Shown piece by piece: positions 1 to 64,000 of a stretch of 64,000 bases of DNA. The number at the start of each line of letters is the position of its first letter. The first letter of the stretch is position 1. The notes under the pieces are model-generated. The model saw nothing but the letters and a program-made list of their open reading frames with translations. It was not told the origin of the DNA and did not search any database. The DNA is from Fabrea salina (lineage: Eukaryota; Ciliophora; Heterotrichea; Heterotrichida; Fabreidae). The stretch covers positions 245,199 through 309,198 of the forward strand of contig JALIHJ010000016.1 in the NCBI GenBank assembly GCA_022984795.1, given 5' to 3'. The translations under genes and the position numbers were made by a program.

Positions 1-509
1 CTTAGTTTAGTGGTTTCTTGGGCTTTCATAAGGGCTTGTTCAGCTTCTTCATACTTGTTGTAGTACAGAAGCACATTGCTGTACTCCACACAAGCAAGGG
101 CTTTGTCATTGCCTTCCAAGTGTTCTAGTGCTAGTTCGTAGCTTTCTATTGAAGTGTTCATAAGGGTTTCTACGGCGTGAGTTAGAGTTTGCTGGTGTAT
201 GTAAGCACACCTTCCTCTCCAAAGGTAAAAAGTTGAGCTGGGACCAGAAGGCACTGAGTAAAAGACCTCGGTGGCTTTGAGCAAGTAGTTGCTGCCTATC
301 AAGTAAGATATCGGTTCTTCGCCCTCTAAACCTAACTCATCGCAATCAACTCTACTTAGTGAAAGACTAGGTCCTGTAATGTTTTCTTGAACAAAAGAAA
401 CCAGCAATGACCTTCCTAGCGCTACTAAAGATTCATTTTCTTGAGGTAAGTCCTCTGGAAAGTTTTCTAGGTTGTCGTGGGCCTCCTGAACTGTGTGTTC
501 ACTAATCAT
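1..509 (-). CDS. TTC27-like TPR protein, N-terminal part (runs off window start)
   Basis: An open frame begins at the ATG complementary to 507-509 and runs without a stop off base 1, giving 169 residues. Residues 94-109 (FYLWRGRCAYIHQQTL) resemble the Trp/Arg..His-Gln stretch I associate with the TTC27/Emw1 family, and residues ~134-165 look like a TPR helix pair (NDKALACVEYSNVLLYYNKY). TTC27 is a poorly characterised TPR protein of other eukaryotes. The start is chosen because it is the first ATG behind the A/T box TTATAAT, which is shared with the divergent gene whose ATG lies 7 bases away. The coding status is solid; the family name is a recollection from a partial protein. Confidence 0.6.
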   Translation of the reverse strand, partial: MISEHTVQEAHDNLENFPEDLPQENESLVALGRSLLVSFVQENITGPSLSLSRVDCDELGLEGEEPISYLIGSNYLLKATEVFYSVPSGPSSTFYLWRGRCAYIHQQTLTHAVETLMNTSIESYELALEHLEGNDKALACVEYSNVLLYYNKYEEAEQALMKAQETTKL

Positions 510-516
510 TTATAAT
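510..516. promoter_or_regulatory. 7-bp divergent inter-ATG spacer TTATAAT
   Basis: The two opposing start codons (minus at 507-509, plus at 517-519) are separated only by TTATAAT. The same A/T-rich box precedes most ATGs in the window, so it is probably the core promoter/initiator or a minimal leader for both genes. That role is inferred from recurrence. Confidence 0.5.
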
Positions 517-3291
517 ATGGACGAAAAGACTGAGTTCTTACGCAAGTCAATTCCAATAAAAGCCTTAAAAGACAAACTAAATCCTAACAGCAGTGTTCGG
601 CTTGAAAGCTTGAAACAACTCTACGAGTCACTTAAGTCAGACAGAACTATTCGGAATTCAATTTCTGAGCCGGTGTCATCGGACGAGCTCACTTACTCCC
701 AAGAAGCTGAGAGTCCTGAGTTGTTGGCTCAGTTGCACTCTGCTTTTCCCGGAAGTTCTAAGTTTGAAAGTTTTAACTCTTTTGAGAGTCCTAATTCAGT
801 TGAACGTGGAACCCAAACAGACCAGTCGAGTGAACAACTTGAAAGTTTAAGAACTCAACTGAAAAGAGTCACAGAAGATTACCACTGCTTAAGAAAAAAA
901 GTTCAAGAGGACCTAGACAAATTTAACTTGGAAGTTTATGAACTACTGGTTTCATATGCCAATCCTCATAAGTCATTTCAGAAGTCCTACACAGTCGACT
1001 GCACCAGTAACTCTGGGTTTGTAGGGAGCTTTGCAACTCAACAAAAAGAAACACTGGAAAAAAGACGCATCTCAAAAATCAAGAGTTCTAGAGAAAATTT
1101 CATGAAAAAGGTAAAAACTTTAGAACGAAATGGTAAAGTTTTTGACGGGCCTAAAGAGTCCCCCAAAGAAGAAGAGTTCCCAATCAAAAAGAAAAAAACC
1201 AATGTAAAAGATGTTGGAAATGAAAAAGAACCCAAGAAAAAGATTCTTGACTTTGACTCTTCAAGTGATGAGTCAGAGTCCCAAGAGTTCCCTAAAAGAA
1301 AAAACACTCCTATTGAAGACGCTCCTGTCTATGAAGAGTCCCAAGAGTTCCCTAAAAGAAAAAACACTCCTATTGAAGACGCTCCTGTCTATGAAGCAAT
1401 GATGACACCAATTGAGCCAACTGAACCAGAGCCACCTAAGTCCTTTATCGAAAAGAAGTTCCACAGCAAAGACCTAAAATGCGAGTCTTCTATTTCAGAA
1501 GAACCTTCAAGTGGCGAGTCCCAACAGTTCCCCAAAAGAAAAAACACTCCTTGTGATAGAACTCGACACAGCCCAACTGACGACGAATTCCAATTACTCC
1601 AAAAAACTAAAGAAAGAAGATACACTTCTGATGCTAAGATGAAAGCAAGGGTAATGCCAACCAAACCAACTGAACTAGAACCTAAGTCCTTTATCAAAAA
1701 GAACTTCGACACCAAAAGCCTAAAAAGCGAATCCTTTATGTCTATTAGCTACGAAAAACTACCTGAAGCCCAAAAACTGAAAACTGAACTCATAAAACTA
1801 GAAAGCAAACTAGAAGCCTTAAACTCAGAACTCAAAGACAAAGACCTACAACTCACTGAAGCTAAAAACAAACTACAGCAACTAAAAACCCAAAAAGACG
1901 AACAAGAAACTGAACTAGAAAACTTTAAACTAGACAGCAAAATAACCAAAACTCACTTAGAAAAAGAAAACCAAAAACTCAAGTCAGACTACGAAAGCTT
2001 ACTAACCAAAACGCACAAACTCAAAGAGAAACTTAAAGAAGCACAAAACAAAAACCAACAACTCAAGAGTTTTGCAGAAGAGTACCAAATCAAGTACTCC
2101 TACATAACAAAATCCAAAACCAAAACAGAAATGCAACTCAAAAGCAAAGCCACTGACAAAAAGTTAATAGCTGAAGAAAACAAGAAGCTGAAAACTATGA
2201 TCGAAGAACTACAAATTGAAAACCAAAAACTAGAACAAAGAATTGAAGAACTGTCCTCAGAAACACCAGACAGCTACCTTCCAGAACTAGAGTCTCTGCT
2301 TCAGAAAGCTCAAAACGAAAACGAGAAACTCAAAGAAGAACTTTTGAACAAACAAAAAGAACTTAGTGACCTCTCCTCAGAGCACTCTGAGTTACTAGAA
2401 AAGTGCAAACAAATCAACAGTCACAAGGAAACTCACCAACTACTCCTCAAAATGAACCAAGAACTACAACTAGCCAAGCAAAAAGAAAACGACAAAATAC
2501 TCGTTATACAAGACATGGAAACCCAAATAGAACAACTGCAAGCAGAATTTGACTTTGAAAAAAGGAAACACTCAGAAGTACTTCAGAAGTACTACGAACT
2601 CAAAAACAACTACAAAGAAGTTTTTGTAAACAGTGATGACTCTCAAAAACTTAAGTCACTCTCTAAAAAAACCCAAAAGTACTCCCAAGAAAACTCCAAG
2701 TTGAAGGACCAAATAAGTGACTACCAACAAAAGTTAGCCCAAAAAGAAAACAAAATCAAAGACTCCACAAAAACTATTTTTGTCCTTGAAAAGAACCTTA
2801 AAAACTTCTCTCAAGAAAAAGAAAAGCTCGCTAAGCATTACCAAGCCCAGTTGTCAGACCTAAAAACACAACTTTCAAGGGAAAAAGCCAAAAACCAAGA
2901 ACTGATCAAAAAAGTAGACAAACTCCAAAAAAAACTAAGCAACTACGAAGCTTCACTGGAAACTATTTCTACAGAGGGAAACAGAAAGTACTCAGTTACA
3001 GAATCTATTGAGTTCATCAAAGAATTTATAAACCTACAAACTTCTAGACTGCAAAAAATCAACCAAAAAAGACGCTTCTTAGAAGACTACTTCAGCGAAG
3101 TTAACTTCTTGACTGTTGAGAACCAAGAGTTCTTAGACGGAATAGAAGATCTCCAAAAAGAAGTTTCTATCCTGGAAGAGCAGAACTCGCTTAGTGAGAA
3201 GAACGTAGACCTTGAAAAGCTCCTTAGAAACAAAACTGAAGAAGTTGAAATACTAAAGTCAGAAATCCAAAAACTCAAAGAAACTGAATAA
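517..3291 (+). CDS. Long coiled-coil protein with Ser/Lys-rich N-terminal half
   Basis: This encodes 924 residues, starting MDEKTEFLRK. The ATG at 517 is chosen over the in-frame upstream GTG because it follows the usual A/T box. Residues ~1-410 are low-complexity, rich in Ser, Glu, Lys and Pro, with repeats of the type ESQEFPKRKNTP; two copies are an exact 60-base tandem duplication and a third is diverged. Residues ~415-920 are almost uninterrupted heptad coiled coil (Leu/Lys/Glu/Gln). No enzymatic domain is visible. The same architecture is common in ciliate basal-body, centriolar or cortical fibre proteins, but nothing here fixes the location. The next gene begins 21 bases downstream on the same strand. 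Confidence 0.85.
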   Translation: MDEKTEFLRKSIPIKALKDKLNPNSSVRLESLKQLYESLKSDRTIRNSISEPVSSDELTYSQEAESPELLAQLHSAFPGSSKFESFNSFESPNSVERGTQTDQSSEQLESLRTQLKRVTEDYHCLRKKVQEDLDKFNLEVYELLVSYANPHKSFQKSYTVDCTSNSGFVGSFATQQKETLEKRRISKIKSSRENFMKKVKTLERNGKVFDGPKESPKEEEFPIKKKKTNVKDVGNEKEPKKKILDFDSSSDESESQEFPKRKNTPIEDAPVYEESQEFPKRKNTPIEDAPVYEAMMTPIEPTEPEPPKSFIEKKFHSKDLKCESSISEEPSSGESQQFPKRKNTPCDRTRHSPTDDEFQLLQKTKERRYTSDAKMKARVMPTKPTELEPKSFIKKNFDTKSLKSESFMSISYEKLPEAQKLKTELIKLESKLEALNSELKDKDLQLTEAKNKLQQLKTQKDEQETELENFKLDSKITKTHLEKENQKLKSDYESLLTKTHKLKEKLKEAQNKNQQLKSFAEEYQIKYSYITKSKTKTEMQLKSKATDKKLIAEENKKLKTMIEELQIENQKLEQRIEELSSETPDSYLPELESLLQKAQNENEKLKEELLNKQKELSDLSSEHSELLEKCKQINSHKETHQLLLKMNQELQLAKQKENDKILVIQDMETQIEQLQAEFDFEKRKHSEVLQKYYELKNNYKEVFVNSDDSQKLKSLSKKTQKYSQENSKLKDQISDYQQKLAQKENKIKDSTKTIFVLEKNLKNFSQEKEKLAKHYQAQLSDLKTQLSREKAKNQELIKKVDKLQKKLSNYEASLETISTEGNRKYSVTESIEFIKEFINLQTSRLQKINQKRRFLEDYFSEVNFLTVENQEFLDGIEDLQKEVSILEEQNSLSEKNVDLEKLLRNKTEEVEILKSEIQKLKETE
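1276..1395 (+). repeat. Perfect 2 x 60-base tandem duplication inside the coiled-coil gene
   Basis: Bases 1276-1335 and 1336-1395 are identical copies of a 20-codon unit beginning GAGTCCCAAGAGTTCCC. A diverged partial third copy begins near 1518 (ESQQFPKRKNTP). The in-frame unit and zero divergence point to a recent duplication. Confidence 0.95.
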
Positions 3292-3312
3292 TAATTCTTG
3301 TAAGTATTTAAA

Positions 3313-4968
3313 ATGGACCACGACAACTCCATCCCAAGAATGCAAGCAAGGTACTCAGAGCAAGAAGAAACCCTTATCCAAGAACCAGAAACTCCCAAAC
3401 CTTCTTATACAAGACCCAAAAACAAATTTCACTCCAAAAATTCCAACTCGCCATCAAAATTCTTAGAAAAGAACAAAAAGCAACTTGAAAACAAACAAAA
3501 GTCCCTCATCGAAAAAAGAATCCAGAAACACGAAAAAGCCAAAGCTGAACTGGAACTTAAAAAGAAAAGAGAACTCAAAAAACAAAAGAAGATCCAAAAA
3601 CTCTACCAAGAAAGAGTTAAGGTCGAAAACGAGTTTGAACTAGCTGCAATCACTATCCAAAGGTACTCAAGAGGGTACTTGGTTCGGAAGTTCCTTAAAG
3701 AAAGTCTTCGTGAAGTCTTCTTAGACCAACACGTTGAAATCTTCGAAGAAGACATTTGGCTAAGTTTAGGAGAAACTGGGCACAAAGCAGCTACAACAAT
3801 CCAAAAGAACTTAAGAGGTTTCTTAGCCAGGAAAGAACTCAGCCCAACTCCAAAAGACCTAGTGAACCAAAAGATCCACTCAGCAAAGGTCATTCAAAAG
3901 CACACCAGAAGGTTCTTAGCTCAAAAAACTTACCAAAAGAAGCTGCAAGAAAAAGCCAAGTTTGAAAAACTAGAAGTTATTAAAGAAAGACTTAAGTCTA
4001 TCAGAGTAAACAACTTCTTACTTAAAAAGAAGTTTGTCTGGAAAACCATCAGAAAAAAGCACGGACTCGAAGACAACTCTCCTCAAGAAAAATTCATTCA
4101 AGCTCAAAACGAAGAGAGCTTTGAAGAGTTAAACAAAGAAAACAATGCAACTCAGCTTCCACAAACCAACAACTTCAAAGAAAAGCTCACTATCAAAACT
4201 TCAGAGCCTTCTTGGACAAAACAAAGCATCAAGTTCACTGCAGAAACTCCAACTGGCAAGATCATACCCCCAAGAACTCCTAACTGGAAAAGCACTAAAC
4301 CTGTTTTAGCAAAAGAAAGCTCCTTGAACTTCCAAAGCCCCAAATCTGGTGGTTTCAACCGACCCAAAACCAAACCAGAACACCCTAAACCTTCAGAGTA
4401 CTCTAAACCAGAGCACCCTAAACCCCCTATTAACCCTTCTTCTAACTTTTTAAAGCCCACTCAGACTTACTTGATTAAATACCAAGAACCTGAGTACCTC
4501 CAGCCTAAACGACTCAGAACTTCTAAAAACAAAAAAATCAGGCCGCTAACTAGACCTTACCAAAAAAACACTAAGTCCCGCGAAAAGTACATAAACGAAC
4601 TCCTATCAAAGTCAAGAGCTGCTTCAGCCAACACTAAACTCAGAAAACCTGAACTCCTTTTAGACAACCTAAAAAAAGAATGCAACCTTCCACCAATAAA
4701 AACTAAAGACTCCAAAAAAACCTCTCCGAAAAGCCTTGTAAATAAAACCGAACCCAAACTAAACATCCCCCAGATCTACGAACCTGAGAACTCCAGCAAC
4801 TACGAACCCCCTTCAATGCTATCTTACGACTTCAAAACAGCCCTGCCTGAAATGTTTAACTTCGTCCGTGAATACGGTCAAAACATCCAAAGCGAAAAAA
4901 GAACTGAAAGACCCCAACTCAAAAAAGTCTTCAGGGAAATAAAGTTTTCACTGCTTAACAATAACTAA
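3313..4968 (+). CDS. IQ-motif protein with coiled-coil and Pro/Lys-rich tail
   Basis: This encodes 551 residues, with the ATG directly behind TATTTAAA. Residues ~50-110 are a Lys/Glu-rich helical coiled coil. Three IQ-type calmodulin-binding motifs follow near residues 111, 159 and 191 (AAITIQRYSRGYLVRKF, ATTIQKNLRGFLARKEL, SAKVIQKHTRRFLAQKT). The C-terminal half is basic and Pro/Ser-rich and looks disordered. In protists such proteins usually bind calmodulin or centrin at basal bodies or cytoskeletal fibres; that role is inferred. The stop TAA lies only 3 bases from the stop of the convergent EF-hand gene. A second IQ protein is found at 52.1-53.2 kb. Confidence 0.85.
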   Translation: MDHDNSIPRMQARYSEQEETLIQEPETPKPSYTRPKNKFHSKNSNSPSKFLEKNKKQLENKQKSLIEKRIQKHEKAKAELELKKKRELKKQKKIQKLYQERVKVENEFELAAITIQRYSRGYLVRKFLKESLREVFLDQHVEIFEEDIWLSLGETGHKAATTIQKNLRGFLARKELSPTPKDLVNQKIHSAKVIQKHTRRFLAQKTYQKKLQEKAKFEKLEVIKERLKSIRVNNFLLKKKFVWKTIRKKHGLEDNSPQEKFIQAQNEESFEELNKENNATQLPQTNNFKEKLTIKTSEPSWTKQSIKFTAETPTGKIIPPRTPNWKSTKPVLAKESSLNFQSPKSGGFNRPKTKPEHPKPSEYSKPEHPKPPINPSSNFLKPTQTYLIKYQEPEYLQPKRLRTSKNKKIRPLTRPYQKNTKSREKYINELLSKSRAASANTKLRKPELLLDNLKKECNLPPIKTKDSKKTSPKSLVNKTEPKLNIPQIYEPENSSNYEPPSMLSYDFKTALPEMFNFVREYGQNIQSEKRTERPQLKKVFREIKFSLLNNN

Positions 4969-4971
4969 GAG

Positions 4972-6984
4972 TTAACGCCTTGAAACTCCCCAAACGTTCT
5001 TTAAACACTGTTGGAAGTACCTTTCGTCTTGTATAGTAGCTGACACACACGAGTAGTACTCTATAAACTCTTCGTCACTCACAACTTTAGACTTTAAGTT
5101 GCCTGTAAACACTTCGTGGTGGCTTTCAAAAGAGTCCAGAAAGTCGTAGTAAACCTCTTCGGAGGAGCACTTGCCACTTTTAACGTCTGGGTGCTCATTA
5201 GGGTTGAATTCTTTTTTGAGGGTTTCTACATAAACCTTTGAGTCTCCGTCCTTGTCTAGGTGCTCGAAGGCGTTCACCACTAGTTCTTTTCTTTCTCTGT
5301 TCATTTCGCCTCTGAGCCTTTTTATAATTTCTTCCACACTCACACCTCCTGACCTGTCGATGTCGCAGTACCTAAACGCAGCCTTAACTTCTTCTTCGTC
5401 TAGTTTGAGTCTGAAGTCTTTCAGGGACTTTGCAAACTCACTCGGTTCAAGCACTTGGGTTCCGTTCTCATCGTACTCTAAAAGTTGTTTCTTTAAGTTA
5501 ATGTAAGCGTACCTTCCTCTAAGGGTTATTTTCTCTCTGAGACTTGCGATTATTTGCTCCCCAGTTTTAGTAGTTTTGGGAGCTACGTTCAGCACTGGAA
5601 TCCCTGCGGCAGGAACTTCTAGTCCGTAGTTGGAGTAGCTTTTAGAGGAAGTAGACCACCCCTGAAACGAAGGAGTGGTTCCAAACGGCGCAGAGGACAG
5701 CAAAGAACCTTCTAAGTAAGCTCTGTGATGGTCCTGCAGCCACTGCTGCTTGTGGTTGGGATTAGAACTCGGAGGATTTAAGTTCCAGCAACCAAATACT
5801 ATTTCGCTGAAAGTATCGTCTGATTCCAATGTGGAGGACAGAAAAGTATAGTACTCAACAAACTCCTCGTAAGTCACTTCTTTTGAGTTTGTTAGAATTC
5901 TGTGGTGCACTTCAAAGGTATCCATAAAATCCAGCATAACTTCTTCTTGGGTCTTTTTGCCACTTCTAACATAGGGGTGCTTGTGGGCGTGGAAACTATC
6001 TTTGAGTTCATTCAGGTCAAGGCACCCTCGGGACCTAGCAAGTTTTTCCCAGGCTTGGTCAACTACGTTTTTCCTTTGAAGACTCAAACTACCCACTACA
6101 GCTTTCAAAAGCTCGTGGTACTCAGTGTAGCCTGACTGGTCAGTATCAATAGCTTCGAAAATAGAAAGGATCTCTCTATCATCAAACCCTAGTTTGAAGT
6201 CCCGACAAGACTTAGCAAACTCCTGGAAACTCAGAAACCCTGAGCAGTCATCGTCCATTACGTGAAACTGCCTAGCCAAGCCCACGACTCCTCTGAGTCC
6301 TCTAGCTTTAATTTTGTCACTGAACTTTTGAAGCATGGGTTCTGGGCTCTTGGCTTTGACTACAGGGTATTTTTTTCTAGGTTTTGGTGTTGGAAGCCAG
6401 CAGTTTTTAACTGCAAGTTCAAAGTAAGCATCTTTTTGTATTCCAGTGGAAACATAGGAGTAAAAGTCCAAAAAGGTTTCTTCTGTAACTGGGTCGCCCA
6501 TGAAAGAGTGGTGCATTTGGAAAGCGCCTAAGAATTCTTCATAGATGTCTTGAGGGTCTACTTTCCCAGCTTCTGGGTGCTGGGTTGGGTTGTACATCGA
6601 AACAAGTTGCTCAGCGTTTATTTCTCCTTGTGGCACTAGTTTCCTAAATACTTCTTGAACTACTTGCGTTCTGTAAGGACCCAGTTTCCCTTTGAGAGTA
6701 TGGATCAAGTCCATGTAGTTGACTTCTCCTGTGTTTTCAGGGTCGAAGTACCTCACTATTAAGTTTGCTTCAAGGTCGCGGATGCTAAATCTATAGTCGT
6801 AAAGTGCTTGCAGAAATTCTTCGTGAGTCAAAAGTTGGCTTTCGTAATCGTCACGAAGGCTGAAGTGACGAGTTAGTCCTAGTAAGCCTCTAAGGCCTCT
6901 TTTGAGGACTTCAGACTTGATTTCTCCCAGCAGAGTTTTGACGTGGGTTTCCTCTGACCTTGTTAGCATTCTAGACCTTTTCAT
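4972..6984 (-). CDS. Triple calcyphosin-like EF-hand calcium-binding protein
   Basis: This encodes 670 residues built as three copies of a calcyphosin-type module of about 180 residues, at about 27-200, 228-405 and 480-665. Each module starts with a RGLRG(L/V)xGLxRxF-like helix (module 3: RGRYAYINLKKQL) and contains several EF-hand loops. Good loops are DDDCSGFLSFQEF, DTDQSGYTEYHEL, DIDRSGGVSVEEI and DKDGDSKVYVETL. Module 1 loops are degenerate (DPENTGEVNYMDL lacks parts of the canonical ligand set). Calcyphosin-like proteins are Ca2+ sensors, common in ciliates and often ciliary or cortical. The start MKRSRM follows an A/T-rich stretch. The unequal quality of the loops suggests that only some bind Ca2+. 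Confidence 0.85.
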   Translation of the reverse strand: MKRSRMLTRSEETHVKTLLGEIKSEVLKRGLRGLLGLTRHFSLRDDYESQLLTHEEFLQALYDYRFSIRDLEANLIVRYFDPENTGEVNYMDLIHTLKGKLGPYRTQVVQEVFRKLVPQGEINAEQLVSMYNPTQHPEAGKVDPQDIYEEFLGAFQMHHSFMGDPVTEETFLDFYSYVSTGIQKDAYFELAVKNCWLPTPKPRKKYPVVKAKSPEPMLQKFSDKIKARGLRGVVGLARQFHVMDDDCSGFLSFQEFAKSCRDFKLGFDDREILSIFEAIDTDQSGYTEYHELLKAVVGSLSLQRKNVVDQAWEKLARSRGCLDLNELKDSFHAHKHPYVRSGKKTQEEVMLDFMDTFEVHHRILTNSKEVTYEEFVEYYTFLSSTLESDDTFSEIVFGCWNLNPPSSNPNHKQQWLQDHHRAYLEGSLLSSAPFGTTPSFQGWSTSSKSYSNYGLEVPAAGIPVLNVAPKTTKTGEQIIASLREKITLRGRYAYINLKKQLLEYDENGTQVLEPSEFAKSLKDFRLKLDEEEVKAAFRYCDIDRSGGVSVEEIIKRLRGEMNRERKELVVNAFEHLDKDGDSKVYVETLKKEFNPNEHPDVKSGKCSSEEVYYDFLDSFESHHEVFTGNLKSKVVSDEEFIEYYSCVSATIQDERYFQQCLKNVWGVSRR

Positions 6985-7001
6985 ACTTATTAAGACTTAA
7001 T

Positions 7002-7643
7002 TTAAAACAAAGACTGAAGAGTAAAAGCAATATGGTTTACTTCTTCTTGGAGTAGTTGTCTGTGGCATACAGGACACCTAAAGTCCGAAGTTTTGAGCTG
7101 CTGGTTCAAACAAAAGTAACACACCACACAGCCCTGTGAGCAAATAGCAGTTTCTTGAGGGGCTTTTGGAACTTTGCAGTTCTGGCAAACGTTAGGCTGG
7201 GGCACTTGGGACTCTGAGTGAGCTAACTGGAACAAGGTAGAAAGTCTTAGCTTTTCCAGGTCTGCGTTTTGGGTGCCCAAAGCGGATATGACAGCTTCCA
7301 TGCAGTCTAAAGCTCTGTAAGTTTCTCGTAAGCTCAAAGTTTGTTGGTGGGCCCAAGCGTTCCGGTAAAACTTAACCAAGGTAAACACGGCTCTTGGTAT
7401 TTTTTTTCCTAGTTTTTTTTCAAATAGTCCTTCCCAGTGTGAGTGTAGAATTTGAATTAAAACTATCAAGTCCCAGCTCTGGGGCTTTTTTCTGTGGGTC
7501 ATTATTGAGTCTGAACCTGGGGGGTTGAGTGCTTTTTGTTCCCAGTCGTAGCCGAACTCGTTCATGAGTTCTTTAGTCACTGCTTCAAACAAAGCATTCC
7601 TAAACAAACTTACCGACTCTTGAAATATTTGCTGCGGCTCCAT
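7002..7643 (-). CDS. Swt1-type HEPN domain fused to a C-terminal RING-like zinc finger
   Basis: This encodes 213 residues. Residues ~10-125 are helical and match the Swt1/HEPN pattern: R94-N-A-W-A-H99 fits the HEPN Rx4-6H ribonuclease motif and is followed by a LRETYRALDCMEAVISALG-like helix. Residues 153-194 have CxxC...CxxxCxxCxxC...CPVCH spacing typical of a RING or RING-like finger. HEPN domains are often RNA-cleaving or RNA-binding, and RING fingers recruit ubiquitin E2 enzymes; the combined function is not known to me. The gene is tandem on the minus strand between the protease (13 bases) and the EF-hand protein (17 bases). The HEPN call rests on motif reading only. Confidence 0.7.
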   Translation of the reverse strand: MEPQQIFQESVSLFRNALFEAVTKELMNEFGYDWEQKALNPPGSDSIMTHRKKPQSWDLIVLIQILHSHWEGLFEKKLGKKIPRAVFTLVKFYRNAWAHQQTLSLRETYRALDCMEAVISALGTQNADLEKLRLSTLFQLAHSESQVPQPNVCQNCKVPKAPQETAICSQGCVVCYFCLNQQLKTSDFRCPVCHRQLLQEEVNHIAFTLQSLF

Positions 7644-7656
7644 TATTTGTAATTAA

Positions 7657-8916
7657 CTAAGAGTTATTATTTCTTCTACATTTGTGAATAAGGAATATTA
7701 AAACCAGAACCAGAATAGCTGCCCCTACTCCCCCAATAAACCCCAAAATAACTTTCCAGCTTTCGTTTGGTTCCGAGATTTGGTTATTTATAGAGGGCAC
7801 CAAACCAACTTTTTTGTGCTCCATGTCAAAAATAGCGTAGTACTTCCTTAGAAACACGTCGCCTAATAACCAAAAGTTCCCCTTCCCAATGCTCACCATC
7901 AACAGTTGGCAAAAATTGTTGTACCTCCAAAAGTACTGTTGGGGCTCCAAAGTAAACTGAGACCCGTCCAACACCAAAGTGATTTGGGGGTAGTCGCTGA
8001 TTTGGTAATGCACTCCACAGTCACAAACCAGAAACCCGTAAGAAGAGTAACAGTCGCCTTTTCTCGAAATAGCTACCATAACTTCCAGGAGTTCTGCTCC
8101 TGGAGCTTGGATTAAACTAGTTCCTGTGTCCAGAATACCTACCACAGAGATCAAGTTTATTTCTTCAGAACCCACCTTGACTGAGTTAAGTGGTACTGCC
8201 CAGTACCCCGTTTCCGAAAAGACTTTCACACTTGTAACTTGGCTAGAAACAGCATAGGCCTCCAAGTCGTAACCGCCAATAATGATGTTTGACTTGGGCC
8301 TGGGAACCAGAGCTCCAAAGTCGTTGTCGCTTAAGTATATTGCAAAGACTTGGTTTTCTATGATCTTTTGTTCTTTGAGGCTGTCCATAAGGGTGTACTG
8401 TCCATCAGAAAGCCGCTTGAACCCCAACCCCAACACTCCGTCAGCTTGCATAGTTCCAAAGTCTTGGTCTTTAACTACCAAAACAAAGGTTTGGTTTTTC
8501 ACTGACAAGTTGAGGTTGTCTCCAATGCAGACGACGTCGTTTGAAATATAACCTTCTGCATTGCCCTTCCCGTACCTCAAAATCAAGTATTTGTTTGTCT
8601 CGGAAAAAGTCACTGAGTCATTGGGATCGAATTGACTAGAAGAACTGTGGCAGTAAGTGCAGTTTTTAGAAGCTATCCACATCCACTAAATATCCCTTAC
8701 AGAAGACCCAGTGTCGAAAATAAGACTGAAGCGCTGCGGTGGAGTACCTACTGAAACCTCTCCTTTATACTGAATCTGAGTAAAGTTTACGTTTTCTATG
8801 TTGTTCAAAAACACTGAAGCATTTCCTTTAAACAAAGATACAAAAGGAGAAATCGGCTCTATCGGAATCTGTAATACGCCGTATGCACAGTATATTAATA
8901 CATTGTATATTAACAT
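7657..8916 (-). CDS. Membrane-anchored pepsin-like aspartic protease (one 15-nt intron)
   Basis: Exons are 8701-8916 and 7657-8685, giving 414 residues once the 15-base intron at 8686-8700 is removed. Splicing restores FDTGSS-WMWIAS, the normal A1-family sequence after the first catalytic Asp (D68). The second catalytic motif is ILDTGTSL (D258) and the flap Tyr is in RYGKG (about Y110). An N-terminal hydrophobic stretch looks like a signal peptide. A strong membrane helix near residues 384-406 ends in a short basic tail (HKCRRNNNS), so the enzyme is probably a type I membrane protein of the endolysosomal system or cell surface. Without splicing the frame breaks exactly between the two active-site halves. 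Confidence 0.9.
8686..8700 (-). other. 15-nt spliceosomal intron (aspartic protease)
   Basis: On the minus strand it reads GTAAGGGATATTTAG. It contains an in-frame TAG, is phase 0 and has A at position 10. Removal joins FDTGSS to WMWIASKN, as in other pepsins. Confidence 0.92.
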
Positions 8917-8989
8917 TTTTGACTTCTAGATGGAAGCCTTAAAGACTCCAGTTAGCTCAGAGTCTAGATTTAAGTTCTGGTTTAATTAG

Positions 8990-9805
8990 TTACTGAGCGT
9001 ACTCCCAAACTTCGACCTTGTAGATCTCAAACTCAGCAGACTCAGGCACGTTGTCACAACAACCTGGAACTGAGCAAGGCCAAGACCCACCTACAGCTAA
9101 GTTCAGTATCATGTTGAAAGGTTCGTTGAAAGGGGCGTTTCCTGGGTACCGTTTGCCTTCTTTATTTGCAGAGTACCAGTGATCTTTGCCAATAGTTTTA
9201 ATAATAGTACCCTTAAAAGACCCGTTTACTACACTAGTGTCGAAGTAAAAATCAATGTAGTCAGGTTGCCAGTTCACTCCAAACCAGTGAGGTTCGGACC
9301 AGTCTATTCCAAAGGGGTAGTTGTTCTGGCCTGGGGGAGGGTACTGCCTGTTGTTGGGCCAAGGCTGGCCAAAGTGAAGTGTGGAGTAAGCTTCGTTATT
9401 TTGACAAATAGTCTCCATAATGTCGATTTCTCCACAAGCAGCCCAAGTTCCGTAAGGACTGTCATACACAGGAAGCAACCAAATAGCAGGCCAAAGCCCG
9501 TTTCCTTTGGGCACTTTGGCGTAGACGTTAAAGAAGCCGTAAGGCCCAAACTCCTTTTTGGAATGAATTCTTCCAGAAGTGTAGTGGTAGCCTTTGTACT
9601 CTTCTTTTTGGGCTTTAAGCACAAGAGTGTTTCCGTCCCTGATAAAAACGTTTTCAGGACGGTTGGTGTAGTATTCCCACTCGTTGTTTCCTGTTTCTTG
9701 CCCAGTTTTAACTTCGATGTCCCAGTTATCTAAGTTTTTAAAGTCGTCTTCAAAGACTTTCACGAAGTAGCCAAAGGAGCTACTTAGAAGAAATAACAAC
9801 CACAT
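8990..9805 (-). CDS. Secreted glycoside hydrolase family 16 beta-glucanase
   Basis: This encodes 271 residues with an N-terminal hydrophobic signal peptide (MWLLFLLSSSFGYF). The GH16 signature GEIDIME is present, with E126 the expected nucleophile and E131 the acid/base. It is preceded by GLWPAIWLLP and followed by the HWFGVNWQPDYIDFYFD core strand and a C-terminal SVPGCCDN loop. GH16 enzymes of this type hydrolyse beta-1,3- or mixed beta-1,3/1,4-glucans such as laminarin. A digestive role on algal prey is a natural guess for a ciliate but is not shown. The gene is 18 bases from the stop of the monooxygenase. Confidence 0.93.
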   Translation of the reverse strand: MWLLFLLSSSFGYFVKVFEDDFKNLDNWDIEVKTGQETGNNEWEYYTNRPENVFIRDGNTLVLKAQKEEYKGYHYTSGRIHSKKEFGPYGFFNVYAKVPKGNGLWPAIWLLPVYDSPYGTWAACGEIDIMETICQNNEAYSTLHFGQPWPNNRQYPPPGQNNYPFGIDWSEPHWFGVNWQPDYIDFYFDTSVVNGSFKGTIIKTIGKDHWYSANKEGKRYPGNAPFNEPFNMILNLAVGGSWPCSVPGCCDNVPESAEFEIYKVEVWEYAQ

Positions 9806-9823
9806 TTATATTGTCGGAAAGTT

Positions 9824-11164
9824 TTAATTAGCTAAAAATGCTTCTTTGGAGTCATCAGTAGCTTGCAGCCACTCAGTGTGGTGGACAGGCGAGACAGTGC
9901 CAGTCATCACAGACTTAAAAGCTTTGTCCCTGTAAGTAAGTATGTTTTCTGCTTTGTGGTGTTCCCACTCTACAAAGCACTCGTTGATGGCATCTACATT
10001 GAAGTCAGGGTAGTCAGTTTCAGCAAGCAGAGCTTTGACGTGGTCTCCCTGGAAGTATATTTTTTCTTCGTCAGTTTGGAGTTTGGCTTCTCTTTGCTGC
10101 CACAAAAGGTCATCCTCTTCCATCTCTTCCTTAGAAGGAAGCTTTACTCTTTGAAGTAAAACGTCTCTGGCGTACCAAGCCTCAACATCGAAGAAGTTAA
10201 ACGTGTAAAACTGGTCCTGCATTCCTAGGTACAAGAGTTTAGGGTTCTTGGTCCAAACCACACCTTTGTACAAACCTGGAATCCATAGTTTGTTTTGGCA
10301 CTGCAATTTAAGCTCATTAGATAGGAAAGGGAAGCTGTGCTGGTAGCCTGTGCAAAGCAAAATAGCGTCTACCTCTTTAGAAGTGCCGTCCTTGAAGTAG
10401 GCTGTTTTGTTTTGGACTCTTGTGAGCAAAGGCACTTCTGAAATCCTATCGGGCCACTTGAAACCTGTAGGTTTGGTTCTGTAGCTCAAGGTAACTGACT
10501 TAGCTCCGAACTTGTAGCACTGCAAAGCCAAATCCTCTCCTGAGTAACTGGTTCCTATTACCAAGACGTCTTTTCCTGTGAACTCGCTTGCGTCTCTGTA
10601 GTCGTGGGAGTGCAGAATCCTTCCAGGAAAAGTTTCAAAACCCTCAAATCGAGGCACGTTGGGAACAGAAAAGTGACCACTTGCCACCACAACGTAGTCA
10701 AAAACTTCGGAGTAGTTGGTTTGGTTTAGTAGGTTGCAAGCGGTTACAGTGAACTTTTTAGTTTCTTCGTTATAAGTTACGTTCCTCACTGAGGTTCTAA
10801 AACGCACAAAGCCTTTGATGTTGCTTTTCTCAGCCCTTCCCATAATGTAGTCCCTTAAAACCTCTCTAGGAGGAAAAGAGGGAATACTCCTGCCAAAGTG
10901 TTCTTCGAAGGTGTAGTCAGCAAACTCCAAGGCTTCTTTAGGGCCGTTCGACCAGAGGTGGCGGTACATGCTGCCGTGCACTAACTCGCCGTACTCATCG
11001 GTCCCCGTTCTCCAGGTGTAGTTCCAGAGCCCGCCCCAGTCTTCTTGCTTTTCAAAGCACACTATCTCTGGTAAGGTTTGGCCTTTGTTAGCTGCGCTTT
11101 GGAAGGAATGCAGGAGTGCTATTCCAGAGGGTCCTGCTCCTATGATAGCCACTCTTTCTGACAT
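9824..11164 (-). CDS. Flavin-containing monooxygenase (FMO)
   Basis: This encodes 446 residues. The FAD site is GAGPSG (residues 9-14), the NADPH site is GTSYSGEDLA near residue 205, and the FMO fingerprint FxGxxxHSxxYR is present as FPGRILHSHDYR. The family TGY motif appears as LLCTGYQHSFPFL. FMOs oxygenate nucleophilic N or S atoms of small metabolites using NADPH and O2. The substrate cannot be read from sequence. The protein is of normal length. It faces the sugar-phosphate cyclase gene across the longest non-coding gap inside the gene-dense part. Confidence 0.93.
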   Translation of the reverse strand: MSERVAIIGAGPSGIALLHSFQSAANKGQTLPEIVCFEKQEDWGGLWNYTWRTGTDEYGELVHGSMYRHLWSNGPKEALEFADYTFEEHFGRSIPSFPPREVLRDYIMGRAEKSNIKGFVRFRTSVRNVTYNEETKKFTVTACNLLNQTNYSEVFDYVVVASGHFSVPNVPRFEGFETFPGRILHSHDYRDASEFTGKDVLVIGTSYSGEDLALQCYKFGAKSVTLSYRTKPTGFKWPDRISEVPLLTRVQNKTAYFKDGTSKEVDAILLCTGYQHSFPFLSNELKLQCQNKLWIPGLYKGVVWTKNPKLLYLGMQDQFYTFNFFDVEAWYARDVLLQRVKLPSKEEMEEDDLLWQQREAKLQTDEEKIYFQGDHVKALLAETDYPDFNVDAINECFVEWEHHKAENILTYRDKAFKSVMTGTVSPVHHTEWLQATDDSKEAFLAN

Positions 11165-11618
11165 TTATTTTTACTAAGTTTTAGAGAGCCATGGTTCACA
11201 AACTCACAGTCACTCGTTATGGAAGCATTAAAACTCAAAATGGAACCTTCTGGAAACTCTTTTTACTAATTTAATTTAAGTTTTAGTTTCAATTTCCAGT
11301 GAATTTCCAGTTAAGAGGGTGTTAGCCATAAAACTGAGTTAAAAAATTTTTTTAACACATAAATTCCATAAAATTGCTAAATAAATTCCTCTTAAGTTGC
11401 TGTGTTCACCCGTGAAGTGCATGTAACTAATTGACTGATTTAGAATTAATGGGCTGATATTCACTTAGAGCTTAAATCATTTTCAACCGTCAAAAGGCCA
11501 AAACTGTGAGCACTTGTTAAGAACCTTACGATTGCTCTGAATTAAGCAGCCTTTGTCTGAAGGTTTCTTCCATTTGACCAAAGCCTTTTTTTTCAAAAAA
11601 TCAGGTTCTAGAATAATT
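11165..11618. promoter_or_regulatory. 454-base divergent intergenic region
   Basis: This is the longest gap outside the subtelomere, between the divergent monooxygenase and cyclase starts. It is A/T-rich and holds an imperfect direct repeat near 11292-11314 (AATTTCCAGTG AATTTCCAGTT), a poly-A/poly-T run near 11340-11353 and CTAGAATAATT before the plus ATG. The longest ATG reading frame noticed is 27 codons, from 11192. No RNA gene was recognised. Confidence 0.5.
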
Positions 11619-13361
11619 ATGGCTGAAACTTCTTCCGCAATAAAGCAATTCATCTCATCGTACAACTGCGAACCAACACACGAAAAAACCATCCAGGAAG
11701 CAGTCGAAGACATCTTCTGCAGCTCGCAGTTCAAACACTTTTTGGACGCAATCCTGACCACCAAAGCCTTTTCCGAAGAACTAGGCAAGGAATTCGCCCA
11801 AGCAGGAGCAATTCAAGGACTGCCTTCATGCCGCAAACTAAGGGCTTGTCTCAACCAATCCCTGAGTTCGTTCTTCGGACTACTTGCTGAATTGCTGAAC
11901 TCCTTTGATGCCAGCGCGGGACAGGAGTGGTACAAATTGTCCAACAGAATCCACGGCACAGACTTAGGAAAGGTCAAACTAATGGACCACCTAGTGGCTT
12001 GCGGAGAGTCTAAGTACTACGAAGAACTCTGCAACGGACTTATCGAAACAGCTCCCCACTCCGTGTACCCAACATCTTGCTTCAGAGAAAGCAAAGGATA
12101 CGTAGTGAGCACTCCTGACGACCTCAACGTAGAAGCTGTTATGAGCTGCAGCACCTTTACTTCCATTAGAGTTATTGAGAACTCTTTGGACCCCCAACAA
12201 ACCCTTTTGAGAGATATTTACATTTCTTCAGGCCGTTGTGTGTGCCTTATCGACCACAACGTGGAGAACCACTTTGGGGACAAGATTGAAGCATACTTCA
12301 ATCACCACGGAATCCACCTTGAAAAGCTAGTTTACCGCGCAATGGAGGTAGACAAGGGAATTCACACTGTGGAAAAGATGCTTGGAGACTTTAAAAGACT
12401 TGGAGTTTCTCGTGTAGAACCTGTGCTTATTGCTGGAGGAGGAGTTTTGGCCGACACTGGTGGGTTAGCCTGTGCGCTATACCACAGAAGCACACCTTAC
12501 GTGATGCTTTCGACTTCAATCGTGTCTGGAATTGACGCTGGCCCTTCACCCAGGACTTGCTGTGACGGCTTTGGATACAAGAACTTATTTGGAGCTTACC
12601 ACGCTCCAATTCTTTCGATCACAGACAGGTCGTTTTTCAAAACCTTAAGGGAAGGCTGGCTTAGACATGGCATTGCTGAAATCATCAAGATGGCTTGTGT
12701 CAAAGACATCGAACTTTTCAACCTGCTTGAACAAGCAGGTGCAAGACTCATCACTACTCGCTTCGGAACTTTGGACACTGACGGAGAAGACGAGATTTGT
12801 ACGCTTTCTCAGAAGATCCTTGGAGCAGCTATGAGGAGCTACGTAGAAGCTGAGTACGACAACTTGTACGAAACTCACCAATGCAGGCCCCACGCTTTCG
12901 GACACACCTGGTCTCCTGGGTTTGAGATTGAGGCAGGTTTGCTCCACGGCCATGCAGTGGCTATTGGAATGGGTTTTGGGGCTTACTTGAGCTACAAAGA
13001 GGGTTGGATCTCTGAAAAGGACATGAGTAGGATTTTGAACTTGATTACTTCGTTTGGGTTGAGTTTGTGGCACGACGTTCTTCTCAACAACAAAACAGTA
13101 TGGGCAGCGCAAGAAAAAATGGTCCAAAAGAGGGGCGGGAACTTAGCAGCTCCCGTTCCTAAAGGTGAAATCGGAAAGTGCGGATACATCAACACTATGG
13201 AGCAAGACCAACTGTACCTTGCTATTCAAGAGTACCAAACTATCTGTGCTGAGTACCCACAAAAGGGAGTTGGAATTGAAGCACTCTGCCGTGACGTCGG
13301 TTTAGAAGACCCTTCAACTGTCGGAAACCATATATCTGCTGATTACATGCAATCAAGCTAA
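11619..13361 (+). CDS. Sugar-phosphate cyclase (EEVS/DDGS-like, dehydroquinate synthase superfamily) with N-terminal extension
   Basis: This encodes 580 residues from ATG 11619, which follows AATAATT; the frame stays open upstream but has no better ATG. The catalytic part (about 200-540) has the NAD-site GGGVLADTGG (~273), the segment KNLFGAYHAP, metal ligand E in GIAEIIKMA (~354), His in RPHAFGHTW (~424-428) and LLHGHAVAIGM (~443). The GAYHAP and HGHAVAIGM forms point away from true 3-dehydroquinate synthase and towards 2-epi-5-epi-valiolone or desmethyl-4-deoxygadusol synthases, which cyclise sedoheptulose 7-phosphate on the way to gadusol or mycosporines. About 170 N-terminal residues match nothing I know. 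Which cyclase it is remains open. Confidence 0.75.
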   Translation: MAETSSAIKQFISSYNCEPTHEKTIQEAVEDIFCSSQFKHFLDAILTTKAFSEELGKEFAQAGAIQGLPSCRKLRACLNQSLSSFFGLLAELLNSFDASAGQEWYKLSNRIHGTDLGKVKLMDHLVACGESKYYEELCNGLIETAPHSVYPTSCFRESKGYVVSTPDDLNVEAVMSCSTFTSIRVIENSLDPQQTLLRDIYISSGRCVCLIDHNVENHFGDKIEAYFNHHGIHLEKLVYRAMEVDKGIHTVEKMLGDFKRLGVSRVEPVLIAGGGVLADTGGLACALYHRSTPYVMLSTSIVSGIDAGPSPRTCCDGFGYKNLFGAYHAPILSITDRSFFKTLREGWLRHGIAEIIKMACVKDIELFNLLEQAGARLITTRFGTLDTDGEDEICTLSQKILGAAMRSYVEAEYDNLYETHQCRPHAFGHTWSPGFEIEAGLLHGHAVAIGMGFGAYLSYKEGWISEKDMSRILNLITSFGLSLWHDVLLNNKTVWAAQEKMVQKRGGNLAAPVPKGEIGKCGYINTMEQDQLYLAIQEYQTICAEYPQKGVGIEALCRDVGLEDPSTVGNHISADYMQSS

Positions 13362-13544
13362 CTTAGAAACCAGGATAATAATAACTTGATTTTTAGAATT
13401 TTGTTTTCAAATTTAGACAGAAATAGTACAAACTAGGGTATAATAAGCATAAAAACAAGCATACAGCAACTTATAAGCAACTTATACACTTTGAATCCCA
13501 GCCATTCAGCCATTTTTGTAAATTTACTTAACTTAACGGCACAC
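13362..13544. other. A/T-rich convergent intergenic spacer
   Basis: This lies between convergent stops. It contains a short tandem (GCAACTTATAA GCAACTTATAC) near 13466-13487. No gene was recognised. Confidence 0.5.
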
Positions 13545-14723
13545 TTAGCAATAGGACCAATCTATAGGAATCTGCCCCTCAAAACAAACACTGCACTTAT
13601 ACCCTGAACTTACTTTTTCCAGGTCATACCTAAACTTCACAGCTGCAACTTTTACTCCGTTATCGCGTGCTTTTCTAAGATACTTCGCAAAAGTAGGGCA
13701 GGCTTCATGGTTGGGGCGGAACTGCTCTACATCATTTCTTGCAATGATGAATAGCACTGCTGACTCAAGTTTAGGGTAAGAAGTTTCTTTTTTAGTCCCT
13801 TTAGCTATTTTAGTCAACTCACTAATGTGCTTAATTGCTCTTGCAGAAACCACTTTTTCTCCGTCTGGGCCTTTCTGCTTGCCTCCGCCCCAAGGGAATA
13901 TAGCTGACCTAACGTAAGGCTTTTTCTTACTAAAGTAAGCAGCCCTAACCACCAGTGGTTGACTTGACTCTAGTTCTTCTATTGAATAGAGTTCGGGGTT
14001 TCGGTCAGAGTCCGGAACAGTTTTTACCTCCACTACACAAGCCGACCCGTCAGTGAACTCTAACAAAAAGTCACTTCTCATGTCACAGCCTGCGATGTTG
14101 CTGACTTCTTTTCTAACTCGCTTAATGACTTTGGGCTCTGAGTGGAAAAAGGGCACTGAGGAGCCTGGCTTTAGCAGTTGGGATGCAAGTTTTTCGCCTA
14201 GTGAGGGGTGTGCTCCTACGTAAGTTCCTTCAGGTTCGTTTTCAGGTTCACTCACGTGGACTAACTGACAAATGTACTCACACTTAGGAGTGTTGTACTT
14301 GCCTACAGCGTCAGGTCCTACTAAGTTGCCTTGGGGATCCCTGGCAGGTTTCACAAAAACCTTTGAACCAGGAAGGCATTTTCCTCCTAAGTCTAAAGAA
14401 GGTGCATGGGCTATGCACTCCCTTATTCCTAATTTGATGTCTATCACAAAGGGACTTTTGTTGCGGGAAGAAGGTCTTCTGAGTACAGTTGCTTCAAGAA
14501 GTGGGTCTTCAATAGTTAGCAGTGGGGTTGGTTTATCTTCTTGGGTTGCTTCTTGAGTGATTTGTTCTGGATTTAGGAGTTTTTTTTTGCAGCTTCGGAG
14601 AACTCTGTCTGAATTAGGTTGTTTTCTTTTACTTGGAAGACTGTGGGTTTGGAGACTTGTTTCAGTCTTCTCAGACACCTTAAGCGCCAAAGCATAATTA
14701 CTGTCTTTACTGCGTTTAGCCAT
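13545..14723 (-). CDS. SfsA-family nucleic-acid-binding/nuclease-like protein
   Basis: This encodes 392 residues. A basic, possibly nuclear-targeting N-terminus (KRKQPNSDRVLRSCKKKLL) precedes an SfsA-like domain. Recognisable pieces are the GKCLPGSKVFV barrel segment, SDFLLEFTDG...VVEVKTV (the PD-(D/E)xK-like Asp and ExK), AIFPWGG...SARAIKHISEL and AVLFIIARNDVEQFRPN, the family's conserved R-x-D-x-x-x-F-x-P element. SfsA proteins are mainly bacterial and archaeal, and some algae and plants have them; bacterial members bind DNA. The DxLLE..EVK pattern suggests retained nuclease residues. The C-terminus ends in Cys-containing sequence with CSVCF. Confidence 0.75.
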   Translation of the reverse strand: MAKRSKDSNYALALKVSEKTETSLQTHSLPSKRKQPNSDRVLRSCKKKLLNPEQITQEATQEDKPTPLLTIEDPLLEATVLRRPSSRNKSPFVIDIKLGIRECIAHAPSLDLGGKCLPGSKVFVKPARDPQGNLVGPDAVGKYNTPKCEYICQLVHVSEPENEPEGTYVGAHPSLGEKLASQLLKPGSSVPFFHSEPKVIKRVRKEVSNIAGCDMRSDFLLEFTDGSACVVEVKTVPDSDRNPELYSIEELESSQPLVVRAAYFSKKKPYVRSAIFPWGGGKQKGPDGEKVVSARAIKHISELTKIAKGTKKETSYPKLESAVLFIIARNDVEQFRPNHEACPTFAKYLRKARDNGVKVAAVKFRYDLEKVSSGYKCSVCFEGQIPIDWSYC

Positions 14724-14735
14724 TTTAAGAGTTAT

Positions 14736-15545
14736 TTAAATGAAGAGACACCTAGAAAGGTAAATTCTCTCAACGAAGTTTTTCATGAGGTTCATAATGC
14801 TTGAGACTACCTCTGAATCGTTCATAGTTGGGTAGTCTTCGTTGAGCAGCAAAACATCAATAGCAAACTTAGGAACGTCAAGTACACACCAACTGCGAGT
14901 GAACGAAAAGGAAATTCCGCTTTGGAGTTTGGACTTGTAGAACCACCACCCGTCGTCTTCTTCTTCTTCTTGGTACTTCCTGATGAGTTCCATAATGTCT
15001 GGGTACGCTTCGAAGGCCGAAGGCCATAAGTCAGCGTAAATGAGGGAGTTCATAAAGTCTCCCAGAACTTTGAGTCCCAAAACAAACAACTCTTGGTTCT
15101 TTTCGAATTCTTGTCCAGTAAGTGAGTAGAACCCATAGGCATCCCTTGCGGAAGAAGCTAAGTAGTAAAATGCAGAGTACTTAGAGCACCTAAAGGGCGC
15201 GTCAGCTACGATCTCGAAATCGTCACAGACTCTGTCAGTGCAAATCCCTGCTTCGTCCCAAGCAACACACTTAGTACCGGTGCATTCCGAAGACAAGTAG
15301 CACGAACTTTTGCTTGTAAGTAGCTCTAAAGCATTGATCACAGCCCTAGCACCTAGGAGTTGTGCTTTGAATTCTTGGTTGGTGGCTTTGGGAAGAGCCG
15401 ACAAGGTGCTTTTGCAGTCTTTGTACCAGGTTTCAGCTGCTTCTTTGTAGGAGTTTATTTGGTTGCCCAATATCGAAGCAGTTGTTTCCAAACACTGATT
15501 TCCACATGAAAGTCCTAAGACCAAACAGACCCAAACTAGTTTCAT
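14736..15545 (-). CDS. Secreted Cys-containing protein of unknown function
   Basis: This encodes 269 residues. A clear signal peptide (MKLVWVCLVLGLSCG) is followed by a mostly helical mature protein with a Cys cluster around residues 80-120 (CYLSSECTGTKC...CTDRVCDDF), probably disulphide-bonded. An acidic stretch EEEEDDGWW lies near residue 195. No membrane helix follows the signal, so it is likely secreted or lumenal. I do not recognise the family. The stop lies 12 bases from the SfsA start. Confidence 0.8.
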   Translation of the reverse strand: MKLVWVCLVLGLSCGNQCLETTASILGNQINSYKEAAETWYKDCKSTLSALPKATNQEFKAQLLGARAVINALELLTSKSSCYLSSECTGTKCVAWDEAGICTDRVCDDFEIVADAPFRCSKYSAFYYLASSARDAYGFYSLTGQEFEKNQELFVLGLKVLGDFMNSLIYADLWPSAFEAYPDIMELIRKYQEEEEDDGWWFYKSKLQSGISFSFTRSWCVLDVPKFAIDVLLLNEDYPTMNDSEVVSSIMNLMKNFVERIYLSRCLFI

Positions 15546-15567
15546 CTTTATTAAACTTCACCATTAA

Positions 15568-18138
15568 CTAGTTCTTGGAGTCAGCTAGTTGCTTTGAAAT
15601 GAACTTCTTGACTTCTTTAAGCCTGCCTTCCCACTCAGAGTTGGCTTGCTCAGCTGGAACGTCGCACTTGTACAAGTACCTCAAGTCAGACTTGTCTCTG
15701 TTCCAGAAGAAGCAGGACTCCAGCATGTAAGTTCCGTAAAGAATTGAGTTGTAAGCTATTACGTCCTTTTCTTCCTTGATCCTTTCGTAAGTGTCCCCCA
15801 CCACTGAGATCAAAAGGTTCAGCATAATGATTGCGTTGATAAAAGTTGCAAAAAGGAACAACAGTGACTCTCCTTCAAGACTCCCAAAGTCAAACCCGTC
15901 GTACTCACCTATGTTCACCATGTAAGTGTCGTATAAAACATGTCCAAGGGTCTTGTCACTGGTTCCCCTAACTGACACAAAAATAACTGAGAAACCCAAA
16001 ATAAAGTAAAACAAAAAAATCAAAAACTTGCCTATGTCAAAGGCTATTTCTATAATCAGCACACTCATGTGGTTGGTGCTTTTAAACAGCAAAAAAGCTG
16101 CCATTCCCAAGATAAAGGTTACAAACAAGTTGATGTTAAACACAGTGTCTTCTATACTGCTGCCAGCTAAAAACAACACAAAGTGCAAGTAGTTAACAAA
16201 CAGCCTTGGTAACTGGAACATCGTGTATAGTAAAGAAAAGTACCTCCACATGGTTAAGTACCTAAGTACTTCAAAAACAATGTTAGGAACTGAAGCTACT
16301 ATTGCAAGGTAAACAGCAAACTCGTTTGACCTGTCGATTGCGTAAACTGTATACATAATGGCTTGAACCAGCATGCTGAAGACTGAAAACAAAATAATGC
16401 GCTTGACCTTAGGCCACTTTTCGTCTAGCAACGTTTGCAAGAACTCCGTTCTGAACTTTTCATTGTACATGTACTTGCAACTGACTATACTTTCCAGGGT
16501 GTAAAGGCTTTTTCTGGACCCTACTTGGAAGTCAAACTTGATTCTTGAACTGCGGAAGTTCACAAACCTGCCTCCTTTCTCCATGTTTTGGATGTCATTG
16601 TCGTAGGTTTCTGGAGACTTGGCCGTGATTTCTTGGAACTCCTCTTGGATGGGCTTTTTAGAAGCTTTTTGAATAGGCAATTTTACTGAGTCGTAACAAA
16701 CTTGTTTGTACTCTGTTTCTATTGGACACATTAAGTTTTCGTAAAGAGCTATTCCGTTACTCGTGGTTGAGGCTACAAAGTGGTCGATGAAGTCTTCAAC
16801 TAAGTAGTAAAGACAAGGGTTTTCTTCTCCACGACTCATTAAGTTTTCTATTAGGCACTCAAGGATTTCAAAGTGCTTCTTGGTGTTGGCTATTTGGAAT
16901 GGAGAAAGCACCGTGCCTGAGTAGTTGCCCCTTATGAAAGGGGCTTGTTTTTCAAGTGCAGCTTTTAGTAAGTCAATTCTGTTGTAGTAACAGTAAAGGT
17001 GCAGAGTACTCACCATGTAAGGACTTAAAACACAACTATCGAACTCAGGCATATGCTCGCAGTAAGGATTTCTAATAACCGACTCTAAGTACTCAAGGTA
17101 CTCTTCCAAGTGCTCAGTTCCTAGCACCTTTAAGTTAGGGTTTTTAAGCACGTTCTGAATAGCAGAGATTCCTTCTTCCCCACACACTAATAGTTTTTCG
17201 TCGTTTTGAGTTAAAACTAAGGTGTTGATGCTTGCTTCTGCCTGGATTTCATACAAGAATTCATCACGCACTCCCACTGTAAGGATTTCGTTGTCAGGAG
17301 TTACTAAGAACAAGTGGTCTTCTTGATCTGAGAAACAAAGGTTTTTGCAGTTCCTTTTTAAGTACTTCACAAGCTTCAAAGACTCTACTTCCCAGACGCA
17401 AACAGCCTCTTGAGAACAAGAAGCAACAAACCTGTCACTTTTAGAAACTTTCAAGACCTCGACTTTGTTTTCGTGGCCCTTTAGCTTAGTAGTTACTTGC
17501 TTTTTTTGGTAGTTGTAAACATAGATGCTTGGGTTCACAGGGTCAGCCAGAAAAAGCAACTCTCCTGAGTTAGTAAAAGTTCCACATTCCGCAAAATTCC
17601 CAGTTTGAGCGTGCTTTAAAAAAGGGTCATTTTGGGTTTCTTCTTGGTCAAGGTGTTTTTTTAACTTTATGCCTTTAAGAGTTGTGTGAGCTCTTACAAA
17701 GGCTTTGTCAGTTGGGCTCATCATTAAACCCTCAAAGTCGATTTCGTCTATAACTTTAAAAGAGTCCACAGATACCTTAAGTACTTTTTCACCAGTTGTT
17801 TTCAGAAAAACGAAGGTTTCATCAGAGTCCATGAAAAGGTCAACAACTTCTTCATCAAAAACCTTTTCATCTTGTTTTTCAAAGTCAATACTGCTTAACT
17901 TCACCAAAGAATTCCCATCAAGCCCTATCAAAAGGGGGCTTGATGTAACTTGAAGCGCCTTTTTGAATACTAAGGGTGAAGTACTTGTAACAACTATTGT
18001 ATCTTGCTTGATGTCATTCTCAGAGTCAATGTTGTCTGAGTTAAAGGACCCAAGTACCTTGTCACTGATCTCCGAAAAGCACCTGTCGAGTTTTTCTTCT
18101 AAGCAGTCCGCCGTGTAGCAACCTAGTTTCTGACCCAT
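15568..18138 (-). CDS. TRP-like cation channel with N-terminal WD40-type and ankyrin-like parts
   Basis: This encodes 856 residues. The N-terminus MGQKLGC has G2 and C7 for possible myristoylation and palmitoylation. Residues ~40-330 read as beta-propeller blades (LKGHENKVEVLKVSKSD, VASCSQEAVCVWEV). Residues ~370-420 look like helical ankyrin-type repeats (YYNRIDLLKAALEKQAPFI). Residues ~560-800 hold six membrane helices with a pore-loop region before the last helix, which carries TFINAIIMLNLLISVVGDTYE, the TRP/Ion_trans S6 pattern. It is probably a non-selective or Ca2+ channel at plasma or ciliary membranes. Ciliates have many such channels. Selectivity cannot be read; the propeller assignment is less sure than the channel. 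Confidence 0.85.
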   Translation of the reverse strand: MGQKLGCYTADCLEEKLDRCFSEISDKVLGSFNSDNIDSENDIKQDTIVVTSTSPLVFKKALQVTSSPLLIGLDGNSLVKLSSIDFEKQDEKVFDEEVVDLFMDSDETFVFLKTTGEKVLKVSVDSFKVIDEIDFEGLMMSPTDKAFVRAHTTLKGIKLKKHLDQEETQNDPFLKHAQTGNFAECGTFTNSGELLFLADPVNPSIYVYNYQKKQVTTKLKGHENKVEVLKVSKSDRFVASCSQEAVCVWEVESLKLVKYLKRNCKNLCFSDQEDHLFLVTPDNEILTVGVRDEFLYEIQAEASINTLVLTQNDEKLLVCGEEGISAIQNVLKNPNLKVLGTEHLEEYLEYLESVIRNPYCEHMPEFDSCVLSPYMVSTLHLYCYYNRIDLLKAALEKQAPFIRGNYSGTVLSPFQIANTKKHFEILECLIENLMSRGEENPCLYYLVEDFIDHFVASTTSNGIALYENLMCPIETEYKQVCYDSVKLPIQKASKKPIQEEFQEITAKSPETYDNDIQNMEKGGRFVNFRSSRIKFDFQVGSRKSLYTLESIVSCKYMYNEKFRTEFLQTLLDEKWPKVKRIILFSVFSMLVQAIMYTVYAIDRSNEFAVYLAIVASVPNIVFEVLRYLTMWRYFSLLYTMFQLPRLFVNYLHFVLFLAGSSIEDTVFNINLFVTFILGMAAFLLFKSTNHMSVLIIEIAFDIGKFLIFLFYFILGFSVIFVSVRGTSDKTLGHVLYDTYMVNIGEYDGFDFGSLEGESLLFLFATFINAIIMLNLLISVVGDTYERIKEEKDVIAYNSILYGTYMLESCFFWNRDKSDLRYLYKCDVPAEQANSEWEGRLKEVKKFISKQLADSKN

Positions 18139-18156
18139 TTTAATACCTAATTGAAA
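18139..18156. promoter_or_regulatory. 18-bp divergent spacer between channel and Nup62-like genes
   Basis: The minus ATG (18136-18138) and plus ATG (18157-18159) are 18 A/T-rich bases apart. Any promoter for both genes must fit here or lie inside the coding sequence. Confidence 0.55.
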
Positions 18157-18810
18157 ATGTCAAGTAATCCCTTTGCAACACAACCCAATCAAGGATTTGT
18201 GATGGGAAACCCCACCACACAACCCCCTCCTCCTCAGTCTTCACAGCCCAGAAGTTCTAAACTTGAAGAAAACAAAAAGAAAATACTTGGCAAACGCAGA
18301 ATTCAGGACTGCTTTGAAGAGTGGAAACAGGAACTTGAAAGCCAAGCTAAGTCTTACGAACACTTAGCAAAAGAAAACGTGAAGTCCACGAAGTTACACA
18401 CTGACATAAGAGAAGACTTAATAATGCTCACCAAAGCCACAAACGACATCCTCCAGAAACACGAACAAATGAATGATGACTTAGAAATCATGCTGTCTGA
18501 ACAAAACGAACTCAGCAAAGCCATACAGAACTTTGAAGGAGAACTTGACAAAGTCTTAGTGCCCATTGAAAGCACTTACAGACGCAACTTTGAAAAAAAC
18601 GAAATCTATGAAAAAACCGCCAACTTGCAAGCTCAAATCATGAACATCGAGAACTCTTTAGAAGAAGTTTCTATTGGGTTCACTGGGGAGTCTGACTCAG
18701 TGTCTGACATGACAGCTGACAACTTGTTCGAAACTCTAAACGCCCTTGAAAGGTCTGTAAACCAAATCAACTTTAAAATGCACCAACTAGAAAACTCGTT
18801 CATGTACTAA
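18157..18810 (+). CDS. Nup62/Nsp1-type nucleoporin C-terminal coiled-coil protein, nearly without FG repeats
   Basis: This encodes 218 residues. The ATG at 18157 (MSSNPFATQPN) is used rather than an in-frame TTG two codons upstream. Residues ~45-135 match the Nsp1_C coiled coil, starting with an LxxxFEEWKxELExQ-like helix (IQDCFEEWKQELESQAKSY) and continuing with QNELSKAIQNFEGELDKV. In other eukaryotes this region assembles the Nup62-Nup58-Nup54 channel trimer. The N-terminus is only ~40 residues of Asn/Pro/Gln-rich sequence with one NPF and one GF, so the usual long FG-repeat gate is absent or encoded elsewhere. No frame-opening intron upstream was seen, because the divergent gene starts 18 bases away. 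Confidence 0.75.
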   Translation: MSSNPFATQPNQGFVMGNPTTQPPPPQSSQPRSSKLEENKKKILGKRRIQDCFEEWKQELESQAKSYEHLAKENVKSTKLHTDIREDLIMLTKATNDILQKHEQMNDDLEIMLSEQNELSKAIQNFEGELDKVLVPIESTYRRNFEKNEIYEKTANLQAQIMNIENSLEEVSIGFTGESDSVSDMTADNLFETLNALERSVNQINFKMHQLENSFMY

Positions 18811-18845
18811 TTAATTAATTAAATAAAAAGACTCAGAAGTAAGGA

Positions 18846-20189
18846 TTAGGATATATGGTATTTCTTTATAGGTCTTGTCTCGGCATGGATGAAACTTATA
18901 GTTCCTGAAACTGCAAACACAACAGCAAACACGTTCAAGCACAAGAAAGACCCTCCCAAACTGAACAAAAAGTTAGCTAGCACTGGAGTGAGCATCGCAA
19001 TCATGCGTGCTACCCCCATCAAGTAACCAGCTCCAATTCCTTTCAAGTGACTAGGGAACAGTTCTTGCGGAATTGTGTACAGCACAGCCACTCCCATCAT
19101 CATGAAGCAGCTTACTAGTGAAGAGAAGCTGAACAAAAAGAACACTGAAGAAGAACTCAAAAAGGGGTAAATGCACAAAGTAGCCATCAAAAGACTAACA
19201 GCCCCTGTCCACCTCCTTCCTAGTTTCGTGTCTGCCAAATAAGCTGCAAGCAGCATTGCTGGCATTCCACATATTTGCTGCACCAGAATTATTCCGTAAG
19301 AACTCAAAGTTGAGTTTATAGGCAATAACTGAGGCATGAACAAAATAAACCCTGTGTTTGCAAAGCCCACCATAACGAACTGCAGTGTAAGCAGCACTGT
19401 GGTGAGGAACATCTCTACAGAAAACAAAGCTGAAAAAGAAGAAGACTTACGAGACATCTCTGTAATGTCCCCTTCTTCGTAGTCGTCCATCAAAGGTCCG
19501 TTGAACTCAAAGTAAGGCTTTCCGTTCCTGCGAGCCACTTCTTTAAGTACTTCAGAAGGGTCTTCGTTTCTGATTTGCAAGTACTTCGGAGACTCAAGAG
19601 TTTCTAGCCTCATGAACCAAAGCACAAAACTCATCACAGCCCCTGCAGCCACCAAAGCCCTCCACTTGCTTATGGACAAGTCCCAAGTAATCTCCAATAT
19701 TATAGCAAGTAAAATACAAATTGATCCTCCAATGCTCCAAGCCACGTTCATGACTGTCAAGGCTTTGGACTTAGAGGGCGGTATGAACTCACTCAGCACC
19801 GTCCCCGGCACTGCAAAGTCACCGCCAACCCCAATTCCCAAAGCCACCAAACAGCTCAACACACTGTAGTAGCCTGGTGAAAAAGCCAGCAACAAGGCTG
19901 AAGAAGCCGTGACCAGAATGGAGTACTGGAAAGCGGCTTTGCGGCCCAAGGCGTCGCTGATGTAAGAAAAGAAGTAACAGCCTATGATGGTGCCTAGGTT
20001 CAAAGACACAGGCATCATGCTTTTTTGAAATGAGTCAAGTCCTTGGTAGTCAGACATCAGAATCGACATCGCCATCAGCCAAAATTGGCAAATGCTCCAG
20101 GCGTTTGTGGTGTTGATGAATAAGGACGTTTGGTAAGGACCCCAACCGATGTCTTCTAAAGCTTTTTCTATCGATGCGCCAGATTTCAT
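18846..20189 (-). CDS. Major facilitator superfamily transporter (SV2/SVOP-like)
   Basis: This encodes 447 residues with about 12 hydrophobic helices. Typical MFS loops are seen: ISDALGRKAAFQ after TM2 (D-x-x-G-R-K) and LADTKLGRRWTGA in the second half. The N-terminal IEKALEDIGWGPYQ is the pattern of SVOP/organic-ion MFS proteins and resembles the RIGFGKYQ start of the two tandem MFS genes at 23.5-26.5 kb, though the rest is diverged. The substrate is unknown. It is convergent with the nucleoporin gene (35 bases). Confidence 0.9.
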   Translation of the reverse strand: MKSGASIEKALEDIGWGPYQTSLFINTTNAWSICQFWLMAMSILMSDYQGLDSFQKSMMPVSLNLGTIIGCYFFSYISDALGRKAAFQYSILVTASSALLLAFSPGYYSVLSCLVALGIGVGGDFAVPGTVLSEFIPPSKSKALTVMNVAWSIGGSICILLAIILEITWDLSISKWRALVAAGAVMSFVLWFMRLETLESPKYLQIRNEDPSEVLKEVARRNGKPYFEFNGPLMDDYEEGDITEMSRKSSSFSALFSVEMFLTTVLLTLQFVMVGFANTGFILFMPQLLPINSTLSSYGIILVQQICGMPAMLLAAYLADTKLGRRWTGAVSLLMATLCIYPFLSSSSVFFLFSFSSLVSCFMMMGVAVLYTIPQELFPSHLKGIGAGYLMGVARMIAMLTPVLANFLFSLGGSFLCLNVFAVVFAVSGTISFIHAETRPIKKYHIS

Positions 20190-20282
20190 TTTTGATTATA
20201 ATTTACTGAATATAAAACGTTTATAAAGGGTTAGGGACACCTAAGCAGGTTGATTGCAGCTTATTTAAACAAAAATGGCTGG

Positions 20283-20969
20283 TTAGGTGTTAGGGTTCTT
20301 GAGGAGTTGGGTTTTACCTAAGTTCATTTCCAAACAGAACCCTCTGAAGCTGGAGGGTGTCAGGAACTTTTTCAAAGTAGAGTCACTGAAAGCATGGACA
20401 AATTCCGCTTCGGAAATCTTGCCACTACTTCCCAAGACTAGTAAAAAGTACTCTCCAACGCAGTCTTTGGCTTCCAAAAGTTTCCTTTCGTAACTTCTGA
20501 GTTTCCACTTGTAGGTTTCCCACTTAGCCTTCACAAGGCCCAGTAACCACACGGTGCTAACATTATAAATGTTTAGTTGCATTTTTTTGAGTTCAAGGGG
20601 TCCCAAGTACCCAGTGCATTTTTTGTCGTAAACCTTAAAAAGCGCTTTGGCTTTTAAGTGAGGTGGGTCTTGACTCAGCAGTATTCCCAAACAACTCAAA
20701 GAAAAGTACGAGTACCCTATTTCTGTTTTGAAGTTTTGAAAAAACAGATTTAGTGAACTACTTAAGTCCCCTAAAAACTCCGTACTTAGTTCTAGGTCTT
20801 CCATTGCCGCTTTTAATTGCCTCTCTGTGAGAGTGTTTTTTGAAGAGAAGCGGTACAAAGAAGAATCTATGTTTTGTGAAGTTTTGGATCTAAATCCCAG
20901 TATAGCCTCTTCTTGAACCAGTATCGATTCAACCTTGCTTTGGGACTCTCTTGAGTTACAGCAGCCCAT
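20283..20969 (-). CDS. N-myristoylatable EF-hand-like (calcineurin-B-like) protein
   Basis: This encodes 228 residues. MGCCNSRES offers G2 for myristoylation and C3/C4 for palmitoylation, so membrane attachment is likely. The helical body contains a degenerate EF-hand loop (FKVYDKKCTGYLGPLELKKM) and a second weak one (GSSGKISEAEFVHAF). The layout is like calcineurin B or CBL relatives that have lost most Ca2+ ligands. The coding end (KNPNT-stop) falls on a telomere-like string. No partner is visible nearby. Confidence 0.75.
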   Translation of the reverse strand: MGCCNSRESQSKVESILVQEEAILGFRSKTSQNIDSSLYRFSSKNTLTERQLKAAMEDLELSTEFLGDLSSSLNLFFQNFKTEIGYSYFSLSCLGILLSQDPPHLKAKALFKVYDKKCTGYLGPLELKKMQLNIYNVSTVWLLGLVKAKWETYKWKLRSYERKLLEAKDCVGEYFLLVLGSSGKISEAEFVHAFSDSTLKKFLTPSSFRGFCLEMNLGKTQLLKNPNT

Positions 20970-21036
20970 TATTAATACAACTCTTAGAATTCTTTAGTTA
21001 TCCGTTTTACAATGTTAAATTAAAATTGTATGTTCA

Positions 21037-22332
21037 TTATCTCATCTCAGTCATGCAAGGCCACAACCCACACCCACCTGGGCTCTCAGTGTCCTCTCTT
21101 GGAAACACTTTCCAAAACCTCAAAGTTTCGTCGCCAGCTCCAGTCACAATTGTTTCGAAGTCAGGAGACATGGACAAGTAAAGCACCCTCGAAGTGTGTC
21201 CCATCAAAACTCCTGTCTTCTGCATGCTGGGCAACTTCCAAATGTTTATCTGGTGCTGGGAGTACCCGTGCGTCGACACTAACTCGTTGGTGTTCCGCGA
21301 AAACATAAGGTTGCACACTTGGGACTGAGTGTCTACAGTAAATACATTTTCGTTAGTGCAGGTGTTCCAAAACCGTATAGTGCGGTCTGCAGTTCCTCCT
21401 CCAGAAACAAGCAGTCCGTTTTGTTGTGGTGACCAAGCTAAAGCTTTAACTGCTGCGTTGTGCTCTGTGAACTTGCTCACAGGGCTGATGCTTCCAGCAC
21501 TCCAAACCACTAGCATGTTGTCGTTGCCTCCTGAAGCTAGCTGCTCTCCGTCCCACGACCACTTTAATCCACACACTTCTTGTTTGTGGCCTGTTAGTTT
21601 GGCAGTTATGTTATTGTGGGACCGCAAGTCTCTGTGTAAAATAGTTTTGTCCCGCGAACCTGAACTCAGCATCCAGTTGTTCCAAGACAAAGCCCCAACT
21701 CTTCCTGTGTGTCCTTGAAGTGTCCTGAAGGCGTTGTTTCTGGTGATGTCGTACAAAAGAACTTGTCCTGAAGTAGTTCCTACAGCTAAGTGCATTCCTG
21801 AGGGTGCCCAGCTTAGGGAGGACACAAGTTCCCCCTCGAAAGAACACAAAGGAGTGACTTTATTACTAGAAGCGTCCCACAGATAAACATTTTCACCTAA
21901 ACCTACGCTAAGTATGTTAGAGGACGACCAGTCCACTACATTTAAGTAAAAGTCGTCTTGGAGTTGAGGAGCGTCCAGCACTCTGAAAGGCAGTTTAGGA
22001 ATGTTGCGGAGCATTGCTCCTTGGGACTGTCTTGGAATAAGCAGCGGAGCAAAGTTGGAATTTTCTTTGTTTTCAGGAGTCATTGAAGTGCTGTACCTAA
22101 ATAAGTTAGCCCCTGAATCAGGCATTAACTGGGAGTGCACCAGTGAAGAAAAGGTGTTGTTTTGTGAGTTCTCTTGTTCTGCTTTACTGAATGCAGAACT
22201 CAAATTAGAAGCAACTCTGTGTGGAATGAACCTTCCACCTGAGGATGTTGTGGCAGGCGGAGTTTTTGATGATTTGGACTGGGGTTGCTTTGTCAGAGGC
22301 GAGAAAAAGGATTTTTTGGGAGTAGTTTGCAT
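21037..22332 (-). CDS. Cdh1/Fizzy-related WD40 activator of the anaphase-promoting complex
   Basis: This encodes 431 residues. The N-terminal C-box-like GGRFIPHR (~30) matches DR(F/Y)IPxR with the Asp replaced. It is followed by the conserved linker IPKLPFRVLDAPQLQDDFYLNVVDWSSSN and a seven-bladed WD40 propeller (LQGHTGRVGALSWN, LTGHKQEVCGLKWS, GTADRTIRFWN) closing with LRFWKVFPRED. Cdh1 recruits KEN- and D-box substrates to the APC/C in late mitosis and G1. The protein ends Met-Arg, where family members end in the APC3-binding Ile-Arg tail. The Cdh1 choice over Cdc20 rests on the C-box form and the linker. Confidence 0.88.
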   Translation of the reverse strand: MQTTPKKSFFSPLTKQPQSKSSKTPPATTSSGGRFIPHRVASNLSSAFSKAEQENSQNNTFSSLVHSQLMPDSGANLFRYSTSMTPENKENSNFAPLLIPRQSQGAMLRNIPKLPFRVLDAPQLQDDFYLNVVDWSSSNILSVGLGENVYLWDASSNKVTPLCSFEGELVSSLSWAPSGMHLAVGTTSGQVLLYDITRNNAFRTLQGHTGRVGALSWNNWMLSSGSRDKTILHRDLRSHNNITAKLTGHKQEVCGLKWSWDGEQLASGGNDNMLVVWSAGSISPVSKFTEHNAAVKALAWSPQQNGLLVSGGGTADRTIRFWNTCTNENVFTVDTQSQVCNLMFSRNTNELVSTHGYSQHQINIWKLPSMQKTGVLMGHTSRVLYLSMSPDFETIVTGAGDETLRFWKVFPREDTESPGGCGLWPCMTEMR

Positions 22333-22487
22333 TACTATTCGTTAAGAATTTATAAATGGTCCAGACCCAGGCTTTTAAACTTGGTGGCAGTTAGGACCCC
22401 CTACTTATTTATTCAAGGGGTTCTGAGGTTTTGAAGGTGCTTTTAGTGCTTGCTTAGGAACTAAAAGGGACGTTTTTACTATAATTA
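22333..22487. other. Intergenic spacer with a possible hairpin
   Basis: Bases ~22395-22426 (GGACCCCCT ... AAGGGGTTC) can form a stem of about eight pairs. The spacer also includes the minus-strand start context of the Cdh1 gene. No RNA family was recognised. Confidence 0.3.
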
Positions 22488-23420
22488 TTAGCTAATCAAA
22501 GGTTTCCTAAAAACTGCTCTAGAAGCGCTCATGAACTTAGGAGTGCAGAAAATCAGATTTTCTGCATTGAGTTCCTTGTCTACATTCGGCCAGTTAGTTT
22601 TAACTTCTTCAGGTGAAAAATGGTCTAGGTCTCTTACTATTCTAGGCTTCAAGTAAGCGCAAGAATGAGTCATTCCGTCAAGAGGTTCGTCTGTGTCGTT
22701 GTTGTCTTTGGTCTGGAAAAGTCTTTCGGCCTTATCCCAAACATACTCAGACCAGTCCTTTCCGTACTCATTCCATTCAACTACTTCAAATCCCGCTTCG
22801 CTCATTTCCTTTAACAAAGTGTTTTTAGTGCGAACTCCAGGCATAGGATAGTCCTGCATTAATTGAAGTTCCTCAGAAGTGCATTCTTCCCTTTCCTTTA
22901 ACAAGTAGTAGTCTTCCCAGTAAAGCACACCTCCTGGTTTAAGAGCTTTAAAAATATTTCTAAAAGCCTCAATTCCGTCTGGAATGTACATAAACACAGC
23001 CACGCACAACCCAAAGTCGAACTGGTTTTCTGGGAGGATTTGGGATCTTAAGTCTCCTCTCTCGTATTGGATTAGCTCACTTAAGCTACAAAGCGAAGTC
23101 AATTCCTCAGCACACTGAATATAGTTATCTAGGTAGTCAACTGAGTAAACTTGGCATTGCTTGGAAGCTGCAAGGTAACGTGAGTTGCCTCCTATTCCAC
23201 AGCCAAGGTCTATGGCCTTAGCTTTTGTGGTAAAAAAGTAAGTTTCTAGGAATTTTTTAAGACCAAACAATCCTTTACAATGGAGAGTATCAAGGTAATG
23301 AAAATCTTCGTGGGTGCATTGGTCTCCTTTTTGTTGCTTGATTCTCCTAGCTTCTTGGATTACAAACTCAGTGAATTTGCTGTTGTATAAGTATAGGTTT
23401 TGGCTCCACAACTCAGACAT
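22488..23420 (-). CDS. SAM-dependent methyltransferase (class I, Methyltransf_11/25 type)
   Basis: This encodes 310 residues from MSELWSQN; an in-frame TTG six codons upstream is not used because the ATG has the usual context. Motif I is IDLGCGIGGNSRYLA (~90), the acidic end of strand 2 is YSVDYLDNYI, motif IV is FDFGLCVAVFMYIPD and post-motif KALKPGGVLYWEDYY. The acceptor is not evident. The overall look, including VYSVDYLDNYIQCAEEL and the Glu/Asp-Tyr rich cap, recalls small-molecule N-methyltransferases such as sarcosine/dimethylglycine or phosphoethanolamine methyltransferases. That resemblance is weak. Confidence 0.8.
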   Translation of the reverse strand: MSELWSQNLYLYNSKFTEFVIQEARRIKQQKGDQCTHEDFHYLDTLHCKGLFGLKKFLETYFFTTKAKAIDLGCGIGGNSRYLAASKQCQVYSVDYLDNYIQCAEELTSLCSLSELIQYERGDLRSQILPENQFDFGLCVAVFMYIPDGIEAFRNIFKALKPGGVLYWEDYYLLKEREECTSEELQLMQDYPMPGVRTKNTLLKEMSEAGFEVVEWNEYGKDWSEYVWDKAERLFQTKDNNDTDEPLDGMTHSCAYLKPRIVRDLDHFSPEEVKTNWPNVDKELNAENLIFCTPKFMSASRAVFRKPLIS

Positions 23421-23549
23421 TTTACTATACGTTTTCAACGTTTCTCTGCTTTAACATGGCAATTTCTGGGAATAGTAAGACTGAAAGAATCCCACACAGT
23501 TGCTTAACAAGTTGTTATATTTACTTAAAGTAAGTTCTGCAAATACTAA

Positions 23550-23567
23550 AAAACGAATATAAATGTC
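23550..23567 (+). promoter_or_regulatory. Start-proximal block AAAACGAATATAAATGTC (copy 1)
   Basis: This 18-base block, overlapping the ATG of the first tandem MFS gene, is identical to 25021-25038 before the second. Upstream of it the two flanks do not match. It is a good candidate for the minimal promoter/start context. Confidence 0.6.
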
Positions 23568-25005
23568 CAACTCTGAAAGGGCCCCTTTGAGGTCCGAGGG
23601 TGAAACAGAAGACCTAACCCACTATGCTGAAAACTCAATGAACGTTGTACAAAGCACTATTGACAGAATAGGCTTTGGGAAGTACCAAGTAGTCCTAGGT
23701 CTTGCAATAGCCATTGCAGTAATTTCAGATGGAGCAGAAGTGGCACTAGTTTCACTGATTACCTTCATATTAGAGGATGTTTGGGACCTTTCCTCCACCG
23801 AACTAGGACTTTTAGGAGGTGCTATATTCATAGGCATGAGCATTGGGCTTTTGATCATAGCCACTTGGGGTGATGACTGGGGTCGCCTTCCTGCACTTAA
23901 GTTAACTTACATCGGAGCTTTAGCTCTGAGACTAGCTTGTGCAGTGATGCCTGAGTTTTGGAGTTTTGTAGTTTTCAGAGGACTGACAGGAGTAGTCCAA
24001 GCAATGTCCATGCCTCCTGTAGTGGCCATTGCAGTTGAGTCGTGCCCCTCAAAGTACAGAGGAAGCTTTACAATGTTTGTAATATTCAACTACGGAGTAG
24101 GTCAAATCTATGTAATAGGTTTGGCAGCACTCCTGACTCCAGATTTAGATGGCGGAATGTGGAGGCTTTTATTGGTCTTAGCTGCTTTGCCAATATTAAT
24201 AGGAATACTTATTTTATTTACGAAAGTAGTTGAGAGTCCTATGTCCTCTGCAAGAAGAGGACTTAACCAAACCACAGTTGAAAGTTTAGAATACATTGCA
24301 GAGACCAATGGCCAAAGCCAAATGACTGAAGGCGAAAAAACTGAAGTTTGGGCTTTGAGTCCTTTGCACAAAGAAAAGGGGTTTTACAAGTTTAAGGTGC
24401 TGTTTGACTCCTCACACAAGTTTATGACTCTGCTTTTAATGGGGCAGTGGGTGCTGACTACTTTTGTGTACTTTGGGTTCTTTTACTTGTTGCCTCAGTT
24501 GCTTGATGACATCGACTCAGAACTAAGCACCTTTTTGCTGCTTAGTTTGGTGATAGTTTGTGAAATGGTTGTAATAGCAGCCACTACTTACTTAATTGAA
24601 CTTCCTAGTTTGGGAAGAAAAGGCACTATGAAGATTTGCTACGGAGTCTTAGTGTTCTTTTGCGGAGTGTGTTTGTTTGTCCCTGAGAACTACCTTTTAG
24701 TTCCTTCCATCATGGTGATTAGTGCTTTCAATCACGGGTCTTTTTGTGTGCTTTGGCCCTATACTTCAGAGGTTTTTGAAACCGAAGTAAGGGAAATGGG
24801 AGTGGCTTTTTTAAATGCCGCTGGAAGAGCAGTTGCCTTTTTTGCTCCCTTGGTTTTTGGCTACTTGCTTGAGTCGGCAGTTTGGGCTCCTTTCTTGCTG
24901 ATACTAAGCATAGGGGTTTGCTTACTAGGAATTGCGTTCTTACTGCCAATAGAAACTAGAGGTATTTCCTTAGACACCGGGCAAAAAAGTAATATAACTA
25001 AGTAA
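23563..25005 (+). CDS. MFS transporter, SVOP-like (tandem copy 1)
   Basis: This encodes 480 residues with about 12 membrane helices. The N-terminal RIGFGKYQVVLGLAIAIAVISDGAEVALVSLI resembles the SVOP/SV2 TM1 pattern, with an acidic residue in TM1. The inter-TM2/3 loop is ATWGDDWGRLPALK (G-D-x-x-G-R), and the late loop is LPIETRGISLD (PE-T-R-G). It is clearly paralogous along its full length to the next gene, with loop 6-7 the most diverged. The substrate is unknown; organic ions or sugars are possible. It is divergent from the methyltransferase gene. Confidence 0.92.
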   Translation: MSNSERAPLRSEGETEDLTHYAENSMNVVQSTIDRIGFGKYQVVLGLAIAIAVISDGAEVALVSLITFILEDVWDLSSTELGLLGGAIFIGMSIGLLIIATWGDDWGRLPALKLTYIGALALRLACAVMPEFWSFVVFRGLTGVVQAMSMPPVVAIAVESCPSKYRGSFTMFVIFNYGVGQIYVIGLAALLTPDLDGGMWRLLLVLAALPILIGILILFTKVVESPMSSARRGLNQTTVESLEYIAETNGQSQMTEGEKTEVWALSPLHKEKGFYKFKVLFDSSHKFMTLLLMGQWVLTTFVYFGFFYLLPQLLDDIDSELSTFLLLSLVIVCEMVVIAATTYLIELPSLGRKGTMKICYGVLVFFCGVCLFVPENYLLVPSIMVISAFNHGSFCVLWPYTSEVFETEVREMGVAFLNAAGRAVAFFAPLVFGYLLESAVWAPFLLILSIGVCLLGIAFLLPIETRGISLDTGQKSNITK

Positions 25006-25020
25006 TAGTTGAGTTGTGTG

Positions 25021-25038
25021 AAAACGAATATAAATGTC
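25021..25038 (+). promoter_or_regulatory. Start-proximal block AAAACGAATATAAATGTC (copy 2)
   Basis: Exact copy of 23550-23567. The whole gap between the two MFS genes is 28 bases, so the copied block plus ~15 non-conserved bases must include everything needed to start the second gene, unless signals lie in the first gene. Confidence 0.6.
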
Positions 25039-26461
25039 TGATATAGAAAAAATTCCTCTGAAGTCTAACATTGAAGCAGGAAGCTCCACTTCTAGATCCC
25101 AAAAAGAGGACTCAGCGGTTTGTGTGCAAAACGTTCTTGACAGATTGGGGTTCGGCAAGTACCACTTTTTCCTTACTGTAGGAGTAACAATAGCAGTAAT
25201 AACTGAGGGAGCTGAGGTCGCTATAGTATCTTTAATCACCTACATTCTAGAAGAAGTCTGGGACCTCTCCTCTTTCCGAGTGGGAGCCATGGGAGGAGTG
25301 ATTTTTGTGGGGATGAGCTTTGGGCTTTTAGTTATTGCTACTTGGGGAGATGACTGGGGCCGTCTTCCTGTTTTAAAATTTACTTACATAGGGGCTTTGG
25401 CCCTGCGCTTGCTAAGTGCACTGATGCCTGAGTTCTGGAGTTTTGTGACGGTAAGGGCTTTTACAGGGTTTGTCCAAGCAATGTCAATGCCTACAGCAGT
25501 AGCACTGGCAGCAGAGTCATGCCCTTCCAAACAACGCGGAAGCTTCATTATGCTAATTATAATGACTTATGGAGTGGGCCAGTTGTACGTAATAGGTTTG
25601 GCAGCCCTACTGACTCCTGACTTGGATGGTGGGATGTGGCGACTTCTGATTGTATTGGTGAGTCTTCCTATACTAATAGGGATTCTTTGCATGTTCACTA
25701 AAGTAGTGGAGAGTCCCTTGTTTTCTTCGAAAAGAGGCTACAGCATCAACACTATTGAAAGTTTAGACCATATTGCTCGAAGCAACAACAAGCCTTTTCT
25801 TAACGAAAGGGAAAGAATGGGAGTTTGTTTAGTTAATCCTCCCACTGAAAGAGGCAGTCAAAAGTTTAAGTTCTTGTTTGACGAAAAGCACAAAACAACT
25901 ACTGTTCTGCTTATGATTCAGTGGACTTTGACCTTTTTCTCTTACTTTGGGTTTTTTTACTTACTGCCTAAACTGCTTGAAGAAATCGACACAGAAATAG
26001 ACACTTTGGTGCTAATGGCCATCATCATCTGCATAGAGATTGGCATTGTGGCTTCTTTTGTGTTTTTGATAGAGATGCCCAGTGTAGGCAGAAAAGGAAC
26101 CATGAAGATCTGCTACACTTCTTCTATAGTGATTAACTTGTTGTGTATATTTGTTGAAGCAAATGGGTTCAGAATCCCTGCAATAATGGTTATATGCGGC
26201 CTTAACCACGTTGCGTGTTCTGTTTTGTGGCCTTACACTTCTGAAGTCTACGAAACCCACATCAGAGAAATGGCCACTGCTTTCGTGAACGCAGTGGGCA
26301 GAGGACTTTCGTTCTTTTCTCCCCTTATTTTTGGAGTGTTTTTGGAACTGAGCATTTGGGTCCCTTTTGCGTTTATGTTGTTCCTGAGTGGATGCTTGAT
26401 GGCAATAGCTTTGATGTTGCCTATAGAAACTAGAGGAATGTCTTTGGATACCAACCCTTAA
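25034..26461 (+). CDS. MFS transporter, SVOP-like (tandem copy 2)
   Basis: This encodes 475 residues, paralogous to the preceding gene (RLGFGKYHFFLTVGVTIAVITEGAEVAIVSLI, ATWGDDWGRLPVLK, LPIETRGMSLD). The acidic residue in TM1 (E in ITEGAEV) and the central Arg/Lys loops are conserved, so both copies look functional. A GTAAGGGCTTTTACAG string at 25449-25464 resembles a 16-nt intron, but the paralog codes aligned residues there, so it is exonic. The stop is 20 bases from the convergent small membrane protein. Confidence 0.92.
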   Translation: MSDIEKIPLKSNIEAGSSTSRSQKEDSAVCVQNVLDRLGFGKYHFFLTVGVTIAVITEGAEVAIVSLITYILEEVWDLSSFRVGAMGGVIFVGMSFGLLVIATWGDDWGRLPVLKFTYIGALALRLLSALMPEFWSFVTVRAFTGFVQAMSMPTAVALAAESCPSKQRGSFIMLIIMTYGVGQLYVIGLAALLTPDLDGGMWRLLIVLVSLPILIGILCMFTKVVESPLFSSKRGYSINTIESLDHIARSNNKPFLNERERMGVCLVNPPTERGSQKFKFLFDEKHKTTTVLLMIQWTLTFFSYFGFFYLLPKLLEEIDTEIDTLVLMAIIICIEIGIVASFVFLIEMPSVGRKGTMKICYTSSIVINLLCIFVEANGFRIPAIMVICGLNHVACSVLWPYTSEVYETHIREMATAFVNAVGRGLSFFSPLIFGVFLELSIWVPFAFMLFLSGCLMAIALMLPIETRGMSLDTNP

Positions 26462-26481
26462 ATGGTTACTAAGCTTAATTA

Positions 26482-26913
26482 TTACACTGAGTACTGGGTG
26501 AAACTTATGGTGAAAAGTGTTACTACTAACAAGTAACTAACTCCAAAAAAGACCCTTAAAAAAGTCAAGCAGCAAGAACTCTCAGCCTTGTCAATTGAGT
26601 AAAAAGGGTCAAACATCTTTTTAAACCCCGACCTCATCTCAAATATGTTGGGCAGCACCCAAAATTCGTACCCAGCAACTAATAAAAGTGAGTAAATCAA
26701 GTACCTTGCAATGTTGAACAGAATCAGCCAGTCTAGTAACCGAATGAAAAACTCCAAAAAACACCAAACTGATAAAACCCCTGCAACTACTTTTAGCAAA
26801 AACAAAAACCACTCTTCAACTTTGCTGCTAGGGTGAAAAGGACCCTCTTCAGTGTCTTCCTTGTAAATCTGAGGTGGAATGTTTACGTGCTGCTTAATCA
26901 CTAGTTTCCCCAT
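26482..26913 (-). CDS. Small multi-pass membrane protein, family not recognised
   Basis: This encodes 143 residues. After a soluble N-terminus of about 32 residues there are two or three hydrophobic stretches between ~35 and 90 (FLFLLKVVAGVLSVWCFLEF, IARYLIYSLLLVAGYEFWVL). A cytosol-like loop follows (EMRSGFKKMFDPFYSIDKAES), then a final helix (LRVFFGVSYLLVVTLFTI). No signal peptide. The A/T-rich start context (AACTAAAATGG on the minus strand) and tight spacing to ECH1 (11 bases) support a real gene. Confidence 0.75.
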   Translation of the reverse strand: MGKLVIKQHVNIPPQIYKEDTEEGPFHPSSKVEEWFLFLLKVVAGVLSVWCFLEFFIRLLDWLILFNIARYLIYSLLLVAGYEFWVLPNIFEMRSGFKKMFDPFYSIDKAESSCCLTFLRVFFGVSYLLVVTLFTISFTQYSV

Positions 26914-26924
26914 TTTAGTTATAC

Positions 26925-27737
26925 TTAAAGTTTAGGAAAGTTCGGTTTTTTCTTCTGGAGCCTAGACACAATGGCTTCTACAAGGTCAGGTGCTTGAGTA
27001 GCCCAAGAGTTCCAGTTAGCAATAAACTCCATTCCTTCCTTCACCGAGTGGTCTCTTCCGTGGACCAAGCTTCTCTTGCATCCAAGTATAGCCACCGGAC
27101 TTTTCTCAGCTATGGTTTCAGCTAGTTGCAGCGAAGCTTCCATGAGCTCCGAACTCGACTCGAAACTTCTCGAAAGAAGTCCTTGCTGCATGGCTTCCTG
27201 AACTCCAAAGTCCCTTCCAGTGTAGGCTAGTTCCCTTACCCAAGAGTCACTCTTCACTACTTTGGGCAGTCTTTGCAGAGTTCCTAAATCTGCAGTTAAG
27301 CCTATAAACACTTCTTTGATGGAAAACACAGAGTCTTTAGAGGCGTACCTTATGTCGCAAGCAGACACTATGTCTACTCCAGCTCCTAAGCAGTAGCCAC
27401 TCACAGCTGCAATCACAGGCTTTCCGCAGTCCTCAATTGCGTTTACAGAGTTTTGCAGGTCTTTGATCTTAGAATAGGCGTTGATAGCAATTCTAGCAGG
27501 GTCAGGACCCATGTTCTGACCTAGACTTTGGAAGTCATTTAAGTCGATGCCAGCTGTAAAGGCCTTGCCTTTGCCTGCAAGCACTATGACTCTTACGTCC
27601 TTGTCTTTTTCAAGAGTTTCAAAGGCTTCTTTGATTTCGTCAAACATTTTGAAGCTCACAGCGTTTAGTTTTTTGGGTCTGTTGAGCCAAACCACTGCAA
27701 CTCCAGGCTTGGGCTTTTCTATCACTAAGTTTTCCAT
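26925..27737 (-). CDS. ECH1: Delta(3,5)-delta(2,4)-dienoyl-CoA isomerase (ECH1-type crotonase)
   Basis: This encodes 270 residues from ATG 27737 (MENLVIEKPKPGVAVVW); the frame is open to 27908 but the extra stretch overlaps LAMTOR2 and matches no crotonase. The ECH1 hallmark CDIRYASKDSVFSIKEVFIGLTADLGTLQRLPKVV is present in pieces, with the oxyanion-hole region KAFTAGIDLNDF and VSGYCLGAGVD, and the acidic active-site residues in KEVFIGL and TADLG. ECH1 moves double bonds during beta-oxidation of odd-position unsaturated fatty acids in mitochondria or peroxisomes. The C-terminus PKL is only a poor PTS1 match. Confidence 0.9.
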   Translation of the reverse strand: MENLVIEKPKPGVAVVWLNRPKKLNAVSFKMFDEIKEAFETLEKDKDVRVIVLAGKGKAFTAGIDLNDFQSLGQNMGPDPARIAINAYSKIKDLQNSVNAIEDCGKPVIAAVSGYCLGAGVDIVSACDIRYASKDSVFSIKEVFIGLTADLGTLQRLPKVVKSDSWVRELAYTGRDFGVQEAMQQGLLSRSFESSSELMEASLQLAETIAEKSPVAILGCKRSLVHGRDHSVKEGMEFIANWNSWATQAPDLVEAIVSRLQKKKPNFPKL

Positions 27738-27741
27738 TTTT
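27738..27741. promoter_or_regulatory. 4-bp spacer between divergent ECH1 and LAMTOR2 start codons
   Basis: The ATG of ECH1 (minus, 27735-27737) and that of LAMTOR2 (plus, 27742-27744) are separated by TTTT. Both starts are supported by protein homology. The two transcripts must either be leaderless or overlap antisense. Confidence 0.75.
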
Positions 27742-28149
27742 ATGCTGAACGCCAAAGCACTCGCCCAGACCTTCCAAAATGCCCTTTCAGAAGGAGTAGA
27801 CAACCTATTGTAAGCAACAATTAGTTTGGTGAACAAAGAAGGGTACTTGCTCGCATGTGCAAAAGAGCCCCAAGACTCCACCACCACAGGAGCCCTGATT
27901 TCTACCATTTGGTGCGACTACGAAGCCAATGGACCTGTAAGTGATCCCGAAAACCAACTTGAAGGTGACGAAATGAACATGATGATTCTGCAGGGCGAGC
28001 AGGGGAAAATCGTAGTGGGGCCTATAGGCATGCTGTGTTTGTGTGTACAAGGAGTCACGCACTTAGGAAGACTTGTTGAAACTTTTAAAAAAGTCCACTC
28101 TATTTTGGAACCTTCGTTGATCAGTATTGTTGGAGAAGCTAACGCTTAA
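27742..28149 (+). CDS. LAMTOR2: LAMTOR2/p14 Ragulator subunit (roadblock fold), one 15-nt intron
   Basis: Exons are 27742-27809 and 27825-28149, giving 130 residues. The start MLNAKALAQTFQNA mirrors the MLRPKAL-type start of LAMTOR2. Splicing gives DNLFLVNKEGYLLA, aligned with the family's first strands, and the rest follows the roadblock/LC7 fold (ISTIWCDYEANGP, NMMILQGEQGKIVVGPIG, MLCLCVQ). LAMTOR2 with LAMTOR3 holds Rag GTPases on lysosomes for mTORC1 signalling. The length is nearly that of the human protein. Unspliced, the frame stops after 22 codons. Confidence 0.88.
27810..27824 (+). other. 15-nt spliceosomal intron (LAMTOR2)
   Basis: GTAAGCAACAATTAG with A at position 10. Its second base begins the in-frame stop TAA; removal joins the first helix to the first strands of the roadblock fold. 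Phase 2. Confidence 0.92.
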
Positions 28150-28154
28150 TTAAG

Positions 28155-28733
28155 TTATTTACACAAACTGTTTATAACAGCAAGTTGCTTCACAAAGCTT
28201 TTTTGCAACTTAGACTTCATTTGATCAGGCATGCTGCTGTTGGGGTCGTAGTCTACTAAGTAAGTGACTTGACATTCACTGCCTAAAGGCACAACTTGGA
28301 ACCCAGCAAGGTTAAGGCTAGCTCGGATATAGCCTGGGAACTGTTCTAGGACTCCCTGGACGCTTCTATCTACAATGTAAGCAACTCCGTCTTCTTTCCA
28401 CTCAAGTTCAACAAAAACAACATCCCTTTTTTCAACAGGCCACTTGCAGGCAAACTTTGCGTGAACTAGTTTTGAAGACTCCTGGGTGTCCAACACTTTT
28501 AGCTCTTCTAAAGGTCCCCTCCACCTATCCACTTTAGGGTCTGACAAAACACTAAACGCTGTTTCTGCCGGGCATGAAAATCTAGTTTGGGCTTTGGCAA
28601 TGTGGTAGTTGTAAGGTCCTGGCATCTCGTAAATGCACAAGTTACTGTGCATCTGAACTAAGTGCCAGTTCTGGGAGTTGACTCTTTCTTTGAAGCGGTC
28701 AACTAAAGATTTGGTTTGTTCGTACCAAGCCAT
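28155..28733 (-). CDS. START-domain lipid-transfer-like protein
   Basis: This encodes 192 residues that form essentially one START domain. The N-terminal helix is followed by WHLVQMHSNLCIYEM, AKAQTRFSCPAETAFSVLSDPKVDRWRG (helix plus the D..xxW of START), VEKRDVVFVELEWKEDG, VRAS-like GYIRASLNLAGFQVVPLG and the C-terminal lid helix (MPDQMKSKLQKSFVKQLAVI). These domains bind sterols, phospholipids or ceramide. There is no membrane or signal segment, so it is a cytosolic lipid carrier at most. The ligand is unknown. Convergent stop spacing to LAMTOR2 is 5 bases. Confidence 0.85.
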   Translation of the reverse strand: MAWYEQTKSLVDRFKERVNSQNWHLVQMHSNLCIYEMPGPYNYHIAKAQTRFSCPAETAFSVLSDPKVDRWRGPLEELKVLDTQESSKLVHAKFACKWPVEKRDVVFVELEWKEDGVAYIVDRSVQGVLEQFPGYIRASLNLAGFQVVPLGSECQVTYLVDYDPNSSMPDQMKSKLQKSFVKQLAVINSLCK

Positions 28734-28744
28734 TTCTATTAAGT

Positions 28745-29986
28745 TTATAACTTAGGACCCACAATCCTAGCAATTTCTCGGCACATAGCTTTGATGTCAT
28801 CCACAGGAACGTCTTTGTGTATGGGCAAGTAAACTAGCTTTTGGAACATCTCTTCGACGTTGCTGGGTTCTTTAAAAGAACTTCCTTCAGGTGCTTTGAC
28901 TCTGTCTAGTTGGGACACTCCTCTAAAAGCGTCAATGCCTTTTGAGTTGAGTTCGTCATACACCTTAGAAGTGTTTTCAGCCACAATGGGGTAAAGCCAG
29001 TAGTTCCTTGGTTTGTGGGCACTCCCAGGAACTATCACTCCCGCTTTCTGGAGAACTTCAGTTCCTGCTTCGACTTTCTGCATGCCTCTAGTAAACAATT
29101 CTTCGTCAAAGTACTTAAGCCGTCTGTACAAGAAACTCAAAAGAGGAGCGCAAGGCTGGAACTTGTACATATCAAGTGACCTGCCTGGAGGAAAGCCCCT
29201 CATAAGTCCTACTACTTTTTTCTTGTAGTCTATTTTAAGTTTCCCAGAAGTAACTCTAATGAGCTTGTTGCTCCACCTAGTGTTAAGTGCCAGAATCCCT
29301 ATTGAGTACTTCAGTACCTTCTTCAAGTAAACTGATTTGCGCTGAGTAGGGTAGTTGGAATGGGTGTGTTTCATTTTGCCCAGTAAGTTTTCATTCCCTC
29401 TTACAACCACAACTCCTCCTCCAAAAGCAGTCGCGTGCTTGATAGGTCCAAAGCTGAAAAAAGTCACGTCAGCTGAGGGATCTCCTTTGTAGTTAGGACC
29501 TGCAAATCCCTCAGCACAGTCTTCTACCAAGAGAAGGTTGTGCTTAGAAGTTACTTTGGCAATGTTTGCAAGGTCGTAAGTCACTCCGTACACAAAAGAA
29601 ATAAGAACTGCTTTAGTTCTGGAAGTGATGGCTTCTTCAATTCTTTCAGGAGTAGTAGCTAAAGTGTCCACATCAAGGTCAACCGGCACAGGTACCAAAC
29701 CGTGCATCCTTGTGATTCTGAGCATCTCAGGTATGTTGATGGCACTCATGATTACTTCTGAGCCTGCCGGGAGGTCCAAGCAGTCCAGAAACAAGTTGTA
29801 AGCTGTTCTGACACTTATTGTGACAATGGCATTATCTTTGGAACTAAAGTAATTCGCAATCCTGAAGGCCAGTTCTTTGGGGTTTTCTTTGGTGTAAATT
29901 GCTCTTCTTAGTGCCCTGATCCACTCGGACCAGTTGCAGTCAATGTTCAAGCAAGCGTAGGGACTTATTTTTGCAGAGGTTTGCAT
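28745..29986 (-). CDS. DegT/DnrJ/EryC1/StrS-family PLP aminotransferase
   Basis: This encodes 413 residues. Fold type I PLP features are visible: SVRTAYNLFLDCLDLPAGSEVIMSA at the start, VLISFVYGVTYDL, then LLLVEDCAEGFAGP with the cofactor-ring Asp, and VTFFSFGPIKHATAFGGG with the Lys expected to hold PLP. The family transaminates nucleotide-linked keto-sugars in bacterial glycan and antibiotic pathways; in protists it is less common. No sugar-nucleotide partner lies near. The C-terminal region is normal (RNYWLYPIVAENTSKVYDELNSKGID). Confidence 0.85.
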   Translation of the reverse strand: MQTSAKISPYACLNIDCNWSEWIRALRRAIYTKENPKELAFRIANYFSSKDNAIVTISVRTAYNLFLDCLDLPAGSEVIMSAINIPEMLRITRMHGLVPVPVDLDVDTLATTPERIEEAITSRTKAVLISFVYGVTYDLANIAKVTSKHNLLLVEDCAEGFAGPNYKGDPSADVTFFSFGPIKHATAFGGGVVVVRGNENLLGKMKHTHSNYPTQRKSVYLKKVLKYSIGILALNTRWSNKLIRVTSGKLKIDYKKKVVGLMRGFPPGRSLDMYKFQPCAPLLSFLYRRLKYFDEELFTRGMQKVEAGTEVLQKAGVIVPGSAHKPRNYWLYPIVAENTSKVYDELNSKGIDAFRGVSQLDRVKAPEGSSFKEPSNVEEMFQKLVYLPIHKDVPVDDIKAMCREIARIVGPKL

Positions 29987-30077
29987 TTAAGTTATATTTA
30001 ATGCTTTCCATTAAACAGTTTCTGGCAGCACTAAACCAAAGTAACTTGAATTTGTTCAAGATTCAGTAAAAAGTAAA

Positions 30078-30260
30078 ATGGAATTCCAAAGAAGAAGAGG
30101 TAAAAGAACTAACACCGTTTCTGGAGTCAAGAACTTAGAGAGTTTGCTGAATCCAGCAAAAGCCAAAGACCCTTCTCAGTCTCGAAACCACGAGAAGAGA
30201 GCCTGCTCTTTCTTTTTTTCCGATCCACCTACTCAGGACGACCAGGATCCTACTCAATAA
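30078..30260 (+). CDS. Small basic/polar protein, 60 residues
   Basis: An ATG with A-rich context (AAGTAAAATGG) opens 60 codons ending in TAA. The composition is polar and charged (RRRGKRTNTV, SQSRNHEKRACSFFFSDPP) with no recognised domain. It lies alone in a gap of about 370 bases between the aminotransferase and the next plus-strand gene; gap length and start context favour a real small gene, but chance cannot be excluded. Confidence 0.45.
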   Translation: MEFQRRRGKRTNTVSGVKNLESLLNPAKAKDPSQSRNHEKRACSFFFSDPPTQDDQDPTQ

Positions 30261-30356
30261 CCTAAAATTAACTATTGGTCTATAAAGTTTATTTCTTGAA
30301 TACTCACAATTAAGCCAACTGTTTACAAAGTAGCTCTCGATTCATCGATTAATAAA

Positions 30357-30965
30357 ATGCAAAACTCTTCCAAAGAATTTTTGTCAGGGATCGTTGAAAA
30401 GTGCTGGAAGGGAGAAGAAATTGCCTCTGAAGAAATAGAAGCCTTCAAAAAAACCATAGAAGACCACGAAGCCAAAAAAACCTGGGTCGAACTCCTAAAC
30501 AAAAAGCGAAGCTGCGGGGCCTTTCAGATTGCAGAGACCAACTTTAATAAGGTAGGCGAACTAATGAACATAGTACTGAGCTGCATTGAAGAACAAGAAG
30601 ACCTCCGTCTAGCTAGACAATGCATTATTTACTCCCAAACTTTCCACAACAAAGACCAAGAGTACCTCCAAGGACTAGTAGAAACCCATCCTTTGTGGCA
30701 GCACGTAAGCGTTTGGGAAGAACTAGTGATGTTGTCTATTGCTCAGGAACTCGAAGCCTACATGCAATACTCTTTTTCTCCGGAGTTCGACACTCCACAA
30801 GACTTAAGTTGCAAAATACGCAGCATCGTTGTTTCGCAACTCATGAACTACGCCCACATCATGGAAAGTTTTTGCCTGCCCAAGGACAAAGTGTCTGAAA
30901 TGCTCAAGAAAATTGCAGACGACTTTAGAGTTACTGAAGAAGTTGAGTCTTTGTTCCAGGAGTAA
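30357..30965 (+). CDS. SBF2/KIAA0513-like helical-domain protein
   Basis: This encodes 202 all-helical residues. The segment RSCGAFQIAETNFNKVGELMNIVL, then ARQCIIYSQTFHN, EYLQGLVETHPLWQHVSVWEEL resembles the domain Pfam calls SBF2 (found in KIAA0513 and MTMR5/13 relatives): Cys-Gly near the front, M/I-x-S-x-T-F, and H-x-(I/L)W...WE. The function of that domain is unclear; some members relate to vesicle traffic. The family call comes from pattern memory. The gene starts after GATTAATAAAATG. Confidence 0.55.
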   Translation: MQNSSKEFLSGIVEKCWKGEEIASEEIEAFKKTIEDHEAKKTWVELLNKKRSCGAFQIAETNFNKVGELMNIVLSCIEEQEDLRLARQCIIYSQTFHNKDQEYLQGLVETHPLWQHVSVWEELVMLSIAQELEAYMQYSFSPEFDTPQDLSCKIRSIVVSQLMNYAHIMESFCLPKDKVSEMLKKIADDFRVTEEVESLFQE

Positions 30966-31001
30966 CTGTAGTATGTGCAACTATATTTAAATAACTCTAA
31001 T

Positions 31002-31472
31002 ATGATAGGAGACGAAGACCAGTACAGAGAAGTCTACAGAATGGCTTTGCTTCAGTTCCCCCAAAAATCAACTGAACTCGAAGTAGCTTCTTTAGCTAAG
31101 TTCGTAGTGGATATGCAAAGGGACTTAGTTCGTGCAGACTCCCAAGAATCTCTAGAACGGTTGGAACACACCCTAATTAAGGCTTTTGAAAAGTATTCAG
31201 GACGCAGAACACACATCAGCGAGGACGAGTTCGTAGAAAGTATGCTCCAGGTTGATAGAAGGGCTCCACTTAACCACTACAACAAGTTTTTAGAAAGGAC
31301 CTTCCAGAGCTACCAGGTATCAGGAGTGCTACCCTTCGAAACCTATGTTTGGGTTCTGAAGGAGTCACTTAAGATTCCAGTGGACGAAGAAATGAAGTTG
31401 GGACTGCACGAAAAACTAGGCGACTACGTAGACCTCCAGACCTTTTTGAAACTCAGCGGAATAAATGAATAA
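31002..31472 (+). CDS. Helical EF-hand-like protein
   Basis: This encodes 156 residues from ATG 31002 (MIGDEDQYREV); an in-frame GTG nine codons upstream is not preferred. The body is helical, with helix-loop-helix pairs such as FEKYSGRRTHISEDEFVESM that look like EF-hands lacking standard Ca2+ ligands. No close family was recognised. The stop TAA is just two bases before the next ATG on the same strand. Confidence 0.7.
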   Translation: MIGDEDQYREVYRMALLQFPQKSTELEVASLAKFVVDMQRDLVRADSQESLERLEHTLIKAFEKYSGRRTHISEDEFVESMLQVDRRAPLNHYNKFLERTFQSYQVSGVLPFETYVWVLKESLKIPVDEEMKLGLHEKLGDYVDLQTFLKLSGINE

Positions 31473-31474
31473 AT

Positions 31475-32839
31475 ATGAAAGAGTCCAAAACTCTGCGCAG
31501 AAAAGCACAACAACCAATCCAGACTCCCCCGCCTCCCCTTCAAAAGTTCGCTTCAACTCCTGAGGAACTTGAGAAGTTCAGGGCACTTTACAGACAGTAC
31601 CAAGCTTTGTTCCAGTCTTCAGAGTCCTGGACCAAAAGCAAACCCCCACCGTTAGAGATCCAGTCTGGAGACTTAAAAGCCCCAACTAACTACATTCTTG
31701 AAGAGGCCGAACAAGAAGTAGCCAAAGCGGGACTTGACCAAGAGTCCCAGCGCTACCAAGCTATGCTCCAAAAAACACTTGAAGCGCTTCACAACAAGCA
31801 AGTAGAAGATCAAGTAGCTCAACTACGACACCAACTATTTGAACTGCAAGCTACCAAACACAAAATGCACCAGCAAAACCAACTCTTAAACAAAAAACTT
31901 GAAGGCGTGGAGCTCCAAAAAGAACAACAAAGTGACATGTCTAAAGAAATCAACAGACTGTTGGAACTCAAAGAAACCAAAAACCAAGAACTTGAAGAAG
32001 CACTCCAAGAAAGAGACTCAATGCACGGAAGCATAAACACTCTGCACAGCCAACTAGAACAACTAAACAATAACTTTGCAAAAAAGGAATTTAAGTTAAA
32101 CCAACAAGTAGAGTCTCTGAACAAAAGACTCAAAATGTCAGAAGAAGAACGCAGCCTAAACATAAAGACCCAAAAACAAGACCTTCTGCAGAAACAAACT
32201 TTTCTGCAAGAACAAAAAGAAAACATCCTCAGTCACTGGGAACTTGAAAACTCCGAACTCAAGGGCTTGTATGACCAAGTAGAAGCAAAAAACAACCTTG
32301 TCCGCCAAGAAATCAAAAAACTCAACGAAAGGAAAGCCAAACTTTTAGAAGAAAAAAACTTGCTTAAGCAAGAAAAACTAAGCTACCAAGGAGAACTCCA
32401 AATGCTCAAAGACAACCAAGCCACTCTTTCCCTTCAGGCGTCTTATGTACAGCCTTTCTGGAATGAAGAACTAGCTTCTAAACTAGACTCAGTCCTCAAA
32501 GAAGCCTCAAGCACCCTTTTAGAAGTACTTCAAGGAAACAACCCTCAACCCTCCCAACTCAACTTGCCTTGCAAGGATTTGCAGGACCTTAAGTCAGTGC
32601 TGCTCAAAATGAAAACTAAACAGGACAAAAGAGTCAATGTCCTCGAAAGCAACTGCAGAAGACAGATAGAACTACTTCAAGAACGACTGGAAAAAAACGA
32701 CCAGACCTTCATAAACACTTCCAACAGTTCTACTATCACTGACAGACTCACCAGCATTAAAAGCAAGTTATTCAAAAACACTTCTAAACTAAGGACTTCC
32801 AAGCTAAACATTTCAGAAGTCATTAAGTTCCATAATTAA
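31475..32839 (+). CDS. Coiled-coil protein, 454 residues
   Basis: After a Pro-rich N-terminus (QQPIQTPPPPLQKF) most of residues ~75-310 is continuous coiled coil (LRHQLFELQATKHKMHQQNQ, LNKRLKMSEEERSLN). A second helical segment follows ~330-420. Taxilin or centrosomal proteins look similar, but no signature decides. The ATG is only two bases after the stop of the preceding gene (TAA-AT-ATG), and the stop is two bases from the convergent gene. Confidence 0.8.
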   Translation: MKESKTLRRKAQQPIQTPPPPLQKFASTPEELEKFRALYRQYQALFQSSESWTKSKPPPLEIQSGDLKAPTNYILEEAEQEVAKAGLDQESQRYQAMLQKTLEALHNKQVEDQVAQLRHQLFELQATKHKMHQQNQLLNKKLEGVELQKEQQSDMSKEINRLLELKETKNQELEEALQERDSMHGSINTLHSQLEQLNNNFAKKEFKLNQQVESLNKRLKMSEEERSLNIKTQKQDLLQKQTFLQEQKENILSHWELENSELKGLYDQVEAKNNLVRQEIKKLNERKAKLLEEKNLLKQEKLSYQGELQMLKDNQATLSLQASYVQPFWNEELASKLDSVLKEASSTLLEVLQGNNPQPSQLNLPCKDLQDLKSVLLKMKTKQDKRVNVLESNCRRQIELLQERLEKNDQTFINTSNSSTITDRLTSIKSKLFKNTSKLRTSKLNISEVIKFHN

Positions 32840-32841
32840 CA

Positions 32842-34251
32842 CTATAAAGGAGGCAAGTCTAAAAGGTTAGGAATGGGACTTCGGGAACTGCTTTCTTCGA
32901 AGTTGAGGAGTTTGGGTTTAGGAGTGTACAACTCGGGAGTGTTTCTTTTGGACTTAATTCTTTTGGGGTTGGTAGCTTTTCTGAAGTCTTTGGGTTCAGA
33001 GAGTTTGCTGTTAGTTACCCACTTCAGCAAAGAAGTAAAGTTATTGTACATGTCCATTTTCTCCCTCACAGTCCTTACTTTGGAGTCGAACTCCTTTATT
33101 TCAGCTTTTAAGTTCACAGCAGTGAGGTACACGTGGGCTTCTAGTTGTTTCTGGAACTTAACTAGGCTTCCTTCAAGTGACTTGGTTTGTTCGGTGGTTG
33201 CAGAGTGCTTAGTGATCCAAGACACTGCAGTTTTGTCAGCCTTGGAATCGATGTCCTCCTTCAAGGTTTCAACTGACCTGTACAAGTTGTAGAATTTGTT
33301 CAGTTCTACTCTGAACAAGTTATACTCTGAGTAGAAGTTTTGTATTTCTTTTTCAAAACGCTTGATTTCTCGGTCAAGTTCTTCGTTAGAGTTTTCCATG
33401 CCCTTGAGTTTGTTCCAAACGTTTTCGGAAAAAGACTCGAAAAAGGAGTACTTTAAATAAGTTTTTAAAGAAGACTGGAGTTCTGTAACGTCATCTTTGG
33501 AAGCTTTGTCCGTTATGAGTTCGTCGAACCTTTCAAGTACTTCTGAGAACTTTTTGGCTTTGGAAAACAAGTTAGAAACTCTGTCACTTTCATCTTTGAG
33601 TCTCTCTGTTAGGTTGTTTTTAACTTTCAGAAATTCTGAGTTGCCTACTTTTTCGTTAACTTCGTTTTGGAGTTTTTGGAAGTTCTTTCGGCTAGTTTTG
33701 GAGCTGATTTTAGATAGTGCTTCTTTCATTTGTTTGGCTTGGTGGTCCTTTAACCTTTCAAGTTTGTTTTCAACTGTTGAAATGTAGTTTTTTACCTCAG
33801 AGATGACCGAAGGCAATTCTGAAAGGTAGTTTTGGGGGATCTTTTGCAACTTCTCCTCAAATTCTCTTTGGACTTCTTCTTTAAGGCCACTTAGTGACTC
33901 AGTCTGTATGCTTTTGATTTCAGTTTGTAGGTTTGAAATCTGCTCATCAAGGTTGTGGACTTCGTCCTGACTAGCACAGAACTCCAGTTGGTTTTGGAAA
34001 CTGAGGAAAAGTTCCAAGGACACTTTGGAGTTTAGTTTGTCAATGATTTTTTCTAGTTCTTGTCTAGTGGCTGCTAGTGAAAGGCTTTCTCTGATTTCTT
34101 CACACTTGTCGTTCAACTCACCTATTTTGGTTTCCAAGCTGTTGAACTTTCTCTGAGTTTCTTGTTGGTCCAGTTTAATCACAGTAATCTCCTGCATCAC
34201 CTTTTTGAATTCATTTTCTAGTTGAGGTGCTATGGAACCTTCGTTCTTCAT
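32842..34251 (-). CDS. Coiled-coil protein, 469 residues
   Basis: It is almost entirely coiled coil from residue 15 to 400, with regular heptads (MQEITVIKLDQQETQRKFNS, LNDKCEEIRESL, DELITDKASKDDVTELQSSL), followed by a basic, Ser/Pro-rich tail. D/S-KADKxAV-like phrases (IDSKADKTAVSW) recall cortical/axonemal proteins of protists. It ends with TAG, one of few non-TAA stops in the window. No function can be assigned. Confidence 0.8.
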   Translation of the reverse strand: MKNEGSIAPQLENEFKKVMQEITVIKLDQQETQRKFNSLETKIGELNDKCEEIRESLSLAATRQELEKIIDKLNSKVSLELFLSFQNQLEFCASQDEVHNLDEQISNLQTEIKSIQTESLSGLKEEVQREFEEKLQKIPQNYLSELPSVISEVKNYISTVENKLERLKDHQAKQMKEALSKISSKTSRKNFQKLQNEVNEKVGNSEFLKVKNNLTERLKDESDRVSNLFSKAKKFSEVLERFDELITDKASKDDVTELQSSLKTYLKYSFFESFSENVWNKLKGMENSNEELDREIKRFEKEIQNFYSEYNLFRVELNKFYNLYRSVETLKEDIDSKADKTAVSWITKHSATTEQTKSLEGSLVKFQKQLEAHVYLTAVNLKAEIKEFDSKVRTVREKMDMYNNFTSLLKWVTNSKLSEPKDFRKATNPKRIKSKRNTPELYTPKPKLLNFEESSSRSPIPNLLDLPPL

Positions 34252-34263
34252 TACTTAAGATTA

Positions 34264-35358
34264 TTAGTAACTTTTGTTAAGATTAGAAAGTTCTAACGCT
34301 GTGTAAGATATCCTCAGCTTGCTGCCTATCAAAAGCGGCAATCCGTAAGAAATCGCTAAACCTACTGCAAACCTGCTGAAGCACATCGCCAGGATCTTCA
34401 AAAACCCCGGCAACAGCACAAACACCACTCTTTCCAGCACAGCTCCCAGTCCAAACACTCCTAAGTAGCCAAAAAAGCACACCACTGCTAGTGTGTGTGA
34501 GTACTCAGGCATTCCTAAGTTCTTTTCAGTGAAGTAGTACCCCAGTAAATAACCCCCTACAAACAGAGACAAAGTAACTTCACTCATGTTCTTTGCAAAT
34601 GCCCCGTCGAGGTCCAAGTTCCCCTTGCAGTTGTTGCTGAAGTTAACTTCCCAAGAACTGTCCCAAAAAGGCTCTCTGAACAAGTACATCAAAAACCCAC
34701 AACTAACAAACACTACTATACCTGCGTTCACTGTAACTAAAAGTCTCCAGTTAAAAGCAAGTTTCCTCACAAAAGCCCTTACTTTTGGCTCAAGCAGCAC
34801 TGCTGCAATCAAGCCTCCGTAAGACAGTCCCAAAACTACCTGGAAGTAAAAGTGAGCTCCTAAGTAGGACCTGTCGATTGCAGTGATGAACCCAACTATT
34901 CCCAGTGCACAAACTTTGCGGGTTATTTGTTCGCCTGACTCCAGCCACAAAGCTCCTAAAGTCATCAAAGCTGCCCCTACACTCAAAGCATGTCCAGAAG
35001 GGGCTCCAAAGTCTTTGTGGCAGGAAAGCCCAGCTATCTTGGAGTATTTCCAAAAAGGCCGTGGGTGGGCAATGACCATCTTCAAAAAGCCTGAAAGGGC
35101 AGCTCCGAAGTAACCTGCAATGGTTCCCAGCACTCCTACTTCTCTGTTGCTGACCAAGTAAATCACTCCTGAAATAAAAAGGAAACACACTGCAGTCACT
35201 CCTCCCACTGCTATGAAAAAAAGGTCCATCAGGGTACTACGGCCTTCCTGAAGCATTTCAATGAAGTCAGCGGAGGAGTCTTCCAAAAGGTCTTCAAAAA
35301 GCAACTCTGCCACTGTGCACAACAAAGCTGCCCCGCTGAAAACTAACACAAACTGCAT
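34264..35358 (-). CDS. PAP2-superfamily phosphatase, glucose-6-phosphatase-like
   Basis: This encodes 364 residues with about nine membrane helices. The three PAP2 motifs are K93MVIAHPRP101, APSGH123 and R163SYLGAH169. The residues after the last His (FYFQVVLG) carry Gln where lipid phosphatases have Asp, as in glucose-6-phosphatases (HFPHQV). This suggests an ER membrane sugar phosphatase, though other PAP2 types are possible. Helices near the N-terminus include MQFVLVFSGAALLCTVAELLF, likely a signal anchor. Confidence 0.85.
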   Translation of the reverse strand: MQFVLVFSGAALLCTVAELLFEDLLEDSSADFIEMLQEGRSTLMDLFFIAVGGVTAVCFLFISGVIYLVSNREVGVLGTIAGYFGAALSGFLKMVIAHPRPFWKYSKIAGLSCHKDFGAPSGHALSVGAALMTLGALWLESGEQITRKVCALGIVGFITAIDRSYLGAHFYFQVVLGLSYGGLIAAVLLEPKVRAFVRKLAFNWRLLVTVNAGIVVFVSCGFLMYLFREPFWDSSWEVNFSNNCKGNLDLDGAFAKNMSEVTLSLFVGGYLLGYYFTEKNLGMPEYSHTLAVVCFFGYLGVFGLGAVLERVVFVLLPGFLKILAMCFSRFAVGLAISYGLPLLIGSKLRISYTALELSNLNKSY

Positions 35359-35413
35359 TTAATTATGTCTAACTGTTGGACTTAAGCTTTGGTTTAATTA
35401 AACTAAGCTAAAA
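35359..35413. other. A/T-rich spacer upstream of the PAP2 gene
   Basis: Short A/T-rich gap containing the minus-strand start context of the phosphatase. Nothing else seen. Confidence 0.4.
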
Positions 35414-35590
35414 TTAAGTTGGAGACTTGAAACTGTTCGAAGACTTGCACGAAAACGCGGGCAGTGGCAAGGATTCGGGAGGAGGCGACTGCATCCATGA
35501 AGGCATGAAGTAGTAGCCTCTCTGTACATCGTCTTGGTCACTTGAACTTGCGGACCAGTATCCGCTACTTCTATCTTGTTTACCTCTCAT
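35414..35590 (-). CDS. Small Ser/Pro-rich protein, 58 residues
   Basis: The ATG at 35590 (MRGKQDRSSGYWSASSSDQDD) opens 58 codons ending in TAA at 35414. It has the codon choice of its neighbours and is preceded on the minus strand by an A/T-rich, TATA-like stretch (GTTATAAAAATAAAATAA). The sequence is polar, with QSPPPESLPLPAF. No domain is seen. It sits in what is otherwise a 386-base gap. Real but unproven. Confidence 0.5.
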   Translation of the reverse strand: MRGKQDRSSGYWSASSSDQDDVQRGYYFMPSWMQSPPPESLPLPAFSCKSSNSFKSPT

Positions 35591-35744
35591 CAGAAAACTC
35601 GTTTATTTTATTTTTATAACAAGATGGAACTTTCCTCGAACTTTTAAGTGATCTTCCTAACGTAACTCTAAAGTCCACCTAACTCCTTTTTGGAGCGCTG
35701 GGCTCTAGATAGGCCAACATTGGTTCCGACAGAACCCTAGTTCA
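35591..35744. other. Non-coding spacer with a hairpin
   Basis: GGTTCCGACAGAACC near 35723-35737 forms a perfect 5-bp stem with a 5-base loop, and AGCGCT near 35694 is palindromic. No tRNA cloverleaf, snRNA or other family was recognised. Confidence 0.3.
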
Positions 35745-36152
35745 TTAATTTAACACTCGGTACACAGTAAGTTCTCCTCTCTGGTAAACAGCAATCGTTT
35801 CAGGAGGGAGTCCTGACTTCCTTTTTTCTACTTTCAGTGGCCGTTTGACCTTTTCTTGCAGGTGGTGTAGAACTTCTTCTAGATCTACTTCTTCAGTCTC
35901 ACTCTTTTCTTCGATCTCGGAAGAACTACTCACTTCGTCCAAAAAGCTTCTGTAGAGTTCTTTTCGTTCCTGGGAAATTGACTTAGCTGCTTTTATCAAG
36001 GACGGCTCAAAAGTGTCCTGGGAGTTCTTTTTCAAAAGCTGGTCTGCTTTTACAAGTATTTTGCTGTTGGAGTTTGTGGGTTGTTTCTTGCGTTCTTGAG
36101 AACTTTGTCTCAACTCCTCCAGCGAAGTGTTGACTCTTTTCACTCTTTCCAT
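35745..36152 (-). CDS. Hypothetical charged helical protein, 135 residues
   Basis: It is Lys/Glu/Ser-rich with a Ser-Glu tract (DEVSSSSEIEEKSETEEVDLEE). The C-terminal block GLPPETIAVYQRGELTVYRVLN looks like a short conserved beta hairpin. No known family. Minus-strand start context AATCAAATGG; next gene upstream is 24 bases away. Confidence 0.65.
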   Translation of the reverse strand: MERVKRVNTSLEELRQSSQERKKQPTNSNSKILVKADQLLKKNSQDTFEPSLIKAAKSISQERKELYRSFLDEVSSSSEIEEKSETEEVDLEEVLHHLQEKVKRPLKVEKRKSGLPPETIAVYQRGELTVYRVLN

Positions 36153-36176
36153 TTGATTTAACTAAAGGTGGTTAAG

Positions 36177-37715
36177 TTATTTATGCAAGAGTTTACTTTT
36201 CGAAGCTTTTTCAAAGTAGTCACTGCTGGCACTCAGGTACTCCTCAGGTTTTTTAGTGTCAACTTGACGAATGTTGGTAAGGTTCTTAATCATTGTTCTG
36301 GCTTGAGATGAGTCAACTGTTTTAAGGAGTTCAATTTCTTTAAGCACACTGCTAGTGCTGGCGTTTGACAAAGCAGGGTCTTCTAACTCTCCATTGTAAA
36401 CTTCCGCCTCTTCGTCGTCTTCAAACAGAGACAGAGTCCGGGGGTACTTGCCTAGTATCTTTTTAACCAAACACAACAAAGCACATATTAAGTTTTCAGA
36501 ACAGTGGAAACTCACTTGCAGAATCCTTTTGAGAAAAGCACACACTATTTCGTAGGAGTACTGCTTTTTGTAGAGCAACAACCAAGAAAGTGCCCGCACA
36601 AATATCAGCTGCGCTGACAAACTAGTTGGAGGACTTAGTAAAGCCTTGTAGAGTATGTGCACGAAGGAACGCTCTTCAATGTTAAGTGCAAGTTGGGAGG
36701 TGTTGAGGATCTGTATTGAAGACTGCACGCACTGCAAGTAGTTTTCTCCAGTAACTGTGTTGTGTTTGATGAGTTCCAGCAAGGTCTTTACAAGGTCACT
36801 AATTATTTCAATGTTCAGAAGTTGTGTGTATTTAGTAAGCCCCCTAAGCACACTTTTGAGCAAGTGGGACCTAGGAAAGTACTTTAGAATTCGGAAGTAA
36901 ACAGCCAGGACCTCCTTGAGGGTTTTGTAGTTGTGTTTGTTTCTTTCTCTTTGGGTCATTTGGGCTTGCGACTCCTCTAGTTCTTTTTCCACTAGTTTTT
37001 CGGCTTTGTTCCTTTTCTTGGGCAGTTTGGGAGTTTCTTCTTCAACAATAGTTAAGTCCATTTCTCCCAAAATGTTTATGAGTTCTGTAGGAACTTCTTT
37101 GTAGGAGTTAACTTTAATGTGCTGGTGGATTTCGCGCACTGCTCTGTACCTGAGTTCAAGTTCCTTGCCAGTAATTATTTCCCTCAGGGCTTCAGTCACT
37201 GCTTCAGGTTTAAGCTTTGTCTTTTTAATGGCGATTTGAAGCAGTTTTTCACTGTGGTTGAAGTGGGGAACTGCTTTGAGGAGTCTACACACACACAAAA
37301 GCGAACCTACAGAGGAGTGTTTGTTAAGGACTTGAAGGTACTCTTCGTAGTACTTAAGTAAAAGGCCTTCGTACATGCGCAGTGCTCTGACTTCGCTGGA
37401 GTGCATTCCTTTGCTTTGAGTAAGGGGAGCTATTCTGTACCCAGGAAGTATGTCCACAAACACCGAAGCCAGGGAAGTTATAGTAAGGGCTTGGACATAA
37501 GGGTCTTCGTCCTTGGTGAGTTCGAGCAGAGCTGCTAACTTGGGGTGCTGAAGTTCTGGGTTGGACAGCAAGAGTGTGCAAGCATGGGCTATTTCAATCC
37601 TTTTTTCGTGGGAACTCAAGTGTGTGTAGGAAGGGGGTTTTTCTTGGTTCCTAAGGACTTCCCTAGCGAGTTGCGCTTGCTGGAGTTTTGCTAGTTTTTT
37701 GTTCTTTCTGCCCAT
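36177..37715 (-). CDS. NOC3: NOC3-like nucleolar complex protein
   Basis: This encodes 512 residues. A basic start (MGRKNKKLAKLQQAQ) leads into HEAT-like helices. The block ALLELTKDEDPYVQALTITSLASVFVDILPGYRIAPLTQ closely follows the NOC3 signature (AxLSLxxVFKDIIPGYRIRxLT). The C-terminal CBF/MAK21-type helical repeat includes LSAQLIFVRALSWLLL. NOC3 works with NOC2 in pre-60S ribosome maturation and has a reported replication-initiation role in yeast. The protein is shorter than animal and yeast homologs, lacking long acidic tracts. Confidence 0.85.
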   Translation of the reverse strand: MGRKNKKLAKLQQAQLAREVLRNQEKPPSYTHLSSHEKRIEIAHACTLLLSNPELQHPKLAALLELTKDEDPYVQALTITSLASVFVDILPGYRIAPLTQSKGMHSSEVRALRMYEGLLLKYYEEYLQVLNKHSSVGSLLCVCRLLKAVPHFNHSEKLLQIAIKKTKLKPEAVTEALREIITGKELELRYRAVREIHQHIKVNSYKEVPTELINILGEMDLTIVEEETPKLPKKRNKAEKLVEKELEESQAQMTQRERNKHNYKTLKEVLAVYFRILKYFPRSHLLKSVLRGLTKYTQLLNIEIISDLVKTLLELIKHNTVTGENYLQCVQSSIQILNTSQLALNIEERSFVHILYKALLSPPTSLSAQLIFVRALSWLLLYKKQYSYEIVCAFLKRILQVSFHCSENLICALLCLVKKILGKYPRTLSLFEDDEEAEVYNGELEDPALSNASTSSVLKEIELLKTVDSSQARTMIKNLTNIRQVDTKKPEEYLSASSDYFEKASKSKLLHK

Positions 37716-37737
37716 TTAAGTTAGTTTATGGAAGTAT

Positions 37738-38250
37738 TTACATAAAAACAGAGTCGAATCTTTCCTGGGCTTGTCTTTCAAGGTCTAAGTCACTTAACTC
37801 AGCAGGTTTGAAAGGGGTTTTCTTCTTGATGCCTATGTACTTTTGGATTTCCCCTTTGGACATGAACCTCGAAGGGTGTTCTTTACACTTGGGGTGGTCT
37901 GAAGCAGGCAGAGGAGACTCGTTTCTAGAAGAAGTTACAGGTGACCTTGAAAATGAGCTTTGTGAAGACTCAGAAGTAGACAACTCAAGTTCTTCCAAAC
38001 TCTCTCTGAAGCTATGCAGTTTTTCTAGTTTCAAAGTGATATTTTCAATGCTCCTGTCCAAGCGCTCTGTTTGGCTTTTGTAGTGAGACTTGTTGAGTCT
38101 GGAAGTTACAGGAATTTTGAATTTGTTTGGGTGTAACTGACGTGAGTTCTGTACAGGTGTTATGTTGATGGAGTAGGAGTCTTCTACGCTCGAAGACTCT
38201 TCGGTGCTCTTTTTAACGCTTCGTTTTGAATTCTGCCCCCTTTTGTTCAT
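37738..38250 (-). CDS. PSRFM-motif small protein, copy A
   Basis: This encodes 170 residues. A short coiled coil (RSIENITLKLEKLHSFRESLEELE, ~66-90) and a Ser-rich linker precede a C-terminal box HPSRFMSKGEIQKYIG with TPF ten residues later. From residue 126 the sequence aligns without gaps over about 35 residues with the protein at 58.3-58.8 kb (PSRFM, [ED]I, PF, E, L, A in the same spacing), so the two define an undescribed family in this genome. Function unknown; no membrane or signal segment. Confidence 0.75.
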   Translation of the reverse strand: MNKRGQNSKRSVKKSTEESSSVEDSYSINITPVQNSRQLHPNKFKIPVTSRLNKSHYKSQTERLDRSIENITLKLEKLHSFRESLEELELSTSESSQSSFSRSPVTSSRNESPLPASDHPKCKEHPSRFMSKGEIQKYIGIKKKTPFKPAELSDLDLERQAQERFDSVFM

Positions 38251-38279
38251 TTATTATAATGGATTAATTTCTCGGTAAA

Positions 38280-38585
38280 ATGACTTCATTAAATATGAAT
38301 CCTAAAATGGAGTCAGACGATGAACCCTCCTACTCAGAAACAAGAAACCAGCAGCCCAAAACCCAAACACCTAAAGCTTTCGCTGAGGAGTTGAATGAAA
38401 CTCCCCGGCAGAAATTAGTTTTAAACTCTTTGGAAAACCAATGCTGGCAGGAGTCTCTTTACTGCATTCAATCAAGTAAAAAGACCGAGCATACCTCTAG
38501 GTTCATTACCAAGTCCGCTGGTAATAAGATCATGTTTGTTCCGAGGAGGCCCCAAATAAGAAAATACTCACATCAAAACACTTAA
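38280..38585 (+). CDS. Small hypothetical protein with SRF-containing tail, 101 residues
   Basis: The ATG at 38280 lies 29 bases from the divergent ATG of the PSRFM protein. The sequence is polar (ETRNQQPKTQTPKAF) with a conserved-looking tail HTSRFITKSAGNKIMFVPRRPQ that vaguely echoes the PSRFM box. A later in-frame ATG at 38295 (after AAAT) is an alternative start. Its stop TAA overlaps the stop of the convergent carrier gene. Confidence 0.65.
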   Translation: MTSLNMNPKMESDDEPSYSETRNQQPKTQTPKAFAEELNETPRQKLVLNSLENQCWQESLYCIQSSKKTEHTSRFITKSAGNKIMFVPRRPQIRKYSHQNT

Positions 38586-39313
38586 TTATAACTAATAATA
38601 CTGAATACCAGTTCATAAGTATTGAAAAAGATCATCCCTCCAAAGGTAGCAAACAATACCCTTACTAAGCAACCTGCCCAAAGACTAGCTAAACCTTCGT
38701 CCTTGTAAACCAAACTTACAGTTTGCAATAAGTTTTTGTACACTCCTTTGCCTGAGTCTGTCATTATTCGGGTTTTAGCTACGTCTATTGGAGTAGTTAC
38801 AAAGGCTGCCAAACTTCCAGACACTGCTCCTTTCAAGGGTCCTAAGTCCATACTCTGTTTCAAGAACTCATACACTACCATTTGCAAGGTATCAAAGGGG
38901 AGTTCCCTCATTACTAGAGACCCAACACCTACGTACAAACCACTAATTCCTTGAGTGTTTAAAATATTCAGTGGAGTTTGTTGGTAACCCGCTTGCAGTT
39001 GCTGCTTAAGAACTTCAAAGGGATTCCTTACTATGGAAGCACTTAGTGACCCTGCTAAGGCAGCTAGTGTCTGGGACCCTAAAGTGTACTTAGCTAGTGT
39101 GTAAGCACCCCAGAAAGTGCCTGCACAGGGCATTGAAGCCAAAAGTGTCCAGGACAAGCCTGAGTAAACTTGGGACAATTTAAAGGGTTTGGAAGACTTA
39201 GACTGGATTCGGGTTTTGAAAAAGTCGAGGGGGTAGAGAGTCAAGTCCACAGCACAGCCTGCAAAGCTACCAGCGACTAAGGCAGTTAAAAAAGCGGTGA
39301 GTAATTCCTTCAT
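38582..39313 (-). CDS. SLC25A26: Mitochondrial S-adenosylmethionine carrier (SLC25A26-like)
   Basis: This encodes 243 residues with three mitochondrial-carrier repeats: GCAVDLTLYPLDFFKTRIQS, SIVRNPFEVLKQQLQ and FVTTPIDVAKTRIMTD (each Px[DE]xx[KR]x[RQ]). The first and third repeat strings follow the SAM carrier (VDLxLxPLDTxKTRxQS, VTTPLDVxKTRI) better than other carriers. SAM carriers import SAM into mitochondria in exchange for SAH. The protein is short, as the family is. The stop TAA shares TTAA with the convergent gene. Confidence 0.85.
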   Translation of the reverse strand: MKELLTAFLTALVAGSFAGCAVDLTLYPLDFFKTRIQSKSSKPFKLSQVYSGLSWTLLASMPCAGTFWGAYTLAKYTLGSQTLAALAGSLSASIVRNPFEVLKQQLQAGYQQTPLNILNTQGISGLYVGVGSLVMRELPFDTLQMVVYEFLKQSMDLGPLKGAVSGSLAAFVTTPIDVAKTRIMTDSGKGVYKNLLQTVSLVYKDEGLASLWAGCLVRVLFATFGGMIFFNTYELVFSIISYN

Positions 39314-39317
39314 TTAT

Positions 39318-40337
39318 TTAATCGTCTCTTAAAATCATAGTAAAGGGAGGAACGTAGTCTTCTCGAGGAAGAACTTTGTGGTGGGTTTTAGTTCCCATTT
39401 CCATAGTTTTGGAAGTAGGTTTGAACTTAGCTTCCCACTCTCCTCTGTAGTTGCCTGAAATAAAGGTTCTTCTGAGCTTTAACTGTTCTTCTTGTTGCTT
39501 TTTTTCAGCCTTTATTTGGGGTTTGAATTTTTCTAGTGGTTCAGTTACTAACTCTTGTTTGGGTGCTTCAGGTTTAGGGAGTCTCAGCATGAAGTCAGAT
39601 TTTCCATAAGCTTTAGGTTCGTAGTCCTCCCTGAACCTGTGTTTGGAAGTGTCTACAGGTTCGTGTTTTTCAGTAGCTTGTTTTTTTGCAACCATGGCTT
39701 TCCTTGTGTTTTTGTCAGGCAGTGAAAACTTACTTACAAAGGGAGGTCTTTCTTTAGTTTCAGTGTGAATTTCGGGAGCAGAAGGCATTTCTTCTAGGAT
39801 AAAGGCTTCGAACCTTTCGTCTATGTGGAGAGGAAGGGGCTTTTGGATTTCTTCGCACTCTTTTTCGGGCAAGTGGAGTATTTCGTACTCAGGAACGTCT
39901 CCTCCGTAAGTTTGGATTAACTGGTTTATGTCTTTGAACCTTTGTTTGGCTTTGAAGGTAAACTTAGTTCCTTGTTGGCAGAACTCGTTAGTGGCTTGTT
40001 CAATAAGTTTGTTTTTCGAAGCAGTTTCTTGGCTTGTTTCTGAACCGTACTTGGAAGCTGCAGCACTAGACTCAAATCTTTTGATTTCAGAAGAGGTGGT
40101 TTCGTAGGCCTTGGGAAGACTTTTGCTTTTAGGAACTTTTTTATTGGCTTCTTTGAAAGTGCTGATGAACTCATTTAACTCATACCCCGAAAAGGGTCCG
40201 TAGAGGTCACACAGTTTGAAAATCCACTCTTCGCCCTCCAGCATTAGTTTTTGGAACTTCTTGCGCTGGTTGGGGTTTTTAATTATTTGCAAAGCAGCCG
40301 TTTGGGCTTTGGACTGGGCTTTGTCTCTGGAGGTCAT
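39318..40337 (-). CDS. Hypothetical Lys/Glu/Pro-rich protein, 339 residues
   Basis: It starts MTSRDKAQSKAQTAALQIIKN, with a conserved-looking globular N-terminus (FQKLMLEGEEWIFKLCDLYGPFSGYELNEF). A long charged region follows and the C-terminus PREDYVPPFTMILRDD. Tyr/Pro/Phe clusters (SKHRFREDYEPKAYGKSDFML) suggest short repeated binding motifs, as in microtubule-inner or cortical proteins, but no family was recognised. Its stop is four bases from the carrier ATG on the same strand. Confidence 0.75.
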   Translation of the reverse strand: MTSRDKAQSKAQTAALQIIKNPNQRKKFQKLMLEGEEWIFKLCDLYGPFSGYELNEFISTFKEANKKVPKSKSLPKAYETTSSEIKRFESSAAASKYGSETSQETASKNKLIEQATNEFCQQGTKFTFKAKQRFKDINQLIQTYGGDVPEYEILHLPEKECEEIQKPLPLHIDERFEAFILEEMPSAPEIHTETKERPPFVSKFSLPDKNTRKAMVAKKQATEKHEPVDTSKHRFREDYEPKAYGKSDFMLRLPKPEAPKQELVTEPLEKFKPQIKAEKKQQEEQLKLRRTFISGNYRGEWEAKFKPTSKTMEMGTKTHHKVLPREDYVPPFTMILRDD

Positions 40338-40500
40338 TTATATTAACTGAAACAAACTATACAAACTAGGGTGAACTACTGCATTCCAACATGCAGTAAA
40401 GTAGATCCATGCAGGTCAGTGCGAAATAATAGCATTATTGGTTAACTAAAGTTTGTGGAAAATAGAATGTTCTTAGTTAGATCAAAAATTAATTATACTA
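40338..40500. other. Intergenic spacer with 8-bp hairpin
   Basis: TACTGCAT (40377-40384) and ATGCAGTA (40391-40398) form a perfect stem around a 6-base loop. No RNA family recognised. Confidence 0.35.
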
Positions 40501-40809
40501 TTAAAGCACTGGCTGATTCTGTGAGCACAGGACATGGTTAATTTCTTGGAAAGTAGAGTCCATAACTACAGGGTTAGTACTGTGTCGGGTAGGAGGACGG
40601 GAAGGAATCCTGTCAAAAAGACTCGTTCTGATTGGAAGGGGAAAGTCCTCCTCTTCGTTAGGGTTTGTAATGATGTTAGTGAGTTCGTATAATATAGAAT
40701 CAGCCTCCACCACTGAGGACTGCTGGCAAAAGAGCGGCGTGCTCGGGTCTGAGTAGCAAGCTTTTCCTCGTTTTGGAACTGGGGAAGCGAGACATGGTGA
40801 CCGAGACAT
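40501..40809 (-). CDS. Small hypothetical protein, 102 residues
   Basis: ATG at 40809 (MSRSPCLASPVPKRGKAC). Ser/Pro-rich, probably disordered N-terminus, then an amphipathic acidic helix (VVEADSILYELTNIITNPNEEED) and a polar tail. No known family. The start has the usual A/T-rich upstream (TTATAATAATTAAAAAG on the minus strand). Confidence comes from context, not homology. Confidence 0.6.
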   Translation of the reverse strand: MSRSPCLASPVPKRGKACYSDPSTPLFCQQSSVVEADSILYELTNIITNPNEEEDFPLPIRTSLFDRIPSRPPTRHSTNPVVMDSTFQEINHVLCSQNQPVL

Positions 40810-40903
40810 TGCTCTTTTTAATTATTATAACTTGTAATATGGCACAACCAGATGAGTTGGACAGTTGTGTAGTTAAGTTTAAAGATGATATACAATAATA
40901 TAT

Positions 40904-42031
40904 ATGGGAGCGAACTGTTCTTGTTTCAAAAACAATTCCTGCGAAGCAAACCAATTCACTGTAGAAAAAGAAAAACCCGAGCAGCAGTTTTTCAGCAAAG
41001 AAGCTACCATAGACGAAGGCATAGAAAGGGACCTCCTAGACCTCAATTTAGACATAGGTTCTATTGTAAAGCTCCAAAGCGTCCTCAGGGGATTCCTAGA
41101 CAGAAAAAAAGTAAAGGAAATCTACCACGGGGAAGTTGTAAGGGTTTCAATTACAGCTGAAAAGAAACCTATCAAAAGAGTCTCCACCCACCCTGCACCT
41201 CAGGGCGAAGAAATCCAGCAGCCCTGGCGCCCCCACTCCCAAGAAACTCTAGGCAAACCCAACCAAGTAGTGCTTATGGAACTCACTCCTCCCAAAAACG
41301 ACTCAGTTCCCAAAGAGAAAAAAGGAACTGTGGAACTCGAAGAAGGAATTAAGTACACTGGGGAGTGGAACCCCCAAGGAGAAAGACACGGCTACGGAGT
41401 GCAGTCCTGGGCCGACGGCTCCCGCTACGAAGGCTACTGGGTCAACGACAAAGCTAACGGCAACGGCAGACTTTACCATGCTGACGGAGACATCTACCAA
41501 GGAGACTGGAAAGACGATAAAGCTCACGGATACGGAGTGTACCTGCACACTGATGGTGCTAAGTACGAAGGCAACTGGGAGCAAGACAAACAGCACGGCA
41601 TAGGAACTGAGACTTGGCCAGACGGAGCTAAGTACCAAGGAGAGTATGCTCAAGGCAAAAAACAAGGCAAAGGAAGGTTTGAGTGGGCTGACGGAAGTAC
41701 CTACGATGGAGAGTTTTTGGACAATAATATTCACGGACAAGGCACTTACACTTGGTCAGACGGAAGGAAGTACATAGGCGATTGGAAAAACAACAAGATG
41801 GACGGTAAAGGCAAGTTCACTTGGAACGACGGAAGGAGCTACGAAGGTGAGTACAAAAACGACAAAAAAGAAGGCTACGGAGTGTTTATTTGGCCAGACG
41901 GAAGGAAGTACGAAGGGGGGTGGCTCAACGGCAAACAGCACGGAAGAGCTGTATACTACACTGCTTCAGGCAACAGACGTGAAGGGGAGTGGAGGAACGG
42001 CAAAAGAGAAAAGTGGACTTCTCGCAACTAA
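40904..42031 (+). CDS. MORN-repeat protein with myristoylation signal and IQ motif
   Basis: This encodes 375 residues from MGANCSCF (G2 for myristoylation, C5/C7 for palmitoylation). An IQ-like motif lies at [17 protein letters not shown] (~52). From ~145 on there are about ten MORN units of 23 residues ([43 protein letters not shown] and so on). MORN proteins in protists organise membrane-cytoskeleton junctions or position lipid kinases. Lipidation plus IQ suggests a membrane-cortex adaptor responsive to calmodulin or centrin; that is inferred. Start context TATATATGGG. Confidence 0.92.
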
Positions 42032-42043
42032 TTTATAGATAAC

Positions 42044-42898
42044 TTAATCGTGGCTTATAAGTAGAATCAGTGCCAGGGTTAAAGACCCCATGAACAAGAA
42101 AAGGAACTTGGAGTACTTGTCTTTTTGGCTTTTGAACTCTTCTTCAAGGACTTCAGACATCAAGATGAAAAAAAAAGTTCCTGCTGATATTGCCAACACC
42201 ACTCCGTTGATCAGTAAGTTCCCTTGGCTTTCAATGAGCATACCAAACACCACCCCCACAGGAGTTGAAACTGAAAAAACCACTATCAAGAATAAACTTT
42301 TTCTAAGAGTCAGCGAAGTTTTGGTGAAAAACACTCCCAGTGCTAAGGATGCTGCCCACTTGTGAGACACCACACCCAAAAACACATGCAGTACTGTAGT
42401 TGGGGTTCCTTGAATGCCCAAAGCAGTTCCAGCAATTATGCTGTGGACTATCAATGCAGCCATCAAGCAGTAAGCACTGCATTTGTTATAGTATTTACAA
42501 ACTTCCGTTTTTGTGGCTTCTGGAGTAATCGTGTCCATCTCTATTTCGGACTCAAGGCCTTCAAAGGAGGTTTCCTGGAGTTTTTTAGGAGAAACAACCT
42601 TTATGAGGAAAAAGAAAGCTAAGTAGCTTCCAACCGTTATGACCGAAGCCATAGGGTACGAGCAGTGGCCTCCACACCATTCGTCTAGTTTCTCGTCAGC
42701 TTCGTGAAGCAAGTGCAGGACTCCTGCAGTAAAAAATATCCCCGCTCCGTAAGCATTAGCAATGCTTTTGAGTTTAGAGGACTCCTTGAAACTCTTGCTT
42801 GTTATAGGAATGATTCCAGCTACGATCCCCACAATCAGTATGACTATCAGAAAAAAAACCTTCAAAAAGTCTAGGTAGGCATTACCTGAAGTGACCAT
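42044..42898 (-). CDS. ZIP-family (SLC39) metal transporter
   Basis: This encodes 284 residues with about eight membrane helices. Helix 4 carries ALIVHSIIAGTALGIQG and helix 5 VVSHKWAASLALGVFF, the paired His-containing metal-binding helices of ZIP proteins (HSxxxG and HKxxA). The loop between TM3 and TM4 lacks the His-rich string and has instead EMDTITPEATKTEV. It moves Zn2+, Fe2+ or Mn2+ into the cytosol; metal and membrane are not evident. Cys-His in EADEKLDEWCGGHCSYP lies in an external loop. Confidence 0.9.
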   Translation of the reverse strand: MVTSGNAYLDFLKVFFLIVILIVGIVAGIIPITSKSFKESSKLKSIANAYGAGIFFTAGVLHLLHEADEKLDEWCGGHCSYPMASVITVGSYLAFFFLIKVVSPKKLQETSFEGLESEIEMDTITPEATKTEVCKYYNKCSAYCLMAALIVHSIIAGTALGIQGTPTTVLHVFLGVVSHKWAASLALGVFFTKTSLTLRKSLFLIVVFSVSTPVGVVFGMLIESQGNLLINGVVLAISAGTFFFILMSEVLEEEFKSQKDKYSKFLFLFMGSLTLALILLISHD

Positions 42899-43036
42899 TT
42901 ATTCGACAATTCAAAGTGTACTCTGAATAGTTAAACAGGAGTTTAAGGTGAAATAGCCACTCCTAGGTTTAGTAAGTTTGAAGGTAAATGTAGGGTAGAG
43001 ACACTGAAGAATTCCATTAAGTTATATGTAATAAAT
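42899..43036. other. Divergent intergenic spacer, 138 bases
   Basis: A/T-rich, ends in GTAATAAATATG before the plus start. No other element recognised. Confidence 0.4.
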
Positions 43037-43633
43037 ATGCTAGGAGTGGAAGTGTGTAATCTCCCAGAAGGAACAACTAAAGAAGAACTCGAACAAGAAT
43101 TCTCAGCAGTGGCTGGTGTGGAAGAAATCAAGCTTCTGGGTGCAAAGGCTTTAATCAAGCTCCAAGACGAAGACTCTGTGAGTTCTGCTTTGATGCTTGA
43201 TCAGAAAGACTTCAAAGGCAACAATATCACTGTCAAAAAAATGTCAGAGAGTGAAGATCTTTCCCAGGAGTACGACGTACTTGAAGAACAAAAAGAAGAA
43301 CCTTCCGAACCTCCTAGAGAAGAGTCTTCTGAGTCCCAACAAGAAGCCAACCAACCTGAAGAGCAAAAACAAGAACCCTCTCAACCTACTCCAGAAGAGT
43401 CCTCTGTGTCTCAACAAGAACCCATCAAACCCCCTCAAAAAGAAGCTCCTGAAACCCGAGAACCTCCAAAGAAAGAATCCAGCAACCCAAAACTAGTTCT
43501 CCAGGGGGTTTCGCTTCCAATTCGTAGAAAACTTGAAGAAGACGACCCCTTTGCTTTTGTGATGAAGCCCTTTGTCTCTGGTTTGTTGACTTTCGGAACC
43601 ATGGTGTTTTTGACCCTCTCTAGTTTAATTTAG
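43037..43633 (+). CDS. RRM-domain protein with acidic Pro-Glu repeats and C-terminal membrane anchor
   Basis: This encodes 198 residues. Residues 3-70 fit an RRM fold: VEVCNLPEGTTKEELEQEF (RNP2 strand and helix 1), KALIKLQDEDSVSSAL (RNP1-like strand and helix 2) and ITVKKM. The RNP1 lacks aromatics, so RNA binding is uncertain. Residues ~75-150 are Glu/Pro/Ser/Gln-rich repeats (EEPSEPPREESSESQQE). A hydrophobic C-terminal helix (FVSGLLTFGTMVFLTLSSLI) is the only membrane segment, so the protein is tail-anchored or similar, facing the cytosol. No family known to me. Confidence 0.8.
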   Translation: MLGVEVCNLPEGTTKEELEQEFSAVAGVEEIKLLGAKALIKLQDEDSVSSALMLDQKDFKGNNITVKKMSESEDLSQEYDVLEEQKEEPSEPPREESSESQQEANQPEEQKQEPSQPTPEESSVSQQEPIKPPQKEAPETREPPKKESSNPKLVLQGVSLPIRRKLEEDDPFAFVMKPFVSGLLTFGTMVFLTLSSLI

Positions 43634-43690
43634 AATAAAAAGAATAAATTAAGCTTCATATTCCTCCAGTTGTTCCTCTCTGCGTAAAGG

Positions 43691-44183
43691 TTACTGTTGG
43701 GGTGACGGTTGTTTGGGAGAAGGAGACTTTTCTCTGGACCGGCTCCTATGGCGTTTAGGAGACCGACTCCTGCTAGAAGGACAGTCTTTTTTCACGTGGC
43801 CGAACCCTCCACACTTGTAGCACTTATCCCGCCAGTCACCTTCTTCGCACTCGTTGGCCCTGCATAGACCTTACCAGTGGCCTGTTTTGCCGCAGTTGTA
43901 ACACACGTCCTTGCTGCTTGGTCCTCTGCGCCTCTCGCGCCTTTCACCTGCGAACTCCACAATGATGCGGGATCCGTCGAGGCTACGGCGGTTCATGTCT
44001 TCAACAGCTTCTTCCGCAGCTCGCGGGTCTTTGTACTCCTGAGTTCGTCCCTACGATGAATGCGTAGTCGTGCTTGATTTCGAGGTCACGGATCCGGCCG
44101 TATCTGCCAAAGACGCCTTCGAGGTCACGCACTCGGGTTCTTCGCGATAATCGACCAACATAAATCCGGCACCGGTTGGGCAT
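43691..44183 (-). CDS. SR-type splicing factor: RRM + two CCHC zinc knuckles + RS tail (two introns)
   Basis: Exons are 44055-44183, 43875-44038 and 43691-43859, giving 153 residues after removing 16- and 15-base introns. [24 protein letters not shown] then, across intron 1, [20 protein letters not shown]. Two knuckles follow: [14 protein letters not shown] (across intron 2) and [14 protein letters not shown]. The tail is [20 protein letters not shown]. The architecture is that of plant RSZ and animal SRSF7-type proteins, which guide exon definition and splicing. The start is MPNRC at 44183; an ATG five codons upstream (44198) is possible. This gene has the most introns in the window. Confidence 0.92.
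43860..43874 (-). other. 15-nt spliceosomal intron (SR protein, intron 2)
   Basis: GTAAGGTCTATGCAG on the minus strand; A at position 10. Removal restores the first knuckle C-x2-C-x4-H-x4-C. Confidence 0.9.
44039..44054 (-). other. 16-nt spliceosomal intron (SR protein, intron 1)
   Basis: GTAGGGACGAACTCAG on the minus strand; A at position 10 and 11. Removal joins YAFI to EYKDP, completing the RNP1 motif of the RRM. Confidence 0.9.
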
Positions 44184-44312
44184 TTTTATTATAATCATGT
44201 GGCGTGAATGCCACTGAGTTAATCTAGCTTGTTAGGAGACCTTACTCAACTCAGGACTGCCATGGGAATTCTCCTTCAAAGGTATATTAAAGTCGGAAAA
44301 CCCCATTATAAA

Positions 44313-45131
44313 ATGCTTTTAAAGGCTTTTGTACAAATACTTACCCTATCAGTATTTAGTTTTGCCCAAACTTCCAAAAGGCAACTGTATTTTGATGGCT
44401 TTGCAAGTAAACTAGACGGAATTTCAGAAAAGTTCACAACTGATCCAACTGAGTACAATGAAGAAGTAGAATCTAAATACTACTTTAGTACATACGAAGA
44501 ACTGGACTCTGAAGAACCAGAAGGAGTCTCTGAGTGGGAGCATAACTTAGGGACTGAGTTTTTAGATGTTGGATACTCAGAAGAAACCCAAATAGAAGGT
44601 ATTCCTGAAGGAGTCTACCACTGGGAGCATAGTGAGTTCAAAACTGGGTTTTCAGAAGGACCAAACCTAAGGGGCTACGGACTGGGTTATTCAGAACAAG
44701 AAGAAGAAAGAAGTTTATACTTTGAAGAAGAGCACACCACTGAACACTTTGACTACCCATCTGGGAGCTTAGAAGAAATAGACTCAACTGAAGACTTAGA
44801 CATCATAATTGAAGAGTCGACTCCTTTGCTTGTAAAGGAGTCCAATGCTACAGAGTCGAGTCCTGTAGAAAGTTTAGAGCCCAGTGAGTTTAGCGATCCA
44901 ACTGAGTCAGTGGACCAAGTAGACGAAACAGTAAAAGAAGACATTGACAAGTCTTTAGAAGAAGACATCGGGCAAGTGTTTGACGAAGCCAACGACAACA
45001 GTGACCTAGAAGATGCTCCAAACTTCAATAGTTCTGAAGAATCAAACACCCAAGACAAGTCCGACCAAGACGAAGACGGAATTTTGGCCTTGTCTTTTGG
45101 GTCGATATTCGCCCTTTGCTTCTTAATGTAA
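44313..45131 (+). CDS. Acidic secreted or cell-surface protein with C-terminal hydrophobic anchor
   Basis: This encodes 272 residues from ATG 44313, directly behind CCATTATAAA; the frame is open further upstream without a good start. Signal peptide MLLKAFVQILTLSVFSFAQ. The mature part is very acidic (Glu/Asp/Ser) with Tyr/Trp-containing degenerate repeats (SEWEHNLGTEFLDVGYSEE; YHWEHSEFKTGFSEG). A C-terminal hydrophobic stretch (GILALSFGSIFALCFLM) at the very end looks like a GPI-anchor signal. No known domain. Six bases separate its stop from the next ATG. Confidence 0.75.
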   Translation: MLLKAFVQILTLSVFSFAQTSKRQLYFDGFASKLDGISEKFTTDPTEYNEEVESKYYFSTYEELDSEEPEGVSEWEHNLGTEFLDVGYSEETQIEGIPEGVYHWEHSEFKTGFSEGPNLRGYGLGYSEQEEERSLYFEEEHTTEHFDYPSGSLEEIDSTEDLDIIIEESTPLLVKESNATESSPVESLEPSEFSDPTESVDQVDETVKEDIDKSLEEDIGQVFDEANDNSDLEDAPNFNSSEESNTQDKSDQDEDGILALSFGSIFALCFLM

Positions 45132-45137
45132 ATAAAG

Positions 45138-45758
45138 ATGAAAAAGGCTTTGCTTGCTTTGTGTTTGGTTTCACTAGCTGCTTCGGGTTACCCCAAAAAC
45201 CCTTCAAAAGCCGTGCCGGTTCAGTCCCAATCTGACTTTTACCAAGTGCCTCTTGAGTACCTAACATCCTTTGCTTTAGCCACAGAACAAGCATTAGGCA
45301 AAGCCTACCTAAGTCTTAGGTCGTACCCTCTCTACAACGCAGCTGTCTTCTACCTTTTGAGTTTAGGAGTAACAGTGTTTGTTTTGAAGAGTTTGTTTGG
45401 GAAGAAAGAAGTCAGTTTTTTTTACAAAATAGTAGAAGAGAGAGCTGAAGGCACCATCCAAGAAACTATTTCCAGACACCACAGCAAACTAGAAGAAGAA
45501 CTCGAGAACTTAAAAAAGGATCTTAAAAAACCCTCTGAAAAACAAGCCATTCCCCAAGAGTTCTTTAAGAAAGTAGAGCAACTTGCCTCAGAAGTCAAGG
45601 CAATCCAGGAACTCCAAAAAGAATTCCAAACTGAAATACAAGAGTCCCACCAAGACATCTGGAAAGAACTCATTTGCTACAACACAGAAAAACACTCCAA
45701 AGCCCTCAACGAAGAACAGGGTCTTCTGCTTCGACCCCCTTTAGCCTCAAATAAATAA
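45138..45758 (+). CDS. Signal-peptide, single-pass membrane, coiled-coil protein
   Basis: This encodes 206 residues: signal peptide MKKALLALCLVSLAASGYP, a ~45-residue lumenal segment, a membrane helix (NAAVFYLLSLGVTVFVLKSLF, ~68-88) and a Lys/Glu coiled coil (~105-190). Topology: type I with a cytosolic coiled coil. Family not recognised; ER or nuclear-envelope tethers have this layout. It starts 6 bases after the acidic protein's stop on the same strand. Confidence 0.75.
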   Translation: MKKALLALCLVSLAASGYPKNPSKAVPVQSQSDFYQVPLEYLTSFALATEQALGKAYLSLRSYPLYNAAVFYLLSLGVTVFVLKSLFGKKEVSFFYKIVEERAEGTIQETISRHHSKLEEELENLKKDLKKPSEKQAIPQEFFKKVEQLASEVKAIQELQKEFQTEIQESHQDIWKELICYNTEKHSKALNEEQGLLLRPPLASNK

Positions 45759-45774
45759 TTTATTGTGAGTATTA

Positions 45775-48700
45775 ATGGAACTTAACTGCATTCCCGTAGC
45801 ATACTTTGACGAAGGAGGAGTTTGGAACTACGTAGGAAAAGAAATACTAGCCAGACTGCCTCTGCAGAACGTAGTGCTCAAGCACCAAGAGTCCAAAATC
45901 CTTGACAAACTCGAAATCAACATAATTCCCCACGCAGACGCTTCTTGGGACTCGCGTCCTGAAAACTCTTACTTGAAGCCTTACCTTTGGGTTTATGTTT
46001 TAATCTGTGAGTCTTATGACATCTACAAGCGAGAAAAAAAGCACATTCTGAGGGAATGGATCAACACAATGAGTGAACAAAGAGTGGAGTGGTTAGTGCT
46101 CTACATACCTGGACTTTTCAACCTCACACGCACTCACAAACACTTCAATAAAGTCTACGACAAAATAGCAAGCGACCTACACAGCATGTCGGGGTACCGC
46201 AAGTGCTACCGGCTATATTCACACAGCACACGCACTTTCCTAGACCTGAAGGACTCAGAAGGCGAAGACTACTGGGTGGACTTTATGAACGGACTTTCTG
46301 AAGGAGTGGCTAACGGAATCGAAGAAAGGATTTTAGTTTACTACGAGCACCTGAGTCGCTTGGAACTGGACCCTGACTTCTACAAGTACTGCTTAATCAA
46401 AGAGGCCATGGCAATGATTTTTTCTTCAATAGGACTGCATGCTGAAGCTCTGGAGTGCTATGATAGTTTACTCAACCCTCCGCCAGACTATTTCCCTTGC
46501 GAATTCGTGCCCTTGTCAGACCATGACCTTAGAGGAGCTGCTCCTCTAACTGTAGACGCTTTCCGCAACGCCATGGAAACTGGAAGTTTATCTGAACTAT
46601 CCTTCAAAGAGTACATTTTCTCCAAACAAAAAAAAGAACTGGAGCAAATGGGCGAGTACAAACTAATTGGAGAACTCAGTCTCAAGTTGATTTCTACCTG
46701 CATTAGGCTGTTTTCGTCTTTACCTGAAGACTTACAAGTCAAGCACGAAAGTTCTTGGGTGTACAAAACAGCTTTGCCACTAGCCACTTACTTACAAAAC
46801 TGCATGGACTTCATAGACATCCAGGAACCCCCTGACGCACAAATCAAAGCTAAACTCCACTACAGCATAGGTTTGCTTTTTGCTCTTGCCAGAAGTCGTT
46901 TGGAGAAACTTGGAGGTTCAGAACTGGGTTATGGCAAACTAGTCGAAAACGCAAGTATCGAGTTAGCAGTAGAAAGGTCCCCCGTCAAAACAGAGGGCCA
47001 AACAAGAGTCCCCCAAGTAACAGCTCCTGAAACTCCTGAAATTCCTGGTCACGGGGGGGACTTGCCTCTTTCTGAAACTTCAAGTGCAGCAGAAATGGAA
47101 CTCAACCTCGAAACAGTGCTGAGTTCGCGTTCTCGTTATGACGAAACTATGATGTACCTTACCAATTCCTTGTTTGAAGAATTCAACCTTTCAAACCACT
47201 TTAAAATTGCCAAACGCTACAAGTCTGAGTACGGCATGATGCTTGCCGGGAAGGGACACTACGAACAAGCAGTGCGTGTTCTGGTTGGAGTGGAGTTTGA
47301 AGAGTGGGGCCAACTCGAAGTAATGGTGCAACTGCATCTTCTGCAGTGCTACATTGCTGTCAACAACCACCCCCAAGCTTTGCAGACTGCCTTGAATATT
47401 TGCAGGTTCCCAGGAGTCCTTCCTCACAACCAAATTTCAAGGGTACTTATGTGCTTGGAAGAAATGGCTTCGGACTCTTCAGGAATCACTTTGCCTTGCT
47501 CAGGTGTTTTTGATGCCAGGTTGGTCTTGCCCCGACACAGAGAAAAACTAGGCAACTGGCTAACTGCGACTGCAATTATCCAGAGTCGTTTGCCTTGTTT
47601 TCTCGAGTTCAAAAGGATTTACACTACTCTTTGCAACGAGTACGGAAGGGAAGTTCAGTTAAGTGCAGAAGACGTAAAGCTCTTTCCAGGTCCAAATACT
47701 CTTTGTTTGACTGGACTTGTTTCTAACTCAGGCAAACTTTCTACTTACAGACTTTCAGTCCAAATCAAGGAACTAACTCTGCAAGTGGAAATACCGCCTG
47801 TGTGCATGAACGTAGAAGAGTCAGAAAAAAGTGTGACACTCAAACACAAAATGCCTTCTCTTTTAGTAGTAAACCAAGTGCAGTTGTTTGCTGTCGAAAT
47901 TTCAACTAGACAAGAAACCCTGGAGAACTTAGAGTTAGAAATCCAGGAGTCCAGGGACTTAGTTATTAAAAACAAAGCCCAGGGACTCCTTTACGAAGGT
48001 GACAAAAAACAAAACATAGAGTTTAAGTTCCACAACAACGTAATCAAAATCCCTGAACTGAAAATGAACTGCCGAATTTTTGTGATACTTGAGTTGTTTG
48101 CAGTAGTTAACGACGAAGCAGTTATGGAAACCCAAACTTCGTTTAGTTCAGTTTCAAGGCTTAGCACACTGAACACCTCAGTTAGCGATGAAACCCGACA
48201 CACTCTTTCAAGGAAACTTTCGCCCTTCACTGAAATCTTTAACGTAAGAACTCCTCTTAGGTTCGAAAGAAAAGGTTTTTTTTCGGAGGAAACTTGTTCT
48301 TCCGACATGGAAATTATACAGCCTTTAAACGTAACTTCCTGTTTACTTAAAGGGAAGGAGACTCACTTACTCAAGCTGAAAGTAGTCAACTGTGCACATA
48401 CAGGGTTGGTTCTGAGAAACTGGAAGTTCAAAGGATGCTTTGCCGCTGAAGACCCCAACCTCTGTGAAGTTAACTTAAGGACAGGCCAAATTCTGCACAT
48501 GGCTTTTAAAGTTTGCCTTGAAAGCAACTCAGAAGCCTGCATTGAGCTGTTGTATTCGTGTTCTTCAGTGCGCACAGGAGACCACCGAGTCCACATAGAG
48601 CCCTCAGTCGACAACAAAATGCGGTTCCAGTTGTTTTCTTACAAACACTTTTTGCTCAAAGAACACAAAGCAGTCATTCGCCACAACGGAAGTGGTTTGA

Positions 48701-48954
48701 TGGGGGAGAACTATTTGGTGTACTTAAGTAGTTTCAAAGAAGGAGAAACCAAAGTAAGAGTTGAAACCAGCGGTAGTTGGGAAGTGCCCAAACCCTTCAG
48801 TGGCGAAGTTCAGGGAGAACTAGAAGTTGTTCTGAAGCCCCTGAGGGCTGGTCCACTGGAACTGCCCAACATTTATGTTTGGGTAGAAGGCTTCCAACTT
48901 TCACTCCAAGGAACTAAGTCTGTGTTTGTTTACCCTAGACTAGAACAAACTTGA
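45775..48954 (+). CDS. TRAPPC10: TRAPPC10/Trs130-like subunit of TRAPP II
   Basis: This encodes 1059 residues. The N-terminal third fits the TRAPPC10 Foigr-like region: PYLWVYVLICESYDIYKREKKHILREWI, VEWLVLYIPG, DYWVDFMNGLSEGVANGIEERILVYYE, YKYCLIKEAMAMIFSSIGLHAEALECYD. Alpha-solenoid repeats follow, and beta-sandwich Ig-like segments make up the C-terminal 450 residues. TRAPP II is a GEF for Rab GTPases at the trans-Golgi. The length fits the family. Stops with TGA followed by TAG. A non-conserved linker (~400-450) contains EGQTRVPQVTAPETPEIPG. Confidence 0.8.
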   Translation: MELNCIPVAYFDEGGVWNYVGKEILARLPLQNVVLKHQESKILDKLEINIIPHADASWDSRPENSYLKPYLWVYVLICESYDIYKREKKHILREWINTMSEQRVEWLVLYIPGLFNLTRTHKHFNKVYDKIASDLHSMSGYRKCYRLYSHSTRTFLDLKDSEGEDYWVDFMNGLSEGVANGIEERILVYYEHLSRLELDPDFYKYCLIKEAMAMIFSSIGLHAEALECYDSLLNPPPDYFPCEFVPLSDHDLRGAAPLTVDAFRNAMETGSLSELSFKEYIFSKQKKELEQMGEYKLIGELSLKLISTCIRLFSSLPEDLQVKHESSWVYKTALPLATYLQNCMDFIDIQEPPDAQIKAKLHYSIGLLFALARSRLEKLGGSELGYGKLVENASIELAVERSPVKTEGQTRVPQVTAPETPEIPGHGGDLPLSETSSAAEMELNLETVLSSRSRYDETMMYLTNSLFEEFNLSNHFKIAKRYKSEYGMMLAGKGHYEQAVRVLVGVEFEEWGQLEVMVQLHLLQCYIAVNNHPQALQTALNICRFPGVLPHNQISRVLMCLEEMASDSSGITLPCSGVFDARLVLPRHREKLGNWLTATAIIQSRLPCFLEFKRIYTTLCNEYGREVQLSAEDVKLFPGPNTLCLTGLVSNSGKLSTYRLSVQIKELTLQVEIPPVCMNVEESEKSVTLKHKMPSLLVVNQVQLFAVEISTRQETLENLELEIQESRDLVIKNKAQGLLYEGDKKQNIEFKFHNNVIKIPELKMNCRIFVILELFAVVNDEAVMETQTSFSSVSRLSTLNTSVSDETRHTLSRKLSPFTEIFNVRTPLRFERKGFFSEETCSSDMEIIQPLNVTSCLLKGKETHLLKLKVVNCAHTGLVLRNWKFKGCFAAEDPNLCEVNLRTGQILHMAFKVCLESNSEACIELLYSCSSVRTGDHRVHIEPSVDNKMRFQLFSYKHFLLKEHKAVIRHNGSGLMGENYLVYLSSFKEGETKVRVETSGSWEVPKPFSGEVQGELEVVLKPLRAGPLELPNIYVWVEGFQLSLQGTKSVFVYPRLEQT

Positions 48955-49001
48955 TAGTTTAATAATTCTTTTCTAACTAACAGAAAACTCACCTAAGAAA
49001 G

Positions 49002-51773
49002 ATGTCTAAGGAAATCGAAACTGAGTACCAAAGGGGCGAAGAAGCCCTGAACCAGAAGGAATTCAAAAAAGCCCAGGAAAGTTTTGAAAAAGTTTTGAAG
49101 GTAGACAGTTTGCACATAGGATCCCTCAACGGCCTAGCTAGATGTTCCAAGCACACAAGCCCAGACCGCACCCTCCAGTTGCTCAGCAAAGCCTACAAAC
49201 TAGACCCCTGTGACTCCACTACTCTCTTCAACCTGGGGTGTTACTACTTCCAAAAACAGTCATTCAAACAAGCAATCACTCACTTCCAAGAAACTTTGCA
49301 GTACCAAAGCAACCACTCTACAGCGGCTTTTAACTTAGGAGTCTGTTACGACCAACTCGGGGACTTCGACAAAAGCGTAGACTACTACACCCAAGCTTTG
49401 GAGATTGACGGAGGAAACGTCCAGGCTTTAACTAACAAGGCAATTGCTTTAGACAGACTAGGCAGGAGTGAAGAAGCCCGCCCTATGTTCATTCAAGCAC
49501 TTTCTTGCGAAAAGAACCCTGTCATCCACAACAACTTTGGCATTTGCCTTAAAAAACTTGGAGAAAATGAAGAAGCCCTTAAGCACTACCAAGAAGCCTG
49601 CAAACTCAACCCTGGGTACTCCATTGCACACTACAACTTAGCAGTCCACTTGTCTGAAAGTGACCGACTTGAAGAAGCACTGAAGCACTACCAAGAAGCT
49701 TTGGGTCTAGAACCTAGCAACACCTTAGCGTCTCTTGCCATTGCAAACACTCTAGAACTCAAAGGAGAAACCCAAGAAGCCCTTGAAATCTACCAAGACG
49801 TGCTTGAGAAAATCCCCAGCATCAAAGGACTTGAAGAAAAAGTCAACATGCTCTACAAAAGAGAAAACGAATTTAAAGAGTCCTGGATGCAAAAGGAGAT
49901 CAAGGAACTCATGTGGGAAAGAGACAACTACTACGAGTGGACTGAAAACACCTGCAGAAAGAAACTCAGTGAGAACGAAAACGACGTAGCAGCTATATTC
50001 AGATTAGGAATGATCAAAATGGAACAAAAAGAATACACCCAAGCCAAGTGCTTCTTCTTGCGAGTCATTGAACTCGACACCCAGTTCGAACCTGCACGAA
50101 TCCACGACAAGTTAGGAGACATTTTTTTCAAAGACGACAAAGATTACGTAAAGGCTAGACAACACTATGTAATTGCTTTGGAGTCTGAAGCACTGGCTGA
50201 TTTGTGGGTAAAAGCTGGCAAGTGCTACGAAAAGCAACGCAGTTTTGCCAAAGCTACTGAAGACTACAAAAAGGCTGTGAGTTTAGACCCCAACTACGCC
50301 CTGAGTTACTTGCGTTTGGGCTGGGCTTTAGTAAGGCAAGGTGACAAGGCTGGTGGTTTGGAAACACTCGAAAAAGCCAACCGTTTGGAGCCGAAAAACA
50401 GCGAGATCCTAACGAAGTTAGGAGAAATCCTAGTTAAGGATGGCAGTGACCTTCCGCGTGCTAAACGCATTTTGGAAGAGGCTGTTAACTTGGACCCAGA
50501 AAACCCAGATGCTTTGGTGGCTCTGGGAAGGGCTTTGGAGAAACAAGGACTTGCAGATGAAGCTGTGAACAAATACGAAAGTGCTTTGTTGCTTCCTTAC
50601 AACAACATCAACGCTTACTTCTACTTAGGAGTGATTTACGAAAAGAAAAAAGAGTACAAACGCAGCATCCAACTCTTTAAGCAGTGCCTCAACGTCGATA
50701 AGTCCCACTTCGGAGCAACTATCCACCTTGCCACTCTACTAGCTAACTGTGGAGAAACTACCAAAGCCACCAAGTACTTCGAACATGCACTTAAGTTAGA
50801 ACCTGACTCAGTAGCAGCTCACTTTTCCCTAGGAAAAATCATCCACACCAGCACTGAGAACCTGGACGAAGCTGCTGAGCACTACAAAATGGCCATTGAA
50901 AAAGACCCTAAACACTTCAAAGCTCTTTGCCAACTCGGAATAGTTTACTTAGAAAAAAACGAACTCGAAAAGGCAGCAGAGTGCCTTAAAGAGAGTTTAA
51001 GCATCAACTCCAAGTACGTTTTAGCACTGGTCTCCATGGGCAACTTACTCTTTGAAGCAGGCAACTCCAAAAGTTCTTCCAAGTACCACAAACAAGCTCT
51101 CAAGCACAGTCCCAACGAAATACAAGCTTTAATAGGACTTGGAAACGCCCTTTATGACATGGGGAAGCCTGAAGAAGCCATTGAGTACTACGAAAAAGCC
51201 CTGGAGCAAGACGACAGTTTGTCAGACATCCACTACAACCTAGGAAATGCTTTGTACCTCAAAGAAGACATTGACTCAGCCATAAGTCACTACGAAACCT
51301 CAATCAGTTTGAACCCTACTAAACCTGAAACCTTCTACAATTTAGGAAACGCTTACTGCTTGAAGGGCAACTTTTCCCAAGCCATCAAAGCCTACACCAA
51401 AGCGATTAAACTCGACCCCAACAACGCGCCTGCTTACTACAACCTAGGCAACGCACTTTACATGAAGAACATGTTCGATGAAGCGATTTCTGCGTACAAA
51501 GAAGCCCTTAAACTAAACCCAGACTCAGCCGAAACCCACTTTAACTTGGCTTCCGCTTACAACGACAAAAACGAAATGGACAAAGCTCTTTTCCACTTCA
51601 GAGAAAGTGCTTTGCATGACCCCACTAACCCAGAAACCTACTACAACATAGGAATTCTCCAAGAAAACAAAGGCAACATTGACTTAGCAAGGCAAAACTT
51701 CACTAAAGCCCTCCACTTAAAACCAGACTTCGAGCAGGCCCAAGAAAAACTGGCTAAGCTGCCTGAAGCTTGA
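49002..51773 (+). CDS. Large TPR-repeat protein (about 25 repeats)
   Basis: This encodes 923 residues, nearly all 34-residue TPR units with the usual W/L-G/A-A/F-P pattern (YYNLGNALYMKNMFDEAISAYKEALKLNP and many more), so one long superhelix. The last ~8 repeats are very regular, like those in O-GlcNAc transferase and BBS/IFT or photolyase-scaffold proteins, but there is no catalytic domain at either end. A break with charged helix lies near 285-325 (LMWERDNYYEWTE). A protein-binding scaffold, partner unknown. Stop TGA followed at once by TAA. Confidence 0.9.
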   Translation: MSKEIETEYQRGEEALNQKEFKKAQESFEKVLKVDSLHIGSLNGLARCSKHTSPDRTLQLLSKAYKLDPCDSTTLFNLGCYYFQKQSFKQAITHFQETLQYQSNHSTAAFNLGVCYDQLGDFDKSVDYYTQALEIDGGNVQALTNKAIALDRLGRSEEARPMFIQALSCEKNPVIHNNFGICLKKLGENEEALKHYQEACKLNPGYSIAHYNLAVHLSESDRLEEALKHYQEALGLEPSNTLASLAIANTLELKGETQEALEIYQDVLEKIPSIKGLEEKVNMLYKRENEFKESWMQKEIKELMWERDNYYEWTENTCRKKLSENENDVAAIFRLGMIKMEQKEYTQAKCFFLRVIELDTQFEPARIHDKLGDIFFKDDKDYVKARQHYVIALESEALADLWVKAGKCYEKQRSFAKATEDYKKAVSLDPNYALSYLRLGWALVRQGDKAGGLETLEKANRLEPKNSEILTKLGEILVKDGSDLPRAKRILEEAVNLDPENPDALVALGRALEKQGLADEAVNKYESALLLPYNNINAYFYLGVIYEKKKEYKRSIQLFKQCLNVDKSHFGATIHLATLLANCGETTKATKYFEHALKLEPDSVAAHFSLGKIIHTSTENLDEAAEHYKMAIEKDPKHFKALCQLGIVYLEKNELEKAAECLKESLSINSKYVLALVSMGNLLFEAGNSKSSSKYHKQALKHSPNEIQALIGLGNALYDMGKPEEAIEYYEKALEQDDSLSDIHYNLGNALYLKEDIDSAISHYETSISLNPTKPETFYNLGNAYCLKGNFSQAIKAYTKAIKLDPNNAPAYYNLGNALYMKNMFDEAISAYKEALKLNPDSAETHFNLASAYNDKNEMDKALFHFRESALHDPTNPETYYNIGILQENKGNIDLARQNFTKALHLKPDFEQAQEKLAKLPEA

Positions 51774-51791
51774 TAAACTAATTTTGTACAC

Positions 51792-52088
51792 TTACTGCAT
51801 TTCTTTCATTATCTGCTCCCACTCTTCCTTGTCTTCGCCTTGCACAGGTGACTCCCAGAACCCCCGCCAAGCACTTCTGGCTGCCGACACAAACCTCCCT
51901 ACTAACTTGTCTTTGGGAGCTAGTTCCCCCAGGGTTTGCAAAAGCATATCCCGAGTACTTTTTAACTCTACTTGTTCGTTCTGCAGGTCAGTGTGGAGTT
52001 CCTGGAGTTCTTCTATGGCCAACTGGAGTCTTTTGATGTTTTCTCGCAGTTCCACTTCTGAAAACCCTGAAAAAAGGTCCCGATTCAT
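51792..52088 (-). CDS. Small coiled-coil protein, 98 residues
   Basis: MNRDLFSGFSEVELRENIKRLQLAIEELQEL starts a continuous coiled coil to residue ~55. It is followed by a basic amphipathic region with Trp (FVSAARSAWRGFWESP) that might touch membranes. The opposite strand carries an overlapping frame without good coding character. No family was recognised; small tethering or BLOC-type subunits look like this. Confidence 0.7.
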   Translation of the reverse strand: MNRDLFSGFSEVELRENIKRLQLAIEELQELHTDLQNEQVELKSTRDMLLQTLGELAPKDKLVGRFVSAARSAWRGFWESPVQGEDKEEWEQIMKEMQ

Positions 52089-52102
52089 TTGTTAATTATA
52101 TT

Positions 52103-53161
52103 ATGGCCCAACTGTTTGAAGTAACTACTACTTAGATCCTCGACAAACGGATGGCTAAGTTCTCTAACTGTTCCAAAGACCCTTCAGCCAAAAGCAAAAC
52201 TCCTTACTCTGAACTAAAAAACGTCAAACTCCAACCCCTTGCCAGGCCCCTTAGAAATAAATCCAAATCTTACATCCCTCCCACTTCTCCAAAAACAGCT
52301 TCTAAACTCTCCACAACTCACCAGTCTAAACTTCCTAGCAGGTCCAACACTCCCGAAACTTCCTGCAAGTGCCCTAAACTGTCCAGGCAAACCAGACTTA
52401 GCTTCTGGAGCAACTTCACAACCAACTTACTAAACAGATCTCCAGTGGAACTCCAAAACACCCTTGCTTACAACAAACTTCTTTTGCTGAAGAAAATCCT
52501 GAAAAGAGGAGTCAACTTAATTCAAACTAGAAGAAGAACTAAAATTCAAAAAGTCTCTAGAATCCAAGCTTGGTGGAAGGCTTTTCTGTACCAAAGACAG
52601 TACTCTGCTTTCAAAACAGCTGCAACCACTATCCAAAAGTACTGGAAACATACAAGAAGTGAAAGAATTCTGTTCAAAAAAAAGGTCAAAGCTGTCAGAA
52701 CTATCCAGAGTTATTTTAGGACCTGCAGACCCTCTAGACTGGCCTACCTCAAAATCAAAAAAGTAGCCTTTGTGTGCTCTAGTTTTGCCAAAAGTCTTTT
52801 TGAGAAAAAGACCCTTTCAGCCACAGTCCTCCAAAAACACTACAAAGGCTACTTAGCCAGAAAAAACCATAGATCTGCAATCCTCAATGCACTCAAAGCC
52901 AGAAAGCACAAAGAATTCCTAAGGAAGCAAAAGGAGCTAGCTGAGTTGCGGAACACACGCAAAAAGGCAGTCAGGGTTATAGAAGGCGAGTACTTGAAGT
53001 ACAAGTACAGACTAAGACTCAAAGAACTCAGGAAGTACCTGTGGACTCTTCCTTACGAGTGCCGACTTTTGTACTTGAAGTTCAAACAAGTTAAGCGTGA
53101 TGCTGATTTGCTAAAGGCTGACGTGGAACAAATGATTTTAGCTAAGCAAAATGCAAGTTAA
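52103..53161 (+). CDS. IQ-motif-rich protein with a 6-codon first exon
   Basis: Exons are 52103-52120 and 52136-53161, giving 347 residues beginning MAQLFE-ILDKRMAKFSNC. The first ATG at 52103 has the typical TTATATT context; the downstream ATG at 52151 does not, and the 15-base intron between restores frame. The Ser/Pro-rich N-terminus is followed by a basic helical region with several IQ-type motifs: SRIQAWWKAFLYQRQYS, AATTIQKYWKHTRSERI, AVRTIQSYFRTCRPSRL and ATVLQKHYKGYLARKNH. It is a calmodulin/centrin-type scaffold comparable in style, not in sequence, to the IQ protein at 3.3 kb. Confidence 0.8.
52121..52135 (+). other. 15-nt spliceosomal intron (IQ protein)
   Basis: GTAACTACTACTTAG, phase 0, A at position 10, in-frame TAG as its last codon. 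No homolog was available to prove it; the case rests on start context and intron consensus. Confidence 0.75.
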
Positions 53162-53183
53162 ATAGCTAAGATTTAATTTAAAG

Positions 53184-53459
53184 TTACTTGGAAGACTCGA
53201 CCTGTTGGCCTGCTATTCTGTCAGTCTTAATGTTGTTTTTAGTGTTGGAGGCTTTGTAGTAAGCTCTGAGAGTTTTGGGCATTGAGTCTACGTCAAAGCT
53301 TATGTACTTCTGTGCAGAGGCAGGAAGCGTTAAGTGCTTTTTTTTGGGTTTTTGGACTTTGTATTTGTACAGCACAGTTGGTTTGGATTTGGAGTGCGAC
53401 TTCGGAAGACTTGCCTTTTTTGGTTTTTTTATAAGACAAATGGGCTTGTTTTCTTGCAT
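53184..53459 (-). CDS. Small Lys-rich hypothetical protein, 91 residues
   Basis: MQENKPICLIKKPKKASLPKSHSKSKP and a Lys/Pro-rich middle are followed by HLTLPASAQKYISFDVDSMPKTLRAYY, which looks conserved. Basic, no membrane segment, no known family. Its start and that of SCOT are 30 bases apart and divergent. Confidence 0.65.
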   Translation of the reverse strand: MQENKPICLIKKPKKASLPKSHSKSKPTVLYKYKVQKPKKKHLTLPASAQKYISFDVDSMPKTLRAYYKASNTKNNIKTDRIAGQQVESSK

Positions 53460-53489
53460 TTATATCTAGTTGCCATCCTACTAATTAAG

Positions 53490-54908
53490 ATGAAGTCTTG
53501 CTTGTCAAAGCGGTTTATTGTGCAAGTGTTTGAGTCTGTGAGTAAAGTAACGGAGCAAATAACCCCTTGCAGCACCATTGCAGTGGGTGGCTTCGGAACT
53601 GCTGGGGTTCCAGAGAACTTGCTCTACTCGTTAAGTAAGTCCCAGTCCCATAGTTTCAACCTCATCAGCATTGATGCTAATATTGATAACTACGGAATTG
53701 ACTACCTACTTGCAAATAAACAAATTGTCCACATGACTGCTGCCTACTTGGGAGAAAACTCCAATCTCAAGAACCAGTGGCTAGAAAGTGGACTCCAAGT
53801 AGAACTGGTTCCCATGGGAAGTCTTGTAGAAAAGCTCCGTTGTGGCGGGAATGGAATAGGGGGGTTTTACGCCAAAGCTGGAGTAGGCACCCAACTAGTT
53901 TCCGGGCTTCCCAAGAAGTGGAGAAACTCTGAAGTAGAGGAGTGGACTCAAGGAAGGGAAGTTCGCGAATTCGATGGCGAAATGTATGTGTTTGAAAAAG
54001 GACTCAGGGCAGACTTCGGATTAGTCAAAGCCTGGAAAGCGGATAAACTCGGGAACCTCTGCTACAGAGGAAGTGCAAGGAATTCCAACCCCTTGGTTGC
54101 TATGGCTGCAAAGACCACTTTAGTTGAAGTTGAAGAAATTGTTGAAGTCGGCCAACTTTTGCCTTCTGAAATACACACTCCTGGAGTTTATGTAGACAAA
54201 CTTGTGTGTCCAAAACGCTTCCAGAAACCCATTTCCAGACTCAGAAATAAAGGGTCGCAAACAGTCAACAGGGACACTGCTAGTATAATCCAAAGAGCAG
54301 CTAAGGAAGTCAAACAAGGAATGGTAGTAAACCTAGGAATAGGAATGCCTACCCAAATTCCTAGTTTCATCCAAGAACCAAACGTGCTGATTCAGGCCGA
54401 AAATGGGATTCTGGGAGTAGGGGATTACCCTTTTCCTGGAGAAGAAGACCCAGACTTCATTAATGCTGGAAAGGAAACTATCACTCTGATCAAAGGAGGC
54501 AGTTTATTTGACAGTTCAGATAGCTTTGCCATGATTAGGGGAGGGCACGTAGACTTAACTATCTTGGGAGCACTTGAAGTCTCTGAAAAAGCAGACATTG
54601 CAAGTTGGCTTGTCCCTGGCAAGCTAGTCAAAGGAATGGGGGGAGCTATGGACTTAGTCAGTTCCAAGTCCAAAAAGGTAGTAGTCATGAGCCACACAGC
54701 AAGTGGAAAACCTAAGCTTCTCAAAGAGTGCAACTACCCACTTACTGGAAAGGGCATAGACATGGTTATTACTGACTTGGGGGTTTTTGAGTGGGTAGAG
54801 GGAGAAATGACTTTAACTGAACTAATGCCTGGGAAAACACTGGACGAAGTTTTTGCTTGTACTCCTGCTAAGTTCAAAGTTGCTTTGGGAGAAACTCTAC
54901 TGACTTAG
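53490..54908 (+). CDS. OXCT1: Succinyl-CoA:3-ketoacid CoA-transferase (SCOT), mitochondrial
   Basis: This encodes 472 residues from ATG 53490; longer upstream frames run over the divergent small gene. The N-terminus MKSCLSKRFIVQVFESV is a plausible mitochondrial targeting helix. The alpha and beta halves of class I CoA-transferases are fused: AVGGFGTAGVPENLL, GNGIGGFYAKAGVGTQL, FGLVKAWKADKLGNL, then NLGIGMPTQIP and the catalytic ENG motif (E304 in QAENGILGVGDYPF). Late blocks are GGHVDLTILGALEV and GMGGAMDL. SCOT activates acetoacetate with succinyl-CoA for ketone-body use. Confidence 0.95.
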   Translation: MKSCLSKRFIVQVFESVSKVTEQITPCSTIAVGGFGTAGVPENLLYSLSKSQSHSFNLISIDANIDNYGIDYLLANKQIVHMTAAYLGENSNLKNQWLESGLQVELVPMGSLVEKLRCGGNGIGGFYAKAGVGTQLVSGLPKKWRNSEVEEWTQGREVREFDGEMYVFEKGLRADFGLVKAWKADKLGNLCYRGSARNSNPLVAMAAKTTLVEVEEIVEVGQLLPSEIHTPGVYVDKLVCPKRFQKPISRLRNKGSQTVNRDTASIIQRAAKEVKQGMVVNLGIGMPTQIPSFIQEPNVLIQAENGILGVGDYPFPGEEDPDFINAGKETITLIKGGSLFDSSDSFAMIRGGHVDLTILGALEVSEKADIASWLVPGKLVKGMGGAMDLVSSKSKKVVVMSHTASGKPKLLKECNYPLTGKGIDMVITDLGVFEWVEGEMTLTELMPGKTLDEVFACTPAKFKVALGETLLT

Positions 54909-54940
54909 TTAGTGAATTGATTTAAGTATAATTATAACTA

Positions 54941-56191
54941 ATGAAGCATGGCGTTGAGTACCAAGCACCTACTCATCCAACCCTTCAAAACTTGGGGTTT
55001 ATGAGTCAAGTTAGGGTAGAATCAGAAAACTGTGGATTTTTTCTAGCAGTAGGAATTTCCCTCATTGAGTCAATGAACAGAATCAGAAGCACAGATGCAT
55101 TTCCACGACTGCTGAGTAAGTTTGAAGGGGACTTAGACTTTATTCGCAGGCTTTACAGTCCAAGCATCCAGAATTGCAAGAGGATACTCGAAAGGTTAAA
55201 AGACTTTACCATGCCAACTCAAGAGTTTCAAAAGTACCTTTTGGGTGAACTTTCAGATGATAATTCTGGCACCGAAACTTCTGAAAACTTAGATGAAATC
55301 ATGCGACTCATTATAGGCGCTTATTCGGAAAGCTGCCAAAAAGAAATTCTTCATCACTCTATTTCAACTATTCCTAGTGCACTGGAAAATCTCACAGAAA
55401 GGTTCCTGAACAACTTTGGGGTTTACTTGCTAGTGTTTTCCCAAGAAGGAAACTTTCTTTACCCCAAAAAACAAGGGAAAAGACCTTTAATTATTCTTTA
55501 TTTCGATAACGACTGCTATTACATTCCTTACCACTCTAGTTTCTCAATTGGCAACAACTTAACTAACTACCCCTACTTTTATGAGCCAGAAACCAAAGTC
55601 GTCGACCAGTTTATAGAGTTAATTTACCAACTCAAAGAATCCGTAGACTTTACTCAAGTCAAAAACATAGACGAAGTCAAGTCAGTCATTCAACACTACA
55701 AAAAGTACTTCCCTGCCTGGAACTCAGAAATCAGCGAAATTTTAACTCTTGTTGAAAGGGACACAGCAATGTCTGCGTGCGATGAATGTGGAAACCTAGT
55801 CCAGGAATACACTACAGTTAAGTGCCAGCACCACTTCTTATGCAACGAGTGCAGGTGCGTAGCAGAGAATACCTGTTTAAAGTGTGGAAGAAACTACAGT
55901 TCGGAAGAAAATGCAGTGCTCTTAACTACTTTCAAGTCTTTGGAACCTTATAAGCAAAGGTTTCTGTGCACTAGGTGTGGAAGAATTAGGCCTTTGTGCA
56001 TGCTCCACAGGTGCATTGAAGAAGTCTGCAAAGAGTGCATAGAGAATGTTCTTTACTGCCGAAATTGCAATAAAACAGCTTTCTATTGCGCAGTTTGCAG
56101 AAAAGGAATATTCCAGGATATGGCTACTCACGAGTGCGGCCATGTATTTCATAAAAAGTGCAAAAAAGATAGTTGTCCTGTATGCAGTTAG
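54941..56191 (+). CDS. Otubain-like domain plus C-terminal Cys-rich RING/TRIAD-type fingers
   Basis: This encodes 416 residues. The N-terminal ~250 read like an OTU/peptidase-C65 fold: ENCGFFLAVGISLIESM near residue 27 resembles the active-site Cys helix (D/E-x-C-F/G-x-A), and RPLIILYFDNDCYYIPYHSS resembles the late strands that carry the His. Residues ~280-415 have three Cys/His clusters: CDECGNL...CQHHFLCNEC, CTRCGRIRPLC...CKECIENVLYC and CAVCRKGIF...CGHVFHKKCKKDSCPVC (a RING-H2-like final finger). It may be a deubiquitinase-E3 type protein; whether the OTU site is active is unclear. Confidence 0.65.
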   Translation: MKHGVEYQAPTHPTLQNLGFMSQVRVESENCGFFLAVGISLIESMNRIRSTDAFPRLLSKFEGDLDFIRRLYSPSIQNCKRILERLKDFTMPTQEFQKYLLGELSDDNSGTETSENLDEIMRLIIGAYSESCQKEILHHSISTIPSALENLTERFLNNFGVYLLVFSQEGNFLYPKKQGKRPLIILYFDNDCYYIPYHSSFSIGNNLTNYPYFYEPETKVVDQFIELIYQLKESVDFTQVKNIDEVKSVIQHYKKYFPAWNSEISEILTLVERDTAMSACDECGNLVQEYTTVKCQHHFLCNECRCVAENTCLKCGRNYSSEENAVLLTTFKSLEPYKQRFLCTRCGRIRPLCMLHRCIEEVCKECIENVLYCRNCNKTAFYCAVCRKGIFQDMATHECGHVFHKKCKKDSCPVCS

Positions 56192-56254
56192 TTAGCAATA
56201 ATTACATATTAGTTATTTATTGATGCTTAAACTTCTAGAACTATAATTTTAAGT

Positions 56255-58159
56255 ATGGCAACTTTCCAAGTAGAAAGCTCAAACGACTCTTCAAGTCTTT
56301 CAGGAGATTCTGAGTACAGGATAGTCCAAGCGAATACTGTTCAAGAGGATTCTGCACCCAAGATAATGCTTTCGTGGGAAAATATTTCCTACACAGTCAA
56401 GTCCAAGTTAGGAACTGAACAAATTCTCAAAGACCTTTCAGGGTTCGCAAATCCCGGAGAAATACTTGCTATCATGGGCAGTTCAGGTGCAGGCAAAACT
56501 ACTTTACTGAATGTGCTGGCAGGAAGAACTAAGTCTAGTGACAGCCAAGTTTTGTCTGGAGGTATCTACGCCAACGGGGTTTCTATCTTCGACGTTCCTT
56601 TTGGCGACCATGCAGCTTACGTCACTCAAACTGACATTTTGCTTCCAGTACTGACTCCAATGGAAGCTGTTAGTTTTTCAGCCAAACTGCGTTGCAGAGA
56701 GACTGACGTAACTGGTAGAGTCCAGAAGATTCTAAGTGACCTCAAACTTACTTCTATAGCTCACAATACAATTGGGAGTGTAGAGATCAAGGGAATCTCC
56801 GGAGGAGAAAGGAAAAGAGTCTCCATTGCAGTAGAACTAGTTACTGAACCCAGTGTACTCTTTCTAGATGAGCCTACTTCAGGACTAGATGTACACACTG
56901 CAGAGGTCCTGGTCAAGTTGCTTGCAAAGCAGGCAGAAAAAGGCCGAACCATAATTACTACTATTCACCAACCCAGTGACAGCATTTTCAACAAGTTCCA
57001 CAGACTCCTTTTGATGAGTGAAGGCCACTTTGTCTACCAAGGAAACGCCAAAAAGGCAGTGGACCACTTCAACAGTCTAGGCTTTGAGTGCCCTAAAGAA
57101 ATCAGTCCTCCTGACCACTTCATGAAAGTTCTGCACGTCAAAAACAGACGCAAACAAACTCCAGAAGACTCTGAAAAGCTAAAGAAGTTCATTTCTAGTT
57201 ACAAAGAAACCCAAGTTTATTCTGAACAAAAACTAGAAGACTTGTCTGATCCTAGGAAACTCGACCAGGAATTCAGCAAAAACCTTTTGTTCCAGACAAA
57301 GGAACTCTTTGTAAGGTCTTGGAAAAACTCAACTAGAGACCCAGCTCTTTCGTTTGTCAAAATAGCCCAGTCTTTAGCCCTTTCAATTTTGTCAATACTC
57401 ATATTCAACCAAATGGACACCGACTTAGAAGGAGTCCAAACCAGAACAGGTTTCCTTTTCTTCACAACTATCAACCAAGTGATGCTTTCACTCCAAACTT
57501 CCAACTTGTCTTGTAAGTTTCACGTAGTCCCCACTGAAAAGCCAGTCCTTATCAAGGAGTACAAACAAGGCATGTACGGGTCCATGATTTACTACTTAAC
57601 CAAGAGTTTAACAGATATCCCTATGATGATAGTTTCTTCAGTGCTGCAAACTCTAATCATGTACTGGATAGTTGGACTTCAAAACGAGCCAGACAAAGTT
57701 TTCATTTTCTGTAAGTTTTACTTAGTTGCTGCTCTCATCCTAATGCAGTTCTCCGGGTGTGGGTATGGGTACTTAGTAGGGGCTTTGTCTAACTCAGTAG
57801 ACATTGCTATTACTTTGGCTCCAATGATAGTTACTCCCTTCTTGATGTTTGGCGGGTATTTCTCGAACGAGGACTCTTTACCTGAGGCCTTTGCGTGGGT
57901 TAGGTTTTTATCAGTAATTTACAATTAGCCTTTTTACTACGGATTCAGAGTTATAGCAATCAACGAGTACACTGGATTAGAACTGGACTGCGAAACAACT
58001 GACAAAGACGGCCTTACTCAAGAGTGCGACCCTCTAAAAGACCTAGGAATAGAAGACTCTATGTGGGAGAACACTCTTTATTTGATTTTTTTGACTTTCG
58101 GAGTCAGACTACTTGCCTACATCCTACTCAAGCTTTCAATAAAAAGACACAACGGTTAA
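56255..58159 (+). CDS. ABCG/White-type half transporter (one 15-nt intron)
   Basis: Exons are 56255-57913 and 57929-58159, giving 629 residues. The N-terminal nucleotide-binding domain has Walker A GSSGAGKTT (from G75), signature SGGERKR (from S182) and Walker B VLFLDEPTSGLD (~204-215) then H-loop TTIHQPS. Six membrane helices follow. The intron falls in the loop before the last helix; splicing gives LSPFYYGFRVIAINEY, an ABCG-typical sequence, with Cys in the extracellular loop and the final helix ending SIKRHNG. ABCG half transporters export sterols, lipids or drugs as dimers. Substrate unknown. Confidence 0.93.
57914..57928 (+). other. 15-nt spliceosomal intron (ABCG transporter)
   Basis: GTAATTTACAATTAG; A at position 10, phase 0, last codon is TAG. 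Removal extends the frame 76 codons with the expected ABCG C-terminus. Confidence 0.93.
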
Positions 58160-58258
58160 TAAGCTAAGTTGAGTTCCAAGTTCACTCTAGTTAAAGTTGA
58201 GTCAGATAGAACTAAACATTTAGAACTAGGCATTCTGGGCCATTTATAATCATTTAAA

Positions 58259-58756
58259 ATGGGAGCTACTGAGGTGCAACTGAATCAAAACTTTAACTCT
58301 GAATACAATTTGCCAACAATTTCCAAGAGCAGCAAAAGCATCAATGCCAAATGGGACTTACCTAATTACCGCAGAAGCAAATTCCGTAAGCCATCTAAGG
58401 CATTAGTGCAGATTGAAAACACCATCCAAAAGATTTCACAAAAAATAAACAAAATAAAAGACTTCAAAAGCTCCTTTTTAGAAGTTGAATCTATAGAAAG
58501 TTGCACAACGAGTTCTCCTTCTCCATTGCCCAACACATCAACAAGTCTTTTTGTCCACAGCTCCCCCAAGCCCACAAAGAGGTATCCTTCTAGATTTATG
58601 CTTACTACAGACATTAAAAGCATGACTCAGAAAAAAGACTTCATACCTTTCAGTCTTAAGGAGCCTACTCAGGACCAGCTACTGCTTAGAGCTGAAACCA
58701 AACTCCCCAAACTGAAGGTTTCTCACTCTGAGCTTTTTATTACAAAGTGTACATAA
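58259..58756 (+). CDS. PSRFM-motif small protein, copy B
   Basis: This encodes 165 residues, starting MGATEVQLNQ (G2 could be myristoylated). A short coiled coil (QIENTIQKISQKINKIKDFKS, ~51-71) and a Ser/Thr/Pro linker precede RYPSRFMLTTDIKSM and IPF. From P110 it aligns without gaps with residues 126 on of the protein at 37.7-38.3 kb. Beyond this paralogy nothing is known. The gene lies in a spacer between the ABCG and F-box genes; start context CATTTAAAATGG. Confidence 0.75.
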   Translation: MGATEVQLNQNFNSEYNLPTISKSSKSINAKWDLPNYRRSKFRKPSKALVQIENTIQKISQKINKIKDFKSSFLEVESIESCTTSSPSPLPNTSTSLFVHSSPKPTKRYPSRFMLTTDIKSMTQKKDFIPFSLKEPTQDQLLLRAETKLPKLKVSHSELFITKCT

Positions 58757-58787
58757 TTTTTAAGTTACTAGCTGTTTTTAGTTGTAA

Positions 58788-59822
58788 ATGGAGTGTAGCT
58801 TACTAATCTCCGGAAGCTCAGATAAAACACTTAGGCTTTGGAGACTTCCAAAAAAGTTATATACTTACGAAAAACTCAAACTTAGACCCCTTATAGAAGT
58901 CTTCAAGTTTTTAAACCCTAAAGAAGTGGTGAAGTTAGGAAGAGTTAACACTAAATTCTACGAAGCCTCTTTCCATGCAGAAGTATGGGGTCAACTACCT
59001 TCATTCCAGCAAGTTCAAGTTATAGAAGAGCATAGCCTCGGAATTAGCTCACTAGCAGTTTCCAAAAAGAAACTACTTGTAGCGTCTGGCAGCTATGATA
59101 AAACCATCCAAATATGGTCCCTAACCACCGGAAAGCAAGTACAAATTTTTAAGGGCCACACTGGCTGGATATGGTCAGTAAGGTTCTTAGAAGACAGTCA
59201 GTCCTTGCTTTCCGGAGCCAGTGACCATACTGTAAGGGTGTGGGACCTGATTAATAGAGAACAAATGCAATTGATCAATGTTAATGCTAACGGAGTCTGG
59301 TCAATAGAAATACTCAACAAAGACGAGTTCTTAGTGTGTGGAAACTTAGACAAGACCATCCAAGTATGGAGTCTAAGTACCGGGGAGCAAACCCAAGTCC
59401 TTAGTGGACACAACGACGGAGTCCAGTGCTTAGCAGTTTCGAAAGGTAGCCAGTTCCTAGCTTCTGGAAGTAGAGATAGCACTGTTAGAGTCTGGAGTCT
59501 TGTTTCTAGCCTTCAGACTCAAGTTTTCAATTGCGAGAGTGGGGGAATTTTTTCTGTGGCAGTTTCAAAGAATCAAGAATTTGTGGTTTCCGGAGGCGAG
59601 GACGGAAGCATCAGAGTATGGAGCATTCCTCAAGGAAACCAAATCCAGGTCTTAAAGGGTCATACCATAAGAGTTGTATCGCTATGTTTTTCTAGCGATG
59701 GGGGCCATTTAGTTTCTGGAAGCAGAGATAACTCAATCAGAACCTGGAACCTCAAACTAGGGAAGCAAACCCAGCTTTTGAAAGGCCATACAGGAAGCAT
59801 TGAGTCGATTAAATTAATATGA
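58788..59822 (+). CDS. F-box/WD40 protein (SCF substrate receptor type)
   Basis: This encodes 344 residues. Residues 1-20 form one WD40 piece (LLISGSSDKTLRLWRL). An F-box follows at ~30-65 (LRPLIEVFKFLNPKEVVKLGRVNTKFYEA...VW). Then six or seven WD40 repeats run to the end (ASGSYDKTIQIWSLTTGKQ, SGASDHTVRVWDL, CGNLDKTIQVWSL, SGSRDSTVRVWSL, SGGEDGSIRVWSI, SGSRDNSIRTWNL). The split first blade may close the propeller with the last one. F-box proteins link substrates to SCF ubiquitin ligase. It ends with TGA. A decayed paralog lies 2.2 kb further on, next to the telomere. Confidence 0.88.
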   Translation: MECSLLISGSSDKTLRLWRLPKKLYTYEKLKLRPLIEVFKFLNPKEVVKLGRVNTKFYEASFHAEVWGQLPSFQQVQVIEEHSLGISSLAVSKKKLLVASGSYDKTIQIWSLTTGKQVQIFKGHTGWIWSVRFLEDSQSLLSGASDHTVRVWDLINREQMQLINVNANGVWSIEILNKDEFLVCGNLDKTIQVWSLSTGEQTQVLSGHNDGVQCLAVSKGSQFLASGSRDSTVRVWSLVSSLQTQVFNCESGGIFSVAVSKNQEFVVSGGEDGSIRVWSIPQGNQIQVLKGHTIRVVSLCFSSDGGHLVSGSRDNSIRTWNLKLGKQTQLLKGHTGSIESIKLI

Positions 59823-60064
59823 AGCTTTATTGGTGAAGCCATTTAATAATAACTGTAAGTAACCAGGTATACCTGTAAAAAGCTAACTAGTAATTGCAAT
59901 CAAATCCTTATACTATTCGAGTGGAGTTATGAACTCAGTAGCTCAACTCTGATCTCTTGTCAATGCCCTTTTCTAGGATAGCTAAGTGTTTAACTGTGAG
60001 AAAATGCTCAATTAGTTAGTCTTCGAAGTCTTCAGGTCTCTGACAAATTTACTAATATTTATAA
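59823..60064. other. Intergenic spacer, 242 bases
   Basis: A/T-rich. It contains a short palindrome GAGTTATGAACTC near 59924 and ends TACTAATATTTATAA before the ATG. No RNA gene seen. Confidence 0.4.
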
Positions 60065-62053
60065 ATGAGGTACTTCATAAAGCTGCTGTCTCTGCCAACT
60101 CCATTTTCCTCTGCTTCGTTTATGCTTGTGCTTGACTCCAAGTGCTACCTGTTCAATGTAGGAGACGGGCTCCAAAGACTAGCTGCAGAGCACAAAATCA
60201 AACTAGCCAAAATTTCAGACTTGTTTTTGACTTCCACCCACACAGACAGTCTTTCAGCACTTCCTGGAATTATGTTGACTCTTGCAGACTCAACAGAAAC
60301 CAAAAGGAAACTCCACGGACCTCCTGGAATTTCAGCTTACTTTGCTGCAGCATCCACGTTTGCTCACTACAAAGACTACAAAGTTTGTGAGTACTCTTCT
60401 TACAACCTTGAAATCGATCCTTACAAAATAACCTCTAAAGGCAAGTTCCAAGACGAAAACATCACAGTAAAGGCTATTCCAGTTTACTCCTTCCAGAAAA
60501 CCAGTGTTGAAGTAAAGCCTGGAGTTTGCTTTGACGCTCCCAAAGAGTCAGGAATGTGCTACATTGTTGAGTGTCCTCAAGAACAAAGAAAGTTCAGAGT
60601 AGACAAAGCAAAGGAACTAGGAGTCACTCCAGGTCCTATGTTCGGCAAACTCAGCAGTGGCCAGAGTGTTGAAGTCAACGGAGTCTCTGTGCACCCTGAA
60701 GACGTTTTGGACCCGCCCATTCCTCCTCCTGTGTTCAGTGCAATTCACTTTCCTTCTACAAACTTAATTAACGAAGAAGTTTTTCGTCAGGTTCTCAACT
60801 ACACAAGCCCAGAGTGGTCCTTGAGCACCATCATCCACCTTTCCCCAAACGAAGTTTTGCAAACAGAGTCTTACAGAAAGTTCCTAGCTGAACTCCCACC
60901 AATTGTCCAAAACATCGTTTTGAACGAAACAGCTAGTTCCCAAGACAGAGAGTTTCCGATTTTCATGCACTCAGACATTTTAGTTTCCAAGTTGAAGGAA
61001 GCAGCACCTTCAATATTTAGTTTGCCTCAAAATCCAGAACTCACCCAACTCCACCCAAGCGTTCCTAACTCCATCCATCCTAAGTTTTTGATGAACATCC
61101 ACTTGAGTCCCTTCAGACACAAAGGAGTAGAATACTTGCAGGTCAGAACTCCGTCAACTAAGTTGCATAGACTCCAAGTTAGAGACACTCCACCTGCAAC
61201 TGAACACCACCAAGAGTCTTACTGGGACAAAGTTACTTCACACATTCCAAACAACGACCCAAGTGTTTTGTTGCTGGGAACAGGGTCTATGAAGCCCGGA
61301 AAGTACAGAAACGTCTCAGGGATCTTCTTGGGAAGCACCAGTTCTGGCATTTTAATGGACTGTGGCGAAGGAACCTATGCGCAACTATTTAGGCACTTTG
61401 GAAGTAGTATTCAAGAAGTTTTGCTCAACTTAAAGGCAGTTCTTGTAACTCACTTGCATGCAGACCACCACTTGGGAATTATAAAGCTACTTCACGAAAG
61501 AGCCAAACTAACCTCTGAAAGCATCAAAGTCATAGGCCCTTCTGACTTCTACACTTACCTTTCTGTGTGCAACTTGCTTACTGGTCCCCTCCACTTTAGT
61601 TTTGAGCAATGCAAACCCAGACACTTGCTTTTTGACTTGGTTGTTGAGTCAGTTCCTGTAGATCACAGAATTGAAGCCTACGGTTTCGTAGTAACTCACG
61701 ACTCTGGCTGGAAAGTAGTTTACTCTGGAGATACTCGCCCTTGCAATGCCTTAGTTGAAGCTGGCAAGGACGCAACTCTTCTAATCCACGAAGCCACATT
61801 TGAGGACGAACTAAAGCAAGAAGCCTTGCACAGATTCCACACTACTATTGGAGAAGCCATTGAAGTAGCCCAGAAGATGAATGCCTGGAAACTAATGCTG
61901 ACCCACTTTTCCCAAAGGTATGCTAAATTCCCAGAAACTGGTGAAGTAGACTATGTACTTGGGTTTGACTTGATGTGTTTTAGAATGTCCGAAGTTCACA
62001 CTGCAGTCCAAGCCATGAATGCTTTAGCAAACATTTTTGAGTCAACAGACTAA
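60065..62053 (+). CDS. ELAC2: Long-form tRNase Z (ELAC2/RNZ2 type)
   Basis: This encodes 662 residues: two beta-lactamase-fold halves as in the long form. The N-terminal half is inactive-looking (LFNVGDGLQRLAAEHKIKL, then FLTSTHTDSLSALPG in place of HxHxDH). The C-terminal half has the catalytic set: GTGSMKPGKYRNVSG (PxKxRN loop), THLHADHHLG (H463, H465, D467, H468), YSGDTRP, LIHEATFED and LTHFSQRYAKFP. The enzyme cuts the 3' trailer from tRNA precursors in nucleus and/or mitochondria. The start sits behind ATATTTATAA; no clear transit peptide. Confidence 0.93.
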   Translation: MRYFIKLLSLPTPFSSASFMLVLDSKCYLFNVGDGLQRLAAEHKIKLAKISDLFLTSTHTDSLSALPGIMLTLADSTETKRKLHGPPGISAYFAAASTFAHYKDYKVCEYSSYNLEIDPYKITSKGKFQDENITVKAIPVYSFQKTSVEVKPGVCFDAPKESGMCYIVECPQEQRKFRVDKAKELGVTPGPMFGKLSSGQSVEVNGVSVHPEDVLDPPIPPPVFSAIHFPSTNLINEEVFRQVLNYTSPEWSLSTIIHLSPNEVLQTESYRKFLAELPPIVQNIVLNETASSQDREFPIFMHSDILVSKLKEAAPSIFSLPQNPELTQLHPSVPNSIHPKFLMNIHLSPFRHKGVEYLQVRTPSTKLHRLQVRDTPPATEHHQESYWDKVTSHIPNNDPSVLLLGTGSMKPGKYRNVSGIFLGSTSSGILMDCGEGTYAQLFRHFGSSIQEVLLNLKAVLVTHLHADHHLGIIKLLHERAKLTSESIKVIGPSDFYTYLSVCNLLTGPLHFSFEQCKPRHLLFDLVVESVPVDHRIEAYGFVVTHDSGWKVVYSGDTRPCNALVEAGKDATLLIHEATFEDELKQEALHRFHTTIGEAIEVAQKMNAWKLMLTHFSQRYAKFPETGEVDYVLGFDLMCFRMSEVHTAVQAMNALANIFESTD

Positions 62054-62063
62054 AATAATTAAC

Positions 62064-62886
62064 ATGGACCCTAGTTTCTGTAAGTGAAAATCAGACCATT
62101 AGAGTTGGAGAACTCATACACCTTCCAACAAACATCAGGCCTTAGTTAGAAACTTTCAAGTTCTTGACTCACAAAGAGACCATTGCAGTTGCAAGAGTCA
62201 ACACCCAGTTTATGAAGCTTCTTTCAGTCAAAAACTATGTGGAGTGCCTTTACTTGAAGAAACTTTGAGGGATCACACTGAGTCTGTTGAATCAGTAGCT
62301 GTATCAAAGGACAAGCAGTTCATAGTTTCCGGAGACAGAAATGGGGTAATCATAGTTTGGGACTTTAAAACTAGAAAAATTGGAAGGTGGATGTTTCATC
62401 AGTAGCTATTTCAACCAGTGGTAAGTTCTTTGTTTCTTGTGGCTGGAATAGACTTGTTAGTGTAGAGTCTCACTGAGAGAAAACAATCAAAGTTTCTCTG
62501 GACGTTGTGGAAACTGTTGCCATTTAACGAAGAATTTATAGTTTCGGAGCCAAGGATAGCACATTTAGGGTGTGGAAAACAAACTTGTTAGACCATACAG
62601 GAAGTGTTTGTTCAGTTGCTGTATCAAGCAGTGACCACTTAGTAGTTTCTGGAAGTGCGACTATTAGAGTGTGGAACTGCTTCTGGAACCTAACTTTAGT
62701 GCCACCCTTACACAGTCGGTGCAGGTCTCAAAGGGTGTTTGTAGTTTCTGGATGACACCATTCTAGTGTGGAGTAGTTCACTTTCAATCAACAACTTATA
62801 CTTAGCTTCTGCAAGGACTAGTCAAGAAGTTCGGTCTTTCAGACTGCACTTCTGGTGTTGTTTCAGTTGAATTTGTTGAACCGTAA
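62064..62886 (+). pseudogene. Decayed F-box/WD40 paralog
   Basis: Homology to the intact gene at 58.8 kb can be followed in several frames. SVSENQTIRVGELIHL corresponds to its first blade, FKFLTHKETIAVARVNTQFMKL to its F-box, DHTESVESVAVSKDKQFIVSG...VIIVWDF to blades, and DHTGSVCSVAVSSSDHLVVSGSATIRVW and TSGVVSVEFVEP-stop to the end. Multiple frameshifts and stops (for example near 62081, 62401 and 62524) break it, and it is about 200 bases shorter. The ATG at 62064 and its A/T context survive. Clearly non-functional as a full protein. Confidence 0.88.
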
Positions 62887-63585
62887 TAATTCTTCACCTA
62901 GCAGGAGTTGTCTTAAGTTACTGAGCTTCTATAGTTTTCAAAGTTCTGGCATACTCAATAAACTTATACAAATTACTCTGTTTTCTCGAATTAACCTAAT
63001 GTGCTGTTTTTGTTAGTTATTGCACTACTGCTTTTCAAGTTTAAGTATTCCTTTGACTTTTGCATTCCTGAACTTGCTGCTATAAAGTTCCTCTACTAAG
63101 ACTCGTATTCTAATGAAGTCTATGAGTACAGTTGTTCATTGCTAGAGTATTTATGATTGCTTGTAAGTTCCATCCTAAGCACCTATAGGGTCCTTTAGAA
63201 ACCCCAAGTAAGAACCAGTTTAGATCTGTGTACTCTTCAATGCTAAAGCTTTGTTTTCTATCTATTGTTGAATTAAGCTTCTCTGACTTTATAGGAGTTC
63301 TAGTTTGTAAATAGAATGAGTTAGGTATAACTATTGTCTTACTCCTCACTTTAAAGTTCCAGTAGTGCTTTATTATAGCTTCAAGAACCTAACTAACAAC
63401 ACATAGTACTTAAGACCAATAGTTAAATAAACAAGAAGTCTTAGATTCTTTCTCATAGTTTCCGTAACCAACTACTTTTGCCTTAGTGAATGAGTTCCTG
63501 CAATATCTCAACTACCTAGATTTCTTACTCCTAAAACTTAATTGCTGCCCCTAAATTTACCACCATTTTCCACCTCCCATTTATA
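62887..63585. other. Gene-poor subtelomeric region
   Basis: About 700 A/T-rich bases with no convincing coding frame; the longest, on the minus strand near 63110-63349, begins with GTG and looks accidental. No satellite repeat or RNA gene was recognised. It contrasts with the 2-40 base gaps elsewhere. Confidence 0.6.
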
Positions 63586-63681
63586 ATGCAAGCCAACTGT
63601 CCTTCAAAGTGCCAAGCTATCTCCAAGTGTAGCTGTGGAGAGTTATTATGTGAGCATTTGTTTAGGGTGTTAGGGTGTTAG
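63586..63681 (+). pseudogene. 5' end of a Cys-rich gene cut by telomere addition
   Basis: ATG 63586 has the full start context CATTTATAATG. The frame codes MQANCPSKCQAISKCSCG and continues ELLCEHL up to base 63660, then runs into the telomere and stops at TAG 63679-63681. C5, C9, C15, C17, C22 and H24 look like the start of a B-box or similar zinc finger. About 25 codons are natural sequence. It is best read as the first exon of a gene whose rest was removed when the chromosome end was formed. Confidence 0.65.
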
Positions 63682-64000
63682 GGTGTTAGAGGTGTTAGGG
63701 TGTTAGGGGTGTTAGGGTGGGGGTGTTGTTAGGGGTGTTAGGGTGTTAGGGTGTTAGGGTGTTAGGGTGTTAGGGTGTTAGGGTGTTAGGGTGTTAGGGT
63801 GTTAGGGTGTTAGGGTGTTAGGGTGTTAGGGTGTTAGGGTGTTGAGGGTGTTAGGGTGTTAGGGTGTTAGGGTGTTAGGGTGGGTGTTAGGGTGTTAGGG
63901 TGTTAGGGTGTTAGGGTGTTAGGGTGTTAGGGTGTTAGGGTGTTGGGGTGTTAGGGTGTTAGGGTGTTAGGGTGTTAGGGTGTTAGGGTGTTAGGGTGTT
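63662..64000 (+). repeat. Telomere, (TGTTAGGG)n
   Basis: About 40 units of the 8-mer TGTTAGGG (CCCTAACA on the other strand). The chromosome-proximal ~80 bases are irregular (GTTAGAGG, GGGTGGGGGTGTTG, extra G); the rest is near-perfect, with a few variants near 63844, 63881 and 63943. Orientation, G-rich strand towards the 3' end, marks the right end of the chromosome. The array runs to the edge of the window. Confidence 0.98.

Follow-up and report, generated by a model that had tools for sequence, protein, structure and literature searches.

The window analysed here, a stretch of 64,000 nucleotides from Fabrea salina, covers bases 245199-309198 of a contig (C11) of 309,198 bp, so that its base 64000 is the right end of the contig; the whole genome assembly comprises 18,328,466 bp (18.33 Mb) in 103 contigs. 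Open reading frames in the window reach 1,059 aa under translation table 11, and Fabrea is described as using the canonical genetic code in the excerpted text of PMC10553269. The contig ends in a telomere whose repeat, TTAGGGTG, has as its complement a permutation of CCCTAACA, the telomere repeat given for the heterotrich Blepharisma (PMC9942806). The window thus has two heterotrich traits, a telomere of the CCCTAACA type and the standard stop codons, neither of which is specific to Fabrea salina. Its last 4 kb contain the following features:

60053 to 62315, + strand: 2.26-kb segment, with a duplicate at 96.5% identity toward the right end of contig C8 (stretch L094, 355-2603)
60065 to 62053, + strand: intact tRNase Z gene of 662 aa, with no further long open gene between it and the telomere
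62250 to 62677, + strand: decayed WD40 remnant in two frames, with stops (tblastn pieces, best E 1.4e-7)
62467 to 63585, + strand: subtelomeric segment that recurs at 11 further contig ends; at 4 of these a telomere interrupts it
63579 to 63585, + strand: A/T box ATTTATA, directly 5′ of the ATG, also found in the C84 and C33 copies of the gene
63586 to 63663, + strand: first 26 codons of a gene of a Cys/His and WD40 family, truncated by the telomere; 100% match to residues 1-26 of the C84 gene
63662 to 64000, + strand: telomere, (TTAGGGTG)n with irregular units, 339 bases up to the end of C11; the TT at 63662-63663 is common to gene and telomere

A gene start next to the telomere

An earlier note on this DNA had described a gene start lying directly against the telomere, with the same A/T box as the genuine genes of the window and a zinc-finger-like pattern of residues (C5, C9, C15, C17, C22 and H24). 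The telomeric repeat does begin right after the gene start and runs from 63662 to the end of the contig, and all six residues stand at the positions claimed. The ATG at 63586 opens the translation MQANCPSKCQAISKCSCGELLCEHLF, followed by RVLGC and a stop, both already within the telomere, and the first codon to differ is codon 27, which reads AGG in C11 but GTG at C84 and C33. Since residues 1-26 match a full-length family gene at 100%, this gene start is a real copy of the family and not a chance reading frame. Each 8-base telomere unit holds a TAG and shifts the frame from one repeat to the next, and therefore the C11 piece can encode a peptide of at most 31 residues, to which a Pfam search assigned no family. 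The likeness of the upstream box to that of other genes was also borne out: the 8 bases before the ATG have an A/T content of 0.875, compared with a mean of 0.85 before 45 open reading frames of the window, each of at least 150 codons, and of 0.58 before 500 random ATGs. A TATA-like hexamer from a chosen set occurs in the 14 bases 5′ of the ATG in 12 of these 45 frames, versus 2.8% of the random ATGs.

The complete gene and its family

The complete gene expected elsewhere in the genome was found at the right end of contig C84, where it encodes a protein of 446 residues. The protein begins with a Cys/His stretch and has seven WD40 stretches, and its middle part resembles a coiled coil by eye. 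At the C84 end, 350 bp separate the last residue of the gene from a telomere of about 1.3 kb. Continuing copies and homologues of the gene start are both numerous in the assembly. When the 125 bases from 63541 to 63665 were compared with the genome, 30 places matched, 18 of them at 88-100% identity (the window itself included), and a search with the first 156 residues of the C84 protein gave at least 135 family matches, a lower bound with 150 of 154 candidates scored, which merge into 123 places.

The N-terminal stretch follows a spacing conserved in the family, C-x3-C-x5-C-x-C-x4-C-x-H-x4-H-x4-H. Conservation was counted on 28 aligned N-terminal stretches from the loci retrieved, with duplicates collapsed and 10 partial HSPs set aside, and is high for the cysteines (C5 in 27/28, C9, C15 and C17 in 28/28 each, C22 in 25/26) as well as for the histidines (H24 in 24/25, H29 in 24/24, H34 in 23/24). 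The last two of these histidines, at positions 29 and 34, fall past the junction, and the Cys/His stretch of the window copy is incomplete. The spacing may resemble that of a B-box zinc finger, and we do not class the stretch as a B-box on this likeness; among 25 of the 52 Pfam families listed for the full-length 446-residue protein, there was no B-box. One member inside contig C24, 64 kb from the contig end (stretch L012, 3135-4496), joins the family N-terminus to TPR and not to WD40 repeats, and the N-terminus is therefore a module shared between different proteins. A literature search, with subscription papers mostly outside its reach, found no description of a tip-facing Cys/His and WD40 family, and a search on Fabrea and WD40 returned nothing.

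Members of this family are concentrated near contig ends, with 65 of the 123 places lying at most 10 kb from one, where 11% would be expected, a count inflated by contig ends that are not telomeric and by near-duplicates. Of these end-proximal places, 56 face the tip, and among the 58 places farther in, 31 face the nearer end. We surveyed 72 ends that have a telomere in the sampled sequence, mostly on contigs where the family had given matches. The tip sample is likewise not random, with contigs of the family match list supplying 33 of the 40 short tips on the left and all 20 on the right, and consists of stretches of 751-1,651 bases plus one of 7.6 kb. Among the 60 short tips, 34 reach the junction, 18 are filled by telomere so that a gene would not be visible, and 8 have no telomere. 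A family HSP (E 1e-6) is present at 20 of the 72 telomeric ends, and in 17 of these 20 the forward HSPs end 41-479 bp before the telomere. The remaining three are the left end of C36, with an HSP 4,336 bp off, the right end of C74, with an antisense N-terminus, and C11, the only end of the 72 with a forward N-terminal HSP that stops 1 bp before the telomere. The survey also made visible a C-terminal family piece at the left end of C64, too weak to pass the E 1e-6 cut-off. At the left tip of C34 (stretch L044), a WD40 family piece of 62 residues stops 142 bp short of the telomere and is possibly a second cut copy.

The orientation of the family, together with the intact A/T box of the window copy, could suggest that the C11 end is a functional unit, in which a gene start kept at the tip drives transcription into the telomere or makes a small Cys/His peptide. 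This is hardly credible, given that just one of the 20 ends with a family match is of this kind, that the window copy has lost two conserved histidines, and that its frame runs into a telomeric stop after 31 residues.

A subtelomeric segment with five telomere positions

Upstream of the gene start, the C11 end is a patchwork. The 2.26-kb duplication carries a second tRNase Z copy near the right end of C8 (L094, 367-2355), whose frame is also open. A genome search for a second contig on which the C11 end runs on led to this duplication, which departs from the window sequence at 62315; in that search, no contig appeared on which the upstream sequence proper to C11 extends beyond 63663.

Counting the window, 12 contig ends carry the 1.1-kb segment that precedes the gene, as recovered with a query of 1,511 bases (window 62060-63570) that matched from 62467 onward. 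Additional matches of this query comprise a 294-base piece inside C26, its first 256 bases on the right side of C8, and short pieces of its last 67-104 bases or of WD40 sequence. The segment continues into the gene at seven of the 12 ends (C8 left, C52 left, C33 right, C51 left, C48 right, C26 right and C41 left) and is cut by a telomere at the other five (C36 right, C41 right, C15 right, C74 left and C11 right). The five cut points all differ, four of them falling at query positions of about 809, 1215, 1406 and 1420, and that of C11 lying 93 bases beyond the query; C11 is the only one of the five with its telomere inside the coding part, and a cut at the gene start was seen only there among the ends examined. 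Stops or broken frames mark five of the continuing copies (C52, C48, C26, C51 and C41 left), which may be decayed or poorly assembled, and the C33 copy loses its frame near the end. Because most continuing copies have broken frames, the notion of a complete family gene rests on other copies such as that of C84. On the left side of C8, the 3′ end of a large-subunit rRNA gene (C8:5200-5950, stretch L033, also L005; Rfam RF02543, 764.8 bits) ends about 1.1 kb beyond the family N-terminal match, and it is thus rDNA, and not a telomere, that closely follows this family copy.

In the assembly, the telomere of C11 is joined directly to internal, here coding, sequence, and telomeres occupy differing positions in equivalent sequence, on five homologous ends of separate contigs and not at one locus. 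The suggestion of the earlier note that breakage and telomere addition took place within a gene, at an imprecise site or as one of several alternative ends, is supported, within the limits of a single assembly, by the complete copies elsewhere and by the five differing telomere positions in homologous sequence. In our main reading, to which we give a probability of about 60%, the C11 end probably arose by de novo addition of a telomere, at no specific site, within a subtelomeric segment that many chromosomes carry. This segment contains a multicopy gene, which begins about 1.1 kb in and faces the tip, and at most ends with a family match the telomere lies past this gene. At C11, the break would have fallen at codon 26-27 and left only the gene start; it may have been made or trimmed during macronuclear development, with telomerase presumably priming on a short T/G overlap, of which 2-4 bases are found at four of the five junctions.

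This overlap between genomic and telomeric sequence is TT at C11, TGTT at C36, GT at C15 and TT at C74. By simulation, 16.7% of junctions would share 2 bases or more by chance, and finding this at 4 of 5 has a P of about 0.003. However, the script found no overlap at the right junction of C41 (-6), which counts against the main reading.

Possibly inherited ends and recent exchange

The same junctions could have a germline history. A germline chromosome end would then have broken in the subtelomeric gene, been healed by telomerase and become fixed, this terminal deletion being copied since into every macronucleus. Two pairs of ends share a junction, C24 right with C41 left (identical over 2,183 bp) and C52 left with C26 right (95.4% over 3.1 kb), which counts against unspecific addition at these ends; because of them, some telomere positions look inherited or duplicated, be it in the ends or in the assembly. 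The C11 segment is moreover an outlier, with 9.6-13.4% substitutions relative to the 11 others, which differ mutually by 0.2-8.7%, as would befit an old copy on its own path, and the 96.5% identity of the tRNase Z duplication on C8 fits germline exchange among ends. There is also a precedent in Tetrahymena, where, in the excerpted text of PMC6564038, fast-evolving young families with LRR, TPR and WD40 as main domains are subtelomeric and pericentromeric, with WD40 and TPR families enriched near the ends and centromeres of germline chromosomes; in contrast to that case, the Fabrea ends are probably those of macronuclear contigs, and their genes mostly face the tip.

Nevertheless, at least one truncation is recent. 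Up to its telomere, the right end of C36 is 99.4% identical over 510 bp to the left ends of C8 and C52, both of which continue, with 2 mismatches and 1 gap in either comparison, and this near-identity to continuing copies indicates that the cut is young. The 160-200 bases that adjoin the C11 telomere also speak against inheritance: they are about 91-98% identical to other copies, closer than the segment upstream of them, and were therefore recently exchanged. With its tRNase Z duplication, segment and final bases all shared with other ends, the C11 end has been pieced together. On balance, we regard inheritance of the C11 junction as unlikely, though the strongest competitor of de novo addition.

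Irregularities of the assembly

Telomere arrays also occur inside contigs, at C77:57476-58070 (595 bp) and C19:285082-285525 (444 bp), corresponding to positions 2477-3071 of stretch L010 and 6083-6526 of stretch L017. On the distal side of the C77 array, other sequence abuts directly, and both arrays are possibly misjoins or chromosome fusions. The left end of C24 (L020, 1-5123) has telomeric runs mixed with other sequence over 5 kb at the contig end. Because of these three regions, misjoins near telomeres are possible. The left and right ends of C39 (L023 and L024) are inverted copies of each other, 99.6% identical over 6.2 kb.

Such irregularities, namely the internal arrays of C77 and C19 and the 5-kb mixture of C24, raise the question of whether a few noisy or chimeric telomeric reads finished the C11 contig, the real chromosome running on through the gene. 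The irregular telomere units of C11 would agree with this, and so would the right end of C48, which stops within the gene with no telomere. Yet four other ends are cut likewise, at different points, and the 2-4 base overlap at four of the five junctions is what telomerase priming would be expected to leave. As for its noise, the C11 telomere has 17.7 unit interruptions per kb, which falls within the range of 0-32.5 of the other 35 ends measured. An artefact of this kind thus seems quite improbable. A noisier telomere was also considered as a mark of cut ends and rejected, with 10.1-22.4 interruptions per kb at the five cut ends versus 0-32.5 at the 31 others.

Loose chromosome ends in ciliates

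Loose formation of chromosome ends is already known in ciliates. A close likeness is with Blepharisma stoltei, a heterotrich with the same CCCTAACA repeat and with telomeres at many internal positions, for which 46,705 potential alternative telomere addition sites are reported in the excerpted text of PMC9942806; there, however, the evidence comes from reads at single loci, whereas in Fabrea it comes from comparing, within a single assembly, homologous segments of separate contigs. In Paramecium, telomere addition is often spread over 1-2 kb, with alternative sites 2-13 kb apart (PMC7599177, as excerpted), and about 30% of the addition sites of Paramecium bursaria are given as lying in coding regions (PMC7702705). 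Variable addition and alternative ends are thus common to Paramecium and Fabrea (PMC7599177, PMC7702705), the cut gene of Fabrea being a member of a subtelomeric family and known from an assembly. In Tetrahymena and Euplotes, according to the same excerpts of PMC7599177, de novo telomere addition likewise follows fragmentation of the chromosome, but the breakage is sequence-directed, while the Fabrea positions differ among five copies of one segment.

A bolder idea, which we consider very unlikely, is that the tip-facing family is expendable and would buffer chromosome ends, with imprecise macronuclear breaks falling in it and sparing single-copy genes; cut copies that retain their promoter, such as that of C11, would be transcribed directly into the telomere and make telomeric RNA. 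What the assembly suggests, as far as a single one can, is that a chromosome broke and received a telomere within a gene. The C11 end would then offer a worked case of loose end formation in a very compact ciliate genome, with five telomere positions in one segment. Many contig ends of Fabrea carry members of a large and mostly tip-facing gene family, and gene starts annotated at contig ends may accordingly be truncated copies of it.
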